64,000 bases of DNA from an uncultured Pelagibacteraceae bacterium (GTDB lineage Bacteria > Pseudomonadota > Alphaproteobacteria > Pelagibacterales > Pelagibacteraceae), in assembly GCA_902636075.1 (NCBI GenBank), contig CACPQM010000003.1, positions 62,001 through 126,000 of the forward strand. Reading direction: 5' to 3'. This document shows, piece by piece, positions 1 through 64,000 of the stretch. Each line of letters begins with the position of its first letter. The first letter of the stretch is position 1. The position numbers and the translations under genes were made by a program. Under the pieces are notes generated by a model that saw only the letters and a program-made list of their open reading frames with translations, searched no databases and was not told the origin of the DNA.

Positions 1-1
1 A

Positions 2-649
2 GGTCATGGTGGTGAATTTTTTAAAGCTGGTACTGCTGAGCCAAATATAAATAATGCAAAAGGTGTAGCTACATTAAACATGCTAAAAAAATTAGCTAGT
101 TTGAGTAACCCTGATTATCTCACTCATGACAGTGAAGCTATTAAAGTTGAATGGGAATCTGGAAAAGTTGCGCTTATGACATTATGGGCATCAAGATCAG
201 GAACTTTATTAGATGATGAAGGAGATGCAAAAATTACCGCAGCCACCAAATTAACTGGACCAGCAACTGTTGGTGGAGGAAATATTCCAGCTGCAACATT
301 ATGGTGGGATGGATTTACTTTAGCAAAAAATAGATCTGACAGTGATGCAGAAGCATCTTTTATTGCTCTAGCTCATGCTGCTTCAAACAAGAAAATGGTT
401 GCAGATGCAGCCGACCAAGCTGTTTGGTTGGTTGAAGGCTTTGTGCCAGGACCAAAATCTATTGGTGTGATTGAAGCTGTTAAAATGGGGGCGAAACCTT
501 ATCCAATGTTACCTCAAATGGGTTTAATGCATGGTGCATTAGGAAGTGAAATAGTTGAATTCTTGCAGGGTAAAGAGTCTGCGGAACAAGCACTAAAAGA
601 TGTCGAGGCTGCTTACATAAGTAAAGCTAAAGAACAAGGCTTTCTATAA
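2..649 (+). CDS. ABC sugar-binding protein, C-terminal part (partial)
   Basis: The reading frame is open from base 2 with no start, so the gene begins upstream of the window; about 215 C-terminal residues are present. The composition and the LWWDGFTLAKNRSD-type segment fit the C-terminal lobe of a family-1 (MalE/UgpB-like) periplasmic binding protein. Two MalF/MalG-type permeases follow directly, which supports a carbohydrate substrate that cannot be named. A perfect stem-loop follows the stop codon. No ATPase gene for this transporter is in the window; it may lie upstream. Family call fairly sure, substrate unknown. Confidence 0.8.
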   Translation, partial: GHGGEFFKAGTAEPNINNAKGVATLNMLKKLASLSNPDYLTHDSEAIKVEWESGKVALMTLWASRSGTLLDDEGDAKITAATKLTGPATVGGGNIPAATLWWDGFTLAKNRSDSDAEASFIALAHAASNKKMVADAADQAVWLVEGFVPGPKSIGVIEAVKMGAKPYPMLPQMGLMHGALGSEIVEFLQGKESAEQALKDVEAAYISKAKEQGFL

Positions 650-658
650 AATAAATAT

Positions 659-685
659 TTAAGTGGGGATTTTATCCCCACTTAA
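659..685 (+). terminator. Stem-loop between binding protein and permease genes
   Basis: A 12-bp perfect stem (659-670 with 674-685, core AGTGGGGAT/ATCCCCACT, TTT loop) starts 9 bp after the binding-protein stop and ends 6 bp before the permease ATG. No T-run follows, so it looks less like a full terminator than like an mRNA-protecting or translation-limiting hairpin that keeps binding protein above permease. It occupies the place where the permease ribosome site would be. Confidence 0.7.
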
Positions 686-691
686 TAGTAA

Positions 692-1720
692 ATGCCAAAT
701 AAAACTTTTTTCTGGTTTTTTTTGCCAACTGGTTTGGCAATGATACTATTTATTGGGCTCCCGATAATATCTACTGGTATTCAATCTTTTTATGCTCAAC
801 ATGATCAAGTAGTAAAAGAGGTAAAAAAATGTGATCCTTTTGGCTGTACTGTTTCAATTGTTGTTGACCAAGAAGCAACATCCGTAATAAGAGATGAGAG
901 GCCATTGGGAAAATTTAATGGACTCGGAACATATGTTGATAGAAACCATTTAGCAATTGAACAAATATCAGAATTTTGGGATGAGACTGACACCTTTGGA
1001 GATTTTATTGACCAAGTTACAAATTTACCTTTTTACAAAGCACTTTTGTTTACTTTAACTTACTGTTTGTTTGTAACTCCAAATGTTTTATTATTAGGTT
1101 TCATCATAGCATTAAGTTTAAATGCAATATCAAGAAAAATAAGAGGCCCACTAATATTTGGTACAATATTGCCAATGATAGTTACCCCTTTAGTTGGATC
1201 ACTTGTTCTATTCTGGATGATTGATGCAGAGGGTATTATTGGTGCAAATTTACAATTAATTATGGAAGATCCATACCTATCATTGAAATCTTCTAGAACA
1301 CTTACTTGGATAACAATAATAATTTATGGAGTCTGGCATCATTCACCTTTTGCTTTTGTGGTTTTTTATGCAGCTTTACAAACAGTACCTCAAGAACCAG
1401 TTGAAGCAGCAATAATTGATGGAGCATCAAGATACCAAAGAATTAGACACATTGTTCTACCACATATTTATCCAGTTGTTACTTTTGTAGCTTTAATATC
1501 GTTAATGGATAATTTTAGAGTCTTTGAACCAATAATTGGTTTTAGTGCTGAAGGAAGTGCACAGTCTTTATCTTGGTTAATTTACGATAATTTAGTTAAT
1601 GAGGAAGTAATTTTATTTGGATCAGCAGCGGCAACCTCAATGATGACTATAATTGGAATTGCTATTTTGCTTGCACCAGTATTAATCAGAACATGGAAAG
1701 AGTTTAGGACTGCAAGATAA
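692..1720 (+). CDS. ABC sugar transporter permease, MalF type
   Basis: Inner-membrane subunit of the sugar ABC importer begun upstream. A hydrophobic helix at about residues 7-28 is followed by a polar, probably periplasmic loop (about 29-112) carrying a Cys pair in KKCDPFGCT. Further helices follow at about 115-145, 155-178, 205-230, 258-280 and 312-335. The EAA loop that docks on the ATPase is visible around residues 237-260 (EAAIIDGASRYQRIRHIVLP). The gene overlaps the next permease by one base. The long first loop is typical of MalF-like rather than MalG-like subunits. Substrate not identifiable. Confidence 0.88.
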   Translation: MPNKTFFWFFLPTGLAMILFIGLPIISTGIQSFYAQHDQVVKEVKKCDPFGCTVSIVVDQEATSVIRDERPLGKFNGLGTYVDRNHLAIEQISEFWDETDTFGDFIDQVTNLPFYKALLFTLTYCLFVTPNVLLLGFIIALSLNAISRKIRGPLIFGTILPMIVTPLVGSLVLFWMIDAEGIIGANLQLIMEDPYLSLKSSRTLTWITIIIYGVWHHSPFAFVVFYAALQTVPQEPVEAAIIDGASRYQRIRHIVLPHIYPVVTFVALISLMDNFRVFEPIIGFSAEGSAQSLSWLIYDNLVNEEVILFGSAAATSMMTIIGIAILLAPVLIRTWKEFRTAR

Positions 1721-2601
1721 TGGAATATGGATTAGACAAAAGATCAAATGCGTTAAAAACATTTAATACAACTTTTATAATCATTTGGTTGTTAATTGCA
1801 TGCTTCCCATTTATTTGGACTTTTTGGGGATCTTTTAAGGTAAGAGCAGATTTTTTTTCAAGAGCAGATTGGTGGTACGCAATTTCTGCATTTAATACCC
1901 TAATAGAAACTGGGGGACAATTTACATCAAATGCTTACTCTGAGGCTTGGACTGAAGGTGAGTTTTGGAAAGCTTCAAGAAATACTATAATAGTAACAGT
2001 CTTTGTAGTTACAATATCACTGTTCTTAGGAACATTAGGAGCTTATGCTTTATCTAGATCCACAGAGAGGTATGCGTTTTGGATACTAATTGCTGCATTA
2101 ATTTTTAGAGCAATGCCACACATAACATTGGTATCAGGTTACCTTTTTCCCTTTTTTGAATTGCAGATTTGGGGAATTTTACCGACTACAATTGTAGTTT
2201 TAGTAGCAATTAATCAACCTTTTACTTTGTGGTTACTCTATTCTTTTTTTAAAACAGTGCCAAAAGAATTAGATGAAAGTGCATTAATAGATGGTTGTTC
2301 ATACTTTCAAGCATTTAGATATATAATTATGCCTGTAATGTGGCCTGGCGTTATTACTGCTGGTTTGTTTAGTCTAATGTTAGCATATAATGATTTTACT
2401 GTAACAGCGCTACTTCTAAACCAAGAAAATCATACAATGGTACCCAAAATTCAAAGTTATCTTGGAACAAATCAACATGAAGGTAATTTGATGTGGGCAG
2501 TATCTGCTGTTGTTTCTGCTACTGCCCCTCTGTTTATGTTAGTTATGTTTTTCCAAAGACAAGTAATAAGTGGATTAACAACTGGTGCAGTCAAAGGCTA
2601 A
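1720..2601 (+). CDS. ABC sugar transporter permease, MalG type
   Basis: Second membrane subunit of the same importer, 293 residues with about six hydrophobic segments. The EAA-type loop lies around residues 184-205 (ELDESALIDGCSYFQAFRY), and the C-terminus GLTTGAVKG is typical of MalG-family proteins. The start overlaps the stop of the previous permease (TAATG), and its own stop overlaps the start of the next gene in the same way, so these genes are translationally coupled. It should pair with the MalF-type subunit and an ATPase not seen here. Confidence 0.9.
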   Translation: MEYGLDKRSNALKTFNTTFIIIWLLIACFPFIWTFWGSFKVRADFFSRADWWYAISAFNTLIETGGQFTSNAYSEAWTEGEFWKASRNTIIVTVFVVTISLFLGTLGAYALSRSTERYAFWILIAALIFRAMPHITLVSGYLFPFFELQIWGILPTTIVVLVAINQPFTLWLLYSFFKTVPKELDESALIDGCSYFQAFRYIIMPVMWPGVITAGLFSLMLAYNDFTVTALLLNQENHTMVPKIQSYLGTNQHEGNLMWAVSAVVSATAPLFMLVMFFQRQVISGLTTGAVKG

Positions 2602-3263
2602 TGACGATTAAAGCAGTTTTATTCGGTTCAATTGGCACAATTGTTGAAACTTCAAATATTCAAAGACAATCATTTAACAAAGCATTTAAAAAAAACGGTC
2701 TCAATTGGTATTGGACGAAAAAAATGTATCAATCAATGTTACAAAAACCAGGTGGTGAAATTAGAGTTAAAAAATATGGTATATCAAAAAAAACTTTAGT
2801 GAACGCAAAACAAATAAGGAATTTAAAAACATTTATATTCAATCAATATTTAAAAAAGAATAAATTAAAACCACGTGCTGGAGTAAAAAATATTATTAAA
2901 TTCTGTAAAAAAAATAAAATAAAAATTGGGTTTGTTACTTCTACAACTAAGAATAACGTTGATGGAGTGTTTAAATCTTTAAAATACCATTTAAAAAAAA
3001 ATGATTTTGATTACATAGGTCATGATAAAATTACTAAAACCTTCAAAGATAAATCAGATATTTATAAACATTGCCTGAAAAAATTAAATCTTAAATCAAG
3101 TAAATGTGTAGCTGTCGAAGATACAGAAATAAGTCTAAGTTACGCAAGAAAAGCAAAAATAAGGTGTATTGCCTTCCCGGGAGACTTTCATCTTACCGGG
3201 AAGTACAAAGATTCACTTATAAAAGTCAGAAGACTTAATCCAAAAATATTGTTTGATTTATAG
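2601..3263 (+). CDS. HAD-like protein with degenerate nucleophile motif
   Basis: 220 residues of the CbbY/beta-phosphoglucomutase-like branch of the HAD superfamily. The ATG at 2601 overlaps the permease stop (TAATG); the same frame is open further upstream but there only runs across the permease. Motif II (GFVTST), a later Lys (around KTFKDKSDIY) and motif IV (VAVEDTEIS) are recognisable. Motif I, normally DxDGT, reads F8-G9-S10-I11-G12-T13, so both catalytic aspartates are absent. Standard aspartyl-phosphate chemistry is therefore unlikely. Coupling to the sugar transporter suggests a role in handling that sugar, perhaps in binding or regulation. Confidence 0.8.
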   Translation: MTIKAVLFGSIGTIVETSNIQRQSFNKAFKKNGLNWYWTKKMYQSMLQKPGGEIRVKKYGISKKTLVNAKQIRNLKTFIFNQYLKKNKLKPRAGVKNIIKFCKKNKIKIGFVTSTTKNNVDGVFKSLKYHLKKNDFDYIGHDKITKTFKDKSDIYKHCLKKLNLKSSKCVAVEDTEISLSYARKAKIRCIAFPGDFHLTGKYKDSLIKVRRLNPKILFDL

Positions 3264-3710
3264 TTGGTCTATTAAACCTGGTGCAATTTTCTTAGATTTT
3301 GACGAAAATCTAAGTTTTTTAATAGCATCTAGGTTAGATTTATCATCTCCAACCACCACAAAACCAATCATTCCCATATTTTTGTGTGGTGTACACCAGT
3401 AAGCATATATCCCCGGGACATCGAACTTGTATTCAACATCCTTGTTATATTTTGATTTGAATTTGCCTACTGCTTCTGGCACACCCTTTTTTATGAATTC
3501 AACGTTATGTCCTTTGTCATTTGCTTTCCAAAGAACTGTATCTCCAGTGTTTACTCTAACAATTTTAGGCTCAAAGACATTTGACTCTTTATCAAGCCTA
3601 TTCAACATTTCCACTGTAACATCCGCACCTAATGCTATATTCGTAAAAAATGTACTGATTAAAATTATAAATGAAATTATAAGTTTATTATTTTTTATCA
3701 TGTTTTGCAT
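3258..3710 (-). CDS. Pseudoazurin-like type I copper protein
   Basis: Small exported electron carrier (150 residues). A signal peptide covers about residues 1-28. The type I copper ligands are visible as H68 (KGHNVE) and C106-x2-H109-x4-M114 (YWCTPHKNMGM), exactly the pseudoazurin spacing. A Lys-rich tail of about 30 residues follows the copper loop, similar to the two C-terminal helices of pseudoazurins. An internal Met at residue 4 is an alternative start; neither has a clear ribosome site. Its 3' end overlaps the convergent HAD-like gene by 6 bp. The redox partner is not encoded nearby. Confidence 0.88.
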   Translation of the reverse strand: MQNMIKNNKLIISFIILISTFFTNIALGADVTVEMLNRLDKESNVFEPKIVRVNTGDTVLWKANDKGHNVEFIKKGVPEAVGKFKSKYNKDVEYKFDVPGIYAYWCTPHKNMGMIGFVVVGDDKSNLDAIKKLRFSSKSKKIAPGLIDQL

Positions 3711-3714
3711 ATAT

Positions 3715-3730
3715 TATCTAAAATTAGATA
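3715..3730. promoter_or_regulatory. Dyad upstream of the pseudoazurin gene
   Basis: An inverted repeat with 7-bp arms (TATCTAA, AA spacer, TTAGATA) lies 5 to 20 bp upstream of the pseudoazurin start. It could be an operator or a leader hairpin masking translation. In DNA this AT-rich it may also be chance. Confidence 0.25.
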
Positions 3731-3771
3731 AACAATATTTGATTGGTGCAACAAGTTGACACGTCTTTAGC

Positions 3772-4938
3772 TTAAATTTTTTTATACGATCTGTCAGCTC
3801 TTAGGATTGTAAAAATTATTATAATCAAAAAGGGTATGCACAATATGTTCATAGTTTTCCAGCTTGTATAACTTAATACAACACCTGCTGTTAAGCTTGC
3901 AGTAGCCTGAATTGAGAAAACTATAAAGTCATTAAATCCTTGAGCTCTAAACCTTTCTTCTTCTCTATAATTTAATACAAGTAAGCTTGTCCCTGATATA
4001 AATAGAAAATTCCATCCAAGGCCTAAAAATATTAATGAAAAAAGATAGTTTGTAACTGTTTGATTAAGATAACTAAGAAATATTGTGATTATAAAAAATA
4101 ATACCCCAGAATACATGATTTTGCTGTGTCCAAATTTTTTAATTAGATTTCCAGTAACTAATGCTGGTAGGAACATACTTATAATGTGCAATTGAATTAC
4201 AAAACTAGTGCTATTTAAAGACATTTTGTCATGAATATGCATACTTATTGGAGTAGCTGTCATCAAAAACGACATAACTGCATAAGCAAATGATGAGGAG
4301 ACTAATGCCTGAAGGAACCTTGGTTGAGAAATTAACTCTGAAATTGACCTTCCTTTTGAAATTTTTTTTTTTTCAATAATTTTCTTTTCATTATAAAAAA
4401 CTAAAAAAATAATTGATGATAAAGTTAATAATGACAAACATAGATAAGAGCCGACATATAAACCCTCTGGAACAATATTCTTTCCAAAATTTGCTAGATT
4501 AGGGCCTAATAAAGCTGATAAAATTCCTGCAAAAAGTAACAAAGAAATGGCTTTTGGAGCCTGTTTTTTTTCTACACTTTCAGCTGCTGCAAAACGATAT
4601 TGATGAGCAAATGCCATCCCAAATCCAAGTGAAAAGCAAGAAAATGAATAAAGAATAAAGTTTTGTCTCATCACTGCATAAGCTGCCAGTAAAGCAAATA
4701 ATGAGGTTGTGATGGATGATAATATAAATCCTTTTTTTCTACCAGTAATACTCATTATTTTGGAAGCAGCTATTATAAAAATGGCTGTACCAACAATTGA
4801 TAATGACATTGGCAAAGTCGACAAAGATTTAATTGGGCTTATACTAGATCCAATTATTCCGCTTAAAAAAACTGTTACAGGTGCAACTGAAAATGCACAT
4901 GCATTGCTAGCGAATAGCAACCAGACATTTTTATTCAT
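3772..4938 (-). CDS. Major facilitator superfamily transporter
   Basis: 388 residues, almost entirely hydrophobic with about twelve predicted helices, and a basic loop after the second helix (ITGRKKGF) resembling the MFS motif A region. Length and layout fit a single-polypeptide MFS carrier. It starts 7 bp downstream of the proW stop on the same strand, so it is probably the last gene of the betaine transport operon and may move a related solute or act as an exporter. The substrate cannot be read from sequence. Confidence 0.8.
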   Translation of the reverse strand: MNKNVWLLFASNACAFSVAPVTVFLSGIIGSSISPIKSLSTLPMSLSIVGTAIFIIAASKIMSITGRKKGFILSSITTSLFALLAAYAVMRQNFILYSFSCFSLGFGMAFAHQYRFAAAESVEKKQAPKAISLLLFAGILSALLGPNLANFGKNIVPEGLYVGSYLCLSLLTLSSIIFLVFYNEKKIIEKKKISKGRSISELISQPRFLQALVSSSFAYAVMSFLMTATPISMHIHDKMSLNSTSFVIQLHIISMFLPALVTGNLIKKFGHSKIMYSGVLFFIITIFLSYLNQTVTNYLFSLIFLGLGWNFLFISGTSLLVLNYREEERFRAQGFNDFIVFSIQATASLTAGVVLSYTSWKTMNILCIPFLIIIIFTILRADRSYKKI

Positions 4939-4945
4939 TAGAGAA

Positions 4946-6448
4946 TTAAACTCTTTTCTTACCTTGAACGACTCTGTCCAATATTAAAGCAACAAATAAT
5001 ATTGCAATACCAGCTAAAATACCTTGGCCTACATTTGCATATTGTAAAGCTTCTAGAACATCTTGTCCTAATCCTTTGGCTCCTATTAATGATGCTACTA
5101 CAACCATTGCTAAGCTTAACATCACAGTTTGGTTTACACCAGCGAGTATTGATGGAGTTGCTAATGGTAAATCAACTTTTCTTAGTAAATACCATTTAGA
5201 TGCTCCGTAAGCTATTGCTGCCTCTCTGATAGTTTCAGGAACTCCTCTTAATCCTAACACTGTAAGTCTTACAACAGGTGTTCCCCCAAAAATCATTGTA
5301 ATAATTACTGCTGCAACCTTCCCTGTTCCAAAAAACGCAATGACAGGAATCATAAATACAAATGCAGGCATTGTTTGCATAAAGTCCATTATTGGTCTTA
5401 TCATCGAATAAAATCTTTGACGTCTTGCACAATAAATTCCTAAGGGAATTCCAATAACAATACTTAGAATTGCAGCTGTACCTAATAAAGCAAGTGTTGT
5501 CATTGCCTTAACCCAAAATCCTAAAAAACCCATGTATGCTAAAAATCCTGCAGAGTATATTGCGGTTCTTATTCCTGCTGACAAAGCAGTTAAAACTACA
5601 ATGGTAGTTATAATCACAATCCAAGGTGTTCTAACAAATAAAAGTTCTAAAAAATCTAGAACAGATCTAATTCCAATTGTAATTGCAGTAAATACTGCGT
5701 CTCCTTTTATAACAGCATAATCAAAAATTGTTTCTACCCATTTAATTGAAGTAAGTCTTATTTCTGGATGAGTAGGAAAATCATTCATTATTGAGAAGAA
5801 ACCTGGGAAGCTATAATGTATTACTGAAAAAAACATTATCACTATTGTAAAACCAATACTAAGTAAGTAATTTTTTGGTTTCATACCAGGACTTATTGAT
5901 TTATTAGATAACCACTCTGAGTATCTTTTTTCTAAAACGGTATTGGCTAATATTCCTTGAATAAATTTTACAAAAATTAATAACAAAATTCCTGAAATGG
6001 TAATCCATATTGCCGAAGCTTCAATTTGCTGAACATCAACTACATATTCCTTCATTGCCTCTTCAAGTGATTTAATTGCCCTCTCATAGACTTCAACTTT
6101 ATCTGGGTTGTTTTCTTTTGCAGCCTCTAATTGTTTATATCTAAAATCGATAGTTGATTGAATTTTATCAATTTTTTCAATTGCATCTTTAGTGATGTTA
6201 CCGAATAATCCTCTAACAATTTGAACAACAGCAAATGTTTCCACAATTAGAAATGCCAGAGCATAATTCCATACATTTCTTAGTCCAAACCATACTGGTC
6301 CAAACAAGGCTGCAAAAAGATTAAAAGAGTAAGAGTATGATGGCTTGCTACCAATTTTTTTAAACTCTTTGATATAATAATCTGGATTTGAAATTACAAA
6401 ATTTTTAATAAGTTCAGATCTTGATAAATTTTTAATTTTGTTACTCAT
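4946..6448 (-). CDS. proW: Glycine betaine/proline ABC permease with extra N-terminal membrane domain
   Basis: Membrane subunit of the ProXVW osmolyte importer. The last 270 residues or so are ProW/OpuAB-like, with GIPLGIYCARR and the coupling loop TIREAAIAYGASKWYLLRKV. The first 230 or so form an additional region: an FNLFAALFGPVWFGLRNVW segment resembling DUF2628-type domains, two or more helices and a charged, possibly coiled-coil stretch (about residues 95-135). I chose the ATG at 6448, overlapping the ATPase stop by 8 bp with AAGGA 7 bp upstream; an in-frame ATG at 6454 and an alternative at 6466 are less well placed. The extension makes it about 150 residues longer than E. coli ProW. 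Confidence 0.85.
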   Translation of the reverse strand: MSNKIKNLSRSELIKNFVISNPDYYIKEFKKIGSKPSYSYSFNLFAALFGPVWFGLRNVWNYALAFLIVETFAVVQIVRGLFGNITKDAIEKIDKIQSTIDFRYKQLEAAKENNPDKVEVYERAIKSLEEAMKEYVVDVQQIEASAIWITISGILLLIFVKFIQGILANTVLEKRYSEWLSNKSISPGMKPKNYLLSIGFTIVIMFFSVIHYSFPGFFSIMNDFPTHPEIRLTSIKWVETIFDYAVIKGDAVFTAITIGIRSVLDFLELLFVRTPWIVIITTIVVLTALSAGIRTAIYSAGFLAYMGFLGFWVKAMTTLALLGTAAILSIVIGIPLGIYCARRQRFYSMIRPIMDFMQTMPAFVFMIPVIAFFGTGKVAAVIITMIFGGTPVVRLTVLGLRGVPETIREAAIAYGASKWYLLRKVDLPLATPSILAGVNQTVMLSLAMVVVASLIGAKGLGQDVLEALQYANVGQGILAGIAILFVALILDRVVQGKKRV

Positions 6449-7493
6449 TCTCATTTCCTTCAACAACTGCCTTTAATAGGTCTGATTGAGTAATAATTCC
6501 AACTTCCGTGTTATGGTCATTTACAACTAGAATTGGTTTTTCTTTAGAAACAGAAGTTTCAATAAGTTTGCTTAATATATCGTTTTCATTTACTTTTTCA
6601 TTATTACTAAAATTTTCCCCGAAGTTTTTTTTATATTGCTCTAAAGGTTGCATAATAGTTTTAGCCTGAACAACTTTTAATCTTGAAATTCCTTTTACAA
6701 AATCTGCAACATACTCGTCAGATGGATTTACAACTATTTCTTCAGGGGTTCCGATTTGAACCACTCTTCCATCTCGCATTATTGCTATTCTATGTCCAAC
6801 CCTTACAGCTTCATCAAGATCATGAGTTATAAATACAGTTGTCTTTTTCATTTGTTTTGAAAGTTTAATAAACTCTGTTTGAAGTTGGCGTCTTATAAGC
6901 GGATCAAGTGCACTAAAAGGCTCATCCATGAGTAAAAATTCAGGATCAGCAGCTAATGCTCTAGCCAACCCTACTCTTTGTTGCATTCCTCCAGATAATT
7001 CATGTGCGTATTTATTACCCCAACCTTGTAATTCAACAATATTTAAAATGTTATTTGCTGCATCTAACCTATCGTTTTTACTTACTCCTCTTATTTCTAA
7101 GGGCATTGCAATATTATCTAAAACAGATCTGTGGGGCATAAGTGCAAAATTTTGAAAAACCATACCAATTTTTTTATTTCTAAGTTCTTGTAAATTTTCT
7201 TTATTAAACTGCATTACATCTTGATTATTTATTAAAATTTTTCCAGATGTTGGTTCTAATAATCTATTGATATGTCTTACAAGTGTTGATTTCCCACTTC
7301 CGGATAATCCCATAACACAAAAGATTTCACCTTTATTTACATCAAACGAAACATCAGAAACTCCAATTACTGAATTATACTTTTCTAAAGCTTCTTGTTT
7401 TGATATTTTTTTATTTTGTATGGCGTCCAATGCATCATTGGATGTATTTCCGAATATTTTCCAAACGTTTTGGATCTGTATAGCAGCTTCCAT
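6441..7493 (-). CDS. proV: Glycine betaine/proline ABC transporter ATPase
   Basis: Cytoplasmic ATPase of the osmolyte importer (350 residues). The N-terminus carries the ProV-specific region before the Walker A motif (GLSGSGKST, about residue 70). The Q-loop, signature LSGGMQQRVGLARAL and Walker B LLMDEPFSALD follow. The C-terminal 80 residues resemble CBS sequence (LVVNDHNTEVGIITQSDLL), the osmosensing or nucleotide-sensing module of ProV/OpuAA. It lies between proX and proW, overlapping proW by 8 bp. Betaine is the expected substrate, but choline, DMSP or proline betaine remain possible. Confidence 0.92.
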   Translation of the reverse strand: MEAAIQIQNVWKIFGNTSNDALDAIQNKKISKQEALEKYNSVIGVSDVSFDVNKGEIFCVMGLSGSGKSTLVRHINRLLEPTSGKILINNQDVMQFNKENLQELRNKKIGMVFQNFALMPHRSVLDNIAMPLEIRGVSKNDRLDAANNILNIVELQGWGNKYAHELSGGMQQRVGLARALAADPEFLLMDEPFSALDPLIRRQLQTEFIKLSKQMKKTTVFITHDLDEAVRVGHRIAIMRDGRVVQIGTPEEIVVNPSDEYVADFVKGISRLKVVQAKTIMQPLEQYKKNFGENFSNNEKVNENDILSKLIETSVSKEKPILVVNDHNTEVGIITQSDLLKAVVEGNENE

Positions 7494-7526
7494 AAAAGGA
7501 TTTTAGCTTAATATTATTGAAAATGA

Positions 7527-7553
7527 TACCTGGCAACTATAAGTCGCCAGGTA
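7527..7553 (-). terminator. Stem-loop between proX and proV
   Basis: TACCTGGC (7527-7534) pairs with GCCAGGTA (7546-7553), with part of the 11-base loop able to pair further. It lies 22 bp after the proX stop and 33 bp before proV. No strong T-run follows on the minus strand. Best read as a 3' stabilising or partially terminating hairpin that favours the binding-protein transcript. Confidence 0.6.
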
Positions 7554-7575
7554 AATTAAATTTAAATTGACTAAA

Positions 7576-8538
7576 TTAAAGACCTAACCAACCATCAACT
7601 GTTGATTTATTTTTAGCCATCCAGTCTCTTGCAACTTCTCCTGGATCTCTTTTTTGAACTGATACTTCGTATGCCATCCAAGAAACATCATCTGCTGTGA
7701 TTTGGAAATTTTTAAAAAATTCAACAATCGCTGGTGATTTACTTTCTAAAGAAGTTCCCCATCCGATTTGAATTTTTTTCAAAGCATCCTTTGAAGCTAC
7801 ATATGATTTTTGATACCAATCTGCATCTGCTTTTGGTTGAATCATTTTATATTTAGCTGGATCATACTTTGGTTCTTCCAACATAACTACATCAGCCATT
7901 CCCCAAATAGCATGAGGTTTGTAACAATAAAATGCGTATCCCTCACCCTTTTTGATCGAGTCTAAAACTCTAGCATTTTTTACAGCTTCAGCAGCTCTTA
8001 TTGGCTCTATACCAGCATCGTAAAGTTTATAGTCTCTAAGTTTTACTTGGTTTACATTTGCAGAAGCCCATCCGTCAGCACCAATCCAAAACTCACCTTT
8101 TCCATTTCCATCACTATCCATTGCTTTAACAACTTCTGGTCTCCCCAAATCTTCTATTGCAGTAATATTCATTTTTTTTGCAAATTGTTGAGAAACACAA
8201 TAGCCTTGATTTCCCTCATAAGGATTTTTGCTTAATTTTAATGTTCCTTTTGGTACTAAATCTTTTGTATAAGCTTCTTGATTCGGTAGCCAAATATCAG
8301 GGTGAACTTCGATTTCACCTTTACTTCTATCAATCGCTCCATAGATTGCAGTATTGTTACCTGGAACTAACTCGGCTTCACCACCCATTTTATCAATGAC
8401 AACAGCAGCAAGTAAATTTGCAATTGCAGTTGCACCCGTCCAACCAGGATCACCAATCTTTACTTTTTCAGCAAAACTTGAGGCTGGTACAAATAATGAG
8501 ATTACTCCAGCCACAAGAATTTTTTTGATTATATTCAT
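7576..8538 (-). CDS. proX: Glycine betaine-binding periplasmic protein
   Basis: Binding protein of the osmolyte importer, 320 residues. A signal peptide covers about residues 1-23 (cleavage after SSFA). The mature part starts KVKIGDPGWTGATA, as in ProX/OpuAC-type proteins, and has many Trp residues (for example FWIGADGWAS, IGWGTSLES, DVSWMAYE) of the kind that build the aromatic cage for quaternary ammonium. It is first in proX-proV-proW-MFS, with a candidate promoter and a GGGGA ribosome site upstream. Substrate is probably glycine betaine or a close analogue; not proven here. Confidence 0.88.
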   Translation of the reverse strand: MNIIKKILVAGVISLFVPASSFAEKVKIGDPGWTGATAIANLLAAVVIDKMGGEAELVPGNNTAIYGAIDRSKGEIEVHPDIWLPNQEAYTKDLVPKGTLKLSKNPYEGNQGYCVSQQFAKKMNITAIEDLGRPEVVKAMDSDGNGKGEFWIGADGWASANVNQVKLRDYKLYDAGIEPIRAAEAVKNARVLDSIKKGEGYAFYCYKPHAIWGMADVVMLEEPKYDPAKYKMIQPKADADWYQKSYVASKDALKKIQIGWGTSLESKSPAIVEFFKNFQITADDVSWMAYEVSVQKRDPGEVARDWMAKNKSTVDGWLGL

Positions 8539-8571
8539 ATTTTCCCCATTTAAGTTATTTTTTATAAATAA

Positions 8572-8601
8572 AATCTAACTTGGTTTTAAATTTAGAGTCA
8601 A
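8572..8601 (-). promoter_or_regulatory. Candidate sigma-70 promoter of proX
   Basis: On the minus strand TTGACT (8601-8596) matches the -35 consensus at five of six positions. TAGATT (8577-8572), 18 bases downstream, matches the -10 at four of six. The proX ATG lies 33 bp beyond. Plausible on spacing and position, but AT-rich DNA gives many weak matches. Confidence 0.4.
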
Positions 8602-8657
8602 CATTTCTAATAAGCTAAATAGTAAAATCTGCTATGCAAAAGCCTAAAATGGCCGAT

Positions 8658-9410
8658 TTAAATAAGAAAGTCCTCAACAACTTGGTTAAATTTCTGAGGC
8701 TGCTCAAGATGTACATTGTGACAGCAGTTCTTAAATATTTTTAAATCACTATCAGGAATATTATTGTTAAGTATTGAGACTTGTTCAAAATTATAAGATT
8801 TGTCTTTATCTCCCCAAATTATCAAGGTTTTGTTTTTTATTTTTTTTAAATTTTCTAATCCGTTCCAGTCTCTCATGGCTATTAGGGCGTTACGCGCTGT
8901 TTCTTCAGATATATTTTTAACTGCATTTTCACATAAATAATAATTTTTGGCTTGATCTCCTTCAACAAACCACTTTGGTGGTATTCTTTTTACTTGTTCC
9001 TTAATTCCTTCCTCACCCAGCTTTTTTATCGATGTATTTATTGGTTCAAATCTTCCTGGGATGTCACCTATAGGTCCAGTAGCGAAACAAATCAATTTAT
9101 TAATTCTATCTCCAGATATATTTGCAATTTCTTGTACTATCATTCCACCCATCGAGTGACCCATTAAATTAAACTTATCTATATTTTTTAAATCAATTTG
9201 TTGGATAATGAATTTAGCCATTAAACTAATACTATTTAAAGATTTTGCATTAAAGCTTTCTCCAAACCCTGGTAAGGATGGTGCAATAATTCTAAATTTT
9301 TTATGCAGATAATCTTTTTGGAGTTTCCACATTTCTGATGATCCTAGATATCCATGAACTAAAACTAGCGGATATCCTGAACCTCTATCATCAATATAAA
9401 TATCTTGCAT
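8658..9410 (-). CDS. Alpha/beta-fold hydrolase
   Basis: 250 residues with the usual single-domain alpha/beta hydrolase layout. The oxyanion region is LVHGYLG near residue 20, the nucleophile elbow GHSMGG lies near residue 85, an acidic residue sits in IIWGDKDK, and the catalytic His is in CCHNVHLEQP near the C-terminus. The full triad is thus present. It resembles the esterase, lactonase and 3-oxoadipate enol-lactonase branch, but no substrate can be assigned. It stands alone between proX and a divergent racemase gene. Confidence 0.85.
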   Translation of the reverse strand: MQDIYIDDRGSGYPLVLVHGYLGSSEMWKLQKDYLHKKFRIIAPSLPGFGESFNAKSLNSISLMAKFIIQQIDLKNIDKFNLMGHSMGGMIVQEIANISGDRINKLICFATGPIGDIPGRFEPINTSIKKLGEEGIKEQVKRIPPKWFVEGDQAKNYYLCENAVKNISEETARNALIAMRDWNGLENLKKIKNKTLIIWGDKDKSYNFEQVSILNNNIPDSDLKIFKNCCHNVHLEQPQKFNQVVEDFLI

Positions 9411-9470
9411 AATTGTTTATAAAATATAGTTGTATATTGTTATTTTTAAAACAAAATTCAAAGTAAATTT

Positions 9471-10169
9471 ATGATTGGTATTCTTGGAGGAATGGGAACA
9501 CAGGCTGGATTAGATTTTTGTAATAAACTTGCGAAAATAAATGCTGGAAAACTTGATCAACAATATCCAATGTTTGTTTTATATAACAAGTCTAACATTC
9601 CAAAACGACCAGAAAATTTAAAAAAATATTACAACGTTTTAGATTCACTTGTTGAAGGGTGTAAAATGTTACAAAAAAATAATTGTAAATTCATAGTAAT
9701 GCCATGCAACACAGCTCATTATTGGTACGATGATTTAAGAAAAAAAGTTAAAATACCAATACTTAGTATGCCTAAAGAAGTTTACTTAGATACATCAAAA
9801 AACTGTAAAAAAAACTCTAAGATTGGTATTTTATCTACTGAGGCTACATTAAGTACTAAAGTTTATAATAAATATTTTGATAAAAATTTTAATTTAGTAA
9901 GTCCTAACAAAAGTTTACAAAAAAATTCAGTAAATAAATCAATAAAGCTAGTTAAAATGGGAAAAATTAAAGAAGCAGAAAAAGCAATTAGACCAGCAGT
10001 AAGTTACTTAATGAAAATTAAATGTAAAAAAATTATTCTAGGCTGTACTGAGCTGCCAATTGCAATATTTGCTTATAAATCTTTTAAGAAAATTAAACAA
10101 TCAAAAGTATTTGTTGATCCAAACCTTCTGTTGGCAAATATTTCTATGAAAAAATATAAAAGATTTTAA
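9471..10169 (+). CDS. Aspartate/glutamate racemase family protein
   Basis: 232 residues of the cofactor-independent Asp/Glu racemase superfamily. The N-terminus MIGILGGMGTQAG and both catalytic cysteines are visible: C79 in MPCNTAHYW and C192 in LGCTELPIAI. The two-Cys signature supports an active racemase, most like aspartate racemase (RacD/YgeA-like). It is transcribed away from the alpha/beta hydrolase and converges on the peroxiredoxin gene. Substrate choice between Asp, Glu and broader amino acids is open. Confidence 0.85.
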   Translation: MIGILGGMGTQAGLDFCNKLAKINAGKLDQQYPMFVLYNKSNIPKRPENLKKYYNVLDSLVEGCKMLQKNNCKFIVMPCNTAHYWYDDLRKKVKIPILSMPKEVYLDTSKNCKKNSKIGILSTEATLSTKVYNKYFDKNFNLVSPNKSLQKNSVNKSIKLVKMGKIKEAEKAIRPAVSYLMKIKCKKIILGCTELPIAIFAYKSFKKIKQSKVFVDPNLLLANISMKKYKRF

Positions 10170-10173
10170 TTTA

Positions 10174-10207
10174 ATCTCAGTTCTAATTATTAAACTAGAA
10201 CTGAGAT
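10174..10207. terminator. Bidirectional stem-loop between convergent genes
   Basis: A 12-bp perfect inverted repeat (ATCTCAGTTCTA 10174-10185 with TAGAACTGAGAT 10196-10207) has a 10-base loop. It lies 4 bp after the racemase stop and 23 bp beyond the peroxiredoxin stop. Convergent placement suggests a shared terminator, although neither side has a long T-run. Confidence 0.65.
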
Positions 10208-10230
10208 AATAAATTAATCCGAAATCCTTA

Positions 10231-10890
10231 TTACTTTGTAGGATCTGGAACTTTTCTTAAATAAGGCTTAACTGTTTCCCATCCATCTGGATATATTTTT
10301 TTAGCCTCGTCGTCTTTTACAGCAGGAAGAATTACAACATCTTCACCTTTTTTCCAATTAGCTGGAGTAGCAACTCTATGTTTTGCAGTAAGTTGCATTG
10401 AGTCTATGGCTCTCAAAATTTCATGGAAATTTCTACCTGTAGCCATTGGGTAAGTTAAATAAAGACCAATTCTTTTATCTGGTCTTACAACAAAAATAGT
10501 TCTAACAGTCTCATTATCAACTGCTGTTCTTCCCATTGAAGTTGTTCCTGCATCGGCTTCTAACATATTGAAAAGTTTTGCAACTTTTAAATCTTCATCA
10601 GCGATAATAGGATAATCAGGCATCGTTCCAGATACATCTTTGATATCTTCTAACCATTTTTTGTGATCCTCAACTCCATCTACACTTAGTCCGATTACTT
10701 TTACATTTCGCGCATCAAACTCAGCTTTCATTTGTCCTAATGAACCTAATTCTGTAGTACAAACTGGTGTAAAATCTTTTGGGTGAGAAAATAATACGCC
10801 CCAACTATCTCCAAGCCACTCATGAAAAGAAATATCTCCCTCTGTAGTTTTGCATTGAAAATCAGGACACATGCTGTTTATTTTTAACAT
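10231..10890 (-). CDS. 1-Cys peroxiredoxin (Prx6 type)
   Basis: Thiol peroxidase of 219 residues that reduces hydrogen peroxide and alkyl hydroperoxides in the cytoplasm. The peroxidatic cysteine is C44 in FTPVCTTELG, with the conserved Thr two residues before it. There is no C-terminal resolving Cys. The long C-terminal arm (about residues 160-219, GEDVVILPAVKDDEAKK) is typical of the Prx6 group. The reductant is not encoded next to it. It is divergent from the persulfide-dioxygenase-like gene and has a good promoter and a strong AAGGAG ribosome site. Confidence 0.93.
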   Translation of the reverse strand: MLKINSMCPDFQCKTTEGDISFHEWLGDSWGVLFSHPKDFTPVCTTELGSLGQMKAEFDARNVKVIGLSVDGVEDHKKWLEDIKDVSGTMPDYPIIADEDLKVAKLFNMLEADAGTTSMGRTAVDNETVRTIFVVRPDKRIGLYLTYPMATGRNFHEILRAIDSMQLTAKHRVATPANWKKGEDVVILPAVKDDEAKKIYPDGWETVKPYLRKVPDPTK

Positions 10891-10920
10891 TTAGTCTCTC
10901 CTTAGTTATTATTTAGAATA

Positions 10921-10949
10921 ATTATAATGAAGATTGATTTGGTATGCAA
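10921..10949 (-). promoter_or_regulatory. Candidate sigma-70 promoter of the peroxiredoxin gene
   Basis: On the minus strand a perfect TATAAT -10 (10926-10921) lies 17 bases after TTGCAT (10949-10944, three of six -35 matches). The predicted transcript would start near 10914, leaving a leader of about 24 bases with AAGGAG before the ATG at 10890. Confidence 0.55.
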
Positions 10950-10968
10950 ATTTTAATAGTCTTTTAAT

Positions 10969-11661
10969 ATGATATTTAACCAATTGTTTGATGAAAAATC
11001 CTCAACTTATACCTACATTATTTCTAGTGGAAAAGGCAGAGAGGCTTTGATCATAGATCCAGTTATTGAGCATACTGATCAATATATAAGAGTTTTAAAA
11101 GATTTAGATTTAAAACTAGTGAAGGTAATAGACACTCATATTCATGCTGATCATGTGACTGGTCTAAACGAGTTAAATAAAAGAACAAATTGCATTCGTA
11201 TTATGGGTGAAAATTCTAAGTCGGAGGTCATTGATATAAAGTTAAAAGATGAAGAAAATATAAATATCGAAAATATTGAACTTAAAGCTATTTATACTCC
11301 AGGTCATACAGATTGTTCATATAGTTACTTAATGAATGATAGAGTTTTTACAGGAGATACTCTTTTAATAAATGGAACAGGTAGAACTGACTTTCAAAAT
11401 GGTAGCGCCCACGAAGCTTATGACTCATTATTTGGTAAACTTTTAAGGCTTCCAGAAGAAACACTTGTTTATCCTGCTCATGATTATAATGGGAAAAAAA
11501 ATTCAACAATTGGTAACGAAAAAAGCAATAATCCTCGATTACAAGTTAGCTCAAAAGAGGAATATGCTGAAATAATGGATAATCTTAATCTTGCCAATCC
11601 AAAAATGATGGATATCGCAGTACCAGCAAATCTAAAGGGATTAACACTAAAAGAACTCTAA
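10969..11661 (+). CDS. Metallo-beta-lactamase-fold persulfide dioxygenase-like protein
   Basis: 230 residues of the ETHE1 group. Metal ligands are H57, H59, D61 and H62 (THIHADH), H113 (TPGHTD), D130 (FTGDTLL) and H171 (YPAHDYNG). The GTGRTDFQ segment, characteristic of ETHE1-type enzymes rather than glyoxalase II, is present. The expected reaction is oxidation of glutathione persulfide to sulfite with a single iron. There is no rhodanese fusion. A Cys-rich micro-ORF, cysE and cysK lie downstream, so the setting is sulfide and cysteine metabolism. A generic hydroxyacylglutathione hydrolase is less likely. Confidence 0.85.
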   Translation: MIFNQLFDEKSSTYTYIISSGKGREALIIDPVIEHTDQYIRVLKDLDLKLVKVIDTHIHADHVTGLNELNKRTNCIRIMGENSKSEVIDIKLKDEENINIENIELKAIYTPGHTDCSYSYLMNDRVFTGDTLLINGTGRTDFQNGSAHEAYDSLFGKLLRLPEETLVYPAHDYNGKKNSTIGNEKSNNPRLQVSSKEEYAEIMDNLNLANPKMMDIAVPANLKGLTLKEL

Positions 11662-11715
11662 AATCAGCGATATTATTAGTATTGTTTTTAAAAAATATAC
11701 AATTATATAACTCTT

Positions 11716-11826
11716 ATGGTATGCAATAATACACACTGTAAATGTAAGAACTGTTCTTGTGACAGATGCGTTTGTAAAAATTGTGATTGCAAACCATCAT
11801 CAGAAAACTGCTGTTGCAATAAGTAG
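11716..11826 (+). CDS. Cys-rich micropeptide, metallothionein-like
   Basis: A 36-codon ORF with 12 cysteines (residues 3, 8, 10, 13, 15, 18, 20, 23, 25, 32, 33, 34), including five CxC units (for example CKC, CSC, CVC, CDC) and a terminal CCC. Polar and Lys/Asn residues fill the rest, and there is one His at position 7. Such density is typical of metal-thiolate cluster peptides. It does not match the usual bacterial BmtA/SmtA layout that I know. It lies 54 bp after the persulfide-dioxygenase-like gene and 30 bp before cysE, same strand. No clear ribosome site precedes the ATG, and an in-frame stop lies at 11689. Zn or Cu buffering, or sulfur sensing, is inferred. Confidence 0.65.
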   Translation: MVCNNTHCKCKNCSCDRCVCKNCDCKPSSENCCCNK

Positions 11827-11856
11827 TTAAATTTTAATAACTAATCTTAAACAAAC

Positions 11857-12438
11857 ATGAATGATTTTTTAGAGTCGATAGTTAAAAGAGATCCTGCTGC
11901 AAGATCAAAGTTAAGTTTAATACTAACTTATCCTGGTGTTAAAGCTGTATTTTTTCATAGAATTGCAAATTTTTTTTCAATTGCAAAATTTCATCTCGTT
12001 GCAAGAATAATTTCTCAGTTCTCAAGATTTTTAACAGGTATAGAAATCCATCCAAATGCTAAAATTGGAAAAAATCTTTTTATAGATCATGGCATGGGAG
12101 TAGTTATTGGAGAAACATCTGATATTGGAGATAACGTTACCATCTATCACATGGCAACATTAGGTGGAATTGCTCCAAGTATAAATTCAGACAATCAAAG
12201 AAATGTTAAAAGACACCCAACATTAAAAGAAAATGTAGTTGTAGGATCTGGTGCACAAATCCTTGGACCAGTTGTTGTTGGTAAAAATGCAAAAATTGGA
12301 GCCAACGCTGTTGTTACAAAAGATGTTCCAGAAAATGCAGTAATGGTTGGTATTCCTGCAAAAAATGTTGGAACTGCATCTGAAGAATTTAAACCCTATG
12401 GTGTTGCACCGGGGGGTGATACAAAGCTTGATGTATGA
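11857..12438 (+). CDS. cysE: Serine O-acetyltransferase
   Basis: Makes O-acetylserine from serine and acetyl-CoA, the first step of cysteine synthesis. 193 residues, the short EpsC-like form without the long N-terminal domain of E. coli CysE (273 residues). The left-handed beta-helix hexapeptide repeats run from about residue 60 to 175, with the catalytic-type segments [12 protein letters not shown] and [11 protein letters not shown]. The last bases overlap the cysK start (ATGA), so the two enzymes are translationally coupled and probably form the cysteine synthase complex. Confidence 0.93.
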
Positions 12439-13436
12439 AAACTTTACAAAATAATTTTGTCGAAGCAATAGGAAATACTCCTCTATTTAAATTAAAAGCC
12501 GCATCAGAAATTACTGGTTGTAATATTTATGGAAAAGCAGAGTACCTTAATCCAGGTGGCTCTGTAAAAGATAGAGCAGCTTTAGCATTAATAAGAGATG
12601 CTGAGGAAAAAAAATTAATTTCAAAAGGTGGAACAATTGTTGAGGGAACTGCTGGTAATACTGGAATTGGATTATGTCTTTTAGGAAATTCTATTGGTTA
12701 TAAAACTATTATCGTAATGAACGATAATCAAACACAAGAAAAAAAAGATTTATTAAGAAATATTGGAGCTGATTTAAGGCTGGTTCCACCAAAACCTTAT
12801 AAAGATGAAAATAACTTTGTTAAATACGCAGGAAGATTGGCTGATGAATTGAAAAGTAGTAACAATCACGGTGTAGTTTGGGCTAATCAATTTGACAATA
12901 CTGCTAATTCTAAAGGTCATTATGAAACAACTGGGCCAGAAATATGGGAACAGACTGATGGCAAAATTGATGGATTTGTATGTTCGTCTGGTACTGGTGG
13001 TACAATCGCTGGCGTTAGTAGTTTTTTAAAAGAAAAGAATAAAGATATTAAAATATATTTATCAGATCCAACTGGCTCATCTCTTTATAATTACATTGAA
13101 AATGGTGAATTAAAAAGTGAGGGAGGTTCAATTACAGAAGGTATTGGATCTAGTAGAGTTACTGCAAACTTTGCAAAAGCAAATATAGATGGAGCATTTT
13201 CAATAAGTGACCATGAGTCGTTACCCGTTCTATTTGATTTAATTGAAAAAGAAGGTTTAAGTTTAGGTACTAGTTGTGGTGTAAACATTGCTGGAGCAAT
13301 AAGATTGGGTAAACTTTTAGGCCCAGGTAAAACGATCGTAACAATACTTTGTGATAAATCTGATAAATACAACTCAAAGATGTTCAATAAATCTTTTTTA
13401 CAAGAAAAAGGTCTTCCCTATCCTCATTGGATATAA
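12435..13436 (+). CDS. cysK: Cysteine synthase
   Basis: PLP enzyme that makes cysteine from O-acetylserine and sulfide. 333 residues. The PLP lysine is K45 in [11 protein letters not shown], the substrate loop is [10 protein letters not shown], and the phosphate-binding loop reads [11 protein letters not shown]. It starts inside the last codon of cysE (ATGA overlap). The longer C-terminus ([16 protein letters not shown]) resembles the subgroup often annotated as cysteine synthase A in alphaproteobacteria. No sulfate-reduction genes are nearby, so sulfide may come from organic sulfur. Confidence 0.93.
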
Positions 13437-13518
13437 TCACGCATAGCAGCACTGTAATAAATTCATTACATTTCTAACTTAAAATAAAATTTAATATAAA
13501 TAAATCAAAGGAGATTTT

Positions 13519-13893
13519 ATGGACGCAAAAGAAGTAGTTAAAAAAGGATATGAACTTTTTGGGAAAGGAGAAATGGAGGCATTTATGGATATGGTACATG
13601 ATGATATCACTTGGATTTATCCTGGAGATAAACATCCAATGTCAGGAACTCATAAAGGCAAAGAAGCATATATGAAAATAATGATGCAAGTTCCACAACT
13701 TTGGAATAATTTTTCAGTAACTCCAGATATGATGATTAGTGAGGGAAACAAAGTGTTTGTTAAGGCAACTGCAAAGGCAGATGGCATGGATACTATTTTT
13801 GGTCATTACTTTGAAGTAGGCGATGATGGTAAACTGACAATGTTTATTGCGTTTGACGATACATTAAGCATGTTCAATGCAATGAAGAAGTAA
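13519..13893 (+). CDS. NTF2/SnoaL-like protein, first gene of the small-protein operon
   Basis: 124 residues with the SnoaL/ketosteroid-isomerase-like pattern: an N-terminal helix (VVKKGYELFGKGEMEAF), then MVHDDITWIYPGD, and beta strands ending in FIAFDDTLSMF. It is a likely cone-shaped cytoplasmic dimer, function unknown. A strong ribosome site (AAGGAG) precedes the ATG. It heads eleven same-strand small genes up to 17610, the next one only 8 bp downstream. SnoaL-type proteins bind small hydrophobic ligands, but the pocket residues do not tell which. Confidence 0.8.
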   Translation: MDAKEVVKKGYELFGKGEMEAFMDMVHDDITWIYPGDKHPMSGTHKGKEAYMKIMMQVPQLWNNFSVTPDMMISEGNKVFVKATAKADGMDTIFGHYFEVGDDGKLTMFIAFDDTLSMFNAMKK

Positions 13894-13901
13894 GGAACAG
13901 A

Positions 13902-14228
13902 ATGTCAATTTTAGAAAAACTAAACAAAGCAATCATGGAAAAAGATGGTGCAGCAGCTGGTGAGCTGGTGCACGATGACTACAAAATGTTTTCTCATCTA
14001 AAAGGTGAATATGTACACATGGGTAAAGCAGGCATGGTCGAAGCCGTGAGTAAAGGTATGATGAGTCCTGCAAAATACAGGATCCTTTTTGAAAATGATG
14101 AAATTGGTTTTGATCATTCATATGTTACTTATCAAGATGGAAATACAGAAGCCTTAATGTGTTGTTGGAAATTTAAAGATGGTAAAATCATTGAATTAGA
14201 AACCGGGGCAACAAAAATACCCAAATAA
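13902..14228 (+). CDS. NTF2/SnoaL-like small protein, paralogue A
   Basis: 108 residues, NTF2-like. It shares MSILEK, HDD, FENDEIG, DGNTEA and LETGAT..PK with the gene at 16793-17113 and is clearly its paralogue. The two bracket the middle of the operon. It has a ribosome site (GGAACAG) 8 bp after the previous gene. Function unknown; probably a cytoplasmic homodimer or heterodimer, given two related copies in one transcription unit. Confidence 0.8.
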   Translation: MSILEKLNKAIMEKDGAAAGELVHDDYKMFSHLKGEYVHMGKAGMVEAVSKGMMSPAKYRILFENDEIGFDHSYVTYQDGNTEALMCCWKFKDGKIIELETGATKIPK

Positions 14229-14252
14229 CTATGAACTAATAAAGGAGTTAAT

Positions 14253-14603
14253 GTGGCTAGTATAGAAGTTAAAACTTTTGATAAAGCAGACGAAATAGTT
14301 GATAAATTTAATAATGCTAAAATTGAAGCAGTTAAGGTAGGTGGTCAAAGAGTAGTAAGATTGCATTTAAAACCAGGATGGAAATGGTCTACAGATGTTA
14401 AGCCACATATTGGAACTGATAGTTGTCAGGCAAACCATATTGGAATTATCACAAAAGGTTCTGTATGTGCTAAACACGATGATGGAACAGAGGTTACGTA
14501 TAAAGCAGGAGACTCTTACTCTGTAACACCTGGACATGACGCTTGGGTAATTGGCAACGAACCTGTTGAAGCATTTGAATTTGCTGGGGTTTGGGGGGAA
14601 TAA
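14253..14603 (+). CDS. Small cupin protein (GTG start)
   Basis: 116 residues, single cupin domain. RLHLKPGWKWS, NHIGIITKGSVCAKHDDGTE and YSVTPGHDAWVIGNEPVEAFEF follow the two cupin motifs; candidate metal ligands are the His in NHIG and the His in PGHDAW. The GTG at 14253 has a perfect AAAGGAG spaced 5 bp upstream. An ATG two bases earlier is in another frame and stops after four codons. Cupins may be metal-dependent enzymes or ligand sensors; which applies cannot be told. Confidence 0.82.
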   Translation: MASIEVKTFDKADEIVDKFNNAKIEAVKVGGQRVVRLHLKPGWKWSTDVKPHIGTDSCQANHIGIITKGSVCAKHDDGTEVTYKAGDSYSVTPGHDAWVIGNEPVEAFEFAGVWGE

Positions 14604-14604
14604 A

Positions 14605-14874
14605 ATGGTAAAAATGGTTGGTAACTTTGAAGTAAAAGACTGGACTCACTGGAAAAAATTGTTTGATGAACATTCTGGCCCAAGAGAAGCAGCAGGTATT
14701 AAAACTATTTACGTAGGTAATGAAATAGAAAATCCAAATAAAGTACATATTGTGATGGAAACACCAGCAGCAGACACTATGCAAAAATTTATGCAGAATC
14801 CAGAGAATGCTAAGGTAATTGCGGAATCTGGCCATAAACAAGAGACAACAGTAATGAGTGTTTGTTCAGATTAA
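14605..14874 (+). CDS. DUF3764-like small alpha/beta-barrel protein
   Basis: 89 residues from the ATG at 14605, one base after the cupin stop; the open frame extends upstream only into the cupin gene. The segment AGIKTIYVGNEIENPNKVHI and the end VIAESGHKQETTVMSV match what I recall of DUF3764-type proteins, which have a ferredoxin-like dimeric alpha/beta barrel. No catalytic residue is recognisable. It probably dimerises with itself or with the similar small proteins encoded downstream. Confidence 0.7.
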   Translation: MVKMVGNFEVKDWTHWKKLFDEHSGPREAAGIKTIYVGNEIENPNKVHIVMETPAADTMQKFMQNPENAKVIAESGHKQETTVMSVCSD

Positions 14875-14893
14875 AAATAATAACAGAAAGGTA

Positions 14894-15379
14894 ATGGTGA
14901 AAAAAATATATTTAATTATGATGTTTATAATATTTACAACATCAAGTTTTGCAGACGGCCATAAAGGAAAAATTGATCTTAAAGGTTTTATTGTTGGAGA
15001 AAACAAATTTCTTACTGATAACGAGGGTAACTTTTTAACTTTTACTTACGATGGAGTTGGAGGATTAATGGCAGTCGAGGGTACAACATTCATGGATAAT
15101 GCATCACAATATTGTCTTGGCGCAGGCACAATCCCAGGAAAGGGATTTGAAATGGGACACTGTAAAATAAATCTAATGGATGGGGATGCTGTTTTTACAT
15201 ACTACGAAATTCCACTTGGAGACTCAATGAATGGTACATTTAAATGTTTAGGGGGAACAGGAAAATATAAAGGAATAGAATGTAGTGGCTCAACAGGGTA
15301 CACACCAATTAACTCAGCCCAAGAAAATAAATTTGCCTCTTCAATTTATTTCATGGGTGAATATGCATTAATGAAATGA
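14894..15379 (+). CDS. Exported small protein, possible allene-oxide-cyclase-like barrel
   Basis: 161 residues from the ATG at 14894 (AAAGG just upstream). The signal peptide ends TSSFA, so the mature protein should begin Asp-Gly-His, an N-terminal copper-binding (ATCUN) pattern. The mature part is beta-rich with four Cys (YCLG, GHCK, FKCLGG, IECSG), enough for two disulfides. GGTGKYKGIECSGS resembles the glycine-rich turn of allene-oxide-cyclase/dirigent-like barrels; that comparison is from memory and tentative. Periplasmic, function unknown. Confidence 0.72.
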   Translation: MVKKIYLIMMFIIFTTSSFADGHKGKIDLKGFIVGENKFLTDNEGNFLTFTYDGVGGLMAVEGTTFMDNASQYCLGAGTIPGKGFEMGHCKINLMDGDAVFTYYEIPLGDSMNGTFKCLGGTGKYKGIECSGSTGYTPINSAQENKFASSIYFMGEYALMK

Positions 15380-15402
15380 TAAATTTAAAGAAAGGTAAAT
15401 AA

Positions 15403-15831
15403 ATGAAAAAAATTTTTTTAATTCTAATATTAAGTCTGTTCACAACAAACTCTTTTGCTGATGGTCATGCAAATGCAAATGGTTTTTCAATAACTCTTAA
15501 AGTTCCTATGGCCGATACAGCAAAAGTTGAGGAAATGCTTATGAAACATGCAAAATGGATGAAAGAAACACATCCATTAACAGGTGAAAAAAAACTAAAT
15601 TCATATTCGATCATGAAAGGTCCTGAGTGGAAAAATCCTGGTGACCCATCACAAGGGACAACTGGTAATATTTTCTATGTATTAAATGAATTTTATGAAA
15701 ATCCTGCTGGATTTGCAAATCATCAACAACTTGGTTCACAATGGTCTGAAATACAAGAATTTCAGACGATTTTATTCACATATCAAGTTGGATATGCTTT
15801 TCCTGGAACAACCATTGAAACAATTGAATAA
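15403..15831 (+). CDS. Exported small protein, DGH mature N-terminus
   Basis: 142 residues. The signal peptide ends TNSFA, again giving a predicted mature Asp-Gly-His start. The body (FSITLKVPMADTAKVEEMLM, then helices and FYVLNEFYENPAGFANHQ) looks like an antibiotic-biosynthesis-monooxygenase or ferredoxin-like fold moved to the periplasm. No Cys in the mature part. It follows the other exported protein by 23 bp, with its own AAAGG ribosome site. Function unknown. Confidence 0.7.
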   Translation: MKKIFLILILSLFTTNSFADGHANANGFSITLKVPMADTAKVEEMLMKHAKWMKETHPLTGEKKLNSYSIMKGPEWKNPGDPSQGTTGNIFYVLNEFYENPAGFANHQQLGSQWSEIQEFQTILFTYQVGYAFPGTTIETIE

Positions 15832-15876
15832 TCATTTAATTGAATTAAAATATTAAACAAAAAAAAGGAGAAAAAT

Positions 15877-16167
15877 ATGGAAAAAGAAGTGTTAGTAATC
15901 GTAGATTTGAAAGAAGGAAAGCTTGAAAAATTTATGGGATGGATGCAATCAGATGAAGGTATGAGTGTGAGAAAATCTGCAGCTCATCCAGAAAAAACTA
16001 TAGGAGCAGTAAAGCCAGATAAAAGTGGCGTAATGTTTAAGGTATTTGTTCATAATATGGAAAAAATGAAAGAACTAATATCTGGTACACATCCAGTTGG
16101 AAAGGAAATTTACGATGAATGTGTTATCAAAATGACTGCTTGGGATTTAACAAAAGTTGAAATGTAA
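15877..16167 (+). CDS. Small cytoplasmic protein, likely alpha/beta-barrel fold
   Basis: 96 residues, no signal peptide, strong AAGGAG upstream. The order strand (EVLVIVDLKEG), helix (LEKFMGWMQSDEGM), strand (GAVKPDKSGVMFKVFV), helix (MEKMKELISGT) mirrors the DUF3764-like protein at 14605, so a ferredoxin-like dimer is likely. I do not recognise a named family. One base separates its stop from the next start. Confidence 0.65.
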   Translation: MEKEVLVIVDLKEGKLEKFMGWMQSDEGMSVRKSAAHPEKTIGAVKPDKSGVMFKVFVHNMEKMKELISGTHPVGKEIYDECVIKMTAWDLTKVEM

Positions 16168-16168
16168 T

Positions 16169-16492
16169 ATGGCAAGATTTTATTTGATTGGCAAAATAAG
16201 TGCAGAGTTAATGAAAAGAATGCAAAATGATCCATCTGCTGATAGATATGCATCGACTAAGAAAGTTACGGAGGCAGCTGGTTTAAAATTGATCAGCTAT
16301 GAATGGGTAAGAGGTAGATTTGATGTTATCTCATGTGTAGAAGGAGATTATGAACAAGCACTTTCCTTAAAGATTGCATTCAAAAATTCAGGTCTTATGG
16401 ATGATTTGATGGTACATGAAGTTATTGACTACAATAAAGCCTTTCAAAATGCTGCAGATGCCACAAAGTCAGTTATTAAACCAGGAGAATAA
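16169..16492 (+). CDS. GYD-domain-like protein
   Basis: 107 residues from the ATG at 16169, directly after the previous stop; a TTG four codons earlier in frame is less likely. MARFYLIGKIS, then KVTEAAGLKLISYEWVRGRF and DVISCVEGDYEQALSLKIAF follow the GYD-domain pattern, with RGRFDV at the place of the Gly-Tyr-Asp signature. GYD proteins have a dimeric alpha/beta barrel and no known enzyme activity. Part of the same operon. Confidence 0.72.
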   Translation: MARFYLIGKISAELMKRMQNDPSADRYASTKKVTEAAGLKLISYEWVRGRFDVISCVEGDYEQALSLKIAFKNSGLMDDLMVHEVIDYNKAFQNAADATKSVIKPGE

Positions 16493-16494
16493 TT

Positions 16495-16782
16495 ATGAGT
16501 GGTTATGCGATATTTAACCTTAATGTAAACAATCCTGAAAATTATAAGGAATACATAGACAAAGTTAAACCCACTGCAGAAAAATTTGGTGGGGAGTATC
16601 TTGTAAGAGGTGGTAACAGCGAGACTATTGAAGGGTCATGGCAGCATCCAAGGACAGTTGTGATAAAATTTCCAAGTTACGAGAAAGCAAAGGAATGGTA
16701 TAATTCTGAAGAATATAAACCAATAAAACAAATTCGATTAGATAACGCAGATACTAATGGAATGATAATTGAAGGAGTATAA
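16495..16782 (+). CDS. DUF1330 family protein
   Basis: 95 residues. The DUF1330 pattern is clear: GYAIFNLNVNNPENYKEYID, then KFGGEYLVRGG, then VVIKFPSYEKAKEWYNSEEY and a short C-terminal strand. The fold is a dimeric alpha/beta barrel; the biochemical role of the family is not established. It starts 2 bp after the GYD-like gene, so expression is coupled. Confidence 0.88.
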   Translation: MSGYAIFNLNVNNPENYKEYIDKVKPTAEKFGGEYLVRGGNSETIEGSWQHPRTVVIKFPSYEKAKEWYNSEEYKPIKQIRLDNADTNGMIIEGV

Positions 16783-16792
16783 AGGAGATAAA

Positions 16793-17113
16793 ATGTCAAT
16801 ATTAGAAAAATATAGTGCTGCATTAAAAAATAAAGATGAAGCAGCTATGAATGAACTTTTGCATGACGATTTCAAATTTACAATGCATAAATCAGGAAAT
16901 ACTTTAGGTAAATCTGAGGTGATCAAATGGGCGATGAGCGGTGATATTAATCAAAGAGATACACGAGTTGTATATGAAAATGATGAAGTTGGTGTACACC
17001 ACGCATTTGTAACATTTGATGACGGAAATACAGAAGCAGTAATGGCAGTCTACAAATATGATAATGGAAAAATCATGAGTTTAGAGACTGGCGCAACACC
17101 TATGCCTAAATAA
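16793..17113 (+). CDS. NTF2/SnoaL-like small protein, paralogue B
   Basis: 106 residues from the ATG at 16793, preceded by AAAGGAG. It is a clear paralogue of 13902-14228: both begin MSILEK and share HDD, YENDEVG or FENDEIG, DGNTEA and LETGAT..PK. The substitutions in the middle (CCW to AVY) suggest different pockets. Its stop overlaps the cupredoxin start by one base. Function unknown. Confidence 0.8.
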   Translation: MSILEKYSAALKNKDEAAMNELLHDDFKFTMHKSGNTLGKSEVIKWAMSGDINQRDTRVVYENDEVGVHHAFVTFDDGNTEAVMAVYKYDNGKIMSLETGATPMPK

Positions 17114-17610
17114 TGAAAAAACTTATACTTTTATTTATTTTTATCGCCTTTAATTCTAATGCAGCTTCAATGAAGATGATTGGGTCTAAGGGTGATCCAA
17201 ATGATGTTACAAGAGTAATAGAAGTAAAGATGTATGACAATTATTATGAGCCAAGTTCAATTCAAGTTAAAAAAGGTGAAACAGTAAAAATAATTGTTAA
17301 AAATTTAGGTGAACTGGTACATGAGTATAATATTGGGACTAAAAAGATGCATATTGATCACCAACCGGAAATGGCAAGATTAATTGAACACGATATTCTT
17401 TTAGGCGACCGAATTGATCATAAAAAAATGAAAGAAATGTCTAAAAAAGATCACTCATTGGGCCATAAACACGCCAATAGTGTAATGCTAGAGCCAAATA
17501 AAACAGGAGAAATTATTTGGAAATTTTCAAAAGATATTTCTTTAGAAATGGCATGTAACATTCCTGGTCACTACGAAAGTGGAATGGTCGGTCCTATAAC
17601 ATTTAAATAA
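17113..17610 (+). CDS. Exported cupredoxin with His-rich insertion
   Basis: 165 residues, signal peptide about 1-18. Cupredoxin strands carry candidate copper ligands H70 (LVHEYN), C148 and H153 (ACNIPGHYESGM) and M158, the azurin-like CxxxxH spacing. Between H70 and C148 an insertion of about 40 residues has seven His (80, 83, 93, 103, 114, 118, 120) plus several Met, as in copper-resistance cupredoxins that bind extra Cu. It is the last gene of the small-protein operon, overlapping the previous gene by one base. Copper handling or electron transfer in the periplasm is likely. Confidence 0.8.
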   Translation: MKKLILLFIFIAFNSNAASMKMIGSKGDPNDVTRVIEVKMYDNYYEPSSIQVKKGETVKIIVKNLGELVHEYNIGTKKMHIDHQPEMARLIEHDILLGDRIDHKKMKEMSKKDHSLGHKHANSVMLEPNKTGEIIWKFSKDISLEMACNIPGHYESGMVGPITFK

Positions 17611-17658
17611 ATTAGAAAAGTTTGTGGATATTAATTAAGGATATATTATTCTTTAGTT

Positions 17659-17994
17659 ATGAGTAATTTAACTGCTTATATAATTTTAATTATTGCAGTT
17701 GCCCTTGGTACAGCATCAAATGGTTTCGCCAAAGCTGCAAATGGTTTTACAATATTTTTACCAAGTATCTTTACGGCAATAACAATAGTTGCTTGCATGT
17801 ATACGCTTTCTTTAGTTATGAAAACTATTCCTGTTGGCGTAACTTATGCTTCATTTGCAGGCTTATGTATAATAGCTACTTCAGTTGTTGGTATTTATAA
17901 ATTTAACCAAATTCCTGACTTTTTTACAATTATAGGTCTAATATTAATTATATCTGGAGTATTAATTGTTAATTTAATTGGAAAATCAAATTAA
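17659..17994 (+). CDS. Small multidrug resistance-like membrane protein lacking the key Glu
   Basis: 111 residues with four transmembrane helices, aligning without gaps to the start of EmrE as I recall it (AxxxGT at 13-18; PVGVTYASFAG; GLILIISGVLIVNL near the end). The proton- and drug-binding Glu14 of EmrE is Val14 here (IAVALGT), and no other acidic residue lies in helix 1. It may be a partner subunit, or transport without that proton couple. It follows the small-protein operon by 48 bp, same strand. Confidence 0.78.
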   Translation: MSNLTAYIILIIAVALGTASNGFAKAANGFTIFLPSIFTAITIVACMYTLSLVMKTIPVGVTYASFAGLCIIATSVVGIYKFNQIPDFFTIIGLILIISGVLIVNLIGKSN

Positions 17995-17996
17995 TA

Positions 17997-18341
17997 TTAA
18001 AGTTCATTTGGCAGATCATGCTTACCGTCATCTTTTAAATCAATCATATATTCTTTAACTACAAAATCTAAATCTAGATCTGAGTATAAATGTGGAAACA
18101 TGTTGCCATCAGTTGATTGTTCCCAAACTAGATTTTTTAATTTTAGAGCATCCACTTTAAGAATTATTAAATTAGTTTGATTAATATAATACTTATTTAG
18201 TGTTTGCTTGACCTGATCTTTATCTGAAAAATGGATATAACCATCTTTTAAATCTAATGCAGTGCCTTTAAAAATATTATTTTGTTTTGCCTCACTCCAC
18301 TCAGATTTTGTACATATCTTGTAAACAAAATCAAAATTCAT
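17997..18341 (-). CDS. DUF952 family protein
   Basis: 114 residues. FVYKICTKSEWSEA, then KDGYIHFSDKDQV, then LVWEQSTDGNMFPHLYSDL follow the DUF952 pattern (IYKI, GxIHxS, FPHLY). The conserved His and Arg-like pocket resembles ADP-ribose-handling folds in some family descriptions, but no function is settled. It converges on the SMR-like gene with a 2-bp gap and follows the AhpD-like gene on the same strand. Confidence 0.82.
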   Translation of the reverse strand: MNFDFVYKICTKSEWSEAKQNNIFKGTALDLKDGYIHFSDKDQVKQTLNKYYINQTNLIILKVDALKLKNLVWEQSTDGNMFPHLYSDLDLDFVVKEYMIDLKDDGKHDLPNEL

Positions 18342-18342
18342 T

Positions 18343-18735
18343 TTATTTTAAAAAGTCGTCTACTTCTACTTGATAACCTTCAACTAAACGATTTGTTTCA
18401 TTTGCCATTCCGACAATTGCGATCATTTCGTTTATCATTCCATCTGTGGCACCTTTTTTTCTGGCAGCTAAAGAATGAGATTTAATACAATATTCACAAT
18501 TGTTAGTAATTGAAACTGCAACATAAATAAGCTCCTTTACAGCAGGATCTAATTCACCTTTTCCCATTACTTGTTGTAATGATCTCCAGGTTCTTTCTAA
18601 TGTTTCAGGACTATTAGCCATTGTTTTCCAAAAATTCGGAATTTCAGTTATTTGTCGTGCTTCTTTTATTTCTTCAAAAATTTCTTTTACTTTGCCAGTA
18701 GCTTCATTTTCAGAAATTTTTTTAAATATTGTCAT
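18343..18735 (-). CDS. Carboxymuconolactone decarboxylase/AhpD-like protein
   Basis: 130 residues. The AhpD-type redox motif CEYCIKSH (Cys-x-x-Cys with a His three residues on) lies in the middle of an all-helical domain, preceded by ELIYVAVSITNN, as in peroxidase-related CMD proteins. The expected role is a thiol-dependent (hydro)peroxidase or alkylhydroperoxidase partner. The ribosome site AAAAGGAG is strong. It is the probable last-but-one gene after the peptide transporter on the minus strand, though functionally unrelated to it. Confidence 0.87.
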   Translation of the reverse strand: MTIFKKISENEATGKVKEIFEEIKEARQITEIPNFWKTMANSPETLERTWRSLQQVMGKGELDPAVKELIYVAVSITNNCEYCIKSHSLAARKKGATDGMINEMIAIVGMANETNRLVEGYQVEVDDFLK

Positions 18736-18747
18736 AGTTTTCTCCTT

Positions 18748-20430
18748 TTAGTTATAAATTGACTCAATTTTTGGCATTAATTTTAGTAGTTCCTTAGTAT
18801 AATTATGTTTAGGATTTTTAAACAACTCTTCTGTTTCTGACACTTCACATAATTTTCCATCTTTAAGCACAGCTATTTTATCACACATTTGTCTAACAAC
18901 GGGTAAATCATGGCTTATAAATAGGATAGTGAGATTTAACTGTTCTTGAAGATCTTTTAATAAATTTAATATTTGAGCTTGTATGCTCACGTCTAATGCT
19001 GATGTAGGTTCGTCACAAACAAGAAGTCTTGGTTGTGTAGCCAATGCTCTTGCTATTGATATTCTTTGCCTTTGGCCCCCTGAAAATTCATGAGGATATC
19101 TAATTGCAGACTGTTGAGTTAATTCAACAGATTCTAACAAATCATGGATATAACTATCTAAATCACTAGATTTTATATCCGGATTATGAAGTTTAATAGG
19201 TTCTGCAATAATTTCCTTTACTTTTAGTCTTCCATTTAAAGAAGAAAATGGATCCTGAAAGATCATTTGAATTTGTTTTCTAAATTTAAGTAGATCTTTG
19301 TTATTTTTAATTTTGGTAATATTAACACTGTCAAAATAAATATCTCCAGAAGTAGGTTTAAACAAATTAACAACCATTTTTGCTATTGTTGTTTTACCAC
19401 TTCCACTCTCACCAACTAGACCAAAAGACTGTCCTTCTTTTATATTTAGCGAGACATCATCTACAGCCATTACAGAATTCTTTGCATTCTCTGTGAAAAA
19501 ACTATCATCAAAAGATTTACTCAAGTTTTTTATTTCTATTAAATTTTGATCAACAATTATCTTTTTGGACCATCTATTTAATATTTTAACGTTATTATTT
19601 TGATTATTAAAATTCTCTTTTTCAATTATTGTAAATCTAGATATTTTTTTATTAGTCGGTGGTACAGAGTTAACTAAACTTTTTGTGTATTTTTCCTTAG
19701 GCTCAACCAATATCTGTTTGGTTAAACCTATTTCAACTAAGTCTCCATTTTTCATTACAGCCACTCTATCTGTAGTTTCAGCGATAACTCCCATATCGTG
19801 AGTAATAAGTATTACAGCTAAATTTCTCTCTTTGGTTAATCTTTTAATTAATTCTAGAATTTGAGACTGAATAGAAACGTCTAGTGCTGTTGTTGGTTCA
19901 TCTGCAATTAATAATTCGGGCTCACAACATAAAGCAAGAGAAATAACAACTCTTTGTCTCATACCACCAGAAAATTGATGAGGGTAATTATAAAACCTTT
20001 TTTCGGCATCCTTGATCCCAACTTCTTTTAATAAATTAATTGCTTTATTTTTTGCATCTTCTGAACTTAAGTTTAAATGAGTTTGTATTGTTTCTATTAG
20101 TTGTTCACCAATTGTTAAAATTGGATTTAAAGAGGTCTGAGGATCTTGAAATATTAATCCAATTTTTTTTCCTCGATACTGAACTATTGTTTCTGGATTT
20201 TCGCTGATATTTGTTTCTCCCATCAATATTGATCCACTTGAAACTTTACCTGGTTCATCAATTAAATTTACAATCGCATTAGCTACAGTGCTTTTTCCAG
20301 ATCCAGACTCTCCGACTAATCCAACTATTTCACCTTTTTTGATTTCTATATTTACATTTTTTGCAGCATTTACGGTTTCTTTTCTCATTTTATAGTCGAC
20401 ACTCAAATTACTTATTTTTAGAAAAGTCAT
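18748..20430 (-). CDS. Dipeptide/oligopeptide ABC ATPase, fused DppD-DppF type
   Basis: 560 residues with two complete nucleotide-binding domains: Walker A GESGSGKST and GESGSGKTT, signatures FSGGMRQRV and FSGGQRQRISIARAL, and Walker B LLIADEPTTALD and LLVCDEPTSALD. It replaces the separate DppD and DppF subunits. The second half starts at about residue 295. It overlaps the upstream permease by 4 bp (ATGA). It powers uptake of peptides or other family-5 substrates such as nickel chelates or opines. Confidence 0.92.
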   Translation of the reverse strand: MTFLKISNLSVDYKMRKETVNAAKNVNIEIKKGEIVGLVGESGSGKSTVANAIVNLIDEPGKVSSGSILMGETNISENPETIVQYRGKKIGLIFQDPQTSLNPILTIGEQLIETIQTHLNLSSEDAKNKAINLLKEVGIKDAEKRFYNYPHQFSGGMRQRVVISLALCCEPELLIADEPTTALDVSIQSQILELIKRLTKERNLAVILITHDMGVIAETTDRVAVMKNGDLVEIGLTKQILVEPKEKYTKSLVNSVPPTNKKISRFTIIEKENFNNQNNNVKILNRWSKKIIVDQNLIEIKNLSKSFDDSFFTENAKNSVMAVDDVSLNIKEGQSFGLVGESGSGKTTIAKMVVNLFKPTSGDIYFDSVNITKIKNNKDLLKFRKQIQMIFQDPFSSLNGRLKVKEIIAEPIKLHNPDIKSSDLDSYIHDLLESVELTQQSAIRYPHEFSGGQRQRISIARALATQPRLLVCDEPTSALDVSIQAQILNLLKDLQEQLNLTILFISHDLPVVRQMCDKIAVLKDGKLCEVSETEELFKNPKHNYTKELLKLMPKIESIYN

Positions 20431-21356
20431 TTTTTTAACCTTGGGTTAAGCGTATCTCTCATCCAATCTCCTAATAAATTAATTGAGAAAGCAAGAATAA
20501 CTAAGAATATTGCAGGAAAGAATGTTATCCACCATTCGCCTGAAAATAAAAAATCGTTTCCTAATCTAATTAAAGTGCCTAATGAAGGTGTTGTTGGAGG
20601 AACTCCCACACCTAAAAAGCTCAATGTTGACTCTGCAATAATAGCAAGAGCTAGACCAATTGTGCCTATTACCAAAACAGGTCTCATTATATTTGGCAGT
20701 ATATGCTTAAACATAATAAGTAAATTTGAAACACCTATAATTGATGAAGCTGAAACATAATCTTTATTTTTTTCTACCAAAGTTGCTGCACGAGAAACTC
20801 TTGCAAATTGAGGCCACTCTGAAATTCCTATAGCAAAAATTAAAACATATATTGCCATCTCATCATGCATTTCTCTAGAAATGATACCTCTTGCAATACC
20901 ATCAACTAATAGAGCCATTAATATACTTGGGACTGTTAGCTGAACGTCTGTTAATCTCATCACTATCATTTCATATTTTCCACCAAAGTAACCTGCTGTT
21001 AAACCTAGGGAGACACCTAAAATTAAACTAAAAATAATTGCTGAAAATCCAACTATTAATGAAATTCGTGAACCATAAAGAATTGTTGAAAGCATATCTC
21101 TTCCTTGTCCATCTGTACCTAAGATAAATTTTGCCATACCATCCTCTGTCCATGATGGGGGTGTAAATGCTTCCATTAATGATAGGGATGCTGGGTCAAA
21201 TGGATTATGTGGTGTCACAAATTCAACAAAAAAAGAGCAAAAGAAAATTATTAATAATATTATAGAAGATACGATTGCAGTTGGAGATTTTATAAAACTG
21301 AAATAAATATCACTATCTTTAAATTTTTCCCAAGAATTTAATGCTCTGTTATCCAC
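20427..21356 (-). CDS. Dipeptide-type ABC permease, DppC type
   Basis: 309 residues. An N-terminal cytoplasmic stretch and first helix precede a periplasmic segment, then LGTDGQGRDMLSTILYGSRISL, the DppC/OppC hallmark. The C-terminal PTTPSLGTLIRLG and SINLLGDWMRDTLNPR also fit the family. It sits between the DppB-type permease (8-bp overlap) and the fused ATPase (4-bp overlap), so the unit is translationally coupled. Confidence 0.92.
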   Translation of the reverse strand: MDNRALNSWEKFKDSDIYFSFIKSPTAIVSSIILLIIFFCSFFVEFVTPHNPFDPASLSLMEAFTPPSWTEDGMAKFILGTDGQGRDMLSTILYGSRISLIVGFSAIIFSLILGVSLGLTAGYFGGKYEMIVMRLTDVQLTVPSILMALLVDGIARGIISREMHDEMAIYVLIFAIGISEWPQFARVSRAATLVEKNKDYVSASSIIGVSNLLIMFKHILPNIMRPVLVIGTIGLALAIIAESTLSFLGVGVPPTTPSLGTLIRLGNDFLFSGEWWITFFPAIFLVILAFSINLLGDWMRDTLNPRLKK

Positions 21357-22332
21357 TAGTAACGTCTCCTTTAACTCTTATTCTTGGATCTATAAAATAA
21401 TACAAAATATCTACTATAAAATTTATCATCACAAAAACAAAAGCTATAAAAACCAAATAAGCTGACATGATTGGAATATCTACAAATTGAACTGCTTGAA
21501 TAAAAAGAAAACCCATGCCGGGCCATTGAAATACTGTTTCGGTAATAATTGAGAAAGCAACTAATGTACCTATGTTTATTCCCGCAATGGTTATGACAGG
21601 AATTAATCCATTTTTTAATGCATGTTTATAATTTATACTTTTTTCACTTATCCCTCTTGCTCTAGCAAATTTTATATAATCCGTTTGTAAGATTTCCATC
21701 ATCTCAGCTCTTACTAGCCTAATTATATAAGTCATTTGAAAAAGGCTGAGTGTTACAGATGGAAGTATAATTGCTTTCAACCCTGAAACAGTTAAAAGTC
21801 CAGTAGTCCAAATGCCTATGTCAATAACTTCTCCTCTCCCAAAGGATGGGAGAACACCTAATATTACTGCAAATAGGTAAATAAATAATATTCCAATCAC
21901 AAATGTTGGAAGTGATACACCTAAAAGAGATACTGCTAGTATAAAATCACTCAAAAAGCCTTTTCTATTAATACCTGTATAAACTCCCAATAAAGTACCT
22001 GAAACTAATGCAATTAATGCAGAAATTAATACTAGTTCAATAGTTGCTGGCAGTCTTTCAATAATTAATTCAGAAACTGGTCTCCTAAGTTGGTATGAAA
22101 TTCCAAACTCACCTTTGGATGCGTTTACCACAAATCTTGAAAATTGAATGTGTATTGGATCTGTTAATCCAAGAGTTTGTCTTAATTCAGCTCTTTCTTC
22201 GTCTGAAGTTTCTTCGCCAACCATATTGTTAATTGGATCACCCACAAAGTTAAATAAAGAAAATGAAACAAATGACACAACAAGCATCACTATTACTGAC
22301 TGAATCAGACGTTTGAAAAAATACTTTATCAA
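21349..22332 (-). CDS. Dipeptide-type ABC permease, DppB type
   Basis: 327 residues, six hydrophobic segments. The family N-terminus (YFFKRLIQSVIVMLVVSFVSF), the loop LGLTDPIHIQFSRF, the coupling region QTDYIKFARARGISE and the ending DILYYFIDPRIR are all present. It follows the binding-protein gene after a 61-bp spacer holding a strong stem-loop. Confidence 0.92.
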   Translation of the reverse strand: MIKYFFKRLIQSVIVMLVVSFVSFSLFNFVGDPINNMVGEETSDEERAELRQTLGLTDPIHIQFSRFVVNASKGEFGISYQLRRPVSELIIERLPATIELVLISALIALVSGTLLGVYTGINRKGFLSDFILAVSLLGVSLPTFVIGILFIYLFAVILGVLPSFGRGEVIDIGIWTTGLLTVSGLKAIILPSVTLSLFQMTYIIRLVRAEMMEILQTDYIKFARARGISEKSINYKHALKNGLIPVITIAGINIGTLVAFSIITETVFQWPGMGFLFIQAVQFVDIPIMSAYLVFIAFVFVMINFIVDILYYFIDPRIRVKGDVTSG

Positions 22333-22352
22333 TTTAAGAAATATTTATACTT

Positions 22353-22381
22353 ATAAGCCCTTTGTTTAACAAAGGGCTTAT
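22353..22381 (-). terminator. Stem-loop between binding protein and DppB-type permease
   Basis: A perfect repeat: ATAAGCCCTTTGTT (22353-22366) and AACAAAGGGCTTAT (22368-22381). The centre will open into a small loop. It starts 13 bp after the binding-protein stop. No T-run follows on the minus strand, so partial termination or 3' protection of the binding-protein mRNA is more likely than a full stop. Confidence 0.72.
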
Positions 22382-22393
22382 AAAAAAAGTTAT

Positions 22394-23956
22394 TTATTTA
22401 AAACTTGCAAAACGGAATAATGGTTCATTATTCGGTCTTATTGGAACATCTACATTATTTTTAGTTGCCCAAGAAATTACTTGGTGATGTAGAGGAAGAT
22501 ATGAAATATCATCTTTTACAATTTTCCAAGCATTTGCAATAGCTGCATTTCTTTTGTCTAAGTCAACTTCACCTTCCATAACTCTTATAGCAGCATCAAC
22601 TTCGCTGTTGCTAAAGTTTACTTTATTCCAGCTAGCACCTGACTCGTACAGATAATGGAAAACATAATGACTATCTAGTGTTGGAACTCCCCATCCTAGC
22701 ATATAGAAATCACCTTTATCTTCTTTTAATTCCTTAAAATGCTTACTTTTGGTCTGAGCGAATAGATTAACATTTACGCCGATTTTGCCTAACATTCCAA
22801 CTACTGCAGTACAAATTGCTTCATCATTGACGTATCTATCATTAGGGCATCTTAACTCAACATCAAAACCTTTAGGATATCCTGCATCTGCTAATAATTT
22901 TTTAGCTGCATCAACATCATAAGGTAATCTTTTATCAAGATCTTTTGTGTATCCATTTACACCAGGAAAAGTTATGATACCCGCAGGCTCACTGAGACCT
23001 CTCATTACTTTTTTCTTTATTGCTTCTATATCTATTGCTTGATAAAGGGCTTGTCTTACTTCTTTTTTCTTAAATGGATTATCACCAGTATTTCCAGATC
23101 TTAATTTATCTGCTGCTTGGTCCATACCTAAAAAGATTGTACGCATTTGAGCAGTACTCACTACATTATGATCTGCAGAATTTCCAATTCTAGCTAAGTC
23201 TTGAACTGGTGCGTCAGTGACTAAATCAACCTCACCAGATAGTAATGCTGCAACTCTTGTAGCTGAGTTTTTAATTGGTAATAGTTGTATTTCACTAACA
23301 CTATTATCTTTCATTGAACCCCACCAATTACTATTTCTCTCAAATACTGTCTTAGTATTTGGCTCTCTTAGGGTAATTTTGAATGGTCCAGTTCCCATTG
23401 CATTAGTTGCTGAGAATGTTTCTTCTCCACCATCCCAATTTTGTGAAACTGTTGCTCCAAAATCAATAGACCATTTTTTAGACATTATAAATATATTTGA
23501 TAATTGGTTTAAAAGAATTGGATTTGGTTTACTTGTAGTCACTTGAACAGTGTAGTTATCAATTTCTTTAACATCAGAAATTGTACTTATGTATTCTTTA
23601 AAATCTGATGTAGGTTGTTTTGCTCTCAAAATACTAAATACAACATCTTTTGCAGTCATATCTGTACCATCAGAAAATTTTACATCTTTTCTTAAATTAA
23701 AGACCCAAGTATTTGGATCTGTTGTTTTCCAATCAGTAGCAAGCTGAGGTTCAATACTCATATCTAGACCTCTTGTTACAAGTGCTTCATAGACCTGTCT
23801 TGAAACTTGTGTTGTTGGACCTTCATTTTGTGCATGAGGATCCAAGGTTAAACTATCACCTTGCATAGACCATTTAATTGTTTTCGCGTATGAGTGTGTT
23901 GATACAAAAACAAATAAAATTGCAAAGAAAATTTTAACAAAATTTTTAAATTTCAT
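22394..23956 (-). CDS. Family-5 ABC peptide-binding protein
   Basis: 520 residues, signal peptide about 1-24 (cleavage after HSYA). TLDPHAQNEGPT, then VYEALVTRG and WVFNLRKDVKFSDGTDMTAKDV are family-5 (DppA/OppA) landmarks; FDVELRCPNDRY and YLPLHHQVISW lie in the C-terminal lobe. It leads the transporter operon with a near-ideal AGGAGG ribosome site. Substrate may be a peptide or another family-5 ligand; specificity is not readable. Confidence 0.92.
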   Translation of the reverse strand: MKFKNFVKIFFAILFVFVSTHSYAKTIKWSMQGDSLTLDPHAQNEGPTTQVSRQVYEALVTRGLDMSIEPQLATDWKTTDPNTWVFNLRKDVKFSDGTDMTAKDVVFSILRAKQPTSDFKEYISTISDVKEIDNYTVQVTTSKPNPILLNQLSNIFIMSKKWSIDFGATVSQNWDGGEETFSATNAMGTGPFKITLREPNTKTVFERNSNWWGSMKDNSVSEIQLLPIKNSATRVAALLSGEVDLVTDAPVQDLARIGNSADHNVVSTAQMRTIFLGMDQAADKLRSGNTGDNPFKKKEVRQALYQAIDIEAIKKKVMRGLSEPAGIITFPGVNGYTKDLDKRLPYDVDAAKKLLADAGYPKGFDVELRCPNDRYVNDEAICTAVVGMLGKIGVNVNLFAQTKSKHFKELKEDKGDFYMLGWGVPTLDSHYVFHYLYESGASWNKVNFSNSEVDAAIRVMEGEVDLDKRNAAIANAWKIVKDDISYLPLHHQVISWATKNNVDVPIRPNNEPLFRFASFK

Positions 23957-23982
23957 TTTTCCTCCTAATTATTACAAATAAA

Positions 23983-24011
23983 ATTAAACCTGATTAATGG
24001 GTTAACTACAA
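23983..24011 (-). promoter_or_regulatory. Candidate promoter of the peptide transporter operon
   Basis: On the minus strand TTGTAG (24011-24006) and TTTAAT (23988-23983) are separated by 17 bases, with three and five consensus matches. The binding-protein ATG follows 26 bp downstream, with AGGAGG between. Confidence 0.4.
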
Positions 24012-24027
24012 GGGTAAAATAGGTAAC

Positions 24028-24759
24028 TTAATTATTAAGAATGATATCATTTTTGAACTTGGTATATAAAATTTTTGAATAATTATTCATATTTTTCATA
24101 TTTTCTTTGGCCTCTTTATCAAATTTTTCCAGAGCACCTTGTCCTAATTGCTTTTCCAAAGCCATTTTATATTCTGGCACACACCCCCAATCATTTACAG
24201 TTTTATCCTTAATTTCAATATGAAATTGGATACCATAAGCATGATTTTTGTACCTAAATATTTGGTATTTTGTTTCCTCCGATGACGCAATATGTGTAAC
24301 ATCCTTATTATTTTCTAAACTTTGAACCTCATAAGAATGCCATTGTAATGAGGTTAGCTTCTCTGGAAATTGTGAAAAAAGAGTATCGTTTTCTTTTCCT
24401 TGTGAGAAATTTATATTCATCATACCTATTTCAGGGTTTTTTGTTCTAACAACACTTCCCCCTATTACTTCTCCTAGTAATTGACAACCAAGACAAAAGC
24501 CTAAGTAAGGTTTTTCTAAATTAACAACAAATTCTCTTATTTTTTTTTTTTCTTCAACTAACCATGGGTATTTTTGTTCCATCCACGTATCCATTGGGCC
24601 TCCCATACAAAACATTGCATCAAATTTATTTAGATCATTAGGTATTTTTTCTCCTTCATCTAATTCAATAGTCGTTAAATTTACTCCGTCTTTTATCATC
24701 AAATCTTTTATATAACCAGGATCTTCAATTTTAATATGTTGAAGAACAATAATTTCCAT
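24028..24759 (-). CDS. Class I glutamine amidotransferase-like protein
   Basis: 243 residues of the GATase1 fold. The nucleophile Cys is in LGFCLGCQLLGE near residue 90, the His in IQFHIEI near residue 190, and the oxyanion Gly region is FCMGGPMD. The free-standing form resembles GuaA-like amidotransferases or gamma-glutamyl hydrolases, for example for gamma-glutamyl polyamine-type substrates. It starts 2 bp after the inositol-phosphatase-like gene, so they are probably co-transcribed. Substrate unknown. Confidence 0.82.
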   Translation of the reverse strand: MEIIVLQHIKIEDPGYIKDLMIKDGVNLTTIELDEGEKIPNDLNKFDAMFCMGGPMDTWMEQKYPWLVEEKKKIREFVVNLEKPYLGFCLGCQLLGEVIGGSVVRTKNPEIGMMNINFSQGKENDTLFSQFPEKLTSLQWHSYEVQSLENNKDVTHIASSEETKYQIFRYKNHAYGIQFHIEIKDKTVNDWGCVPEYKMALEKQLGQGALEKFDKEAKENMKNMNNYSKILYTKFKNDIILNN

Positions 24760-24761
24760 TA

Positions 24762-25565
24762 TTAAGCTATTGGTTTTAGCAAACTCTGAATTTTGATATG
24801 AATACTTTTATTTGATGATGCAAGAATATTGCCAGCATATTTTGCATCTCTATTATCAATTGTTGAAACAGTTCCACCTGATGCTTTTATAATTGGTATT
24901 AAAGGATGAATATCCCAAATTTTATTACTGCATTGAAATACAACATCAAGCTTACCTTCACAAACCTGTGCGTAAGACAAAGCATCAGAACAAGGAAATT
25001 GCATTAAATTTAAAAATTTTCTAATTTTTTTTTGTTTATTTAAAGAAATTGCTCCATGTAAACCTGCTGCTAATTTCAAATCTTTATATTTAACATTTTT
25101 ATTTACAATAATTTTTTTTCTTATGTTATTTTCAACTACATATGCATCTTTATCAGATTGGTTGTAATAATATTTTTTTAGAATTGGAAAATTAGCCAAA
25201 CCAAATATTGGATTTCCTTTATAATTTAATGAAATTAAATTGCTCCAAGTTGGACTTCCAATAACGAAAGATCGAGTTCCATCGATTGGATCAATAACCC
25301 ATGAAAAGTCACTTTTTGATTTTTTATATCCATATTCTTCTCCAATAATTTCATGATCTGGAAACTTTTTATTTATTTTAAACCTAATGAATTTCTCAAA
25401 TGCTCTATCCGCTGTAGTAACAGGATCATATCCCTTGCCCTTAATTTTATTTTGGACTTTAAATTTTTTACTTAACTTGTTGAAATAAAACTTGGAAAGA
25501 TCTTTGGCTAACTGGTTTAGAAATCTAGGAAATTCATTATTATTTGGAATAATTTTTTTTTTCAT
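24762..25565 (-). CDS. Inositol monophosphatase family protein (possibly histidinol phosphatase)
   Basis: 267 residues. Metal-site residues are visible: E76 (GEEYG), D92 and D95 (WVIDPIDGTRSF), and an Asp in KIWDIHPL near residue 217. It is a magnesium-dependent, lithium-sensitive-type phosphatase. The group includes histidinol phosphatase HisN of alphaproteobacteria and inositol-1-phosphatase. KGYDPVTTADRAFE resembles the HisN-like branch, so histidine synthesis is a fair guess. It diverges from the dioxygenase gene. Confidence 0.85.
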   Translation of the reverse strand: MKKKIIPNNNEFPRFLNQLAKDLSKFYFNKLSKKFKVQNKIKGKGYDPVTTADRAFEKFIRFKINKKFPDHEIIGEEYGYKKSKSDFSWVIDPIDGTRSFVIGSPTWSNLISLNYKGNPIFGLANFPILKKYYYNQSDKDAYVVENNIRKKIIVNKNVKYKDLKLAAGLHGAISLNKQKKIRKFLNLMQFPCSDALSYAQVCEGKLDVVFQCSNKIWDIHPLIPIIKASGGTVSTIDNRDAKYAGNILASSNKSIHIKIQSLLKPIA

Positions 25566-25632
25566 TAAAAGGAATTACTATTTTATTTATCTTGATTAAA
25601 GATAAATTTAAATTATTTTTATAAGTTGCCTT

Positions 25633-26736
25633 ATGAATATAGAAATTAAAAAAAATAGAATATTCTTTAACGATGGTAATATTAGGCAAGAAATTCACCC
25701 TTTCTGGCTTAGAGAAAGAGTTGAAAATAAAGAATTCTTAGATGAAATCACACAACAAAGATTATTCGATCCCAGCAATTTGCAGACCAATATTTTAATA
25801 GAGACAGTAAAATTAGAAAATAATGAATTAGAAATTAATTTCAATGATGGTGTCAAATCATATCTAAAAATAAGCAATATTATTGATGAGTATTCCGATC
25901 AAAAAATGGTTATGAACTCCATAGAAAAAGTTAAATGGGATTCTAACTTAAAGAATTTTAAAAACTTCATTTACAAAGATGATATTAGTGAATCTAAGGA
26001 AATGTACGATTTGCTTGTTTCTTTTTATCAATATGGATTTGTGATTATTAAAAATGTTCCAACTCAAGATAATTTCATCATAAATTTTGCTAATTCTATC
26101 GGAAGCGTTAGAAGAACAAATTTTGGAGAGTTTTTTAATGTAAGATCAATACCTAATCCTAATGATTTAGCATACACATCTTATAATTTGGCTCCTCATA
26201 CAGATAATCCTTACAGAATACCAGTGCCATGCATTCAACTTCTTCATTGTATTGAAAATGAAGTATCTGGTGGACTGTCAACTCTTGTAGACGGTTACAC
26301 CGTTACCGAAGATTTAAAAAATGAATTTAAAGATTACTATGAAATTCTTACAAAGATAAAAGTAAAATTTAAATTTATTGATAAGGAAGTCATACTAGAA
26401 GATTGGTCTGAACTTATTAAGTTAGATGAAAAAAAAGAGTTTAAGCAAGTAAGATTTAGTCCTAGATTAGATTATGTGCCAATATTAAATAAAGAAGATT
26501 TAGATTTATATTATAAAGCAAGGAACAAACTTTCAGAATTTTATAATTCAGATAAATATAGAATAGAATTTAAATTGAATCCTGGAGACTTATTAATAAT
26601 GGATAATTATAGATTACTTCACGGTAGAACTAGTTTCGACTCAAATGAAGGAAATAGATTCCTTCAGGGGTGCTACATTGATTATGATAGTACAGAAGGA
26701 AAAATTAGACATCTTAAAAGAAAATTTAATATCTAA
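25633..26736 (+). CDS. Gamma-butyrobetaine hydroxylase-like 2-oxoglutarate dioxygenase
   Basis: 367 residues with two parts. The N-terminal 90 or so resemble the GBBH-like N-terminal domain (IHPFWLRERV, QRLFDPSNL). The rest is a TauD/CAS-type Fe(II)/2-oxoglutarate dioxygenase with facial triad H and D in APHTDNPYR and H in RLLHGRTSF, and the 2-oxoglutarate Arg in NRFLQGCY. In carnitine metabolism such enzymes hydroxylate gamma-butyrobetaine; related ones act on trimethyllysine. With betaine uptake elsewhere in the window, a quaternary-amine substrate is plausible. Confidence 0.85.
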   Translation: MNIEIKKNRIFFNDGNIRQEIHPFWLRERVENKEFLDEITQQRLFDPSNLQTNILIETVKLENNELEINFNDGVKSYLKISNIIDEYSDQKMVMNSIEKVKWDSNLKNFKNFIYKDDISESKEMYDLLVSFYQYGFVIIKNVPTQDNFIINFANSIGSVRRTNFGEFFNVRSIPNPNDLAYTSYNLAPHTDNPYRIPVPCIQLLHCIENEVSGGLSTLVDGYTVTEDLKNEFKDYYEILTKIKVKFKFIDKEVILEDWSELIKLDEKKEFKQVRFSPRLDYVPILNKEDLDLYYKARNKLSEFYNSDKYRIEFKLNPGDLLIMDNYRLLHGRTSFDSNEGNRFLQGCYIDYDSTEGKIRHLKRKFNI

Positions 26737-26737
26737 C

Positions 26738-27445
26738 TTATCCAAGATTTTGCATGAATGGAATATATTCTAGAAGGTAATATCCTAAAGCTTGAAGTTG
26801 ATTTGTAATCATTAATACTCCAGTAATTAAAAGGAGAGAACCACCTGTTTTATTAATAATATTCATTTTTGTTTTTAAATTTTTAGAAAAAATCATAAAT
26901 TTCTGAATTAAATATCCTGATAAAATAAATGGTAACGCAAGACCTAATGAATAAAATGATAAAAGTAAAATTCCTTTATTTATGCTTTCCTCTGTAGATG
27001 CGATTGCCAATATTGATCCAAGAATAGGTCCAATGCAAGGTGTCCAACCAAAACCAAATGCCATACCAACTAAAATTGAGCTAAATACACCTGATTTTTT
27101 ATCTGCTTGGAACCTTTTCTCATAATTTAAAAACTTTAAATTAATCAAGCCTATTATTTGGAGTGAGAAAATTATTATTATTGTACCAGCTACAATTCTG
27201 AGAGTGTTTGAGTTATCTAAGACTAATGATCCTAAAAATGTTGCTGTTGCTCCAAAACTAATAAAAACAATTGAAAATCCAACAGTAAAAAGAACTATTG
27301 GAAATAAATTTATACTCTTTTTTTCAAGAAGTTCGTTAAGAGTTGAGCCAGATATATATGAAATGTATCCTGGAATAAGTGGTAATACGCATGGGGATAA
27401 AAAACTTATCAAACCTGCGCTAAATGCAAGAAATATTTCGATCAT
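26738..27445 (-). CDS. ccdA: Cytochrome c biogenesis/thiol-disulfide membrane protein CcdA
   Basis: 235 residues, six hydrophobic segments. The two conserved Cys lie in FLSPCVLPLIPGYISYISG (helix 1) and GWTPCIGPILGSILA (helix 4), the pair that carries electrons from thioredoxin across the membrane. The short form without DsbD periplasmic domains is CcdA. Its ATG overlaps the PEP carboxylase stop by one base, an unusual partner. No other cytochrome maturation gene is in the window. The two cupredoxins and the Cys-containing exported protein could be clients. Confidence 0.9.
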   Translation of the reverse strand: MIEIFLAFSAGLISFLSPCVLPLIPGYISYISGSTLNELLEKKSINLFPIVLFTVGFSIVFISFGATATFLGSLVLDNSNTLRIVAGTIIIIFSLQIIGLINLKFLNYEKRFQADKKSGVFSSILVGMAFGFGWTPCIGPILGSILAIASTEESINKGILLLSFYSLGLALPFILSGYLIQKFMIFSKNLKTKMNIINKTGGSLLLITGVLMITNQLQALGYYLLEYIPFMQNLG

Positions 27446-30132
27446 TATCCTGTATTTTTAATCGCTGCAGAAATTCCTGCAATAGATGTCATCATCGCAT
27501 CATCAAGTAACTTTTTGCTTTTTTTATCTAATTTCTTATGTTTTTGTTTTTTCATCACAGTTACTTGTAAAACATTGAGTATTTCTGAGTAAATATTTCT
27601 TATAATTGCAGGTCCCCGGAAAGCTTTTCTTTGTTTAAGTATTTCTCTAGGAGTAATATCATGATTTAATTTTTTCACTGCATTAAATTGGAATCTTAGT
27701 TTATCACCTACTCTAACTAATTTTTGGTCAGCCAAATATTTTTCATAAATTTTTGAAATTTCAGGATCAACTTTTGATAAGACCATATCTAATAAGTCCA
27801 TTGTAGAATTAAAATATGGCCAGTTTTTTTCCATATCAGTTAAAGTTTTTTTAAATTTTTTTATTGACGAATATCTTAAGGCCTCAGCAGTTCCCAACCA
27901 AGCAGGCAACATTAATCTTATTTGTGTCCAAGCAAAAACCCATGGTATGGCTCTTAAACTATTAATATTATCTACATTCTTTCTTTTGGATGGTCTCGAT
28001 CCTATCGATAACTTACCCAAAGCCATATGTGGTGTAACAGTTTTAAAATATCTTATGAAATCAGAGGTTTGATTTATATTTTTTCTATAAGAACTAGTTG
28101 AGATATTTGACATGTTTTGAATAAGATTTCTCCATTCTTTTTTTGGATTTGGAGGTGGATTTAAAGTTGCTTCCATTACAGAGCCAATATAACTACACAG
28201 GTTATATTTTGCTAATGGCTCATATCCATATTTTTGTTGTATTACTTCACCTTGGTCTGTAATTCTTATTTTTCCATTAACAGAATAAGGCGGCTGTGAT
28301 CTTAAAGTTGCTTGTATAGGCCCTCCTCCTCTACCAGCAGAACCACCTCTGCCATGAAAAAATGTAACGTTAATTTTATATTTTTTTGCTAATTTTATTA
28401 TATCTTCTTGTAATTTATACTGATGCCAACTAGCTGATAATTTACCTGCATCTTTACTAGAGTCAGAATATCCAATCATAATTTCTTGTTTATTCTTTAT
28501 GTATTTTCGGTACCATTTTAATGAAAATAATTTTTCCATAATTTCTTTACCATTTATCAAATCATCTAGAGTCTCAAATAAAGGAACCACTCTTAACTTA
28601 CTTTTTATATTTGCCTCTTTTTGCAAAAGCATTACAGCTAAGATGTCTGAGGCAGATGATGTCATTGATATTACATATGCTCCTAAACACTCTTTTGGTT
28701 GACTAGACAAAACTTTAAAAGTTGACCAAACTTCTTTGTTTTCCTTATTTTTAAAAATAAATTTGTTAATTGAATTTTTGCCTATAATTTTGTCAGATAG
28801 ATACTTTATTTTTTTTGTCTCACTCCAAGTACTATAATTTTGACTAAATTTTTTTTTTATAAACTCATTCAGTAATTGAGAATGTCTGGATGACTCTTGC
28901 CTTATATCCAGTCTTGCAAGATTAATTCCAAAACATTTTGCTCTTCTCATTAAATCAAGCAAATCTCCACTAGCAATATTTTCGTTCTGGTTCTGCTCTA
29001 AAGACTCTCTAACAACTCTTAAAGGTTTTAAAATTTCTTCTCTTTCAGAAAGTAATATCTTTTCATTTAATGGTTTACCATAATTAAGATATTGTTCTAT
29101 TTCACTGTGGGTTCTTCTAAGTTTATCTCTTAATGGTCTTAAATAAACTCTATATGGTTCAAAGGTTTTTCCAGTGGTTTTTAATATTTTATTTGAGCAT
29201 TTTTCCATAGAGTAAGATCTAATTAATTTAGTCAAAGACTTTTCATAAAGTTTAGCAGCTTCCCACCTTGATAAAAGAATAACTCTTTTAGTCACCTCTG
29301 AAGTTACAAATGGATTCCCATCCCTGTCACCTCCCATCCAAGACCCAAACTCTATTGGGTTGAAATTTTTTGGAAGTCCCTTGCTCATATTTTGTTCAAA
29401 AATTTGATTTAATCTTCTGTAAACTTTTGGGATTGTATCCCATAAACTATCCTCAATAATTGCTAATCCCCATCTAGCCTCCTCTGCAGGAGTAGGTCTA
29501 GATCTTTTAATTTCATCTGTGTTCCAAATGATTGTAATTTCATCATATAATTTCTTATCTAAAATTTTTAATTTAGATGGATAATTAGTTAAGAGAATTC
29601 TTTGTTCGAGAATTTCTGTCAATGCATGATATTTTTGAATCAAAGTTCTTCTTTTAACTTCAGTAGGATGAGCTGTTAAAACTATTCCAATATTTAAACT
29701 TTTTGCAATATTATAAATTTTATTATTTGAAATTTTTTTGTTTTTAAAAAAATTTTCAAAAATTTCTTCTATAAATATATTTTGGAATTTTTTATTTGAT
29801 TTTATATTTTCATATTGATCTAAAGTTCTAGATGCATCTATTGACTCTGCTAAATTATAAAAATTCATGAAATGATTAAATGCTCTAGTTAATTTAAATA
29901 AAGACTGTGGACTAAGTTTATTAATTTCTCTTAGAATTTTCTTAAATGGTTCTTTTCTACTTTTATTTGCTACATTTGCCTTTGACAAAAGTCTAATTTT
30001 TTCAACTAAATTAAAAAAGTTAGAGCCTTCCTGTTTTTTTATTACTTTACCAAGAATATTACCTAAATGTCTAACGTCATCCCTAAGTGATTTGGTGGGA
30101 ATTCTTTCGTAATAAAGATCTCGTTTTAACAT
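27445..30132 (-). CDS. ppc: Phosphoenolpyruvate carboxylase
   Basis: 895 residues, the normal bacterial length. It makes oxaloacetate from PEP and bicarbonate (anaplerosis). Catalytic landmarks are H155 in VLTAHPTEVKRR, the glycine loop FHGRGGSAGRGGG and the Arg-rich GYSDSSKDAG region; the C-terminus ends in the essential NTG tripeptide. The first 50 bases overlap the end of the SMP-30-like gene in another frame, and the last base overlaps ccdA. So it is wired into the sugar-acid operon upstream. Confidence 0.95.
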   Translation of the reverse strand: MLKRDLYYERIPTKSLRDDVRHLGNILGKVIKKQEGSNFFNLVEKIRLLSKANVANKSRKEPFKKILREINKLSPQSLFKLTRAFNHFMNFYNLAESIDASRTLDQYENIKSNKKFQNIFIEEIFENFFKNKKISNNKIYNIAKSLNIGIVLTAHPTEVKRRTLIQKYHALTEILEQRILLTNYPSKLKILDKKLYDEITIIWNTDEIKRSRPTPAEEARWGLAIIEDSLWDTIPKVYRRLNQIFEQNMSKGLPKNFNPIEFGSWMGGDRDGNPFVTSEVTKRVILLSRWEAAKLYEKSLTKLIRSYSMEKCSNKILKTTGKTFEPYRVYLRPLRDKLRRTHSEIEQYLNYGKPLNEKILLSEREEILKPLRVVRESLEQNQNENIASGDLLDLMRRAKCFGINLARLDIRQESSRHSQLLNEFIKKKFSQNYSTWSETKKIKYLSDKIIGKNSINKFIFKNKENKEVWSTFKVLSSQPKECLGAYVISMTSSASDILAVMLLQKEANIKSKLRVVPLFETLDDLINGKEIMEKLFSLKWYRKYIKNKQEIMIGYSDSSKDAGKLSASWHQYKLQEDIIKLAKKYKINVTFFHGRGGSAGRGGGPIQATLRSQPPYSVNGKIRITDQGEVIQQKYGYEPLAKYNLCSYIGSVMEATLNPPPNPKKEWRNLIQNMSNISTSSYRKNINQTSDFIRYFKTVTPHMALGKLSIGSRPSKRKNVDNINSLRAIPWVFAWTQIRLMLPAWLGTAEALRYSSIKKFKKTLTDMEKNWPYFNSTMDLLDMVLSKVDPEISKIYEKYLADQKLVRVGDKLRFQFNAVKKLNHDITPREILKQRKAFRGPAIIRNIYSEILNVLQVTVMKKQKHKKLDKKSKKLLDDAMMTSIAGISAAIKNTG

Positions 30133-31027
30133 GATTAAAATTAAATTTTTTTTGATTTATACCTTTCGTATTTGTTTCTATTTTAAATAAACTTCCTGAG
30201 AATTTAAATTTTTTAATTTCACTTTTTTTCATACCCTTTAAGGCTGAAGTTACAAATAATTCTGAGTTATTCTTGCCTCCAAATGCACAGTTGGTTATAT
30301 TTTTTGCGGGTAATTTGACTTTGTGTAATATTTTTCCTAACCTATTAAATACTGATATACATGCTCCATGATAATGGCAAACCCAAAGATTTTTATTTTT
30401 GTCTAAAGTCATTCCATCTGGTACCCCTTGATTCTTTGTAAACTTTTTAAATATTTTTTTTTTTATTATGTTTAAATTTTTGTTTACTTTTATTTTGTAA
30501 ATAGTTCTTCTCCTACTATCGGTATGGTAAAAATTATTGCTATCTATAAATGCTGGACCATTAGTTATGAAATAGCTAGTATCAACTTTTTTTAAATTTA
30601 ATTTTTTATCAAAGCAATATAATGATCCATTTTTCAAACTTCTTTCAGGATTGTCCATGGTGCCGAACCATAATCTACCTGATGGGTCTGTCTTACCATC
30701 ATTGATACGATTGGTTTTAATGTCTTTTTCAATATGAATTGATTTTAAGGTTTTTTTTGTTTTCAAATTTAAAATTCTTAATTCACTTTGAAGACCTAAT
30801 ATAAAAATGTTATTTTTAATATGTGCTAGAAAACCTATTTCTTTATTAATTTTAATTATTTTTTTTTTATAATTTTTAGTATTAAAAATATGAATTCTTT
30901 TTTTTTTTATGTCAGTAAAATATATCGAGTTATGTTCCTTCACCCACAATGTTCCCTCACCCAATGTACACTTGGTATTCCATAAAACTTCAGGTTTTGA
31001 AGTTTTTATTTCAACCATTGTATCCAT
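30083..31027 (-). CDS. SMP-30/gluconolactonase-like lactonase
   Basis: 314 residues, six-bladed beta-propeller of the SMP-30/LRE family. CTLGEGTLWV carries the metal-ligand Glu, INDGKTDPSGRLWFGTMD the Asn and Asp region, and GVPDGMTLDKNKNLWV a further Asp. It hydrolyses aldonolactones to aldonates. It overlaps the dehydratase gene upstream by 17 bp and ppc downstream by 50 bp. Its position between sugar-acid dehydratase and TRAP genes suggests it opens the lactone feeding the pathway. Confidence 0.87.
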   Translation of the reverse strand: MDTMVEIKTSKPEVLWNTKCTLGEGTLWVKEHNSIYFTDIKKKRIHIFNTKNYKKKIIKINKEIGFLAHIKNNIFILGLQSELRILNLKTKKTLKSIHIEKDIKTNRINDGKTDPSGRLWFGTMDNPERSLKNGSLYCFDKKLNLKKVDTSYFITNGPAFIDSNNFYHTDSRRRTIYKIKVNKNLNIIKKKIFKKFTKNQGVPDGMTLDKNKNLWVCHYHGACISVFNRLGKILHKVKLPAKNITNCAFGGKNNSELFVTSALKGMKKSEIKKFKFSGSLFKIETNTKGINQKKFNFNHVKTRSLLRKNSHQIT

Positions 31028-32183
31028 ATTCTTTTATAAAATCTTTATTTGGATTTACACCAATCCCTATATTTTCTAACGAAGATGCATAGCCATTTTT
31101 ATTTTTAACTTGATCTAAAATTGAAAATTTTTCCTCAGCAAGATCTGTAATAAAAATATTTTTTTCAGTGGTATCGAATTCTAACATTGATTTTGTTGGA
31201 AATAGTCCACCTGGCATATCTGGTAAAGAAGTAAGTAAATGCAGATTTACTGCTACACTTAAAGCTGAACCCCATACATGATTAACAATTGGGATGAAAT
31301 TCGACTGAGCTAATGCTGATACTTTTAAATATTCCGTTATACCACCTAAACCACAAACCTCTGGTTGGGCTATATCAATGCAATTATTTTTAATTAATTG
31401 GTTCCAACCATATTTTGTGAACTCTGCTTCACCACCAGCAATATTTGTGTTTAATTTTTTTTTAAGTTCTTTGTAACCATCATAATCCTCTGGAGCCACA
31501 GGTTCCTCAAACCAGTAAATATTCATTTCATCCAACCCTCTTCCAACATACAAGGCATCATTTTTATTATAGGCATGATTTGCATCTACCATGAGTTTAA
31601 ATTCAGATCCAATTGCATCTCTTACAGCACTAACTAGTTTTAAATCTTTTTTGGGACCCATACCTATTTTCATTTTCATTGCTTTAAAGTTTTTCTCTTT
31701 TATTTGATTAGCCTCATTTTTGAATAATTCACAAAGTTCTTCGACTGGTTTTTTTTGTAACATCATGCCGTAACCATAAACTGGTATTTTATTGTTAGTT
31801 TTACCTCCTAGTAGTTGATAAAGAGGTAAATTAGCTTTTTTTGCCAATATATCCCATAGTGCTATATCAATTCCTGACAATGCTTGAATTGGCATTCCTT
31901 TTTGACCACTGTCTCTCAATAAATTATATACTTTGTGCCAAATATATTCTTTATTAAGTGGATTATCTCCTTTTATTAAAGGTTGAATAACTTTTTCTAC
32001 AACATATTTGTTTGCAAGAGCTATATTTCCAGGTCCAAAACACTCTCCCCAGCCTGTGATGCCTTCATCAGTCTCTACTTCAACTAAGTGGGCAGTTCTA
32101 TGTTTGTAATATTGTTGTGAGTATCCTAGTTCTTTGTCTAACTCATATCTAAGTACATGACTTTTGATTGAGGTTATCTTCAC
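31011..32183 (-). CDS. Mandelate racemase/enolase-family sugar-acid dehydratase
   Basis: 390 residues with capping domain and barrel. Active-site residues are K170-M-K172 (KxK), metal ligands D200 (MVDANHAY), E226 (WFEEP) and E252 (AGGEAEF), and H302 (IVNHVWG). The layout fits acid-sugar dehydratases of the MR subgroup that turn aldonates into 2-keto-3-deoxy-aldonates (galactonate, arabinonate and fuconate types). The downstream SDR-plus-FAH pair fits a non-phosphorylative route. The exact sugar cannot be read. Confidence 0.88.
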   Translation of the reverse strand: MKITSIKSHVLRYELDKELGYSQQYYKHRTAHLVEVETDEGITGWGECFGPGNIALANKYVVEKVIQPLIKGDNPLNKEYIWHKVYNLLRDSGQKGMPIQALSGIDIALWDILAKKANLPLYQLLGGKTNNKIPVYGYGMMLQKKPVEELCELFKNEANQIKEKNFKAMKMKIGMGPKKDLKLVSAVRDAIGSEFKLMVDANHAYNKNDALYVGRGLDEMNIYWFEEPVAPEDYDGYKELKKKLNTNIAGGEAEFTKYGWNQLIKNNCIDIAQPEVCGLGGITEYLKVSALAQSNFIPIVNHVWGSALSVAVNLHLLTSLPDMPGGLFPTKSMLEFDTTEKNIFITDLAEEKFSILDQVKNKNGYASSLENIGIGVNPNKDFIKEYGYNG

Positions 32184-32188
32184 AAATT

Positions 32189-33031
32189 TTAAACAGCAAC
32201 TACTTTAGAGTTCTGTTCTCCTAAGTTATCTATTGATAGTTTCATTTGATCACCTGCTTTCAGAAATACTTGTGGTTTTCTGCCCATTCCAACTCCTGGA
32301 GGTGTTCCTGTTGTAATTATATCCCCTGGTTGTAATGACATGAATTTACTCACATAAGATACAATGATATCTACATTAAAAATCATAGTACTTGTATTCC
32401 CTGTTTGCATTCTTTCACCATTTACATCCAACATCATCTTTAAATTATTAATATCTTTAATTTCATCTTTAGTTACTAAGTAGGGCCCAGTAGGTCCATA
32501 AGTGTCATGAGACTTTCCTTTAACCCATTGTCCCATTTTTTCAATTTGCCATTCTCGTTCACTGACATCGTTTACTAAACAATACCCTAAAATATGATCT
32601 TGTGATTGACTTTCTGAAATATGTTTTGCTTCTTTTCCAATTACAATTCCAAGTTCAACTTCCCAATCTAGTTTTTTTGATCCAGAAACTATTTCTACAT
32701 CATCATTAGGACCGCACATTGAGCTAGTAGCTTTCATAAACATTATTGGTTCTTTGGGAATATCAGCACCGACTTCAGCTGCATGATCTGAATAATTAAG
32801 TCCTATTGCTACAAATTTTCCAGGACTTATAATGCATGAACCTACTCTTTGATTAGATGAAAGTTCAGGAAGACTTGATGTGTCTGCACTTTGAATTTTT
32901 GATATTGTTTCAAAATTTAAATTTTCTGGGTTTAAATCGTTTATGTGAGAACTTATGTCTCTTATTTTTCCATCAGCGTCTAAAATTGCTGGCTTTTCTT
33001 TTCCTTTTTCACCTACTCTTAATAATTTCAT
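32189..33031 (-). CDS. Fumarylacetoacetate hydrolase-family enzyme, likely diketo-sugar-acid hydrolase
   Basis: 280 residues. The FAH-fold metal site appears as DWEVELGIVIGKEA, with VAIGLNYSDHAAEVG before it and GDIITTGTPPGVGMG after it. In the non-phosphorylative fucose pathway such an enzyme cleaves 2,4-diketo-3-deoxy-fuconate to pyruvate and lactate. The adjacent SDR (16 bp upstream) would make that diketo substrate. Its AAAGGAG ribosome site is strong. Alternatives in the family (ureidoglycolate lyase, homoprotocatechuate pathway) fit the neighbours less well. Confidence 0.87.
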   Translation of the reverse strand: MKLLRVGEKGKEKPAILDADGKIRDISSHINDLNPENLNFETISKIQSADTSSLPELSSNQRVGSCIISPGKFVAIGLNYSDHAAEVGADIPKEPIMFMKATSSMCGPNDDVEIVSGSKKLDWEVELGIVIGKEAKHISESQSQDHILGYCLVNDVSEREWQIEKMGQWVKGKSHDTYGPTGPYLVTKDEIKDINNLKMMLDVNGERMQTGNTSTMIFNVDIIVSYVSKFMSLQPGDIITTGTPPGVGMGRKPQVFLKAGDQMKLSIDNLGEQNSKVVAV

Positions 33032-33047
33032 TGTTTCTCCTTTATAT

Positions 33048-33791
33048 TTAAATTGTCATTCCACCATCAACAGAAAATGTATTCCCTGTTGTAAATGTTG
33101 ATTCATCGCCAGCTAAATAAATAGCCATAGAGGCAATTTCTTCAGCTGTTCCTAGTCTTCCCATAGGTTGTCTTGCTATAAAATCTTTCTTAGCTTGAAC
33201 AGGGTCAGGACTCTGGTTCACTCTATCTTGCCAAGAAGGAGAGAAAACTGTTCCTGGTGCTATTGAATTACATCTAATATTTTGTTTTACAAAGTCTGAA
33301 GCTATAGACTTTGTTAACCCAATAATTGCAGCTTTTGAAGCGCCATAAACAAATCTATTTGGTAAACCTTTTAAACTGGAGGCAATAGACGAAACATTGA
33401 TTATACTTCCACCATTTTGCTTCACCATTAACGGTAAAATTGCTCTGCACATGAAATACATTGATTTAATGTTTACATCAAAAGAAAAATCCCAATCTTT
33501 TTCCTCACAATCTAAAATTGTTCCATGATGAACAAATCCTACTGCATTAAATAGAACATTTACTTCATCGAGTGTTTTAACAAAATCTAAAATTGCTTTG
33601 TTGTCTGTAGAGTCTAAAGTTTTAATTTTAATATTAGGATATTCTTTATTTAAATCAGCTAAAGTTTTTTCATTCAAATCTGTTGCTATTACATGGGCCC
33701 CTTCATTATGAAAAGCGATTGCTGTTGCTTTTCCGATACCTTGGCCTGCTGCTGTAACTACAATTTTTTTACCCTCTAATCTTCCACTCAT
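33048..33791 (-). CDS. Short-chain dehydrogenase, 2-keto-3-deoxy-aldonate dehydrogenase-like
   Basis: 247 residues, classical SDR: cofactor motif TAAGQGIGKA, NNAG equivalent FNAVG, active-site Ser in NVSSIASS, and YGASK. ATDLNEKT places an Asp after strand 2, which favours NAD(H). The start MSGRLEGKKIVVTAAGQGIG recalls 2-keto-3-deoxy-L-fuconate dehydrogenases and DHRS6-like enzymes. With the FAH hydrolase next door, oxidation of a 2-keto-3-deoxy sugar acid is the best fit. It overlaps the upstream reductase by 4 bp. Confidence 0.87.
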   Translation of the reverse strand: MSGRLEGKKIVVTAAGQGIGKATAIAFHNEGAHVIATDLNEKTLADLNKEYPNIKIKTLDSTDNKAILDFVKTLDEVNVLFNAVGFVHHGTILDCEEKDWDFSFDVNIKSMYFMCRAILPLMVKQNGGSIINVSSIASSLKGLPNRFVYGASKAAIIGLTKSIASDFVKQNIRCNSIAPGTVFSPSWQDRVNQSPDPVQAKKDFIARQPMGRLGTAEEIASMAIYLAGDESTFTTGNTFSVDGGMTI

Positions 33792-34660
33792 TTATTATTT
33801 ATCCTTTCAATTTCTTTATAAAGTGAACTATGATCTGTTTCACCATGTCCATTATCAACAAGAGATTTATACATTTCTTTAACCAAATTTGAAATAGGTA
33901 AATGAGTATTATAATTACTGGCACATTCTAAGATATTATTCATATCTTTTAATTGACCAGATGTTTTACCTTTTGGAGTAAAATCTTTCTCGATCATTCT
34001 TTTTCCATGCGTTTGTAAAACTTTACTGTCTGCCCAACCACCTGACAAAGCTTTAATCATTTTATTTGGATCAGCTCCTGCTTTTTCACAAAGAGTTACA
34101 GCCTCTGCTACAGCGCCTATTGCTAAACCAACAATGATTTGATTTGCTAATTTGGACACTTGTCCACTTCCAATTGGACCAACTAATGTTGGATTACCCA
34201 TAGTTTTTAAAATATCAAAAGCATCATCAAAAATATTTTGCTCTCCCCCGACCATTATAGCCAATGATGCTTCCTCTGCACCAATTGTTCCTCCAGATAC
34301 AGGTGCATCCAAATAATTTATATTTTTTAATTTTAAATTATTACCATGTTTTGTTGCAGTAGTTGGTTTAACTGAACTCATATCAATAACTATTGAACCA
34401 GATTTTAAGTTTTCTAAAAAATCAGTATTGTTCATCACTGCATCCACAGCAATATCATCTGTTAACATTGTGATAACAATATCACTTCCATCCACAGCAT
34501 CTTTTAACGTATTTGAAATTTTTGCTCCAAATTTTTTAAGTGGTTCTGCTTTATTCTTTGATCTATTGAATACTGTTAAATTATATCCAGCTTTTACTAT
34601 ATTTTTAGACATTGGCAGACCCATCAGGCCTATGCCTATAAAACCTATTTTTTTTGTCAT
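33788..34660 (-). CDS. 3-hydroxyisobutyrate/tartronate semialdehyde dehydrogenase-family protein
   Basis: 290 residues of the beta-hydroxyacid dehydrogenase family. Dinucleotide motif IGFIGIGLMGLPMSKN, substrate motif DAPVSGGTIGAEEASLAIMVGG and catalytic Lys region SGQVSKLANQII are intact. Candidate reactions are tartronate semialdehyde to glycerate, or 2-hydroxy-3-oxo acid reduction in glycolate or sugar-acid breakdown. It directly follows the TRAP large permease (no gap), so it acts on what the TRAP system brings in or on its products. Confidence 0.88.
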   Translation of the reverse strand: MTKKIGFIGIGLMGLPMSKNIVKAGYNLTVFNRSKNKAEPLKKFGAKISNTLKDAVDGSDIVITMLTDDIAVDAVMNNTDFLENLKSGSIVIDMSSVKPTTATKHGNNLKLKNINYLDAPVSGGTIGAEEASLAIMVGGEQNIFDDAFDILKTMGNPTLVGPIGSGQVSKLANQIIVGLAIGAVAEAVTLCEKAGADPNKMIKALSGGWADSKVLQTHGKRMIEKDFTPKGKTSGQLKDMNNILECASNYNTHLPISNLVKEMYKSLVDNGHGETDHSSLYKEIERINNK

Positions 34661-35983
34661 TTATTTTTTAGGTACGAATTCGTGGAAATTTTGTGTCATT
34701 GCTTCTGGAAAGTACATAACACATGCTAAAACAATTAATTGAATTACTACGAATGGAGCAAATCCTCTGAAAATATCTGTTAATGAAATATGTGGAGGTG
34801 CTACCGATTTTAAATAAAAAGCTGCTGGACCAAAAGGTGGGCTTAAAAATGAGACTTGCATATTTACACAAAATAAAATCCCAAACCATATAGGATCAAA
34901 ACCAAGTGCAAGAACTATTGGTAAAAATACAGGCATAGCCAGTAGGACAATTCCAACCCAATCCATAAAAGCACCCATTATCAAAAACATTACTTGCATC
35001 ATAAAGATTAAGTACATTGGTTTTAAATCATAAGCTAAAATAGTTTCGGCTACATAAGTTGGTCCACCCGCTAAAGAATAAGCTCCAGCTAAAACCGTAG
35101 CTCCAAATGTAATAGTTAAAATCGTACCTGATGCTTTAAAAGTTCGAACAAGCGCATCTTTAAATAAAAACCATGTCAGCTCTTTTCTTGCACCTATTAT
35201 AATTAATGTTGCAACTACACCCATACCAGCTGCTTCTGTGATACCTGTTATTCCAGAATAAATTGAACCTAAAACAATTATTACAATACCAATTGGTGGT
35301 AGTAGTCCTGGAAGATAAGACATTTTTTCTTTTAAAGTTAAGGCTGGTTCATCACTTAATGGTGCAAGATGTGGTTGTAACCTTGTTCGTATAAGAATGT
35401 AAGTAATAATTAAACCTGAAATCATAAGACCTGGAACAATAGCTTCTTGGAATAACATTGTAATTGATGTTTCTGTTGTCAATCCGTAAATAATTAAAAC
35501 GATAGACGGGGGTATCATAGTGCCTAGGGAACCTGATGCACAAATAATACCAATCGACATATCTTGATCATATTTCAATCTCAACATCTGAGGTAGCGCA
35601 ATCAGCCCTAATAAAACTATTTCTCCTCCAATAATTCCACTCATCGCAGCCATAATTGTAGCCATGATTGCAGTTACCACTCCAACTCCTCCTCTAGTTT
35701 TTCTTAACCAAGCATTTAATGCATCATATAAATCTCTCGCTATATTTGAGCGTTCAAGTAAGGAGGCCATGAATATAAATAAGGGTACAGATAAAAAAGA
35801 ATAGGTTACAACAAGTGAATAATATCTTGAAAGTAGAATTCCTAATGCATGCTCTCCAATGTATAGAAATACAAGCACCGCTCCCATAAAACCTGAAGCA
35901 AAACCCATTGGTACACCAATTGCTATAAGAGCTAATAATCCAACAATAAGTATTATCGAGAGTGTTCCTATTTCAAATTCCAT
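34661..35983 (-). CDS. dctM: TRAP transporter large permease, DctM type
   Basis: 440 residues, strongly hydrophobic with about twelve helices. GIPMGFASG-like sequence near the start (IGVPMGFASGFMGA), SGIIGGEIVLLGLIALPQML, the GSLGTMIPPSIVLIIYG loop and FLSPPFGPAAFYLKS are DctM landmarks. It forms the transport core with the small DctQ subunit encoded 1 bp upstream. It is sodium-driven. The substrate is probably an organic or sugar acid, from the neighbouring catabolic genes. Confidence 0.93.
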   Translation of the reverse strand: MEFEIGTLSIILIVGLLALIAIGVPMGFASGFMGAVLVFLYIGEHALGILLSRYYSLVVTYSFLSVPLFIFMASLLERSNIARDLYDALNAWLRKTRGGVGVVTAIMATIMAAMSGIIGGEIVLLGLIALPQMLRLKYDQDMSIGIICASGSLGTMIPPSIVLIIYGLTTETSITMLFQEAIVPGLMISGLIITYILIRTRLQPHLAPLSDEPALTLKEKMSYLPGLLPPIGIVIIVLGSIYSGITGITEAAGMGVVATLIIIGARKELTWFLFKDALVRTFKASGTILTITFGATVLAGAYSLAGGPTYVAETILAYDLKPMYLIFMMQVMFLIMGAFMDWVGIVLLAMPVFLPIVLALGFDPIWFGILFCVNMQVSFLSPPFGPAAFYLKSVAPPHISLTDIFRGFAPFVVIQLIVLACVMYFPEAMTQNFHEFVPKK

Positions 35984-35984
35984 A

Positions 35985-36575
35985 TTATTCTAAATCTTTT
36001 GCTGGATCGTATTGTCTTTCCTTAGGATTTCTCCAATCGATTATTAAATTGTTAATAGACTGAAGTGCAATAAGAAATACACATATTAGTGTAAGTGGTT
36101 TCATAGTAGCAGGTATAGGTGGGTCCCAATAAGTTGCAAATCTCTCCCAATTTACAAATGATCTGTAAGCATCCTCCATACCACCATAAATTACAGCCCC
36201 TGCAAAAAGAACAATAACTATAGTGCTAATTAGATCAAAAATTCGCTGTGTAGGTCTACTGACATAGTCATATAATAATACTATTCTTATATGGCTTCTT
36301 AATCTTGTTGCATATATACCGCCAACTAAATAACAAACACCAGCCAACCATAAGCATAGTTCATTAGCCCATAAGGTAGGTTTAAATAATACATATCTCA
36401 TGAAAATTTCGTACATCATCACAAGTACTATTACAGGAATTAAATATTTTATTGTATGGCTTAAAAATAGAGAAATTCTATCTATCCAAAATATTGGAAA
36501 ATCGTCTTTACTTGCAACTTTTTCACTTTGCTCTTTTAATTGTTTATCTTGAAGCTCTTTATCGTTCATTGGCAA
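35985..36575 (-). CDS. dctQ: TRAP transporter small permease, DctQ type
   Basis: 196 residues with four hydrophobic helices and the family pattern YEIFMRYVLFKPTLWANELCLWLAG. A charged N-terminal cytoplasmic tail of about 35 residues precedes helix 1. It is encoded 1 bp before dctM, and 62 bp after the dctP stop; that spacer holds a stem-loop. Confidence 0.9.
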   Translation of the reverse strand: MPMNDKELQDKQLKEQSEKVASKDDFPIFWIDRISLFLSHTIKYLIPVIVLVMMYEIFMRYVLFKPTLWANELCLWLAGVCYLVGGIYATRLRSHIRIVLLYDYVSRPTQRIFDLISTIVIVLFAGAVIYGGMEDAYRSFVNWERFATYWDPPIPATMKPLTLICVFLIALQSINNLIIDWRNPKERQYDPAKDLE

Positions 36576-36591
36576 AAAAATTGTCTAATTA

Positions 36592-36613
36592 GAAGGGCCC
36601 ATTCAGGCCCTTC
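36592..36613 (-). terminator. Stem-loop between TRAP binding protein and small permease
   Basis: GAAGGGCC (36592-36599) and GGCCCTTC (36606-36613) form an 8-bp GC-rich stem with a 6-base loop, 24 bp after the dctP stop and 16 bp before dctQ. No immediate T-run on the minus strand; likely a partial terminator or mRNA-stabilising hairpin. Confidence 0.65.
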
Positions 36614-36637
36614 AATATTTTTTTATGTTGCTAATAA

Positions 36638-37654
36638 TTATAGGATACCGTTAGCTTTCATGTAAGCTTTGTGTATCTCAATAAGAGCAGCAGCTTCAGG
36701 AGATTTTTTCTTCCATTCTTCCCAAGCTCCAAGTGCAGCATTTCTGAACTTAAGTCTATCTTCTCTAGACCAGTCATGAAGAGTAACACCCATAGCAGTT
36801 AAAGCTTTAACTGCTTCAGCATTTTTTCTCTCAACTAAACTAGTGATTGTTCTACCGCAGATTTCAATTGCTGCTAGCATTGCACCTTTTTCATGGGGTT
36901 TTAACTTGTTCCAAACTTTTGTATTACAAGCTAAATGGTCAGCTGGCATAGAGTGGAAACCTGGATATGTAGCATATTTATTTTGCTCATAGTGTCCACC
37001 TGCATAGTTTGTAGCTAAAGATGAATAGTCGGCACCATCAATTAGACCAGTTTGTAAAGCAGTTGGAACTTCACCAAAATCCATCACTATCGGCTTAGCA
37101 CCTAATGCTGTAAAGATCATACTTTCCATTCCTGGAGGCGATCTAAATTTAAAGTCTTTGATAGACGCAACATCTGGAATTGGTTTGCTAGATATTAAAG
37201 ACTCATGTCCTGGTATCCACCAACCGATTAAAGTCATTCCATATTTGTTGTATAGTGCATCAACAGCTTCTTGAGCTCCTGGGAAATTCAAGAATTCATA
37301 TTGTTGATACGGGTTGTCATATCCACCCATTACATCACCTGCAAATTGAAAAGCTGCGTTTTTACCAGTTTGGTATCCAGCACCTGTCATATCACAGTCA
37401 ATAATTCCAGTTTGTGCAGAGTTAAAAACCTCAGCAGACTTTCCTGTAACTGATGATGAGTAGAACATTTGTACTTTTAAGCTTCCGCCAGAAAACTTTT
37501 CTACGTTTTTAGCGAATTGAGCTGCAACTTCACCATTTGGTGAGCTAGCTGTAAAGTGAGTTTCTATTTTTAGAGTTTTTGCATTAGCAGAACTAAATAA
37601 AGCAATAGAGACTACAGCAATCGCAGCAGTTATTTTTGTTATTAATTTTAACAT
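36638..37654 (-). CDS. dctP: TRAP transporter solute-binding protein, DctP type
   Basis: 338 residues, signal peptide about 1-25 (cleavage near ANA). The DctP-family helix and ligand-binding Arg segment is IKDFKFRSPPGMES, followed by the LQTGLIDGADYSSL motif. GWWIPGHESLIS and YPGFHSMPADHLACN recall the TakP-like, keto-acid-binding group. It leads dctP-dctQ-dctM and the sugar-acid enzymes, with a GAGGGG ribosome site. A sugar acid or keto acid is the likely ligand. Confidence 0.9.
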   Translation of the reverse strand: MLKLITKITAAIAVVSIALFSSANAKTLKIETHFTASSPNGEVAAQFAKNVEKFSGGSLKVQMFYSSSVTGKSAEVFNSAQTGIIDCDMTGAGYQTGKNAAFQFAGDVMGGYDNPYQQYEFLNFPGAQEAVDALYNKYGMTLIGWWIPGHESLISSKPIPDVASIKDFKFRSPPGMESMIFTALGAKPIVMDFGEVPTALQTGLIDGADYSSLATNYAGGHYEQNKYATYPGFHSMPADHLACNTKVWNKLKPHEKGAMLAAIEICGRTITSLVERKNAEAVKALTAMGVTLHDWSREDRLKFRNAALGAWEEWKKKSPEAAALIEIHKAYMKANGIL

Positions 37655-37755
37655 TTTTCCCCTCTCGGTTATGTTTTTTTAAATTTAAACATAAAGAGAA
37701 AAAAAATTCAAACAAAAGACAGAAATAAATTTTAAAGATAATTAGTTTATGAAAT

Positions 37756-37772
37756 TGCAACTAAAAGTTGCA
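37756..37772 (-). terminator. Weak stem-loop after the hydroxyacid dehydrogenase gene
   Basis: TGCAACT (37756-37762) and AGTTGCA (37766-37772) flank a 3-base loop 4 bp beyond the dehydrogenase stop. On the minus strand a short, interrupted T-rich stretch follows. It may end the IlvD/Edd-dehydrogenase transcript before the TRAP operon. Confidence 0.4.
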
Positions 37773-37776
37773 TCAT

Positions 37777-38745
37777 TTAAACAACTTCTGATAATAGAGG
37801 TTTTTTAGAGAAAAAACATTTTATATTATTTACGGCTAACATACTCATAGCTAATCTAGTTTCATGTGTCGCACTACCTACATGAGGAAGAACAAAACAA
37901 TTTTCTAACTCTAAATATCTTTTATCAAGATTAGGTTCATTATTGAAAACATCTAATCCAGCTCCATAGATTTTTTTATTTTGTAAAGCTTTAATCAGAG
38001 CATCATCATCTACAGTTGATCCTCTCGAAGTATTTATAAAGACTGAATGTTTTGGAAATAATTTTAAACTTTCTGAATTAATTATATTTTTAGTTTCTGA
38101 GGTAGCAGGAGTATGCAAACTTACATAATCACAATTTGGAAGCATTGATTTTAAATCTGGGTAATAAGTTGCATCTTTTTCTAAATCATTAGCTAACTTA
38201 TTTCTATTGTAATAAACTATTTTCATTTTAAACGCTCTAGCCCTATCTGCAACTATTTGGCCAATCCTTCCCATACCTATTATGCCTAAAGTTTTTCCTG
38301 TAATTTCGTTACCTACCATTAATTTAGTAATATCTGGTCTATGATCTTTCCAAACATTTGACTTAACAAGATTATAAGCCTCACCAATTCTTCTAGATGA
38401 TGCTAAAATTAAAAGGATAGTTATTTCTGCTACAGCATCATTTAATACATTTGGTGTATTTGAAACCTTAATATTTTTTTCTTTAGCTGATTGTGTATGA
38501 ATATTGTCATATCCAACCCCAACATGACCAATAATTTTTAATTTTCCGTTTAAATTATCAAAAAAATTTTTATCTAATTTGTCAAAACTTGTTGAGATTA
38601 AACCATCATACTCATTAGCAAGTTTTATTAATTCCTCATAGTTGTAAGGTTTGTCTTCTAAATTAAGAGTTACATCAAATTCTTTTTTTAATATTTCTTC
38701 AGCGTCATCAGAAATTTTTCGAGAAACTAAAATTTTTGGTTTCAT
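37777..38745 (-). CDS. D-isomer 2-hydroxyacid dehydrogenase (glyoxylate/hydroxypyruvate reductase-like)
   Basis: 322 residues. NAD(P)-binding motif GIIGMGRIGQIVADRA, then catalytic Arg in NTSRGSTVDDDAL, Glu in DVFNNEPNL and His in VLPHVGSAT complete the triad. VYYNRNK after strand 2 suggests an NADP-preferring reductase. It may reduce glyoxylate or hydroxypyruvate or a keto acid from the sugar-acid route. The start immediately follows the stop of the IlvD/Edd-type dehydratase. Confidence 0.9.
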   Translation of the reverse strand: MKPKILVSRKISDDAEEILKKEFDVTLNLEDKPYNYEELIKLANEYDGLISTSFDKLDKNFFDNLNGKLKIIGHVGVGYDNIHTQSAKEKNIKVSNTPNVLNDAVAEITILLILASSRRIGEAYNLVKSNVWKDHRPDITKLMVGNEITGKTLGIIGMGRIGQIVADRARAFKMKIVYYNRNKLANDLEKDATYYPDLKSMLPNCDYVSLHTPATSETKNIINSESLKLFPKHSVFINTSRGSTVDDDALIKALQNKKIYGAGLDVFNNEPNLDKRYLELENCFVLPHVGSATHETRLAMSMLAVNNIKCFFSKKPLLSEVV

Positions 38746-40521
38746 CTAATGAGAGTTTCTTAGAACTCCTTTTGTTTTAGTGATATCTAAATACTGATCT
38801 CTTGACATAATACATGCACCATCTTCAAGTTGACCAACATTTGATCTAGATATTTCTTGCCACGGTGTTTGATTTGTAAGTTTCTTTATCTTTTTCTTTT
38901 TTCTTCTTTTAATAAATTCAGACTTTGATATTTGAAGATCAACTCTTCTTTTATTGAGATCTATTGTCATTTTATCTCCTGTCTTAACAATAGCTAAATC
39001 ACCGCCAACTGCGGATTCTGGTGATACATGAAGAATAGATGGGCTTTCAGAGGTACCACTCTGTCTTCCATCTCCAAGAGTTGGAAGTGCATTAATGCCT
39101 TTTTTAAGTAGTCTATCAGGTGGTTGCATATTAACCACCTCAGCAGAACCAGGGTATCCAACAGGTCCACAACCTCTTATTATTAAAATTGAATTTTCAT
39201 CAATATTTAACTTCTTGCTATTAATCCTATGGTGATAATCCTCTGGGCCCTCAAAAACTACTGCTTTACCTTTAAAAACATTAGGGTGCTCAGGATTTGA
39301 TAAATATCTTTCTCTAAACTCTTTACTAATTACTGAGGTTTTCATAATTGCTGATGAAAAGAAATTTCCTTTCATAACTAAAAACCCAGCCTTATCAGTT
39401 AAATTATTTTTAAATGTTTTAATCACATCTCTATCTACATCGATTTTTTTTCTTAAATTTTGTGCAACTGTTTTACCAGTTACAGTAATTAAGTTTTGGT
39501 GAATTTTGTTATTTTTCATTAATTCTTTCATGATTGCTGGTATACCTCCAGCTCTGTAAAAACCTTCCATTAAATGTTCACCTGCAGGTTGGCAGTTTGC
39601 TAATAAAGGTATTTTGTGTCCAAGCTTTTGCCAATTCGATAAATCAAATTTTACACCCATATGTTTTGCGATAGCAATTAAATGTGTTGTACAATTACTA
39701 GAAGCTCCTATAGCACTTGCAACTATTACTGCATTTTCGAAAGCTTTCTTTGTCATAATTTTTGAAGGAGTTAAATCTTCGTGAACCATTTTTACAATTC
39801 TAGATCCAGTCTCAAAAGAAATTTGTTCTCTTTCTCTATAGGGAGCTGGTATTACTGCACATCCTGGTAAAGACATTCCCAATGCCTCAGCAACAGAATT
39901 CATTGATGAAGCTGTTCCCATTGTATTACAGTGACCAGGACTTGGTGAAGATGCTGCTGCCATATCCATAAATTCTTCGTAATTAATTTCTCCCTTAGCA
40001 TGCAATCTTCTTGCTTCCCAAATAATGGTTCCTGCTCCAGCTTTCTTACCTTTATAGTTTCCATCAAGCATTGGACCACCAGATAAAACAATTGCAGGGA
40101 TATTAACTGTTGCAGCTGCCATTAACGCTGCTGGGGTAGTTTTATCACATCCAGTTGTAAGTATAACTCCATCAAGTGGGTATCCATAAAGTATCTCAAC
40201 CAAAGATAAATATGATAAGTTTCTGTCCAACATTGCAGTAGGCTTTTTTCCAGTTTCTTGAATTGGGTGAGTAGGAAATTCCATCGGAATACCACCTGCT
40301 CTTCTAATTCCATCTTTAATTCTTTTACTTAAATCTAAAAAATGTCTGTTACATGGAGATAAATCACTCCCTGATTGGGCTATTCCAATTATTGGATTTC
40401 CTGATTGAAGTTCTTTTCTTGTAAGACCATAATTTAGATATCTTTCTAAATACATGGCTGTCATGCCTGGATCTTTTGGGTCGTCAAACCATTGTTTACT
40501 TCTTAAATTCTTCTTTTTCAT
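38746..40521 (-). CDS. IlvD/Edd-family dehydratase (aldonate dehydratase-like)
   Basis: 591 residues. Iron-sulfur ligand cysteines are visible in TTGCDKTTPAAL and PSPGHCNTMGTASS, and a third in RGCGPVGYPGSAE. The length and segments such as FPTHPIQETGKKPTAML and PWQEISRSNVGQLEDGA fit the sugar-acid branch (L-arabonate or D-xylonate dehydratases) better than dihydroxyacid dehydratase for branched amino acids. It is divergent from the UxaA-type dehydratase and coupled to a hydroxyacid dehydrogenase. Confidence 0.87.
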   Translation of the reverse strand: MKKKNLRSKQWFDDPKDPGMTAMYLERYLNYGLTRKELQSGNPIIGIAQSGSDLSPCNRHFLDLSKRIKDGIRRAGGIPMEFPTHPIQETGKKPTAMLDRNLSYLSLVEILYGYPLDGVILTTGCDKTTPAALMAAATVNIPAIVLSGGPMLDGNYKGKKAGAGTIIWEARRLHAKGEINYEEFMDMAAASSPSPGHCNTMGTASSMNSVAEALGMSLPGCAVIPAPYREREQISFETGSRIVKMVHEDLTPSKIMTKKAFENAVIVASAIGASSNCTTHLIAIAKHMGVKFDLSNWQKLGHKIPLLANCQPAGEHLMEGFYRAGGIPAIMKELMKNNKIHQNLITVTGKTVAQNLRKKIDVDRDVIKTFKNNLTDKAGFLVMKGNFFSSAIMKTSVISKEFRERYLSNPEHPNVFKGKAVVFEGPEDYHHRINSKKLNIDENSILIIRGCGPVGYPGSAEVVNMQPPDRLLKKGINALPTLGDGRQSGTSESPSILHVSPESAVGGDLAIVKTGDKMTIDLNKRRVDLQISKSEFIKRRKKKKIKKLTNQTPWQEISRSNVGQLEDGACIMSRDQYLDITKTKGVLRNSH

Positions 40522-40568
40522 AAAATAATAAAATATATTATAATGATATATAAAACCTAAATTAAAAA

Positions 40569-42074
40569 ATGAATAGTCTAATTGTACTCAATAAAAATGA
40601 TAATGTAGGCGTAAGTCAATTTATTATACCAGAAAAAACGAAAATTAATGGTCAAGAGATAAGCACTATTGATCCTATACCATTTGGACACAAAGTTTGT
40701 TTAAAACCGATAAACAAAGGTGATCCTATAATTAAGTATGATCAGATAATTGGATTTGCGTCAAAAAATATTACCGCTGGTGAACATGTTCATTCTCATA
40801 ATTTAGAATTCAAAGAATTTAATAGAGAATTTCAAGTAAAAAATAAAAAAACAATTATTGATGAAAAAGTTGATACCTTTTTCAATGGAATATTAAGAGA
40901 TAACGGCCAAGTAGCTACTAGAAATTATATAGGTATCGTTAGTACAGTTAACTGTTCAGCAACTGTTACTAAAATGATTGTTGAAAAAATAAAATATTCT
41001 AACATTCTAAATGATTATCCTAATATTGATGGCATAGTTCCGATTACTCACTCAACTGGATGTGGAATGAATACAGTAAGCGAAGGAATGCAAATGTTTC
41101 AAAGAACAATTGACGGTTTTAAGAACCATCCAAATTTTTCTCATGTATTTGTTATTGGCTTAGGTTGTGAATGTGCTCAAGTGAGTTTATTTGACGAGTC
41201 TTTAAAAAAACATAATAGAATTCATTTTTTAACAATTCAGGACGAAGGTGGAACTAAAAAAATTGTCGAAAAAGTTCTATCGCAAATAAAAAATTTATTA
41301 CCTGAAGCTAACAATATTAAAAGAACTCCTCAGTCTGTAAGTCATTTAACTTTAGCTCTTCAATGTGGAGGATCAGATGGGTACTCTGGTATTACTGCAA
41401 ATCCAGCTTTAGGTGTTGCGGCTGATTTGTTAGTTAAAAAAGGTGGAAGTTCAATATTATCTGAAACTCCTGAAATTTATGGGGCTGAGCATCTTCTAAT
41501 TAACAGAGCAAACAGTCAAAAAACAGCAGATAAATTAATTGAAAGATTAAAATGGTGGAAGAATTACACTTCAATTAATAATAGCACAATGGATAATAAT
41601 CCTGCTCCTGGGAATAAACGAGGTGGTTTAACTACCATACTTGAAAAGTCACTAGGTGCAGTTGCTAAAGGTGGTAAATCAATTTTAGAAGATGTGCTTG
41701 AATATGCAGAACCATTAAAAAATAAAGGTTTTAATTTTATGGACTCTCCAGGATATGACCCAGTGTCTGTAACAGGTCAAGTTGCTTCAGGTGCAAATAT
41801 AATTTGTTTTACAACAGGTAGAGGTTCATGTTTTGGATGTAAACCTGTTCCAAGTTTAAAATTATCAACAAATACCGCTATGTATGAAAAAATGGAAGAA
41901 GATATGGATATAAATTGTGGGACTATTGCAGAAGGTAAAGAAGATGTTGAAAAAGTTGGTAAAAAAATATTTGATCTAGTTGTAAATACTGCCTCAGGAA
42001 ATAAATCAAAAAGTGAAATTAATGGCTACGGTGACGAGGAGTTTAATCCTTGGCAAGTAGGCGTGGTGATGTAA
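40569..42074 (+). CDS. UxaA-family altronate/galactarate-type dehydratase
   Basis: 501 residues. The N-terminal SAF domain (about 1-90, ending ITAGEHVHSHNLEF) is joined to the large catalytic domain (GYGRxDG-like region DNGQVATRNYIGI, THSTGCGM, LQCGGSDGYSGITANPALG, FTTGRGSCFGCKPVPS). The length matches altronate dehydratase (about 495). It dehydrates an aldonate to a 2-keto-3-deoxy acid with an iron centre. The intergenic region with the divergent IlvD/Edd gene is only 47 bp and very AT-rich, probably holding both promoters. Confidence 0.9.
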   Translation: MNSLIVLNKNDNVGVSQFIIPEKTKINGQEISTIDPIPFGHKVCLKPINKGDPIIKYDQIIGFASKNITAGEHVHSHNLEFKEFNREFQVKNKKTIIDEKVDTFFNGILRDNGQVATRNYIGIVSTVNCSATVTKMIVEKIKYSNILNDYPNIDGIVPITHSTGCGMNTVSEGMQMFQRTIDGFKNHPNFSHVFVIGLGCECAQVSLFDESLKKHNRIHFLTIQDEGGTKKIVEKVLSQIKNLLPEANNIKRTPQSVSHLTLALQCGGSDGYSGITANPALGVAADLLVKKGGSSILSETPEIYGAEHLLINRANSQKTADKLIERLKWWKNYTSINNSTMDNNPAPGNKRGGLTTILEKSLGAVAKGGKSILEDVLEYAEPLKNKGFNFMDSPGYDPVSVTGQVASGANIICFTTGRGSCFGCKPVPSLKLSTNTAMYEKMEEDMDINCGTIAEGKEDVEKVGKKIFDLVVNTASGNKSKSEINGYGDEEFNPWQVGVVM

Positions 42075-42101
42075 TTTTTGATAAATTTTTCATAAATTAT
42101 C

Positions 42102-42986
42102 ATGTCAAAAAATCAAAAAGCTTCTTTAATTAAGGTTATTTTTCTATCAGCTTCAGGGTTTTTTTTATTTGTTTGTATGGACTCTACTGCAAAATATTTA
42201 GGAAGTGTTATGCCTGTTACTCAAGCAGTATGGGGCAGATTTTTTTTCCATTTTGTTGCACTTTGTGTTTATTTTTTACTGTTTAAGCCAAAGCTAAATT
42301 TAACAAGAAACTTTAAAATTCAAATTATCAGATCATTATTAATGGTAACTGCAACATTCTTTATGTTTAACTCATTACAAAGATTTGATTTAGTTGATAT
42401 ATACGTAGTTTTTTTTAGTGCACCTCTAATTGTGTCACTTTTATCAGCATACTTTTTAAAAGATATTTTATCTCCCAAAGGTATAATTTTAATGCTATTA
42501 AGTTTTGGGTCAATTATTTACGCTTTAGGCCCTAGTATGAAAATATTATCACCTGAACTAATATTTCCAATAGTTCCACCATTATGTTGGGCACTTTACC
42601 AATTCTTTACCAAACTTATTTCCGGGAATAATGAACCTTTCTCTGCAGTTTTTTATACTGCTGTTACTGGTGCTTTAATTTTTACAATTTATATTTCATT
42701 TAATTGGGTACCAATTGAAAATAATATTTATTGGATTGGCTTAGTTGCTATGGGAATTTTTGGCTTTATAAGTCATTTTATAATTATTTATGCAATTCAA
42801 TTATCTAATTTGTCATTTGTAACTAATTTTCAGTATTCTCAGTTGCTTTGGTCAACAATAATTAATTTTTTAATTTTTGGAGTTCCGGCAGATATAAGCA
42901 AAATAATTGGTCTTATTGGAATTATAATTTTTGGAGTTTTGTTTATTAGAGTTGAAGGAACGAAGAAAGTTAAAAAAATTATTTAA
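42102..42986 (+). CDS. EamA/DMT-superfamily transporter
   Basis: 294 residues with ten predicted helices in two EamA repeats. GFFLFVCMDSTAKYL opens repeat 1, and FSAVFYTAVTGALIF and SHFIIIYAIQLS lie in repeat 2. Such carriers export or import metabolites of varied type. It lies 27 bp after the altronate-type dehydratase, same strand, so co-expression is likely. It ends overlapping the convergent Gfo/Idh gene by 8 bp. Confidence 0.87.
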   Translation: MSKNQKASLIKVIFLSASGFFLFVCMDSTAKYLGSVMPVTQAVWGRFFFHFVALCVYFLLFKPKLNLTRNFKIQIIRSLLMVTATFFMFNSLQRFDLVDIYVVFFSAPLIVSLLSAYFLKDILSPKGIILMLLSFGSIIYALGPSMKILSPELIFPIVPPLCWALYQFFTKLISGNNEPFSAVFYTAVTGALIFTIYISFNWVPIENNIYWIGLVAMGIFGFISHFIIIYAIQLSNLSFVTNFQYSQLLWSTIINFLIFGVPADISKIIGLIGIIIFGVLFIRVEGTKKVKKII

Positions 42987-44019
42987 TTCTTATTTTTTTT
43001 CCTGATTGAGAACTTTTGTTTATTGCATCAAAAATTATTAAAGAATTTAACCCATCCTTACCAGTCACTTTTGGTTTTTCTTTTTTTAAAACTACCCTAG
43101 AAAAGTGATCTATCTGATTAATTAAAGTTTCATTGCTTTTTTGAACTTTAATTTTATTATTAAAAATATTATTCCACCAACTTCTTTCTTTTTTATAGTA
43201 CCATAACTTTAAATTTGGAAATTGAACAGAGCCTCTTGTTCCTCCAATAAAATAGGAAGATTGGTCAGTTATTGGATAAGCAGGGTTTTCTCCAGCTGTT
43301 AATTCATAGCTCCATGGTGAAGTTATTGTATCAGATACATTTAGAGTACATAAAGTTCCAGATTTAAAAAATAAATTTACTGAAGCTGTATCCTCAACTT
43401 TATATTTCCTAATATTATTTGATTTAAATGCCTGAACATACTTAACAGGACCAAGTAAATAACAAATCATATCAATATCATGAACTAAATTAATACCTAA
43501 TGGGCCACCACCTTCTCTTACTCTCCATTTTTCATTAAAATATTTTTTGTGTTTATAAAGCCAGCATAAAATATTTGCCGATACAATTTTTCCAAGTTTT
43601 TTATTATCTATTATTTTTTTAACATTATTAACAATTGAATTATGGCGTCTATGATATCCTATAAGTAATGAAGTTTTATTTGAGCGTGCACTATTAATAA
43701 TTTTTTTTGCAGATTTAATATTATCTGAAATCGGCTTTTCTAATAATACAGGAATTTTAGATTTCAATAATCGAACAGTATCAGTTTCGTGTAAAACATT
43801 TGGTGTTGCAATTATCACTGCATCGGGTTTATCTTTTGCTAATAAAATTTTGATATTTTTATAAAGTGGTACATTTAATTTTTTAGATAATTCTATCCCA
43901 GTTTTTTTTATTTCGACAATTGAGTGAAGTGATGCTAATTTTGATTTTTGAATAGCTTTAATATGCTGTAGTCCCATTAAACCTATTCCAACAACAGATA
44001 TTTTAATTTTCTTAGACAC
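42979..44019 (-). CDS. Gfo/Idh/MocA-family dehydrogenase
   Basis: 346 residues. Rossmann motif VGIGLMGLQHIKAI, catalytic EKP in LLEKPISDN, and the family HDID segment in LVHDIDMICYLLG. It oxidises or reduces a sugar or cyclitol with NAD(P). It is the last gene of the ABC sugar operon (binding protein, two permeases, ATPase, SDR), so it should act on the imported sugar. Substrate unknown. Confidence 0.88.
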   Translation of the reverse strand: MSKKIKISVVGIGLMGLQHIKAIQKSKLASLHSIVEIKKTGIELSKKLNVPLYKNIKILLAKDKPDAVIIATPNVLHETDTVRLLKSKIPVLLEKPISDNIKSAKKIINSARSNKTSLLIGYHRRHNSIVNNVKKIIDNKKLGKIVSANILCWLYKHKKYFNEKWRVREGGGPLGINLVHDIDMICYLLGPVKYVQAFKSNNIRKYKVEDTASVNLFFKSGTLCTLNVSDTITSPWSYELTAGENPAYPITDQSSYFIGGTRGSVQFPNLKLWYYKKERSWWNNIFNNKIKVQKSNETLINQIDHFSRVVLKKEKPKVTGKDGLNSLIIFDAINKSSQSGKKIRIK

Positions 44020-44030
44020 TTATATAAATT

Positions 44031-44792
44031 TTAAGTGATACCAGCGTCTATAATAAAGTTTTGTTTCGTACATCCTGACGATACATCAGATGAAAGATGA
44101 ACAACTAAACTTGCCACATCATCAGGTTTAAGCTGTCTCTTCAAGCACTGTTTATCAAGAATAAATTTTTTATACTTTGGAGTTAGCCAATGCTTTATTT
44201 GTCTCTCAGTAGCAATTGATCCAGGAGTAACTGAGTTACATCTAATATTATATTTACCAAATTCTCTCGCAAAAGATCTAGTCAGACCAATAACAGCAGA
44301 CTTTGCTGTCTCGTAAGCAACTTTATCACCCTCACCCAACATCCATGAAACTGAACTTAAATTTACGATAGCTCCACCTTTATTTTTAATCATTCCTTTT
44401 AAAACTGCTTTAATTGTAAAGAAAAAATGTTTTAAATTCACATCCATTCTATTATTCCAATATTTTTCATCTACTTGATCTGTGGAGTGTCTGTCATCAT
44501 TAGCAGCATTATTTATTAAAATATCGATAGGACCTTTTGATTTAATTATTTTTTGAATGATAGTTTGTAATTTTTTAATATTAATAAGATTACATTCAAT
44601 AAAATGAGGTACTTTAAGACCTTTTTTTTTAAGATCTTTAATTAATTTATTTGAGTCTTTCTTATTGATATCAACAAAATAAACATCACATTCCTGTTCA
44701 CAAAAATGTTCAACTATTGAAGCTCCAATTCCTGATCCACCTCCAGTAATAAAAACTTTTTTGTTTTTTAAGTCAAAATATTTTACTTTCAT
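44031..44792 (-). CDS. Short-chain dehydrogenase of the ABC sugar operon
   Basis: 253 residues, classical SDR: TGGGSGIGASIV, NNAANDD, NLSSVSW and YETAK (Tyr and Lys of the catalytic tetrad). VDINKKD after strand 2 indicates NAD preference. SVTPGSIATERQ lies in the substrate loop. It starts immediately after the ATPase stop and 11 bp before the Gfo/Idh gene. A sugar dehydrogenase, for example for galactose or fucose-type sugars, is likely. Confidence 0.87.
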   Translation of the reverse strand: MKVKYFDLKNKKVFITGGGSGIGASIVEHFCEQECDVYFVDINKKDSNKLIKDLKKKGLKVPHFIECNLINIKKLQTIIQKIIKSKGPIDILINNAANDDRHSTDQVDEKYWNNRMDVNLKHFFFTIKAVLKGMIKNKGGAIVNLSSVSWMLGEGDKVAYETAKSAVIGLTRSFAREFGKYNIRCNSVTPGSIATERQIKHWLTPKYKKFILDKQCLKRQLKPDDVASLVVHLSSDVSSGCTKQNFIIDAGIT

Positions 44793-45887
44793 TTAAATTC
44801 TCTCCTCTGTTTTAGCATCAAACAATGAAATTTGAGTTAAATCAAAAAATAATTTTGTATTTTTTGATAGATCTATTTTTACTGTTGATGGAAACTTAGC
44901 TAACACCTCTTGATTTTCAAAATTAAAGGTCATTATCTGTTCATGTCCGATATATTCACTTAAATCTGCTCTTAAATTAATCTCAAAATCCTCTTCATTA
45001 GATTTTTTAAAAAATATATGTTCTGGTCTTATTCCAAAAAAAACCTCTTTATTATCTAAATTAGATTTTTCTTTGAAATCATATCCATTTATCGGTATTT
45101 CAATATTTGATCCATGGGTAACGAATGAAACTTTATTTGAACTCTCTTTTAGATTACCTTTTATTAAATTCATTGATGGAGAGCCTATGAAGTCTGCCAC
45201 AAAAGTATTACTAGGTTTATTATAAATATTTTCAGGTGTATCATTTTGCTGAATTACCCCATGATTCATAATTGCAATATTTGTACCTAAACTCATAGCT
45301 TCTGTTTGATCGTGCGTTACATAAACTACTGTTGTTTTAAGTTGCTGATGAAGTTTTTTAATTTCCCGTCTCATCTCAACTCTTAACTTTGCATCTAAAT
45401 TTGATAAAGGTTCGTCGAATAAAAATATTCTTGGTTCTCTAACTAGTGCTCTTCCTATTGCAACACGCTGTCTTTGTCCGCCTGATAATTGTGATGGCTT
45501 TCTCTCTAACAAAGCATCTACTTGTAAAAATTTTGATACTTTTTCTAATTGTTCTTCTATTTTCTCTTTTGAAACTTTAGCTTGTTTAAGACCAAAGATC
45601 ATATTTTCACGCACATTCATTGATGGGTACAAAGCATAAGATTGAAATACCATTGCAATATTTCTGTCTTTTGGCTCTACTTTACTTACATTGTAATCAT
45701 CTATGTGAACATTTCCCTCATTAATAGTTTCTAATCCTGCAATAATATTTAATAGTGTAGATTTTCCACATCCAGAAGGACCTAAAAGAACTAAGAAATT
45801 ACCTTCATCTATCTCTAAATTAATTTTCCTTAAAACCTCAGTTGATCCAAAGTTCTTTGATAATTCTTCAATTTTTAATGTTTTCAT
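44793..45887 (-). CDS. Sugar ABC transporter ATPase, MalK/UgpC type
   Basis: 364 residues. Walker A GPSGCGKST, signature LSGGQRQRVAIGRALV, Walker B IFLFDEPLSNLDAKLR and switch His in VYVTHDQTEAM. The C-terminal 130 residues form the regulatory OB-fold (TOBE) domain with GIRPEHIFFK. It drives the MalFG-type permeases directly upstream. Such ATPases can serve several transporters, so it might also energise the sugar importer at 2-2601, which lacks its own here. Confidence 0.93.
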   Translation of the reverse strand: MKTLKIEELSKNFGSTEVLRKINLEIDEGNFLVLLGPSGCGKSTLLNIIAGLETINEGNVHIDDYNVSKVEPKDRNIAMVFQSYALYPSMNVRENMIFGLKQAKVSKEKIEEQLEKVSKFLQVDALLERKPSQLSGGQRQRVAIGRALVREPRIFLFDEPLSNLDAKLRVEMRREIKKLHQQLKTTVVYVTHDQTEAMSLGTNIAIMNHGVIQQNDTPENIYNKPSNTFVADFIGSPSMNLIKGNLKESSNKVSFVTHGSNIEIPINGYDFKEKSNLDNKEVFFGIRPEHIFFKKSNEEDFEINLRADLSEYIGHEQIMTFNFENQEVLAKFPSTVKIDLSKNTKLFFDLTQISLFDAKTEERI

Positions 45888-45889
45888 TT

Positions 45890-46792
45890 TTAACCTTTTA
45901 CTGCTCCTGAAGTTAATCCTCTAATAAAATATTTACCTGCTAAGACATATACAATAAGTGTTGGAATTCCTGCAATAATAGCAGATGCCATATCTACATT
46001 ATATTCTTTAACACTAGTGCTTGATAAAACCATATTGTTTAAAGCAACTTGTATTGGAGCTGCCTCTCCAAATGAAAATGTTGAGCCAAACAAAAAGTCG
46101 TTCCAAATTTGTGTGAATTGCCAGATAATTGTTACTACTATAATTGGAGTTGATACCGGAAGTAAAATTTTAAAAAATATTTTAAAAAATCCTGCTCCAT
46201 CTATTCTAGCAGCTTTTACTAATTCAGAAGGAATAGAAACATAAAAATTTCTAAAAAATAAAGTTGTAAATGGAATTCCATAAACTGTATGGACCAAAAC
46301 AAGTCCAATTACAGAATTAGATATTCCTAGAACTCCAAGAGTTCTAGCCATTGGTAATAAGATTGCTTGATAAGGAATAAAACATCCAAATAATAGGAAA
46401 AGGAAAACCCATTTGTCTCCCTTAAACCTCCATTTTGTTAAAACATATCCAGCCATCGCACCAATAAAAGTAGAAAAAAATACTGCTGGAACAACCATTT
46501 TTATTGAATTCCAAAAATATGGTTTTAAAAAAGTATCACCTGCACCATATCCTCTACCTCCCCATGCAACTAACCATGAGTCAAAATTTAATCCACTTGG
46601 CCAAGTTAGAAGTGTTCCCTGTCGGATTTCTTCCATTGTTTTTAATGAAGTAACAACCATCACATACAATGGAAAAATAAAATAAAAAGCAAAAACAACT
46701 AAAACAAAATATAAAAACCATCTAAGAAACAAATTTGTATACTTAGACTTTTGTTCAAGCTGTTTATATGAAGAGTGTATTTTATCTTGCAT
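45890..46792 (-). CDS. Sugar ABC transporter permease, MalG type
   Basis: 300 residues, six helices. The EAA loop ELVKAARIDGAGFFKIFFKI lies near residues 190-210, and the ending RGLTSGAVKG is typical of MalG proteins. It overlaps the MalF-type gene by 11 bp and precedes the ATPase by 2 bp. Confidence 0.92.
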   Translation of the reverse strand: MQDKIHSSYKQLEQKSKYTNLFLRWFLYFVLVVFAFYFIFPLYVMVVTSLKTMEEIRQGTLLTWPSGLNFDSWLVAWGGRGYGAGDTFLKPYFWNSIKMVVPAVFFSTFIGAMAGYVLTKWRFKGDKWVFLFLLFGCFIPYQAILLPMARTLGVLGISNSVIGLVLVHTVYGIPFTTLFFRNFYVSIPSELVKAARIDGAGFFKIFFKILLPVSTPIIVVTIIWQFTQIWNDFLFGSTFSFGEAAPIQVALNNMVLSSTSVKEYNVDMASAIIAGIPTLIVYVLAGKYFIRGLTSGAVKG

Positions 46793-47657
46793 TTTCTCTC
46801 CTAAGTTCAGAATATAAATAAGGTATAATCACAGCCGCTACTGCCATAAACATCATCATCGCACTTGCTGCTGACAAGCCAACTTGACTTTTGTGGAATG
46901 CAGTTTGTGTCATATATAGTGCAGGCATAGTTGTAGATATACCTGGACCACCTTGGGTTAACGCAACTATAAGATCATAACTTTTAATTGAAATATGAAC
47001 TAAAATTACAAAGCTTGTAAAAAAAACTGGTCTCATCATTGGAAGTAGAATTTTCCAATAAACTGTAAATAAATTTGCACCATCTATTTTAGCTGCTTTA
47101 ACGATTTCATCTTCAACTGATCTCAAACCAGCTAAAAATAACGCCATCACAAATCCAGCAGATTGCCAGACACCTGCAATGACAATAGTGTAGATGGCCA
47201 TTTCTCGATTGACCAACCAATCAAACGTAAAGTTTTCAAATCCCCAATCGATAAACATTTTTTGGATGCCAAGGGTCGGGTTTAAAATCCATTTCCATGC
47301 TGTTCCAGTGACTATGAAAGACAAAGCCATGGGATATAAATAAATAGTTCTTAGAACACCCTCTGCCCTAATTTTTTGATCTAGAAATATTGCAAGAATA
47401 ATTCCAATCACAACACAAAAAATCAAGAATAACGCTGTGAAAATAAGAAGATTATCAACTGCAATAAGCCATTTTCTAGAACCCCAAAGTTTAATATATT
47501 GACCTACTCCCCAAAGTTCATACTTGGGTAAGATTTTAGAATTCGTAAAAGATATATATAAGGTCCAAAGAACAAAACCATAAACAAACCAACCAATTAA
47601 TCCAACAGCTGGAGCCATTACGATTTTTGGTAGGTTTTTTTCTAACCACTTGAACAT
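46782..47657 (-). CDS. Sugar ABC transporter permease, MalF type
   Basis: 291 residues, six helices. Its EAA loop reads EIVKAAKIDGANLFTVYWKI near residues 185-205. GGPGISTTMPALYM in the last loop is typical of sugar permeases. It follows the binding-protein gene after a spacer with a strong terminator-like hairpin and precedes the MalG gene with an 11-bp overlap. Confidence 0.92.
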   Translation of the reverse strand: MFKWLEKNLPKIVMAPAVGLIGWFVYGFVLWTLYISFTNSKILPKYELWGVGQYIKLWGSRKWLIAVDNLLIFTALFLIFCVVIGIILAIFLDQKIRAEGVLRTIYLYPMALSFIVTGTAWKWILNPTLGIQKMFIDWGFENFTFDWLVNREMAIYTIVIAGVWQSAGFVMALFLAGLRSVEDEIVKAAKIDGANLFTVYWKILLPMMRPVFFTSFVILVHISIKSYDLIVALTQGGPGISTTMPALYMTQTAFHKSQVGLSAASAMMMFMAVAAVIIPYLYSELRRENAR

Positions 47658-47689
47658 TATAAATATTTTCTAATTTTGATTAAAAAAAA

Positions 47690-47716
47690 AAGGCCACCTA
47701 AGAATTAGGTGGCCTT
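47690..47716 (-). terminator. Intrinsic terminator/attenuator after the sugar-binding protein gene
   Basis: A 12-bp stem (AAGGCCACCTAA 47690-47701 with TTAGGTGGCCTT 47705-47716, 3-base loop) is followed on the minus strand by about ten consecutive T (47691-47682). This is a textbook Rho-independent terminator inside an operon, 12 bp after the binding-protein stop. It should end most transcripts and let a fraction continue into the permeases. Confidence 0.85.
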
Positions 47717-47728
47717 AATTTTTGTATT

Positions 47729-48985
47729 TTACATGTTATCTAAAACTGAATCAGCCAAAGCGTTTGCTGCATCAACAGAAGACATGTCAGAATTAAAGTG
47801 TTCTGTGATCACATCTTGTAAAGCAGCCTTCATAGTATTACCTTGAGCCATTCCATGAGCAAAACTCGGAACTAATCCACCGCCTGAACCTGCAGTTTTG
47901 ATGTCAGAATTCGAAGTTTTTGCACATTTATCAAATTCGTCCATGGAAACATCTAAACGTGCTGGAATTGATCCTTTGTATAGATTGAAAACTTTTTGGA
48001 AGTTTTTACCCATCATTAATTTAGCTAATAACTTTTGACCTTCTTGTTTATCAGGATCACTTGTTTTATAGAATATAAAGCTGTCAACATTGTACAAGTA
48101 ACCATTGTTTGAAGGTGTTGGGGAACAATAGTAATCAACTCCTGGAACTTTTCCAGCAGCTGTAAATTCACCTTTTGCCCAGTCACCCATAATTTGGAAA
48201 CCTGCTTTTCCTTCAATTACCATTCCAGTTGCAACGTTCCAGTCTCTTCCTGGGCTACCTTCGTCAGTAAAACCTTGAAGTTTTCTCATTTGATCAAAAA
48301 CTTTTACAGTTGTCTCACTTCTTAAACAAGTTTCTTTAAGATCTACATAACAGTTTTTATAATAGTTATTTCCACCAATACCCATAGCTACTGCTTCGAA
48401 TACTGTTGCATCTTGCCAAGCTTGACCACCATGTGCGAAAGGTATTATTCCTGCAGCTTGAAGTTTCTCTGCTGCTGCATTTACCTCATCCCAAGTTGTT
48501 GGAACTGAAATTCCATTAGCATCAAATACTGCTTTGTTAGCCCACATCCAATCAATTCTATGAATGTTAACTGGTGCAGCACAGTATGGACCACTATTGT
48601 TTTGGCATTTATGAACTGCAGCAATCATTGGATCTAATAATCCATCCCAACCCTCTGATTGAGCTATAGGATCAATGTTGTATGGAGCAACTACTCCCTC
48701 TTGATCATATTCTTGAATTGTTGGTCCTTTAATTTGAGAAGCTGACGGAGGATCTCCTGCAACAATTCTTGCTTTTAAAGCAACATTAGCAGCATCTCCA
48801 CCACCACCTGTTACTGGCATATCTAGCCATTCACCGCCGTTAGCAGCGAAATCATCTTTTAATACCTTAAGAGCAGCAGCTTCACCACCAGATGTCCACC
48901 AATGCAGAACCTCAATTTTTGGTCCAGCAAAAGAAGAAGTGGATGTGAATGCAAATGCTATTAATGCAATTAACATTTTTTTCAT
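47729..48985 (-). CDS. Sugar ABC transporter binding protein (family 1)
   Basis: 418 residues, signal peptide about 1-20 (cleavage after SSFA). The mature start IEVLHWWTSGGEAAALKVL and the segments GDPPSASQIKGPTIQEYD, IPFAHGGQAWQDATVFEAV and GFQIMGDWAKGEF match glucose/mannose-type family-1 binding proteins of proteobacteria. Four Cys (CQNNSGPYC, NCYVDLKETC) suggest two disulfides. It leads the operon; a 14-bp palindrome lies 23 bp upstream of its start. Confidence 0.9.
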   Translation of the reverse strand: MKKMLIALIAFAFTSTSSFAGPKIEVLHWWTSGGEAAALKVLKDDFAANGGEWLDMPVTGGGGDAANVALKARIVAGDPPSASQIKGPTIQEYDQEGVVAPYNIDPIAQSEGWDGLLDPMIAAVHKCQNNSGPYCAAPVNIHRIDWMWANKAVFDANGISVPTTWDEVNAAAEKLQAAGIIPFAHGGQAWQDATVFEAVAMGIGGNNYYKNCYVDLKETCLRSETTVKVFDQMRKLQGFTDEGSPGRDWNVATGMVIEGKAGFQIMGDWAKGEFTAAGKVPGVDYYCSPTPSNNGYLYNVDSFIFYKTSDPDKQEGQKLLAKLMMGKNFQKVFNLYKGSIPARLDVSMDEFDKCAKTSNSDIKTAGSGGGLVPSFAHGMAQGNTMKAALQDVITEHFNSDMSSVDAANALADSVLDNM

Positions 48986-49007
48986 ATATTTCCCTCTATT
49001 TATTAAA

Positions 49008-49021
49008 TTAAGTTAACTTAA
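49008..49021. promoter_or_regulatory. Palindrome upstream of the sugar-binding protein gene
   Basis: TTAAGTTAACTTAA is a perfect 14-bp palindrome 23 bp upstream of the ATG. It could be an operator, but no regulator gene is in the window and AT-rich DNA favours chance palindromes. Confidence 0.3.
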
Positions 49022-49033
49022 AAAAATTAATTA

Positions 49034-49056
49034 TAGATTGATTTGCGAGCAATCTA
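49034..49056 (-). terminator. Stem-loop after the ROK kinase gene
   Basis: TAGATTG (49034-49040) and CAATCTA (49050-49056) form a 7-bp stem with a 9-base loop. On the minus strand a TATAATTAATTTTTTT stretch follows. It probably ends the tctCBA-SDR-ROK transcript before the next operon. The 142-bp gap around it holds nothing else that I can recognise. Confidence 0.5.
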
Positions 49057-49127
49057 CAATAAAAAAAAATACAACTTTTAATTGATTTTTAAAATTTATA
49101 ATTTTTACATTATTTAACTATTTTAGA

Positions 49128-50030
49128 TCAATATAGCGACCTTCTGCCTAGTCTTGCAGCACCTCTTACACCGCTTGCATCACCATATTTAGGTTTGAGT
49201 AATACTCCTTCGTACTCCCTTCCAGTAACAAACTTTCTGATAATAGTTTCTATTTCACTTAAAAAATCGATTTCATTTGACACCCCACCACCAAATACAA
49301 AGCAATCAGGATCAAGAATATTAATTATATTTGCTAAAGACATCGCTAAATTTACTTTAAAATTATCAATTAAATTTTCTGCCTCTAAATCGTGTTTCCT
49401 GAACAAATCAAATATCTGATTTGTCTTTAAATTATTTTTAAACTGTTTATTAAATTTTTTAGCCAAGCTTAAACCTGACATAAAACTCTCAATTTCTCCT
49501 TCTCTTAAATTTGTCGACTGAAAATTTTCTTTTTTCGCTATCATATGTGAAATTTGGTTGTGACCCCATTCACCAGCAACTCCATTTGGTCCAGTGACAA
49601 TTTTTTTATCTATCACTAAACCACCACCCACTCCTGATCCGATTATAATTCCATAAACAATTTTATAATGTTTTCCTGCACCATCCAATGCTTCTGATAA
49701 CGCAAAGCAATTAGCATCATTTTCGCAAAAAACTTCTTTACCTAATTCTTTTCTTAGATCTTTTTGAAATGGTTTTTTTTCTAACCAATAACAATTTGGA
49801 GCATTCTTTACTAGTCCTGTTTGAGGAGAATGAATTCCAGGATGACAAACACCAATCGGTAAATTTTTATTAAATTCTTTTTCTAACTTCTTATTAATTT
49901 CCTTGATAGTTTTGATGATTTGATTGTAATCTTTTGGGCAATCTGTTCTTTCACGATTACTCTCATTACCTTTTTCGTCTAAGACTACACTTTCAATTTT
50001 TGTAGCCCCAACATCAATTCCAATTTGCAT
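49128..50030 (-). CDS. ROK-family sugar kinase lacking the zinc-binding cysteines
   Basis: 300 residues. The ATP motif GIDVGATKIESVVLD, the catalytic-Asp segment ENDANCFALSEA and GSGVGGGLVIDKK are intact. GEWGHNQIS aligns with the start of the ROK zinc motif, but the usual CxCGxxGCxE is absent (that region reads STNLREGEIESFMSG, without Cys). There is no N-terminal HTH, so it is a kinase, not a NagC-type repressor. Fructokinase-like or amino-sugar kinase. It is the last gene after tctCBA and an SDR. Confidence 0.87.
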   Translation of the reverse strand: MQIGIDVGATKIESVVLDEKGNESNRERTDCPKDYNQIIKTIKEINKKLEKEFNKNLPIGVCHPGIHSPQTGLVKNAPNCYWLEKKPFQKDLRKELGKEVFCENDANCFALSEALDGAGKHYKIVYGIIIGSGVGGGLVIDKKIVTGPNGVAGEWGHNQISHMIAKKENFQSTNLREGEIESFMSGLSLAKKFNKQFKNNLKTNQIFDLFRKHDLEAENLIDNFKVNLAMSLANIINILDPDCFVFGGGVSNEIDFLSEIETIIRKFVTGREYEGVLLKPKYGDASGVRGAARLGRRSLY

Positions 50031-50033
50031 AAA

Positions 50034-50783
50034 TTAGTAAGTTGCTCTCCCACCGCTCAAATCAAAGACAGCAGCTGTTGAAAAAGAGTTTTCCTCACTT
50101 GATAACCAAGTAACTAAAGATGCCAACTCATCTACTTTAGCAAATTTATTTCTTGGAATTTTTGATAACATATAATTTATATGCTCTTCTGTCATTTGAT
50201 CAAAAATTCTTGTTTTTGCAGCTGCTGGTGTAACACAATTTACTGCAATATTTTTTAGCGCTAATTCTTTTCCTAATGATTTAGTCAATCCAATCACTCC
50301 TGCTTTTGACGTACTGTAAGCACTAGCATTAGGATTACCTTCTTTTCCAGCAATCGAGGCAATATTTACAATTCTTCCATAATTATTCTTTATCATGTAT
50401 GGGGTTACTGCTTTACAACAATAAAATACTGCATTTAAATTTAAATCTATTACCTTTTTCCAATCCTCAAGTGGGTAATCAACTAATGTAGTATTTTTTC
50501 CTGCAACTCCTGCATTGTTAATAAAAATATCGATTTTTTTGTGTGTTTTTTCAATTTCTGCTAAGTTTTTTTCAATACTTTCATAATTTCCAACATCAAC
50601 AATCTGATATGAGACTTTATCGGAATTAATTTTGCTTATTGCCGTTTTAATCGCAACTTCATCTATATCCCAAATTACTACACTTGCTCCAGATTCTATA
50701 AATCTTTCAGTTATAGCTAATCCAAAACCTTGGGCTCCTCCAGTTACTATTGCATTCCTATTTTTTAAGTCGAAATTAATCAT
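50034..50783 (-). CDS. Short-chain dehydrogenase of the tct operon
   Basis: 249 residues: TGGAQGFGLAI, NNAGVAG, NIASIAGKEG, YSTSK. WDIDEVA after strand 2 indicates NAD. It resembles 2-keto-3-deoxygluconate 5-dehydrogenase or sugar dehydrogenases of the FabG group. It sits 1 bp after the tctA stop, and the ROK kinase follows after 3 bp, so the imported compound is probably oxidised, and a product phosphorylated. Confidence 0.87.
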   Translation of the reverse strand: MINFDLKNRNAIVTGGAQGFGLAITERFIESGASVVIWDIDEVAIKTAISKINSDKVSYQIVDVGNYESIEKNLAEIEKTHKKIDIFINNAGVAGKNTTLVDYPLEDWKKVIDLNLNAVFYCCKAVTPYMIKNNYGRIVNIASIAGKEGNPNASAYSTSKAGVIGLTKSLGKELALKNIAVNCVTPAAAKTRIFDQMTEEHINYMLSKIPRNKFAKVDELASLVTWLSSEENSFSTAAVFDLSGGRATY

Positions 50784-50784
50784 G

Positions 50785-52257
50785 TTAATTTTTTTGTTTT
50801 TTTGATCTTAATAAAGGAAAAGCTAATGCAATTAAAGATAAAATAAAAAATGTTAAAGCAATTGGTCTTGTTAAGAACATGAGCCAATTTCCATCAAATA
50901 TAACTAAAGATTGTCTTAAAGTTCCCTCCACTAATTCTCCTAAAATTAATCCTATAATTACTGGTACAACCGAAAATCTAAATCTTCTCATGAAAAATCC
51001 AAGCACACCAAAAAATAACATAATCCAAACATCAATTATTGACTGACTTAAAGAATAAGTTCCACAAACAGATACAGCAAATATCATAGGCCATAAAATT
51101 TTGTTAGGAACAAGAGTTATTCTTGCAAATAATTTTGCACCAAAAAATCCAAATATAAAAAATAAAACATTTGCTATTAACATGGCCCCAAAAATTCCAT
51201 ATAAAAAGTCTGGCTGTTCTCTAAACAAATCTGGACCAGGCCTAACACCATGAATAATTAAACCAGTTAATATTACTGCCGTTGTAGCACTTCCAGGAAT
51301 TCCTAGAGCTAAAGTTGGAACCATTGCGCCTCCAGTAGCAGCATTATTAGCAGCCTCCGCTCCAGCAATTCCTTCTATTGATCCTTTTCCAAATTCCTCT
51401 GGTTCTTTAGAAAATCTTTTTGCTTCTGAATAACCAATTAAAGATGCGACTGTTCCTCCCTCAGCTGGTAAAACACCAATGAAAGAACCTATGCCGCTTG
51501 ATCTTAGAATTGTTTTCCATGTTTTTTTATAATCATATATAGATGGTAATTTTACTGCTTTTAGTGCAACTCTTTTAAAAACTTGATCGAGCAGTGTAGA
51601 CTGGGTTAACATTTCGCTTATAGCAAATAAGCCTACTACTACAGGAATAAATCCAATACCAACCGAAAGTTCATTAATTCCATAAGTAAATCTATCAATT
51701 GAAGTCATAAAATCTTTTCCAATAGTAGAAATTAAAATTCCAAACGCTCCAGCGATTAAATTTTTAATTGGACTGCCTTCACCAATCGATGCGAGCATTG
51801 TTAAACCAAAAATAGCTAATGCAAAATATTCAGGTTGGCCAAATTCATAGGCAAGTTTAGCTAAAACAGGTGCAAAAAATACCAAAACTATAACACTAAA
51901 AATTCCACCCACTGTACTTGAAACTGTTGCCATACCTAAAGCTCTTCCTGCTTCTCCTTTTTGAGCTAAAGGATAACCATCTAGACAAGTGGCTGCTGCT
52001 GCTGGGGTTCCAGGGGTATTAATTAAAACCGCAGTGATTGCACCACCGTATGTTCCAGCACAATAAATTGATGTTAATAATACTATTGCTGAAAGAGGGT
52101 CTAAAGTCATAGTAAATGGTAAAATTAATGCTCCACCTGTTGTGGGACCTAACCCTGGTAAAACACCTAAAATTAGTCCAAATAAAGTTCCAAAAAGTAA
52201 AACAATTAACAACTTGGAACTAAACAAAGGTGCCATCATTAATAAAAGATTATCCAT
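50785..52257 (-). CDS. tctA: Tripartite tricarboxylate transporter large permease
   Basis: 490 residues with about twelve helices. The TctA repeats are visible: LGVLPGLGPTTGGALILP and IGVLPAEGGTVASLIGYSEA, and the signature GTYGGAITAVLINTPGTPAA. It forms the transport unit with TctB (1-bp gap) and uses the periplasmic TctC protein. The classic substrate is citrate, but the family takes many carboxylates; neighbouring SDR and sugar kinase hint at a sugar-derived acid. Confidence 0.93.
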   Translation of the reverse strand: MDNLLLMMAPLFSSKLLIVLLFGTLFGLILGVLPGLGPTTGGALILPFTMTLDPLSAIVLLTSIYCAGTYGGAITAVLINTPGTPAAAATCLDGYPLAQKGEAGRALGMATVSSTVGGIFSVIVLVFFAPVLAKLAYEFGQPEYFALAIFGLTMLASIGEGSPIKNLIAGAFGILISTIGKDFMTSIDRFTYGINELSVGIGFIPVVVGLFAISEMLTQSTLLDQVFKRVALKAVKLPSIYDYKKTWKTILRSSGIGSFIGVLPAEGGTVASLIGYSEAKRFSKEPEEFGKGSIEGIAGAEAANNAATGGAMVPTLALGIPGSATTAVILTGLIIHGVRPGPDLFREQPDFLYGIFGAMLIANVLFFIFGFFGAKLFARITLVPNKILWPMIFAVSVCGTYSLSQSIIDVWIMLFFGVLGFFMRRFRFSVVPVIIGLILGELVEGTLRQSLVIFDGNWLMFLTRPIALTFFILSLIALAFPLLRSKKQKN

Positions 52258-52258
52258 A

Positions 52259-52765
52259 CTAGTAATAATAAAGGTTTGTAATTATCCCTGGAGGAAATCT
52301 AAGGCCCAGTATCATTTCGAAAAATATAAAAACTATTAGTGGAAATATAATTCCAACTAGTAGTAAATAAAAAACTCTCTTTTCACCCCAATTGTAAGAA
52401 ACAAATATTGAAAGTACTGAAATAGCTAAGAAAAAATCTAATATTTTAGAGATTATAACAAATAAAATAAAACTTAAGATTGTTAAAAAAAATGGTTTTG
52501 GAAGTTTTTTTTCTTTTTTCCACGGATTTTTGAATGATATATAATAAACAATTGTTGTTAAAAACATTATCAATATTAACAATCCTTTTGGGAACGTTGC
52601 TGGCTGAATGCCTCTGTTTAAAATTGGTGGGACCTTATCAAAGGTAAAAGTAGAAATTAATAATATTGTAGAAAAAAAAATTATTACAAAAAATACTTTA
52701 AATTCATCTTTAAAAAAAAAGGGCAAACTTTTGTTTGCCCTTTTTTTATTTTGTACATTATTCAT
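52259..52765 (-). CDS. tctB: Tripartite tricarboxylate transporter small permease
   Basis: 168 residues with four hydrophobic helices, typical of TctB: RGIQPATFPKGLLILI after helix 1 and the ending FEMILGLRFPPGI. The ATG at 52765 lies 23 bp after the tctC stop, with a weak AAGAAAG upstream. Codons 7 to 17 (KKRANKSLPFF) are encoded by a 15-bp perfect hairpin with a T-run, so a terminator is built into the coding sequence. No better start lies downstream of it; a TTG (Leu13) falls within the hairpin. Confidence 0.85.
   Translation of the reverse strand: MNNVQNKKRANKSLPFFFKDEFKVFFVIIFFSTILLISTFTFDKVPPILNRGIQPATFPKGLLILIMFLTTIVYYISFKNPWKKEKKLPKPFFLTILSFILFVIISKILDFFLAISVLSIFVSYNWGEKRVFYLLLVGIIFPLIVFIFFEMILGLRFPPGIITNLYYY
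52714..52747 (-). terminator. Intrinsic terminator embedded in the first codons of tctB
   Basis: GGGCAAAC (52721-52728) and GTTTGCCC (52733-52740), extended by seven A-T pairs on each side, give a 15-bp perfect stem with a 4-base loop. On the minus strand the stem ends in an unbroken T-run (down to about 52712). It has every mark of an intrinsic terminator for tctC but lies within the tctB reading frame. Translating ribosomes could keep it open. Confidence 0.82.
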
Positions 52766-52788
52766 AAAAAAAATGTACTTTCTTATGA

Positions 52789-53763
52789 CTAATTGATGTA
52801 ACCCAAAGCTTTAAGTTGAGCAGTCATTTCTGCAAGCATTACTTCCATTTGCTTACCCCACTCATCAGCTCCAACAACACTAGTTGAATCAAGTCCAATG
52901 TCAGTTAAAAAGCTTTGGAAATATTTATGTTCCATAGCTTTAATCATTGCATCTTCCAATTGTTTCTTTCTGTCAGCAGGAACACCTTTTCTAGTTACAA
53001 ATCCTCTAACAGTTGATAACACAACTGGTATTCCAAGTTCTGTAGCAGTAGGAACATTACTTAATTTTTCCATTCTGTTACTTGCAAGTACAACTGAAAC
53101 ACACAATGTACCATCTTCAATTTCTGTTACAGCTTCGCCTAAGTTTAGAACACCTACATCAATATCTCCTTTGATAAGGTTAGTTTTAATAGGGCCAACA
53201 CCTTTATAAGGAACAATTGTTGGATCTGTTAATTTTCCTTTTTTTGTAAAAGCAATCGCACTTACATCATCAATACCACCAACATGAGTAGTACCATATT
53301 TTAATGATTTTGATTTTTGAGCGCTAATAAATTTTTTAGCATCTTTAATATCATTTTTACAATTTACGACAAATAATTGAGGATCATCAGTTCCTCTAGC
53401 AAGTGGTTGCATATCACTTAATTTAACTTTAGTTTTACCCAATGCCATTGATACAGCATGACCTGTAGTCCAAGTTAAAGTATGTTGACCGTCTGCTGGT
53501 AAAGTCATCATGTAATCCATTGATGCAGCTCCACCACCACCTTTTTTATTAACTAATTGCATATCTTGTTTTAGATACCTTCTAGTTCTTAACAACATCA
53601 TTCTAGTAGTTACGTCAGTACCACCACCAAAACCAGCGTGTGTAATAGCTTGAATTGGGTGACCATCTGCTTTTGCAGAGGTAATCATAAGTGGAAGCGC
53701 AACAACAAAAAATTCAGTTACCAAAAATGCGGCAGCTAAAAATAATTTAAAACTTTTTTTCAT
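52789..53763 (-). CDS. tctC: Tripartite tricarboxylate transporter binding protein
   Basis: 324 residues. A long signal peptide ends SAKA; the predicted mature start is Asp-Gly-His. The Bug/TctC landmarks GFGGGTDVTTRMMLLR, VNKKGGGGAASMDYM and YKGVGPIKTNLIKGDIDVG are clear. It is first in tctC-tctB-tctA-SDR-ROK. The G-rich ligand loops bind a carboxylate, but the specific acid is unknown. A TTTAAATATTTAAA palindrome lies 29 bp upstream. Confidence 0.92.
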   Translation of the reverse strand: MKKSFKLFLAAAFLVTEFFVVALPLMITSAKADGHPIQAITHAGFGGGTDVTTRMMLLRTRRYLKQDMQLVNKKGGGGAASMDYMMTLPADGQHTLTWTTGHAVSMALGKTKVKLSDMQPLARGTDDPQLFVVNCKNDIKDAKKFISAQKSKSLKYGTTHVGGIDDVSAIAFTKKGKLTDPTIVPYKGVGPIKTNLIKGDIDVGVLNLGEAVTEIEDGTLCVSVVLASNRMEKLSNVPTATELGIPVVLSTVRGFVTRKGVPADRKKQLEDAMIKAMEHKYFQSFLTDIGLDSTSVVGADEWGKQMEVMLAEMTAQLKALGYIN

Positions 53764-53791
53764 TATTTCCCTCTTTTTAAGTTAATTTATA

Positions 53792-53805
53792 TTTAAATAT
53801 TTAAA
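53792..53805. promoter_or_regulatory. Palindrome between tctC and the PdxA-like gene
   Basis: TTTAAATATTTAAA, a perfect 14-bp palindrome in the 72-bp space between divergent genes, could bind a regulator of both. Composition alone may explain it. Confidence 0.25.
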
Positions 53806-53835
53806 CATAATCTGATACATAGCGTAAAGTAAAAA

Positions 53836-54831
53836 ATGGCTCAAAATAAAATTAACATAGCAGTTCTTTTAGGGGACCCTTCTGGCATAGGCCCCGAATT
53901 GGTCTCAAAACTATTGTCAGAGGAAATCACTAACAAAGCTAATTTAGTTATCATAGGTGAAAAGAATATATTAGAAAGTGGAAATAAAATTTCAGGCAAA
54001 TCACATAAACTAAATTTCGTAGAACATTTCGATAATATTGATTTTGCAAAGGGTAGTAAATTTTTTCTAGATATATCTAAAGGTAAAAATCATAAGTATA
54101 AACTATCTGAGTGCTCTAAAGAGGCGGGAGAAAGCGTCTTAGCTTCGCTCAATTTAGCTTTAGACCTTGCTAAAGAAAACAAAATTCATGCAATAAACTT
54201 TGGACCTTTTAATAAAACAAGCCTTAAACTTGGAGGAAATAAATATTCTGATGAATTACATTTAATGGCTGAAAAGTTAGAGGTTAAAAATTTTTTTTGT
54301 GAATTTAATGTTATTGATAATTTTTGGACAGCAAGGGTATCATCACATATTCCAATAAAAGAAGTTCCAGAACATGTAAAAAAGGAAAAAATTATTAAGC
54401 CCATTAAACTTATAAATGAAGCTATGAAATTGAATGGTATTAAAAGTCCAAGAGTTGCGGTTCAAGCACTAAATCCTCATGCTGAATTTGGAAATGAGGA
54501 AAAAGAGGAGATTATACCGGCAATAGAAGAGGCAAAAAAACTAGGTATTAATGCTGATGGACCTTTGCCGTGTGACACTTCTTTTATTACTGCTTATAAA
54601 GATGGAAATCATGATTGTATTGTTGGTATGTATCATGATGCACTTCAATCTGGATTAAAAGCATTTGGATTTGATAGAGGTGTAACCGTACAAGGTGGTT
54701 TGCCTATCCCTATTACCACTCCTGCTCATGGAACGGCATTTGATATTGCAGGTAAAAATAAAGCAAATTTAGAACCTACTTTGAATTCATTCAAAATTGC
54801 ATTAACAATGGCAGAAAATAAAAACATTTAA
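53836..54831 (+). CDS. PdxA-family dehydrogenase (PdxA2-like)
   Basis: 331 residues. LLGDPSGIGPELVSK opens the protein, and metal-site segments SDELHLMAEK, MYHDALQSGLKAFGF and TPAHGTAFDIAGK are intact, as in 4-hydroxythreonine-4-phosphate dehydrogenase. Placed next to a sugar-acid dehydratase rather than with pdxJ or ksgA, it is more likely a PdxA2-type enzyme acting on a four-carbon phospho-acid such as D-threonate 4-phosphate. Its stop abuts the next start. Confidence 0.87.
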   Translation: MAQNKINIAVLLGDPSGIGPELVSKLLSEEITNKANLVIIGEKNILESGNKISGKSHKLNFVEHFDNIDFAKGSKFFLDISKGKNHKYKLSECSKEAGESVLASLNLALDLAKENKIHAINFGPFNKTSLKLGGNKYSDELHLMAEKLEVKNFFCEFNVIDNFWTARVSSHIPIKEVPEHVKKEKIIKPIKLINEAMKLNGIKSPRVAVQALNPHAEFGNEEKEEIIPAIEEAKKLGINADGPLPCDTSFITAYKDGNHDCIVGMYHDALQSGLKAFGFDRGVTVQGGLPIPITTPAHGTAFDIAGKNKANLEPTLNSFKIALTMAENKNI

Positions 54832-56007
54832 ATGTCTAAAATAGAAAGTATTCGTACCAAAGTATATCAATGGAATGGTAAAACAGTTCCTCCACAAAAT
54901 AATTTTTGCACAAATGCTTCAGACCTTTTGTTTGAAAAATCAGATGCTATGGGTTCATTTAGATTTCATGAATGGTTAATATGTGAAATCGAAACAGACG
55001 ATGGTATTATTGGAATTGGTAATGCGGCACTAGCACCTCAATTGGTAAAAAAAACAATTGATACTTATTTAACTCCTTTAGTAATAGGTGAAGATCCTTT
55101 TGATTATTCTTATATCTGGGAAAAAATGTATAGAAGAACTCATGCGTGGGGAAGAAGAGGATTGGGGATGGTAGCTATTTCTGCAATTGATATTGCGCTC
55201 TGGGATATAATGGGAAAAATTACAAACAAACCTGTTTTTAAACTATTAGGTGGACGAACAAAGGAGAAGATACCAGTCTACGCATCTAAACTATACAGCC
55301 AACCAATCAAGGATTTGCAAAAAGAAGCTGAAAACTATGTTAAGCAAGGTTTTAAAATGTTTAAAATGAGATTTGGATGGGGGCCAAAAGATGGACCTGA
55401 TGGTATGAAAAAAAATATTGAGCTAGCTGAAGCAGTTAGAGAAGTTATTGGATATGATACCGACCTAATGATGGAATGTTATATGGGTTGGAACTTAGAT
55501 TATGCAAAAAGGATGATTCCTAAATTAGTAAAATTTAACCCTAGATGGTTGGAGGAACCTGTAATAGCAGATGATATTAATGGCTATGCAGAATTAAATA
55601 ATATGAATGCAATTCCAATTTCTGGTGGAGAACATGAATTCAACTTATTTGGATTTAAACAATTGTTGGATGTTAAAGCTGTCAGTTATATTCAATATGA
55701 TAATAATAGAGTTGGTGGATTTACAATTGCGAATAAAATAAATGCATTGGCAGAAGCTTATCAAGTTCCAGTTATTCCTCATGCTGGTCAAATGCATAAT
55801 TATCATTTAACAATGTCAAATTTTAATTGTCCAATATCTGAATTTTTTCCAGTCCATGATGTAGAAATTGGCAATGAATTATTTTATTACATTTTTGAAG
55901 GAGATCCTGCCCCTGAAAATGGATATATAAATTTAGATGATAACAAACCTGGTCTAGGTTTAACAATTACTGATAGATTTAAGTCTGATTTTAAAATAAT
56001 AGAGTAA
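54832..56007 (+). CDS. Enolase-superfamily dehydratase, L-rhamnonate dehydratase-like
   Basis: 391 residues. [16 protein letters not shown] at the N-terminus, [29 protein letters not shown] and [17 protein letters not shown] follow the rhamnonate-dehydratase branch. The active-site signature is unusual: K178-M-R180 instead of KxK, and the first metal ligand position is E215 (MMECYMGW) where most members have Asp. E241 or E242, E267 and H317 are normal. It is coupled to the PdxA-like gene with no gap. Substrate uncertain. Confidence 0.83.
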
Positions 56008-56922
56008 CTAATAAACTTCTACTTCATCTAATTTAGGCATTGCATTAGCTGCGCCTGCTTTTGTTGTGGAAATTGCAGCTACTTTATTTGAAAATTCTAG
56101 AGCATCTTTAATTTTTAATTTATTAGATAAAGCATATGCAAACGCTCCGTTAAAAGCATCACCTGCCCCAGTGGTATCTATAACTTTATCCTTTAAACTA
56201 TAAACATCTATAAAAAAACTCTCCTCAGAGTTTGCAAAGTAGAGGCCTTTTGGACCTAATGTAATGATAATATTTTTTACTCCTTTTTTTAAAAAAATTT
56301 TAGCAGACTCTTCAATTTCTGTTTTACTTTCAACCTTTTTACCTAAATAAAAACTTGCTTCAGTTTCATTAGGAGTAAAATAATCAATACATTCAAAATC
56401 ACTTTCTTTTATATCTGATGCAGGTGCCGGATTAAAAATTGTAATAGATCCTGTCTCTTTTGCTCTATTGAGGGCATAACTAGTTACTTCATTAGGTGTT
56501 TCTAGTTGAGTTAAAAAAATTTCTGATTTTTTTATAAACTCAATATTGTTATCAATATCTTCATTAGATATAGAACCAGCTGCTCCAGGTACAATATTAA
56601 TTGCATTATCCCCTGTTTTTTCATTTATCATTATACCTGCAACACCAGTTGACTTATTTGGATCTTGAATTATTGAATCTGTATTAATTCCAGCCTCCTC
56701 ATATAACTTAAGAGCCATCTTGGCATTTTGATCATCTCCTATCTTAGTTATAAAATTTACATTTCCACCAAGTCTTGCAGCAGCGATAGCTTGGTTTGAC
56801 CCTTTTCCACCTGGGCCAACTATATGATTTTTACCTAATACTGTTTCACCTTTGATTGGAATTTTGTCAGCAAAAAAACAAAGATCAGCTACAAATACTC
56901 CAAAGACACATATTGAGCTCAT
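56008..56922 (-). CDS. rbsK: Ribokinase-like PfkB-family sugar kinase
   Basis: 304 residues. GGKGSNQAIAAARLGGNVNF and the catalytic segment DTTGAGDAFNGAFAYAL (anion hole and Asp base) mark a PfkB kinase of the ribokinase type; NPAPASDI is also typical. It overlaps the mutarotase gene by one base and is the last gene of the operon. It should phosphorylate the sugar brought in by the RbsABC-type transporter; ribose is the default guess. Confidence 0.87.
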   Translation of the reverse strand: MSSICVFGVFVADLCFFADKIPIKGETVLGKNHIVGPGGKGSNQAIAAARLGGNVNFITKIGDDQNAKMALKLYEEAGINTDSIIQDPNKSTGVAGIMINEKTGDNAINIVPGAAGSISNEDIDNNIEFIKKSEIFLTQLETPNEVTSYALNRAKETGSITIFNPAPASDIKESDFECIDYFTPNETEASFYLGKKVESKTEIEESAKIFLKKGVKNIIITLGPKGLYFANSEESFFIDVYSLKDKVIDTTGAGDAFNGAFAYALSNKLKIKDALEFSNKVAAISTTKAGAANAMPKLDEVEVY

Positions 56923-57386
56923 TATTTATCAAGAACCCAAACACTACCATCTGGTTTAATTACTCCCTTTGTTAATATAAAACACCCATAGGGTCTCATT
57001 TCAGAGGTAGATACTATTAATTGAGATTTTTTTGCCTCTTTATAAAATTCTTGTCTTTCAATTGAGCCAACCTTCCAATTTTCTCCAGAGGTTTCTTTTA
57101 CAGCTTTAATAAAATCTTTATGACAATCAGTTAATTCATCAGGTTTGTTATCAACCTGCATTCTGTTTGCAGCTGAATCAATGAAACTATCTAATGGAAA
57201 AACAGAAAGAATAGCCTTTGTCGCTTCATAAATATTTACTCCATCTAGTCTAATTACTTTATTATTTAAAGAATGAGAATATGCTGGGAAATTAGCATCT
57301 GTTAAAACCAGTTTATCGCCATGACCCATAGCTCTTAAATTATATAGGAGTTCAGGGCTTAAAATTGGATTAATTTTAATAAGCAT
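56922..57386 (-). CDS. RbsD/FucU-family sugar mutarotase
   Basis: 154 residues. LSPELLYNLRAMGHGDKLVLTD with the catalytic His of MGHGD, DANFPA, and IVSTSEMRPYGCFILTKGV near the end match FucU, which interconverts alpha and beta L-fucose anomers, better than the shorter RbsD. It lies between the binding protein and the kinase. It starts 70 bp after the binding-protein stop, and a terminator-like hairpin lies in that gap. Confidence 0.88.
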   Translation of the reverse strand: MLIKINPILSPELLYNLRAMGHGDKLVLTDANFPAYSHSLNNKVIRLDGVNIYEATKAILSVFPLDSFIDSAANRMQVDNKPDELTDCHKDFIKAVKETSGENWKVGSIERQEFYKEAKKSQLIVSTSEMRPYGCFILTKGVIKPDGSVWVLDK

Positions 57387-57407
57387 TAGAATACTATATT
57401 ACATAAA

Positions 57408-57436
57408 AAAAGGGTGAAATGAAATTCCACCCTTTT
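57408..57436 (-). terminator. Intrinsic terminator/attenuator after the RbsB-type gene
   Basis: AAAAGGGTG (57408-57416) pairs with CACCCTTTT (57428-57436). On the minus strand the stem runs into seven T (57411-57405). It begins 20 bp after the binding-protein stop and lies inside the operon, so it should reduce transcription of the mutarotase and kinase. Confidence 0.75.
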
Positions 57437-57456
57437 AATTTTGTTTTTTCTAAAGA

Positions 57457-58389
57457 TTATTTAAAATCGTTAGCGTTTTCCTTAGTTACTAATTGTGTTC
57501 CTGTATCAATATTAGGATCAATACTTCCGCCGTTAGCTAGCTCAAGAGCATATTTAACTCCATACGCACCCATGTTGTATGAGAACTGAGCTATTGTTGC
57601 AGTCATCTCTCCTTTTAGGATGCTAGTAGCAGCATCTGGAGTAGCATCAAAACCAACAACGATCACATCATTCATATCAGCATCTTTTAGTGCTTGCATC
57701 GCACCTAATCCCATATTGTCATTAGAAGCAAAAATTGCTTTGATATTAGGATTTTTCAAAATGATAGACTCAGTAACTGATCTACCTTTTGCAGTATCCC
57801 ACTCGGCTGTTTGAGTAGCTACAAGATTTAAACCACAGTTTTTAAATCCTTTAATTGCACCATCTCTTCTTAGTAATGCAGTTGATTGAGACTCTATTCC
57901 AGTAAGAATTGCAACATCAGATCCTTTCGGAGTTTTATCACAAATAAATTTTGCAGCTAATTCTGCACCATTCATATTATTTGTCCCAATGAAAGTTACG
58001 CCTTCATTGATTCCTTTTGTATCAACAAATACAACTGGAACACCACTTTTAATCGCATCATCTACAATCGGTGCAAAAGCGTTTGGATCTCCTGGTGCTA
58101 GCGCTAGTGCATCAACACCTTTTGCAAGTTGGTCCTCAACTTGGTTAATCTGAGCTTGTACATCACCTTCTTGTGGGGGAGCAATTAAAATTAATTTTAC
58201 TCCCAATTTTTTTGCCTCTTCTTCAGCACCTTTTGTTACAGAAGCCCAGAATGGGTTTCCAGAACCAGGTCCTTTAATACTGAATAAGATTTTTTTACCA
58301 TGCCCGTCAGCAAAAGAAACTGACCCCATGCTAATCAATAAAAAAATTGCTGAAATAAAAACAACAATTTTTCTGTTTAGTTCTCTCAT
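57457..58389 (-). CDS. Sugar/inositol ABC binding protein, RbsB type
   Basis: 310 residues. The signal peptide ends VSFA; the predicted mature start is Asp-Gly-His. Family-2 landmarks: NPFWASVTKGAEEEAKKLG, DALALAPGDPNAF, IFASNDNMGLGAMQAL and VVGFDATPDA. It follows the permease and ATPase genes, the order seen for inositol (IbpA) or ribose transporters. With iolD upstream in the same run, myo-inositol or a related cyclitol is plausible, but FucU and ribokinase downstream argue for a pentose or deoxyhexose. Confidence 0.9.
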   Translation of the reverse strand: MRELNRKIVVFISAIFLLISMGSVSFADGHGKKILFSIKGPGSGNPFWASVTKGAEEEAKKLGVKLILIAPPQEGDVQAQINQVEDQLAKGVDALALAPGDPNAFAPIVDDAIKSGVPVVFVDTKGINEGVTFIGTNNMNGAELAAKFICDKTPKGSDVAILTGIESQSTALLRRDGAIKGFKNCGLNLVATQTAEWDTAKGRSVTESIILKNPNIKAIFASNDNMGLGAMQALKDADMNDVIVVGFDATPDAATSILKGEMTATIAQFSYNMGAYGVKYALELANGGSIDPNIDTGTQLVTKENANDFK

Positions 58390-58400
58390 ATTTTTACCCC

Positions 58401-58416
58401 TTTAATAATTATTAAA
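58401..58416. promoter_or_regulatory. 16-bp palindrome upstream of the RbsB-type gene
   Basis: TTTAATAATTATTAAA is a perfect palindrome 12 bp before the ATG, inside a 108-bp gap after the permease gene. The gap also holds a weak stem (ACTGT/ACAGT near 58450-58475) followed by a T-run on the minus strand. The binding-protein gene may therefore have its own promoter; nothing stronger is visible. Confidence 0.3.
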
Positions 58417-58497
58417 AATTAATTTAATAAAATTTTTAAAAAAAATTCAACTGTTTATAAAAGACAGTCAGATATACAGTTACAACTTTGAGGTGTG

Positions 58498-59511
58498 CTA
58501 TTTTCGTGTACCAAGATCTCTTCTAAGAACGTCGATATATACGGCTAATACTATAATAGATCCTATTAGAACCTGTTGCCAAAATGAACTTACATCCATC
58601 AAATTAAGACCATTTCTTAAAATACCCATGATCATAACGCCTGCAAATACTCCAAGCACCGTACCCCTTCCTCCAAAAAAGCTCGCTCCGCCAATGATGC
58701 ATGCTGCTATTGCATCTAACTCAGATTGTAATCCAGCATTAGGATATCCCGAGTCTGTTCGTCCAGCTAAAATAAGTGCTCCAATTCCAGACAGAAATCC
58801 ACAAAGTGAGTAAACTATTACTAGAATTTTATTGACGTTAATACCAGAGGCTCTTGCAGCATTAGGATTTCCTCCAATTGCATAAATCCATTTTCCTGTT
58901 CGAGTTTTATTCATAAATATCCAAAAAATTATGTAAACAATTGCAATAAGAACTAAACTGACTGGTAAATATTGTGATTTTTCTAAACCAAGCCAAGTTA
59001 AATCAATTCGTCCATGACCAAGATATCTAACTTCGTCTGTAAAACCACTTATTGGCGTTCCACCTGAAATTAAATTTCCTGTACCTCTAAAGATATACAA
59101 TGTTCCTAAAGTCATTATGAAAGGATGAGGCATCCTTAGAAGGGTTATTCCTAATCCATTAAATAGACCACATAGAAATCCTGCTATCAAAGGCGTTATT
59201 ACTACTATGTACCAAGGCGCTCCTGCTTTAGCAACTATTGCAAGTATCATTAACGACAACATCATTATTGATCCAACCGATAGATCAATCCCTGCTGTAA
59301 CTATCACCATAAACACACCTAATGCTAACATCGATTGCCAGGAAATTTGCTTGAATACATTGGTAACATTTCTCCAGGATAAGAAAACATCTGGCTGAAG
59401 GAAGTGCATTACTACAATCATTATTACTAGTAGTAATAATATTCCATACTTTTCAAGGTATGGCATTATTTTTAAATACAGCGAATTTTTTTCTTGATCT
59501 TTATTTTCCAT
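58498..59511 (-). CDS. Sugar/inositol ABC permease, RbsC type
   Basis: 337 residues, about nine to ten helices. TAGIDLSVGSIMMLSLM, GLFNGLGITLLRMPHPFIMTLG, AIGGNPNAARASGINVNK and GGASFFGGRGTVLGVFAGV are the BPD-transp-2 family hallmarks. It follows the ATPase gene by 2 bp and forms the membrane dimer of the RbsABC-type importer. Confidence 0.92.
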   Translation of the reverse strand: MENKDQEKNSLYLKIMPYLEKYGILLLLVIMIVVMHFLQPDVFLSWRNVTNVFKQISWQSMLALGVFMVIVTAGIDLSVGSIMMLSLMILAIVAKAGAPWYIVVITPLIAGFLCGLFNGLGITLLRMPHPFIMTLGTLYIFRGTGNLISGGTPISGFTDEVRYLGHGRIDLTWLGLEKSQYLPVSLVLIAIVYIIFWIFMNKTRTGKWIYAIGGNPNAARASGINVNKILVIVYSLCGFLSGIGALILAGRTDSGYPNAGLQSELDAIAACIIGGASFFGGRGTVLGVFAGVMIMGILRNGLNLMDVSSFWQQVLIGSIIVLAVYIDVLRRDLGTRK

Positions 59512-59513
59512 AA

Positions 59514-60263
59514 TTATTTTTTACCCATAATCCAACCTATTACTTCATCTCTTGAAGTTTTAGATAATTCAGACTCTGCAAAATTTGTTCCTTGGAATAA
59601 GGCCATCACACGATCACACACGGCAAAAATATCGTCCATTCTATGACTGATAACTATTACTCCAACACCTGTTTGTTTTAAACTGTTTATAAGATCTAGA
59701 ACTTTACCAACTTCTTTAATTGCAAGTGCAGCAGTTGGTTCATCCATTATTACAACTTTAGCATTAAATGCTGTTGATCTTGCAATTGCAACTGCTTGCC
59801 TTTGACCACCTGAAAGTTCTTCTACTTTTTGATCAGCGCTTTTGACATTAATTTTTAATTTACCAAGATGCGCATCGGTAAGTTCTTTAATTTTTTTATA
59901 ATCTAGAAATTTAAGTAGTCCAAGATTTTTAGTTGGTTCACGCCCTAAAAAAATATTTTCACCTATTGGAAGATTGCCAGCTAATGCCAAGTCTTGATAA
60001 ACCATTTCTAGACCTAAATTTTGAGAATCTTTAGGGCTTTCTAAAATCTTCTCTTTACCATCAAAGAATAATGAGCCTGCACTTGGTTTGTATAGCCCTG
60101 ATAAAACCTTCATTAAAGTCGATTTTCCAGCTCCATTATCGCCCACAACACCAAGACATTCTCCTGCATGTATCTTTAAATCTACATTCTCAAGAGCTGT
60201 TATGGTTCCAAAGTATTTTGTTACACTTTTTGCTTCTAGAAGTAATTGATTAATTGATGACAT
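59514..60263 (-). CDS. Sugar/inositol ABC ATPase, single-domain RbsA/FrcA type
   Basis: 249 residues from the ATG at 60263; a TTG 12 codons upstream would overlap the preceding gene and adds no conserved sequence. Walker A GDNGAGKST, signature LSGGQRQAVAIARS, Walker B VIMDEPTAAL and switch His in VISHRMDD. Only one nucleotide-binding domain is present, unlike the double RbsA of E. coli, as in FrcA-type fructose systems. It probably acts as a homodimer under the RbsC-type permease. Confidence 0.88.
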   Translation of the reverse strand: MSSINQLLLEAKSVTKYFGTITALENVDLKIHAGECLGVVGDNGAGKSTLMKVLSGLYKPSAGSLFFDGKEKILESPKDSQNLGLEMVYQDLALAGNLPIGENIFLGREPTKNLGLLKFLDYKKIKELTDAHLGKLKINVKSADQKVEELSGGQRQAVAIARSTAFNAKVVIMDEPTAALAIKEVGKVLDLINSLKQTGVGVIVISHRMDDIFAVCDRVMALFQGTNFAESELSKTSRDEVIGWIMGKK

Positions 60264-60285
60264 AAGTGAAGAAAATATAAAAAAA

Positions 60286-61308
60286 TCAGTTAATTGCAAC
60301 AGGTTTTGAGGCTAACAGATATACCGTTTTTCTTTGAGCCCTTTTGCAGAATTTTGGAGGCATTTTTTTTAAAATTAAGTTCATATCTTTTAGAACAATA
60401 TCACCCATTTCAAAAAAAGTCTGTTCTAAAGCTCCGGCTCTATGAGCTGAAAACAATATATTTTTAAGCTTTCTAATTGGATCATTTTTTTTTACAGGTT
60501 CTTCAGGAAATACATCTGTTGCGACATATATATCTCCCTTTTTAACTCTTTTTTTTAGGTCCACAAAATTAACGATTGCTGCTCTACTCATTAAAACAAA
60601 AACTGATTTAGGCTTCATTTTATTTAATAATTTTTTGCTTATTAAATTTTTGTTTTTAGTTGTGACAGTTGCTAGAACATAAATAATCTCACAATCACTA
60701 AACATTTTATTTAAATTAATAGACTTAAAACCAGCTTTTTTTATTTTTTTATTTGGGACCCAGGGGTCATAAACATTTATATTTTTTGTAAATGGTAACA
60801 GCAATGGATAAAGCGCCTTAGCTAAATCTCCAAAACCAAGTAAACCAATTTTTTTATTTGCCAAAAGGGAAGCATTCAAATTACTCTTTAAACCATATTT
60901 TTCTTTACCTTTTACAAAATCAAAATGAGCATTATGTATATTTCTTAATAAAGACAAAGTCATACCTAAGGCTATTTCAGCAACAGGCTTTGAAAAAACA
61001 GGTGATGTAGCGATTACATCAATTTTTTTTTTAAAGCAATAATCATAGTCAATATTATCCATAAAATTACTTTCGACATTTATAATACATTTCAACTTAG
61101 AAGCTTTTGATAAAAGATTTTTATCAAGATCTGGTTGACCCATTATAAAAGTAGCTTTATGAATATTTTTTTCATAAAAATCTTTTTTATTTAACTTAGG
61201 AGCAGTTATTAATTTATATTTTGATTTTAATTCATTAAGTTTTTTTTTTGAAAAGATTAAATCTAATCTTCTTGGATGTGGATCAGAAATAACTATATGT
61301 TTCTTCAC
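60286..61308 (-). CDS. D-2-hydroxyacid dehydrogenase family protein (inositol/sugar operon)
   Basis: 340 residues. Nucleotide motif GLLGFGDLAKALYP; the triad Arg is in VLMSRAAIVNF, Glu in DVFPEEPVKK, His in FSAHRAGAL. It is very Lys-rich. The HRAGA variant of the His motif marks a subgroup often placed next to sugar or cyclitol genes. It lies between the Gfo/Idh gene (7 bp) and the ATPase, so it acts in the same catabolic route, perhaps reducing a keto acid. Confidence 0.86.
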   Translation of the reverse strand: MKKHIVISDPHPRRLDLIFSKKKLNELKSKYKLITAPKLNKKDFYEKNIHKATFIMGQPDLDKNLLSKASKLKCIINVESNFMDNIDYDYCFKKKIDVIATSPVFSKPVAEIALGMTLSLLRNIHNAHFDFVKGKEKYGLKSNLNASLLANKKIGLLGFGDLAKALYPLLLPFTKNINVYDPWVPNKKIKKAGFKSINLNKMFSDCEIIYVLATVTTKNKNLISKKLLNKMKPKSVFVLMSRAAIVNFVDLKKRVKKGDIYVATDVFPEEPVKKNDPIRKLKNILFSAHRAGALEQTFFEMGDIVLKDMNLILKKMPPKFCKRAQRKTVYLLASKPVAIN

Positions 61309-61315
61309 GGTCTAT

Positions 61316-62473
61316 TTATTTAAGTAATTTCTTTACATCTATTTCTAAAAACTTTTTTGGTTTTACACAATTAGAATTAATTGACACAGATGTTCCAAAT
61401 TTAGCTGCTTTCATAATAGAAGTAATAATTTCTAATACATGTAAAGATATCTCACCATTACATAAATGTTTTCTTTTATTCTCAATTGAATATGCCATTT
61501 CAGATAATCCAGCTCCTCGATAGTTTGCATTAGTTGGTGCTTCGTTAGCTCTAGAACTTTGTGTTCTTATGTTAATACGTCCCAAAGACATTTTTGTGGT
61601 CTTAAATTCTCTCCAATTTTCCCCTAATTTATTACAAGTTAATACTGATCCACCAAACATATTTGGGTCAGGAACAATCATTGAGCCCTTTTCTCCATAT
61701 AATTCAATGTGATTTCTTTGATGAGCTATTACATCAAATGATAATGTTAATCTTATAACGGAGTTATTTTTAAAAGTGATTGTAGATAAATAAGTAGTTG
61801 GACATTCTACCTTAAATTTTTTTCCTTTTTTGGGTCCTATACCAATAGTTCTATATTTTTGACCTTGAATGATGGTGCTTGTTACTTTTTTTGCAGGGCC
61901 TAACAGATTTACTAAAGCGGTAATATAATACGGTCCCATATCAATAACAGGACCTCCCTCATTTTTTGCAAACCAAGGTTCAGGGTTAGGATGATAAGAT
62001 TCAATTCCAGGAAAAGCAAAAACTGCATTTCCTAATTTAATTTTTCCAATTATGTTTTTTTCAACTAGTTCTTTTGATTTTTGAATTCCACCGCCCAAAA
62101 ATGTATCGGGAGCATTACCTAAATATAATTTTTTTTTCTTTGAAAATTTTATTAAATCTTTTCCATCTTTTAAATTTATTGCTAATGGCTTTTCAGAGTA
62201 TACATGTTTTCCATTTGTTAAAGCTTTTTTAGATATTGAATAATGCGCTTTTGGAATTGTAAGGTTTAAAATAATTTCAACCTCTTTATCTTTTAGCAGT
62301 TCATTTACAGTTAAAAATTTTATTCCATAGTTGAATGCACAACGTTTTGCAGCTTTCACATTAATATCTGCACATTTAACAATTTTAATATTATTGAAAT
62401 ATTTTTCAGCTCTAAAATATGTTTCAGCGATATGTCCACAACCTATTAAACCAATGTTAAAAACCTTATTCAT
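61316..62473 (-). CDS. Gfo/Idh/MocA-family dehydrogenase of the iolD operon
   Basis: 385 residues. Rossmann motif IGLIGCGHIAETYF, catalytic Lys in YSEKPLAIN, and GGPVIDMGPYYITAL in the C-terminal sheet domain. The position directly after iolD (9-bp gap) suggests an inositol or inosose dehydrogenase, though the sequence is not close enough to IolG by eye to name it. It is coupled to a D-2-hydroxyacid dehydrogenase. Confidence 0.87.
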   Translation of the reverse strand: MNKVFNIGLIGCGHIAETYFRAEKYFNNIKIVKCADINVKAAKRCAFNYGIKFLTVNELLKDKEVEIILNLTIPKAHYSISKKALTNGKHVYSEKPLAINLKDGKDLIKFSKKKKLYLGNAPDTFLGGGIQKSKELVEKNIIGKIKLGNAVFAFPGIESYHPNPEPWFAKNEGGPVIDMGPYYITALVNLLGPAKKVTSTIIQGQKYRTIGIGPKKGKKFKVECPTTYLSTITFKNNSVIRLTLSFDVIAHQRNHIELYGEKGSMIVPDPNMFGGSVLTCNKLGENWREFKTTKMSLGRINIRTQSSRANEAPTNANYRGAGLSEMAYSIENKRKHLCNGEISLHVLEIITSIMKAAKFGTSVSINSNCVKPKKFLEIDVKKLLK

Positions 62474-62482
62474 AAAAAGTTT

Positions 62483-64000
62483 TTAAACACCTTGTCTCTG
62501 TTTTGATTTTCCTTCTTTATGGAGTTTTAATGCTTCTTCATTTTCTTTTGATGTTGGTATTTCAAGCGTAGGACTTTCCCAAAAAGCAGATCCCTCAAGC
62601 CATTCATAACTATGTGTTTTGATTGAAATGACATAAGTGATATCTGACTGCTTAGCTCTTTTAAATGCCTCTTCTAATTCTGAAATACTAGAAACATGTT
62701 CTGATTTTGCACCCATACTTGCAGCATGTTGAGCAAAATTAACTTCTTTTAAATCTTGAACATTTGATGAATTAAATAAACAATTAAATTCTTTTCCACC
62801 CTTGAACAATTGAAGTCTATTTATAACAGCATGACCTCCATTATCACACACGATAATTATTAATTTGTTATTCGTTAATACTGAAGAATATATGTCAGAA
62901 TTGTTTAATAAATATGAACCATCTCCTACAAATGCAATGACATCTTTATCTGGGTTTGCCATTTTAATTCCAAGAGCACCGGAAATTTCATAACTCATGC
63001 AACTAAATCCCCACTCTGTCTCATGTGTATTTAACTCTTTTGGCCGCCAAACTTGAACAACTTCTCCAACCAAACCTCCTGCTGCTGTAACAGCTATATC
63101 AGTTGGATCTGAATTCCTATAAATTGCTCCAACAGCGTGAGCATAACTTGGTAAATCTTGATTAGTTGGACCACTCTCTTTATCTACATATTCATTCCAG
63201 GACTTAAGCTCATCTTGTGATTTTTTATGCCAATTATCAGATGATCTCCAATCTCCAAGTGCATTTGATAATTCTATTAATGATACTTTTGCATCTCCAA
63301 TGACTGCCTCTGCTAAATGTTTATTTGCATCGTGTCTAGCAATATTAATTGAAACTAGTTTAAATTGAGGATTTTCAAAATTCGCCCATGATCCAGTTGT
63401 AAAGTCAGCTAATTTTGTACCAACACAAATTGCTAAATCAGTTTCTTTAGCTAAATTATTTGCAGCCTTTCCTCCAAGTCCTCCTATTGGTCCTACAAAA
63501 TGAGAATGATCTCTTTTCATAGTTGAGTATCCCATAACTGTTTGGGTTACTGGTATATTATGTTTAACTGCAAAATTGCTTAACTCTTCCATAGCGTCAG
63601 AATAAAATACTCCACCTCCAGAAATTATTATAGGTTTTTTAGAATTTTTAATTTTTTCTACTGCTTGTTTGATTTGAAAATCATCTGGCTTGGGTCTTCT
63701 AATATTGTGAACTCTTTCTTTAAAGAATTCTTCGGGATATTCAAATGTTTCTCCTTGTACATCTTGGCATAAAGATAAACACGCAGGACCACAATCTGCT
63801 GGATCTAACATGGTTTGAATTGCTTGAGGAAGTGACTGTAATATTTGCTCTGGTCTTGTAATTCTATCAAAATATTTTGTAACTGGTTTAAATGAGTCGT
63901 TAGCTGTCATTCCTGGATTTGAAAAGTGTTCAACCTGTTGCAAAACTGGATCTGGCATTCTATTTGCATAAGTATCTCCAGGTAAAAATAAAATTGGTAA
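62483..64000 (-). CDS. iolD: Thiamine-diphosphate enzyme, IolD-like (partial, runs off the window)
   Basis: The frame stays open to base 64000 and reads LPGDTYANRMPDPVLQQVEH across an internal Met at 63958, so the gene starts outside the window; 505 C-terminal residues are visible. PDPVLQQVEHFSNPGMTAND and the ThDP-binding GDGSYLLNNSD (GDGS...N) fit 3D-(3,5/4)-trihydroxycyclohexane-1,2-dione hydrolase, which opens the ring in myo-inositol breakdown. LWxxxGSAF-type ending (WLEGSAFWESPT) also fits. Not an acetolactate synthase by these marks. Confidence 0.88.
   Translation of the reverse strand, partial: LPILFLPGDTYANRMPDPVLQQVEHFSNPGMTANDSFKPVTKYFDRITRPEQILQSLPQAIQTMLDPADCGPACLSLCQDVQGETFEYPEEFFKERVHNIRRPKPDDFQIKQAVEKIKNSKKPIIISGGGVFYSDAMEELSNFAVKHNIPVTQTVMGYSTMKRDHSHFVGPIGGLGGKAANNLAKETDLAICVGTKLADFTTGSWANFENPQFKLVSINIARHDANKHLAEAVIGDAKVSLIELSNALGDWRSSDNWHKKSQDELKSWNEYVDKESGPTNQDLPSYAHAVGAIYRNSDPTDIAVTAAGGLVGEVVQVWRPKELNTHETEWGFSCMSYEISGALGIKMANPDKDVIAFVGDGSYLLNNSDIYSSVLTNNKLIIIVCDNGGHAVINRLQLFKGGKEFNCLFNSSNVQDLKEVNFAQHAASMGAKSEHVSSISELEEAFKRAKQSDITYVISIKTHSYEWLEGSAFWESPTLEIPTSKENEEALKLHKEGKSKQRQGV

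Follow-up and report, generated by a model that had tools for sequence, protein, structure and literature searches.

A conserved cysteine-rich peptide, probably metallothionein-like, encoded directly upstream of cysE in Pelagibacteraceae

Between a gene for a probable persulfide dioxygenase and the cysteine-synthesis genes of an uncultured Pelagibacteraceae bacterium lies a short plus-strand open reading frame (ORF) encoding a metallothionein-like peptide of 36 residues, 12 of them cysteine. The window, that is, the whole 64,000-nucleotide stretch of DNA that was analysed, comes from a genome of 1.24 Mb in 29 contigs (86% complete), and the ORF occupies its positions 11716-11826, stop codon included. 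The encoded peptide is MVCNNTHCKCKNCSCDRCVCKNCDCKPSSENCCCNK, and the intact ATG-to-TAG frame of 36 codons with 12 Cys claimed in an earlier reading of the sequence alone (the sequence-only reading) was confirmed. In the window's subtype of the peptide, the stretch from C8 to C25 repeats CxCxx exactly, and a CCC stands apart after it. At 33% Cys, the peptide stands at the top of the 184 ATG-initiated ORFs of 25-80 residues in the window, the next reaching 27%, and a binomial estimate at the base composition of the window (31% GC) puts the chance of 12 or more Cys among 35 random sense codons at 1.7e-10, in agreement with the claim that so Cys-rich a frame is unlikely in AT-rich DNA.

Upstream on the plus strand, at 10969-11661, lies an ETHE1-like gene, probably a persulfide dioxygenase of the metallo-beta-lactamase fold, whose product has its best PDB sequence match in 4ysb (E 7e-70) and also matches mitochondrial ETHE1 (4chl, E 1e-51), with no NCBIfam model over its cut-off among the 25 matches listed. 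Downstream, a plus-strand spacer of 30 nt (11827-11856), without a plus-strand terminator or excess RNA structure, leads from the peptide stop to the ATG of cysE (cysE/epsC, serine O-acetyltransferase; 11857-12438, plus strand; NF041874 E 3e-67 and TIGR01172 E 9e-64, both over cut-off), which overlaps by 4 nt with cysK (cysteine synthase A; 12435-13436, plus strand; NF007989, 517 bits against a cut-off of 387). The PDB matches and NCBIfam models bear out the neighbours proposed in the sequence-only reading, namely a persulfide-dioxygenase-like gene, cysE and cysK. With a peroxiredoxin gene, these make up the surroundings of the peptide in the window, all of them sulfur and redox genes, with no metalloregulator among them.

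A conserved promoter-like element sits at leaderless distance from the ATG of the peptide, with a -35-like TTGTTT (11682-11687, plus strand) followed after 16 nt by a -10-like TATATA (11704-11709, plus strand) that ends 6 nt before the start codon. The TTG falls at -34 in 17 of 21 diverse upstream regions and at -37 to -35 in the remaining four; each of the columns -12 to -8 (TATAT) is kept in 18-20 of the 21. A generic sigma-70 scan returned 9 sites, against 10.1 in shuffles, and did not report the TTGTTT/TATATA pair, so the case for the pair is one of cross-species conservation. None of the 83 upstream regions contains a Shine-Dalgarno-like 4-mer at -20 to -4. Because the -35/-10 pair lies so near the ATG and no Shine-Dalgarno sequence accompanies it, a leaderless mRNA is predicted, transcribed from about the ATG and running into cysE-cysK. 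TATATA occurs within the 20 nt that precede the cysE ATG in 12 of 20 peptide-less dioxygenase-cysE loci (several of them near-copies of each other), and within the last 25 nt in 0 of 21 peptide loci. The simplest reading is that the peptide ORF, placed between promoter and cysE, forms the first cistron of the cysE-cysK unit.

The family comprises 83 distinct coding sequences, free of frameshifts, that encode 36-39 residues with 10-12 Cys and follow the consensus MxCxNxxCxCxNCxxDxCxC-(0 or 3)-xxCxCxPxxxxCCC. Two main subtypes can be told apart, one of 36 residues, to which the window's peptide belongs, and one of 37-39 residues; the terminal CCC is present in 82 of the 83 sequences, and column 7 holds H in 38, K in 44 and E in one, with no other conserved His. 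The dN/dS check on homologues proposed in the sequence-only reading, run on these 83 sequences with substitutions counted along a minimum spanning tree of 82 edges (an approximate method), gave an omega of 0.226 for the whole ORF, indicating purifying selection. At the Cys columns, 93 synonymous changes stand against 7 non-synonymous ones (omega 0.007), compared with 81% non-synonymous changes in a neutral simulation. The non-Cys codons have an omega of 0.39 (0.30 on short edges), and 65% of their changes are non-synonymous versus a neutral 72-81%. Among the non-Cys residues, FILMVWY account for 8.6% against 45.8% expected from random codons, and FWYL for 2.0% against 26.7%. Judged from the non-Cys omega, the depletion of FILMVWY and the pattern at the Cys columns, selection appears to act on the peptide product, beyond its Cys codons.

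Frameshifts, or a Cys pattern not conserved in close relatives, had been named at the outset as findings that would speak against the peptide; relatives show neither, save for two shortened copies. These peptides, of 19 residues in one genome (G048, locus L229) and 21 in the other (G209, locus L219), have 5-6 Cys and result from in-frame internal shortenings that leave the N-terminus and the terminal CCC in place. The two shortenings are independent, since they fall in separate parts of the CysE tree and strongly supported branches force two changes. A further genome (G025) has a longer, 44-residue form with extra CxC units. The full form needs 8 changes on this tree, a quick one with 68 of 132 inner branches below 80% support, against a shuffled mean of 44; its distribution is consistent with an old peptide gene and several losses, and loss seems to have been repeated.

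At E <= 10, a single-sequence search gave matches in 20 of 150 relatives, a count that includes the genome of the window itself; one of these matches (G144) was rejected as chance, no such ORF being present at its locus. A profile of 16 rows matched 81 of 399 genus genomes at E <= 1 and 79 of 399 at E <= 4e-8, roughly one in five of the genus genomes sampled having the peptide; the figure of 79 is a lower bound, because the profile missed the 44-residue form and both short forms, and many of the genus genomes are incomplete. At the level of the order, the profile matched 36 of 297 genomes, including one of a second genus of Pelagibacteraceae (G595), and a weak partial match in another family of the order (G104, E 0.04) was discarded. 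Weak matches in G206 and G431, together with second matches in G059, G264, G390 and G424, were excluded before counting.

Scanning of the genome_contigs collection with one N-terminal pattern, which divergent relatives could escape, found 121 matching stretches and 74 confirmed loci, every one titled Pelagibacteraceae or Pelagibacterales. The class-wide profile search of 337 genomes matched six, namely the own genome and five weak partial cases (E 0.025-0.098) with no family-like ORF at those loci; two of these loci (L137, L138) do contain frames with Cys, of a make-up unlike the family. Phylum-wide, three of 150 genomes matched, again the own genome and two weak cases (E 0.05 and 0.06). None of 78 pattern matches in viral contigs was confirmed, and tblastn searches of phages and plasmids found no family member. 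Within the searches made, the family thus appears confined to Pelagibacteraceae.

As to genomic setting, this conserved coding ORF, whose Cys spacing is conserved too, stands directly 5' of cysE in every peptide locus examined, with 25-38 nt from peptide stop to cysE start in 114 of 114 loci (L021-L134); these loci are not independent genomes, because the collections overlap (9 of 16 compared loci of one set have an identical stretch in the other). The dioxygenase-like gene lies upstream of the peptide in 111 of the 114, and cysK is likewise present in 111. Three loci (L117, L126 and L057, the last from the second genus by its handle) have no upstream dioxygenase and keep the peptide-cysE pair. 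A 125-residue ORF follows cysE in these three, with no cysK there; in L117 (4716-5090) it is an MsrB-type methionine sulfoxide reductase over the TIGR00357 cut-off, and L057 and L126 have an ORF of the same length.

All 79 strong-match genomes are among the 134 listed with a dioxygenase of at least 76% identity. The remaining 55 listed genomes are without a profile match; 31 of them were inspected and yielded one long form, two short forms and 28 cases of none, the other 24 not having been inspected. Across 70 cysE loci, the peptide was found only where the dioxygenase adjoins cysE (one locus, L208, is without upstream sequence), and peptide-less dioxygenase-cysE loci have a clean gap of 21-48 nt. 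Eight genomes with the dioxygenase away from cysE have no peptide next to it. The tie of the peptide is therefore to cysE, since these eight dioxygenase-only loci are peptide-less and the three peptide-cysE loci above are dioxygenase-less. The interpretation offered in the sequence-only reading stands in part: a conserved coding ORF beside sulfide-oxidation-type and cysteine-synthesis genes is upheld, and the promoter-like element and the leader-peptide layout are matters on which it was silent.

The best reading of these data, with a probability of about 0.6, is that of a metallothionein-like peptide, a putative metal-thiolate buffer co-expressed with cysteine synthesis, representing a new metallothionein-like family of Pelagibacteraceae. 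The peptide most likely works like a metallothionein, and its binding of metal or sulfane sulfur is plausible; it has the traits of the class in being very small and about 30% Cys, with CxC/CxxC motifs and few aromatics. Fungal Cu-metallothioneins such as yeast CUP1 likewise have about 12 Cys in CxC/CxxC units and few aromatics, with a different size and order. Neither Pfam nor NCBIfam gave a match for the window peptide, a PDB profile search returned one chance match only (E 2.7), and the AlphaFold2 model, with a pLDDT of 67.5 and a pTM of 0.30, is uninformative. The 5-6 Cys of the two shortened forms are too few for a full metal cluster, which counts against the metallothionein reading, and a pure form of that reading leaves these CCC-ending peptides unexplained. 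The 44-residue form with its added CxC units supports the reading, as does the persistence of the peptide before cysE in loci with another upstream layout; its patchy occurrence and apparent repeated loss, and surroundings of sulfur and redox genes without a metalloregulator, speak against it.

In the proposed mechanism, RNA polymerase would start at or beside the ATG of the peptide ORF, and the resulting leaderless mRNA would carry peptide-cysE(-cysK). The peptide, of about 4 kDa, would fold around Zn(II), Cd(II) or Cu(I) through the thiolates of its CxC, CxxC and CCC units; if known metallothioneins are a guide, its 11-12 Cys would accommodate three to four divalent ions, or a larger number of Cu(I). 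CysE and CysK, made from the same message, would supply the cysteine that the peptide consumes.

Another comparison is with the SmtA/BmtA metallothioneins (PF02069), which share with the peptide small size, Cys richness and CxCxxCxC units, and which have conserved His ligands within the metal cluster. By profile, the peptide is outside that family: at E <= 10, 0 of 16 family members match PF02069 or any other Pfam model, whereas an SmtA control matches PF02069 at 1.5e-20, a result that accords with the earlier remark that the spacing is unlike SmtA/BmtA. BLASTP of the peptide against SmtA gave a best E of 0.15 and aligned only short Cys motifs such as CxCxxCxC. Unlike SmtA/BmtA, the peptide has an unrelated spacing, a terminal CCC and a single His that is not conserved in the family, and thus no conserved His ligand; one study describes Cys9His clusters in the Pseudomonas metallothionein (PMC7387436). 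Unlike cyanobacterial SmtA, the peptide has no SmtB-type regulator beside it in the window, and the same study reports such a regulator to be lacking next to the Pseudomonas metallothionein (PMC7387436).

Searches for metal exporters bear on what such a buffer might do. Heavy-metal P1B-ATPases (TIGR01525) were found in 0 of 74 genus genomes, 20 of which have a completeness of 90% or more, while all 14 control genomes matched, 13 of them over the cut-off; CDF exporters (PF01545) were found in 0 of 36 genus genomes, with 14 of 14 controls matching. The HMA model (PF00403) was over its cut-off in one of 36 genus genomes and gave a weak match in another, neither of which has a peptide match (controls, 13 of 14). 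These searches covered two exporter types, P1B-ATPase and CDF, among several that also include RND. With neither a P1B-ATPase nor a CDF exporter found, the buffer could be a main line of intracellular soft-metal handling. Known peptides are absent from 33 of the 74 genomes in the TIGR01525 search; because exporters are missing with and without the peptide, their absence offers a motive rather than a correlation, and does not predict peptide presence.

Metal uptake in SAR11 is reported to be strongly minimised (PMC4771312). An intracellular thiolate buffer would make sense in that setting. SAR11 bacteria rank with the most abundant cells of the ocean, and if they are also without soft-metal efflux, as the two exporter searches suggest, the question arises how they deal with copper, zinc and cadmium. 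A thiolate peptide of 36 residues, linked to cysteine synthesis, would answer it directly and in a testable way. Such a peptide would also represent a metallothionein-like family invisible to the SmtA profile and short enough to escape ordinary length cut-offs. Literature on SAR11 metallothioneins or Cys-rich peptides, drawn mostly from outside the subscription literature, included among the matches listed none naming this peptide in its title or the start of its abstract.

The metallothionein reading has to be weighed against an unlikely but serious alternative, namely that the ORF is a cysteine-responsive leader peptide on which a shortage of charged Cys-tRNA slows ribosomes at the Cys codons, particularly CCC, and which thereby controls cysE-cysK. 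Leaderless polycysteine ORFs of this kind in mycobacteria are reportedly cysteine-responsive, as Canestrari et al. are said to have described in 2020; in a polycysteine attenuator, mRNA structure hides the downstream start unless a ribosome stalls. The mycobacterial ORFs serve as precedent by way of a review (PMC9031893). The peptide ORF resembles them in being short, with a predicted leaderless start, with Cys codons in an unbroken row and with cysteine genes immediately downstream; unlike them, it has twelve spaced Cys and conserved hydrophilic non-Cys residues under purifying selection. The position immediately before cysE in all 114 loci, the leaderless promoter geometry, the CCC end in 82 of 83 coding sequences and the two independent shortenings that keep both N-terminus and CCC all speak for this alternative, and such a layout makes the locus a place to test whether peptides sense cysteine in bacteria other than mycobacteria.

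Features of the RNA speak against such a device. Attenuation structure was not predicted at the peptide-cysE junction: in a folding set of 65 of 66 proteins (L059 being left out because its cysE start was unrecognised), the stretch from the peptide end to cysE showed no excess structure (mean z -0.03, sd 1.06; 3 of 65 under -2), and the predicted accessibility of the cysE start, 0.56 and 0.55, was unaltered on removing the mRNA up to a ribosome at the last Cys codon. A trp-type transcription attenuator has an intrinsic terminator between leader and first gene, whereas none lies between peptide and cysE; the sole terminator-like site in 10850-12600 is on the minus strand inside cysE. Rfam gave no match above threshold on 10800-13500, and one far below it. 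Moreover, a pure sensor would not need the constrained, hydrophilic non-Cys codons. In Ca. P. ubique, a strain that may or may not carry the peptide, sulfur limitation brought no upregulation of cysK or cysE, according to one study (PMC5069961). Since excess structure, altered accessibility, a terminator and an Rfam match were all missing, a plain cysteine attenuator is not favoured; it stays in play, alone or as a second role, on account of the shortened forms that still end in CCC and of the strict association with cysE.

A doubtful reading is that of a sulfane-sulfur or thiol carrier, in which the Cys residues would accept persulfide sulfur from sulfide:quinone reductase (SQR) and pass it to the dioxygenase, or would store cysteine sulfur in a bacterium that requires reduced sulfur. 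It draws on the dioxygenase-like gene that immediately precedes the peptide in 111 of 114 loci, and on the inclusion of all 79 strong-match genomes among the 134 with that dioxygenase. Of the 70 named loci that allowed a judgement, 37 also have a co-oriented gene for a mitochondrial-type SQR 38-40 nt ahead of the dioxygenase, among them that of L061 (1977-3215), whose product has a PDB sequence match at E 1.5e-98 and scores below the cut-off of the NCBIfam SQR model. Yet 33 of the 70 loci have no SQR there, no peptide adjoins the dioxygenase in the eight genomes where it lies apart from cysE, and three loci have peptide and cysE without the dioxygenase. It may also be argued that a persulfide acceptor has no obvious need for strict CxC/CxxC spacing.

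Quite improbable, too, is that one leaderless ORF does both jobs, its product acting as a putative metal or sulfur buffer, in a cell where the searches detected no soft-metal exporter, and the translation of its 11-12 Cys codons as a cysteine gauge that sets the level of CysE and CysK; if so, cysteine supply would be matched to thiolate demand on the same mRNA. Finally, an ORF this short, without a database match or a Shine-Dalgarno sequence, might be taken for chance or non-coding DNA, a vanishingly small prospect that the substitution pattern in the alignment already contradicts (omega 0.226 overall and 0.007 at Cys columns), with start, frame and promoter-like element kept over 83 distinct coding sequences.

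Several minor observations accompany the locus. TGC makes up 38% of the Cys codons in the family versus 22% in window ORFs, an excess that, in related sequences, is only suggestive, perhaps of selection for quicker decoding of Cys. The gene that precedes the dioxygenase-like gene in the window is that of the peroxiredoxin, where 37 of the 70 named loci have SQR. Downstream of cysK, a run of about ten small genes (window 13519-17113) includes some that match SnoaL_2/DUF4440, GYD, cupin or DUF1330, several of them below Pfam cut-offs, and the gene content of this region varies among relatives.
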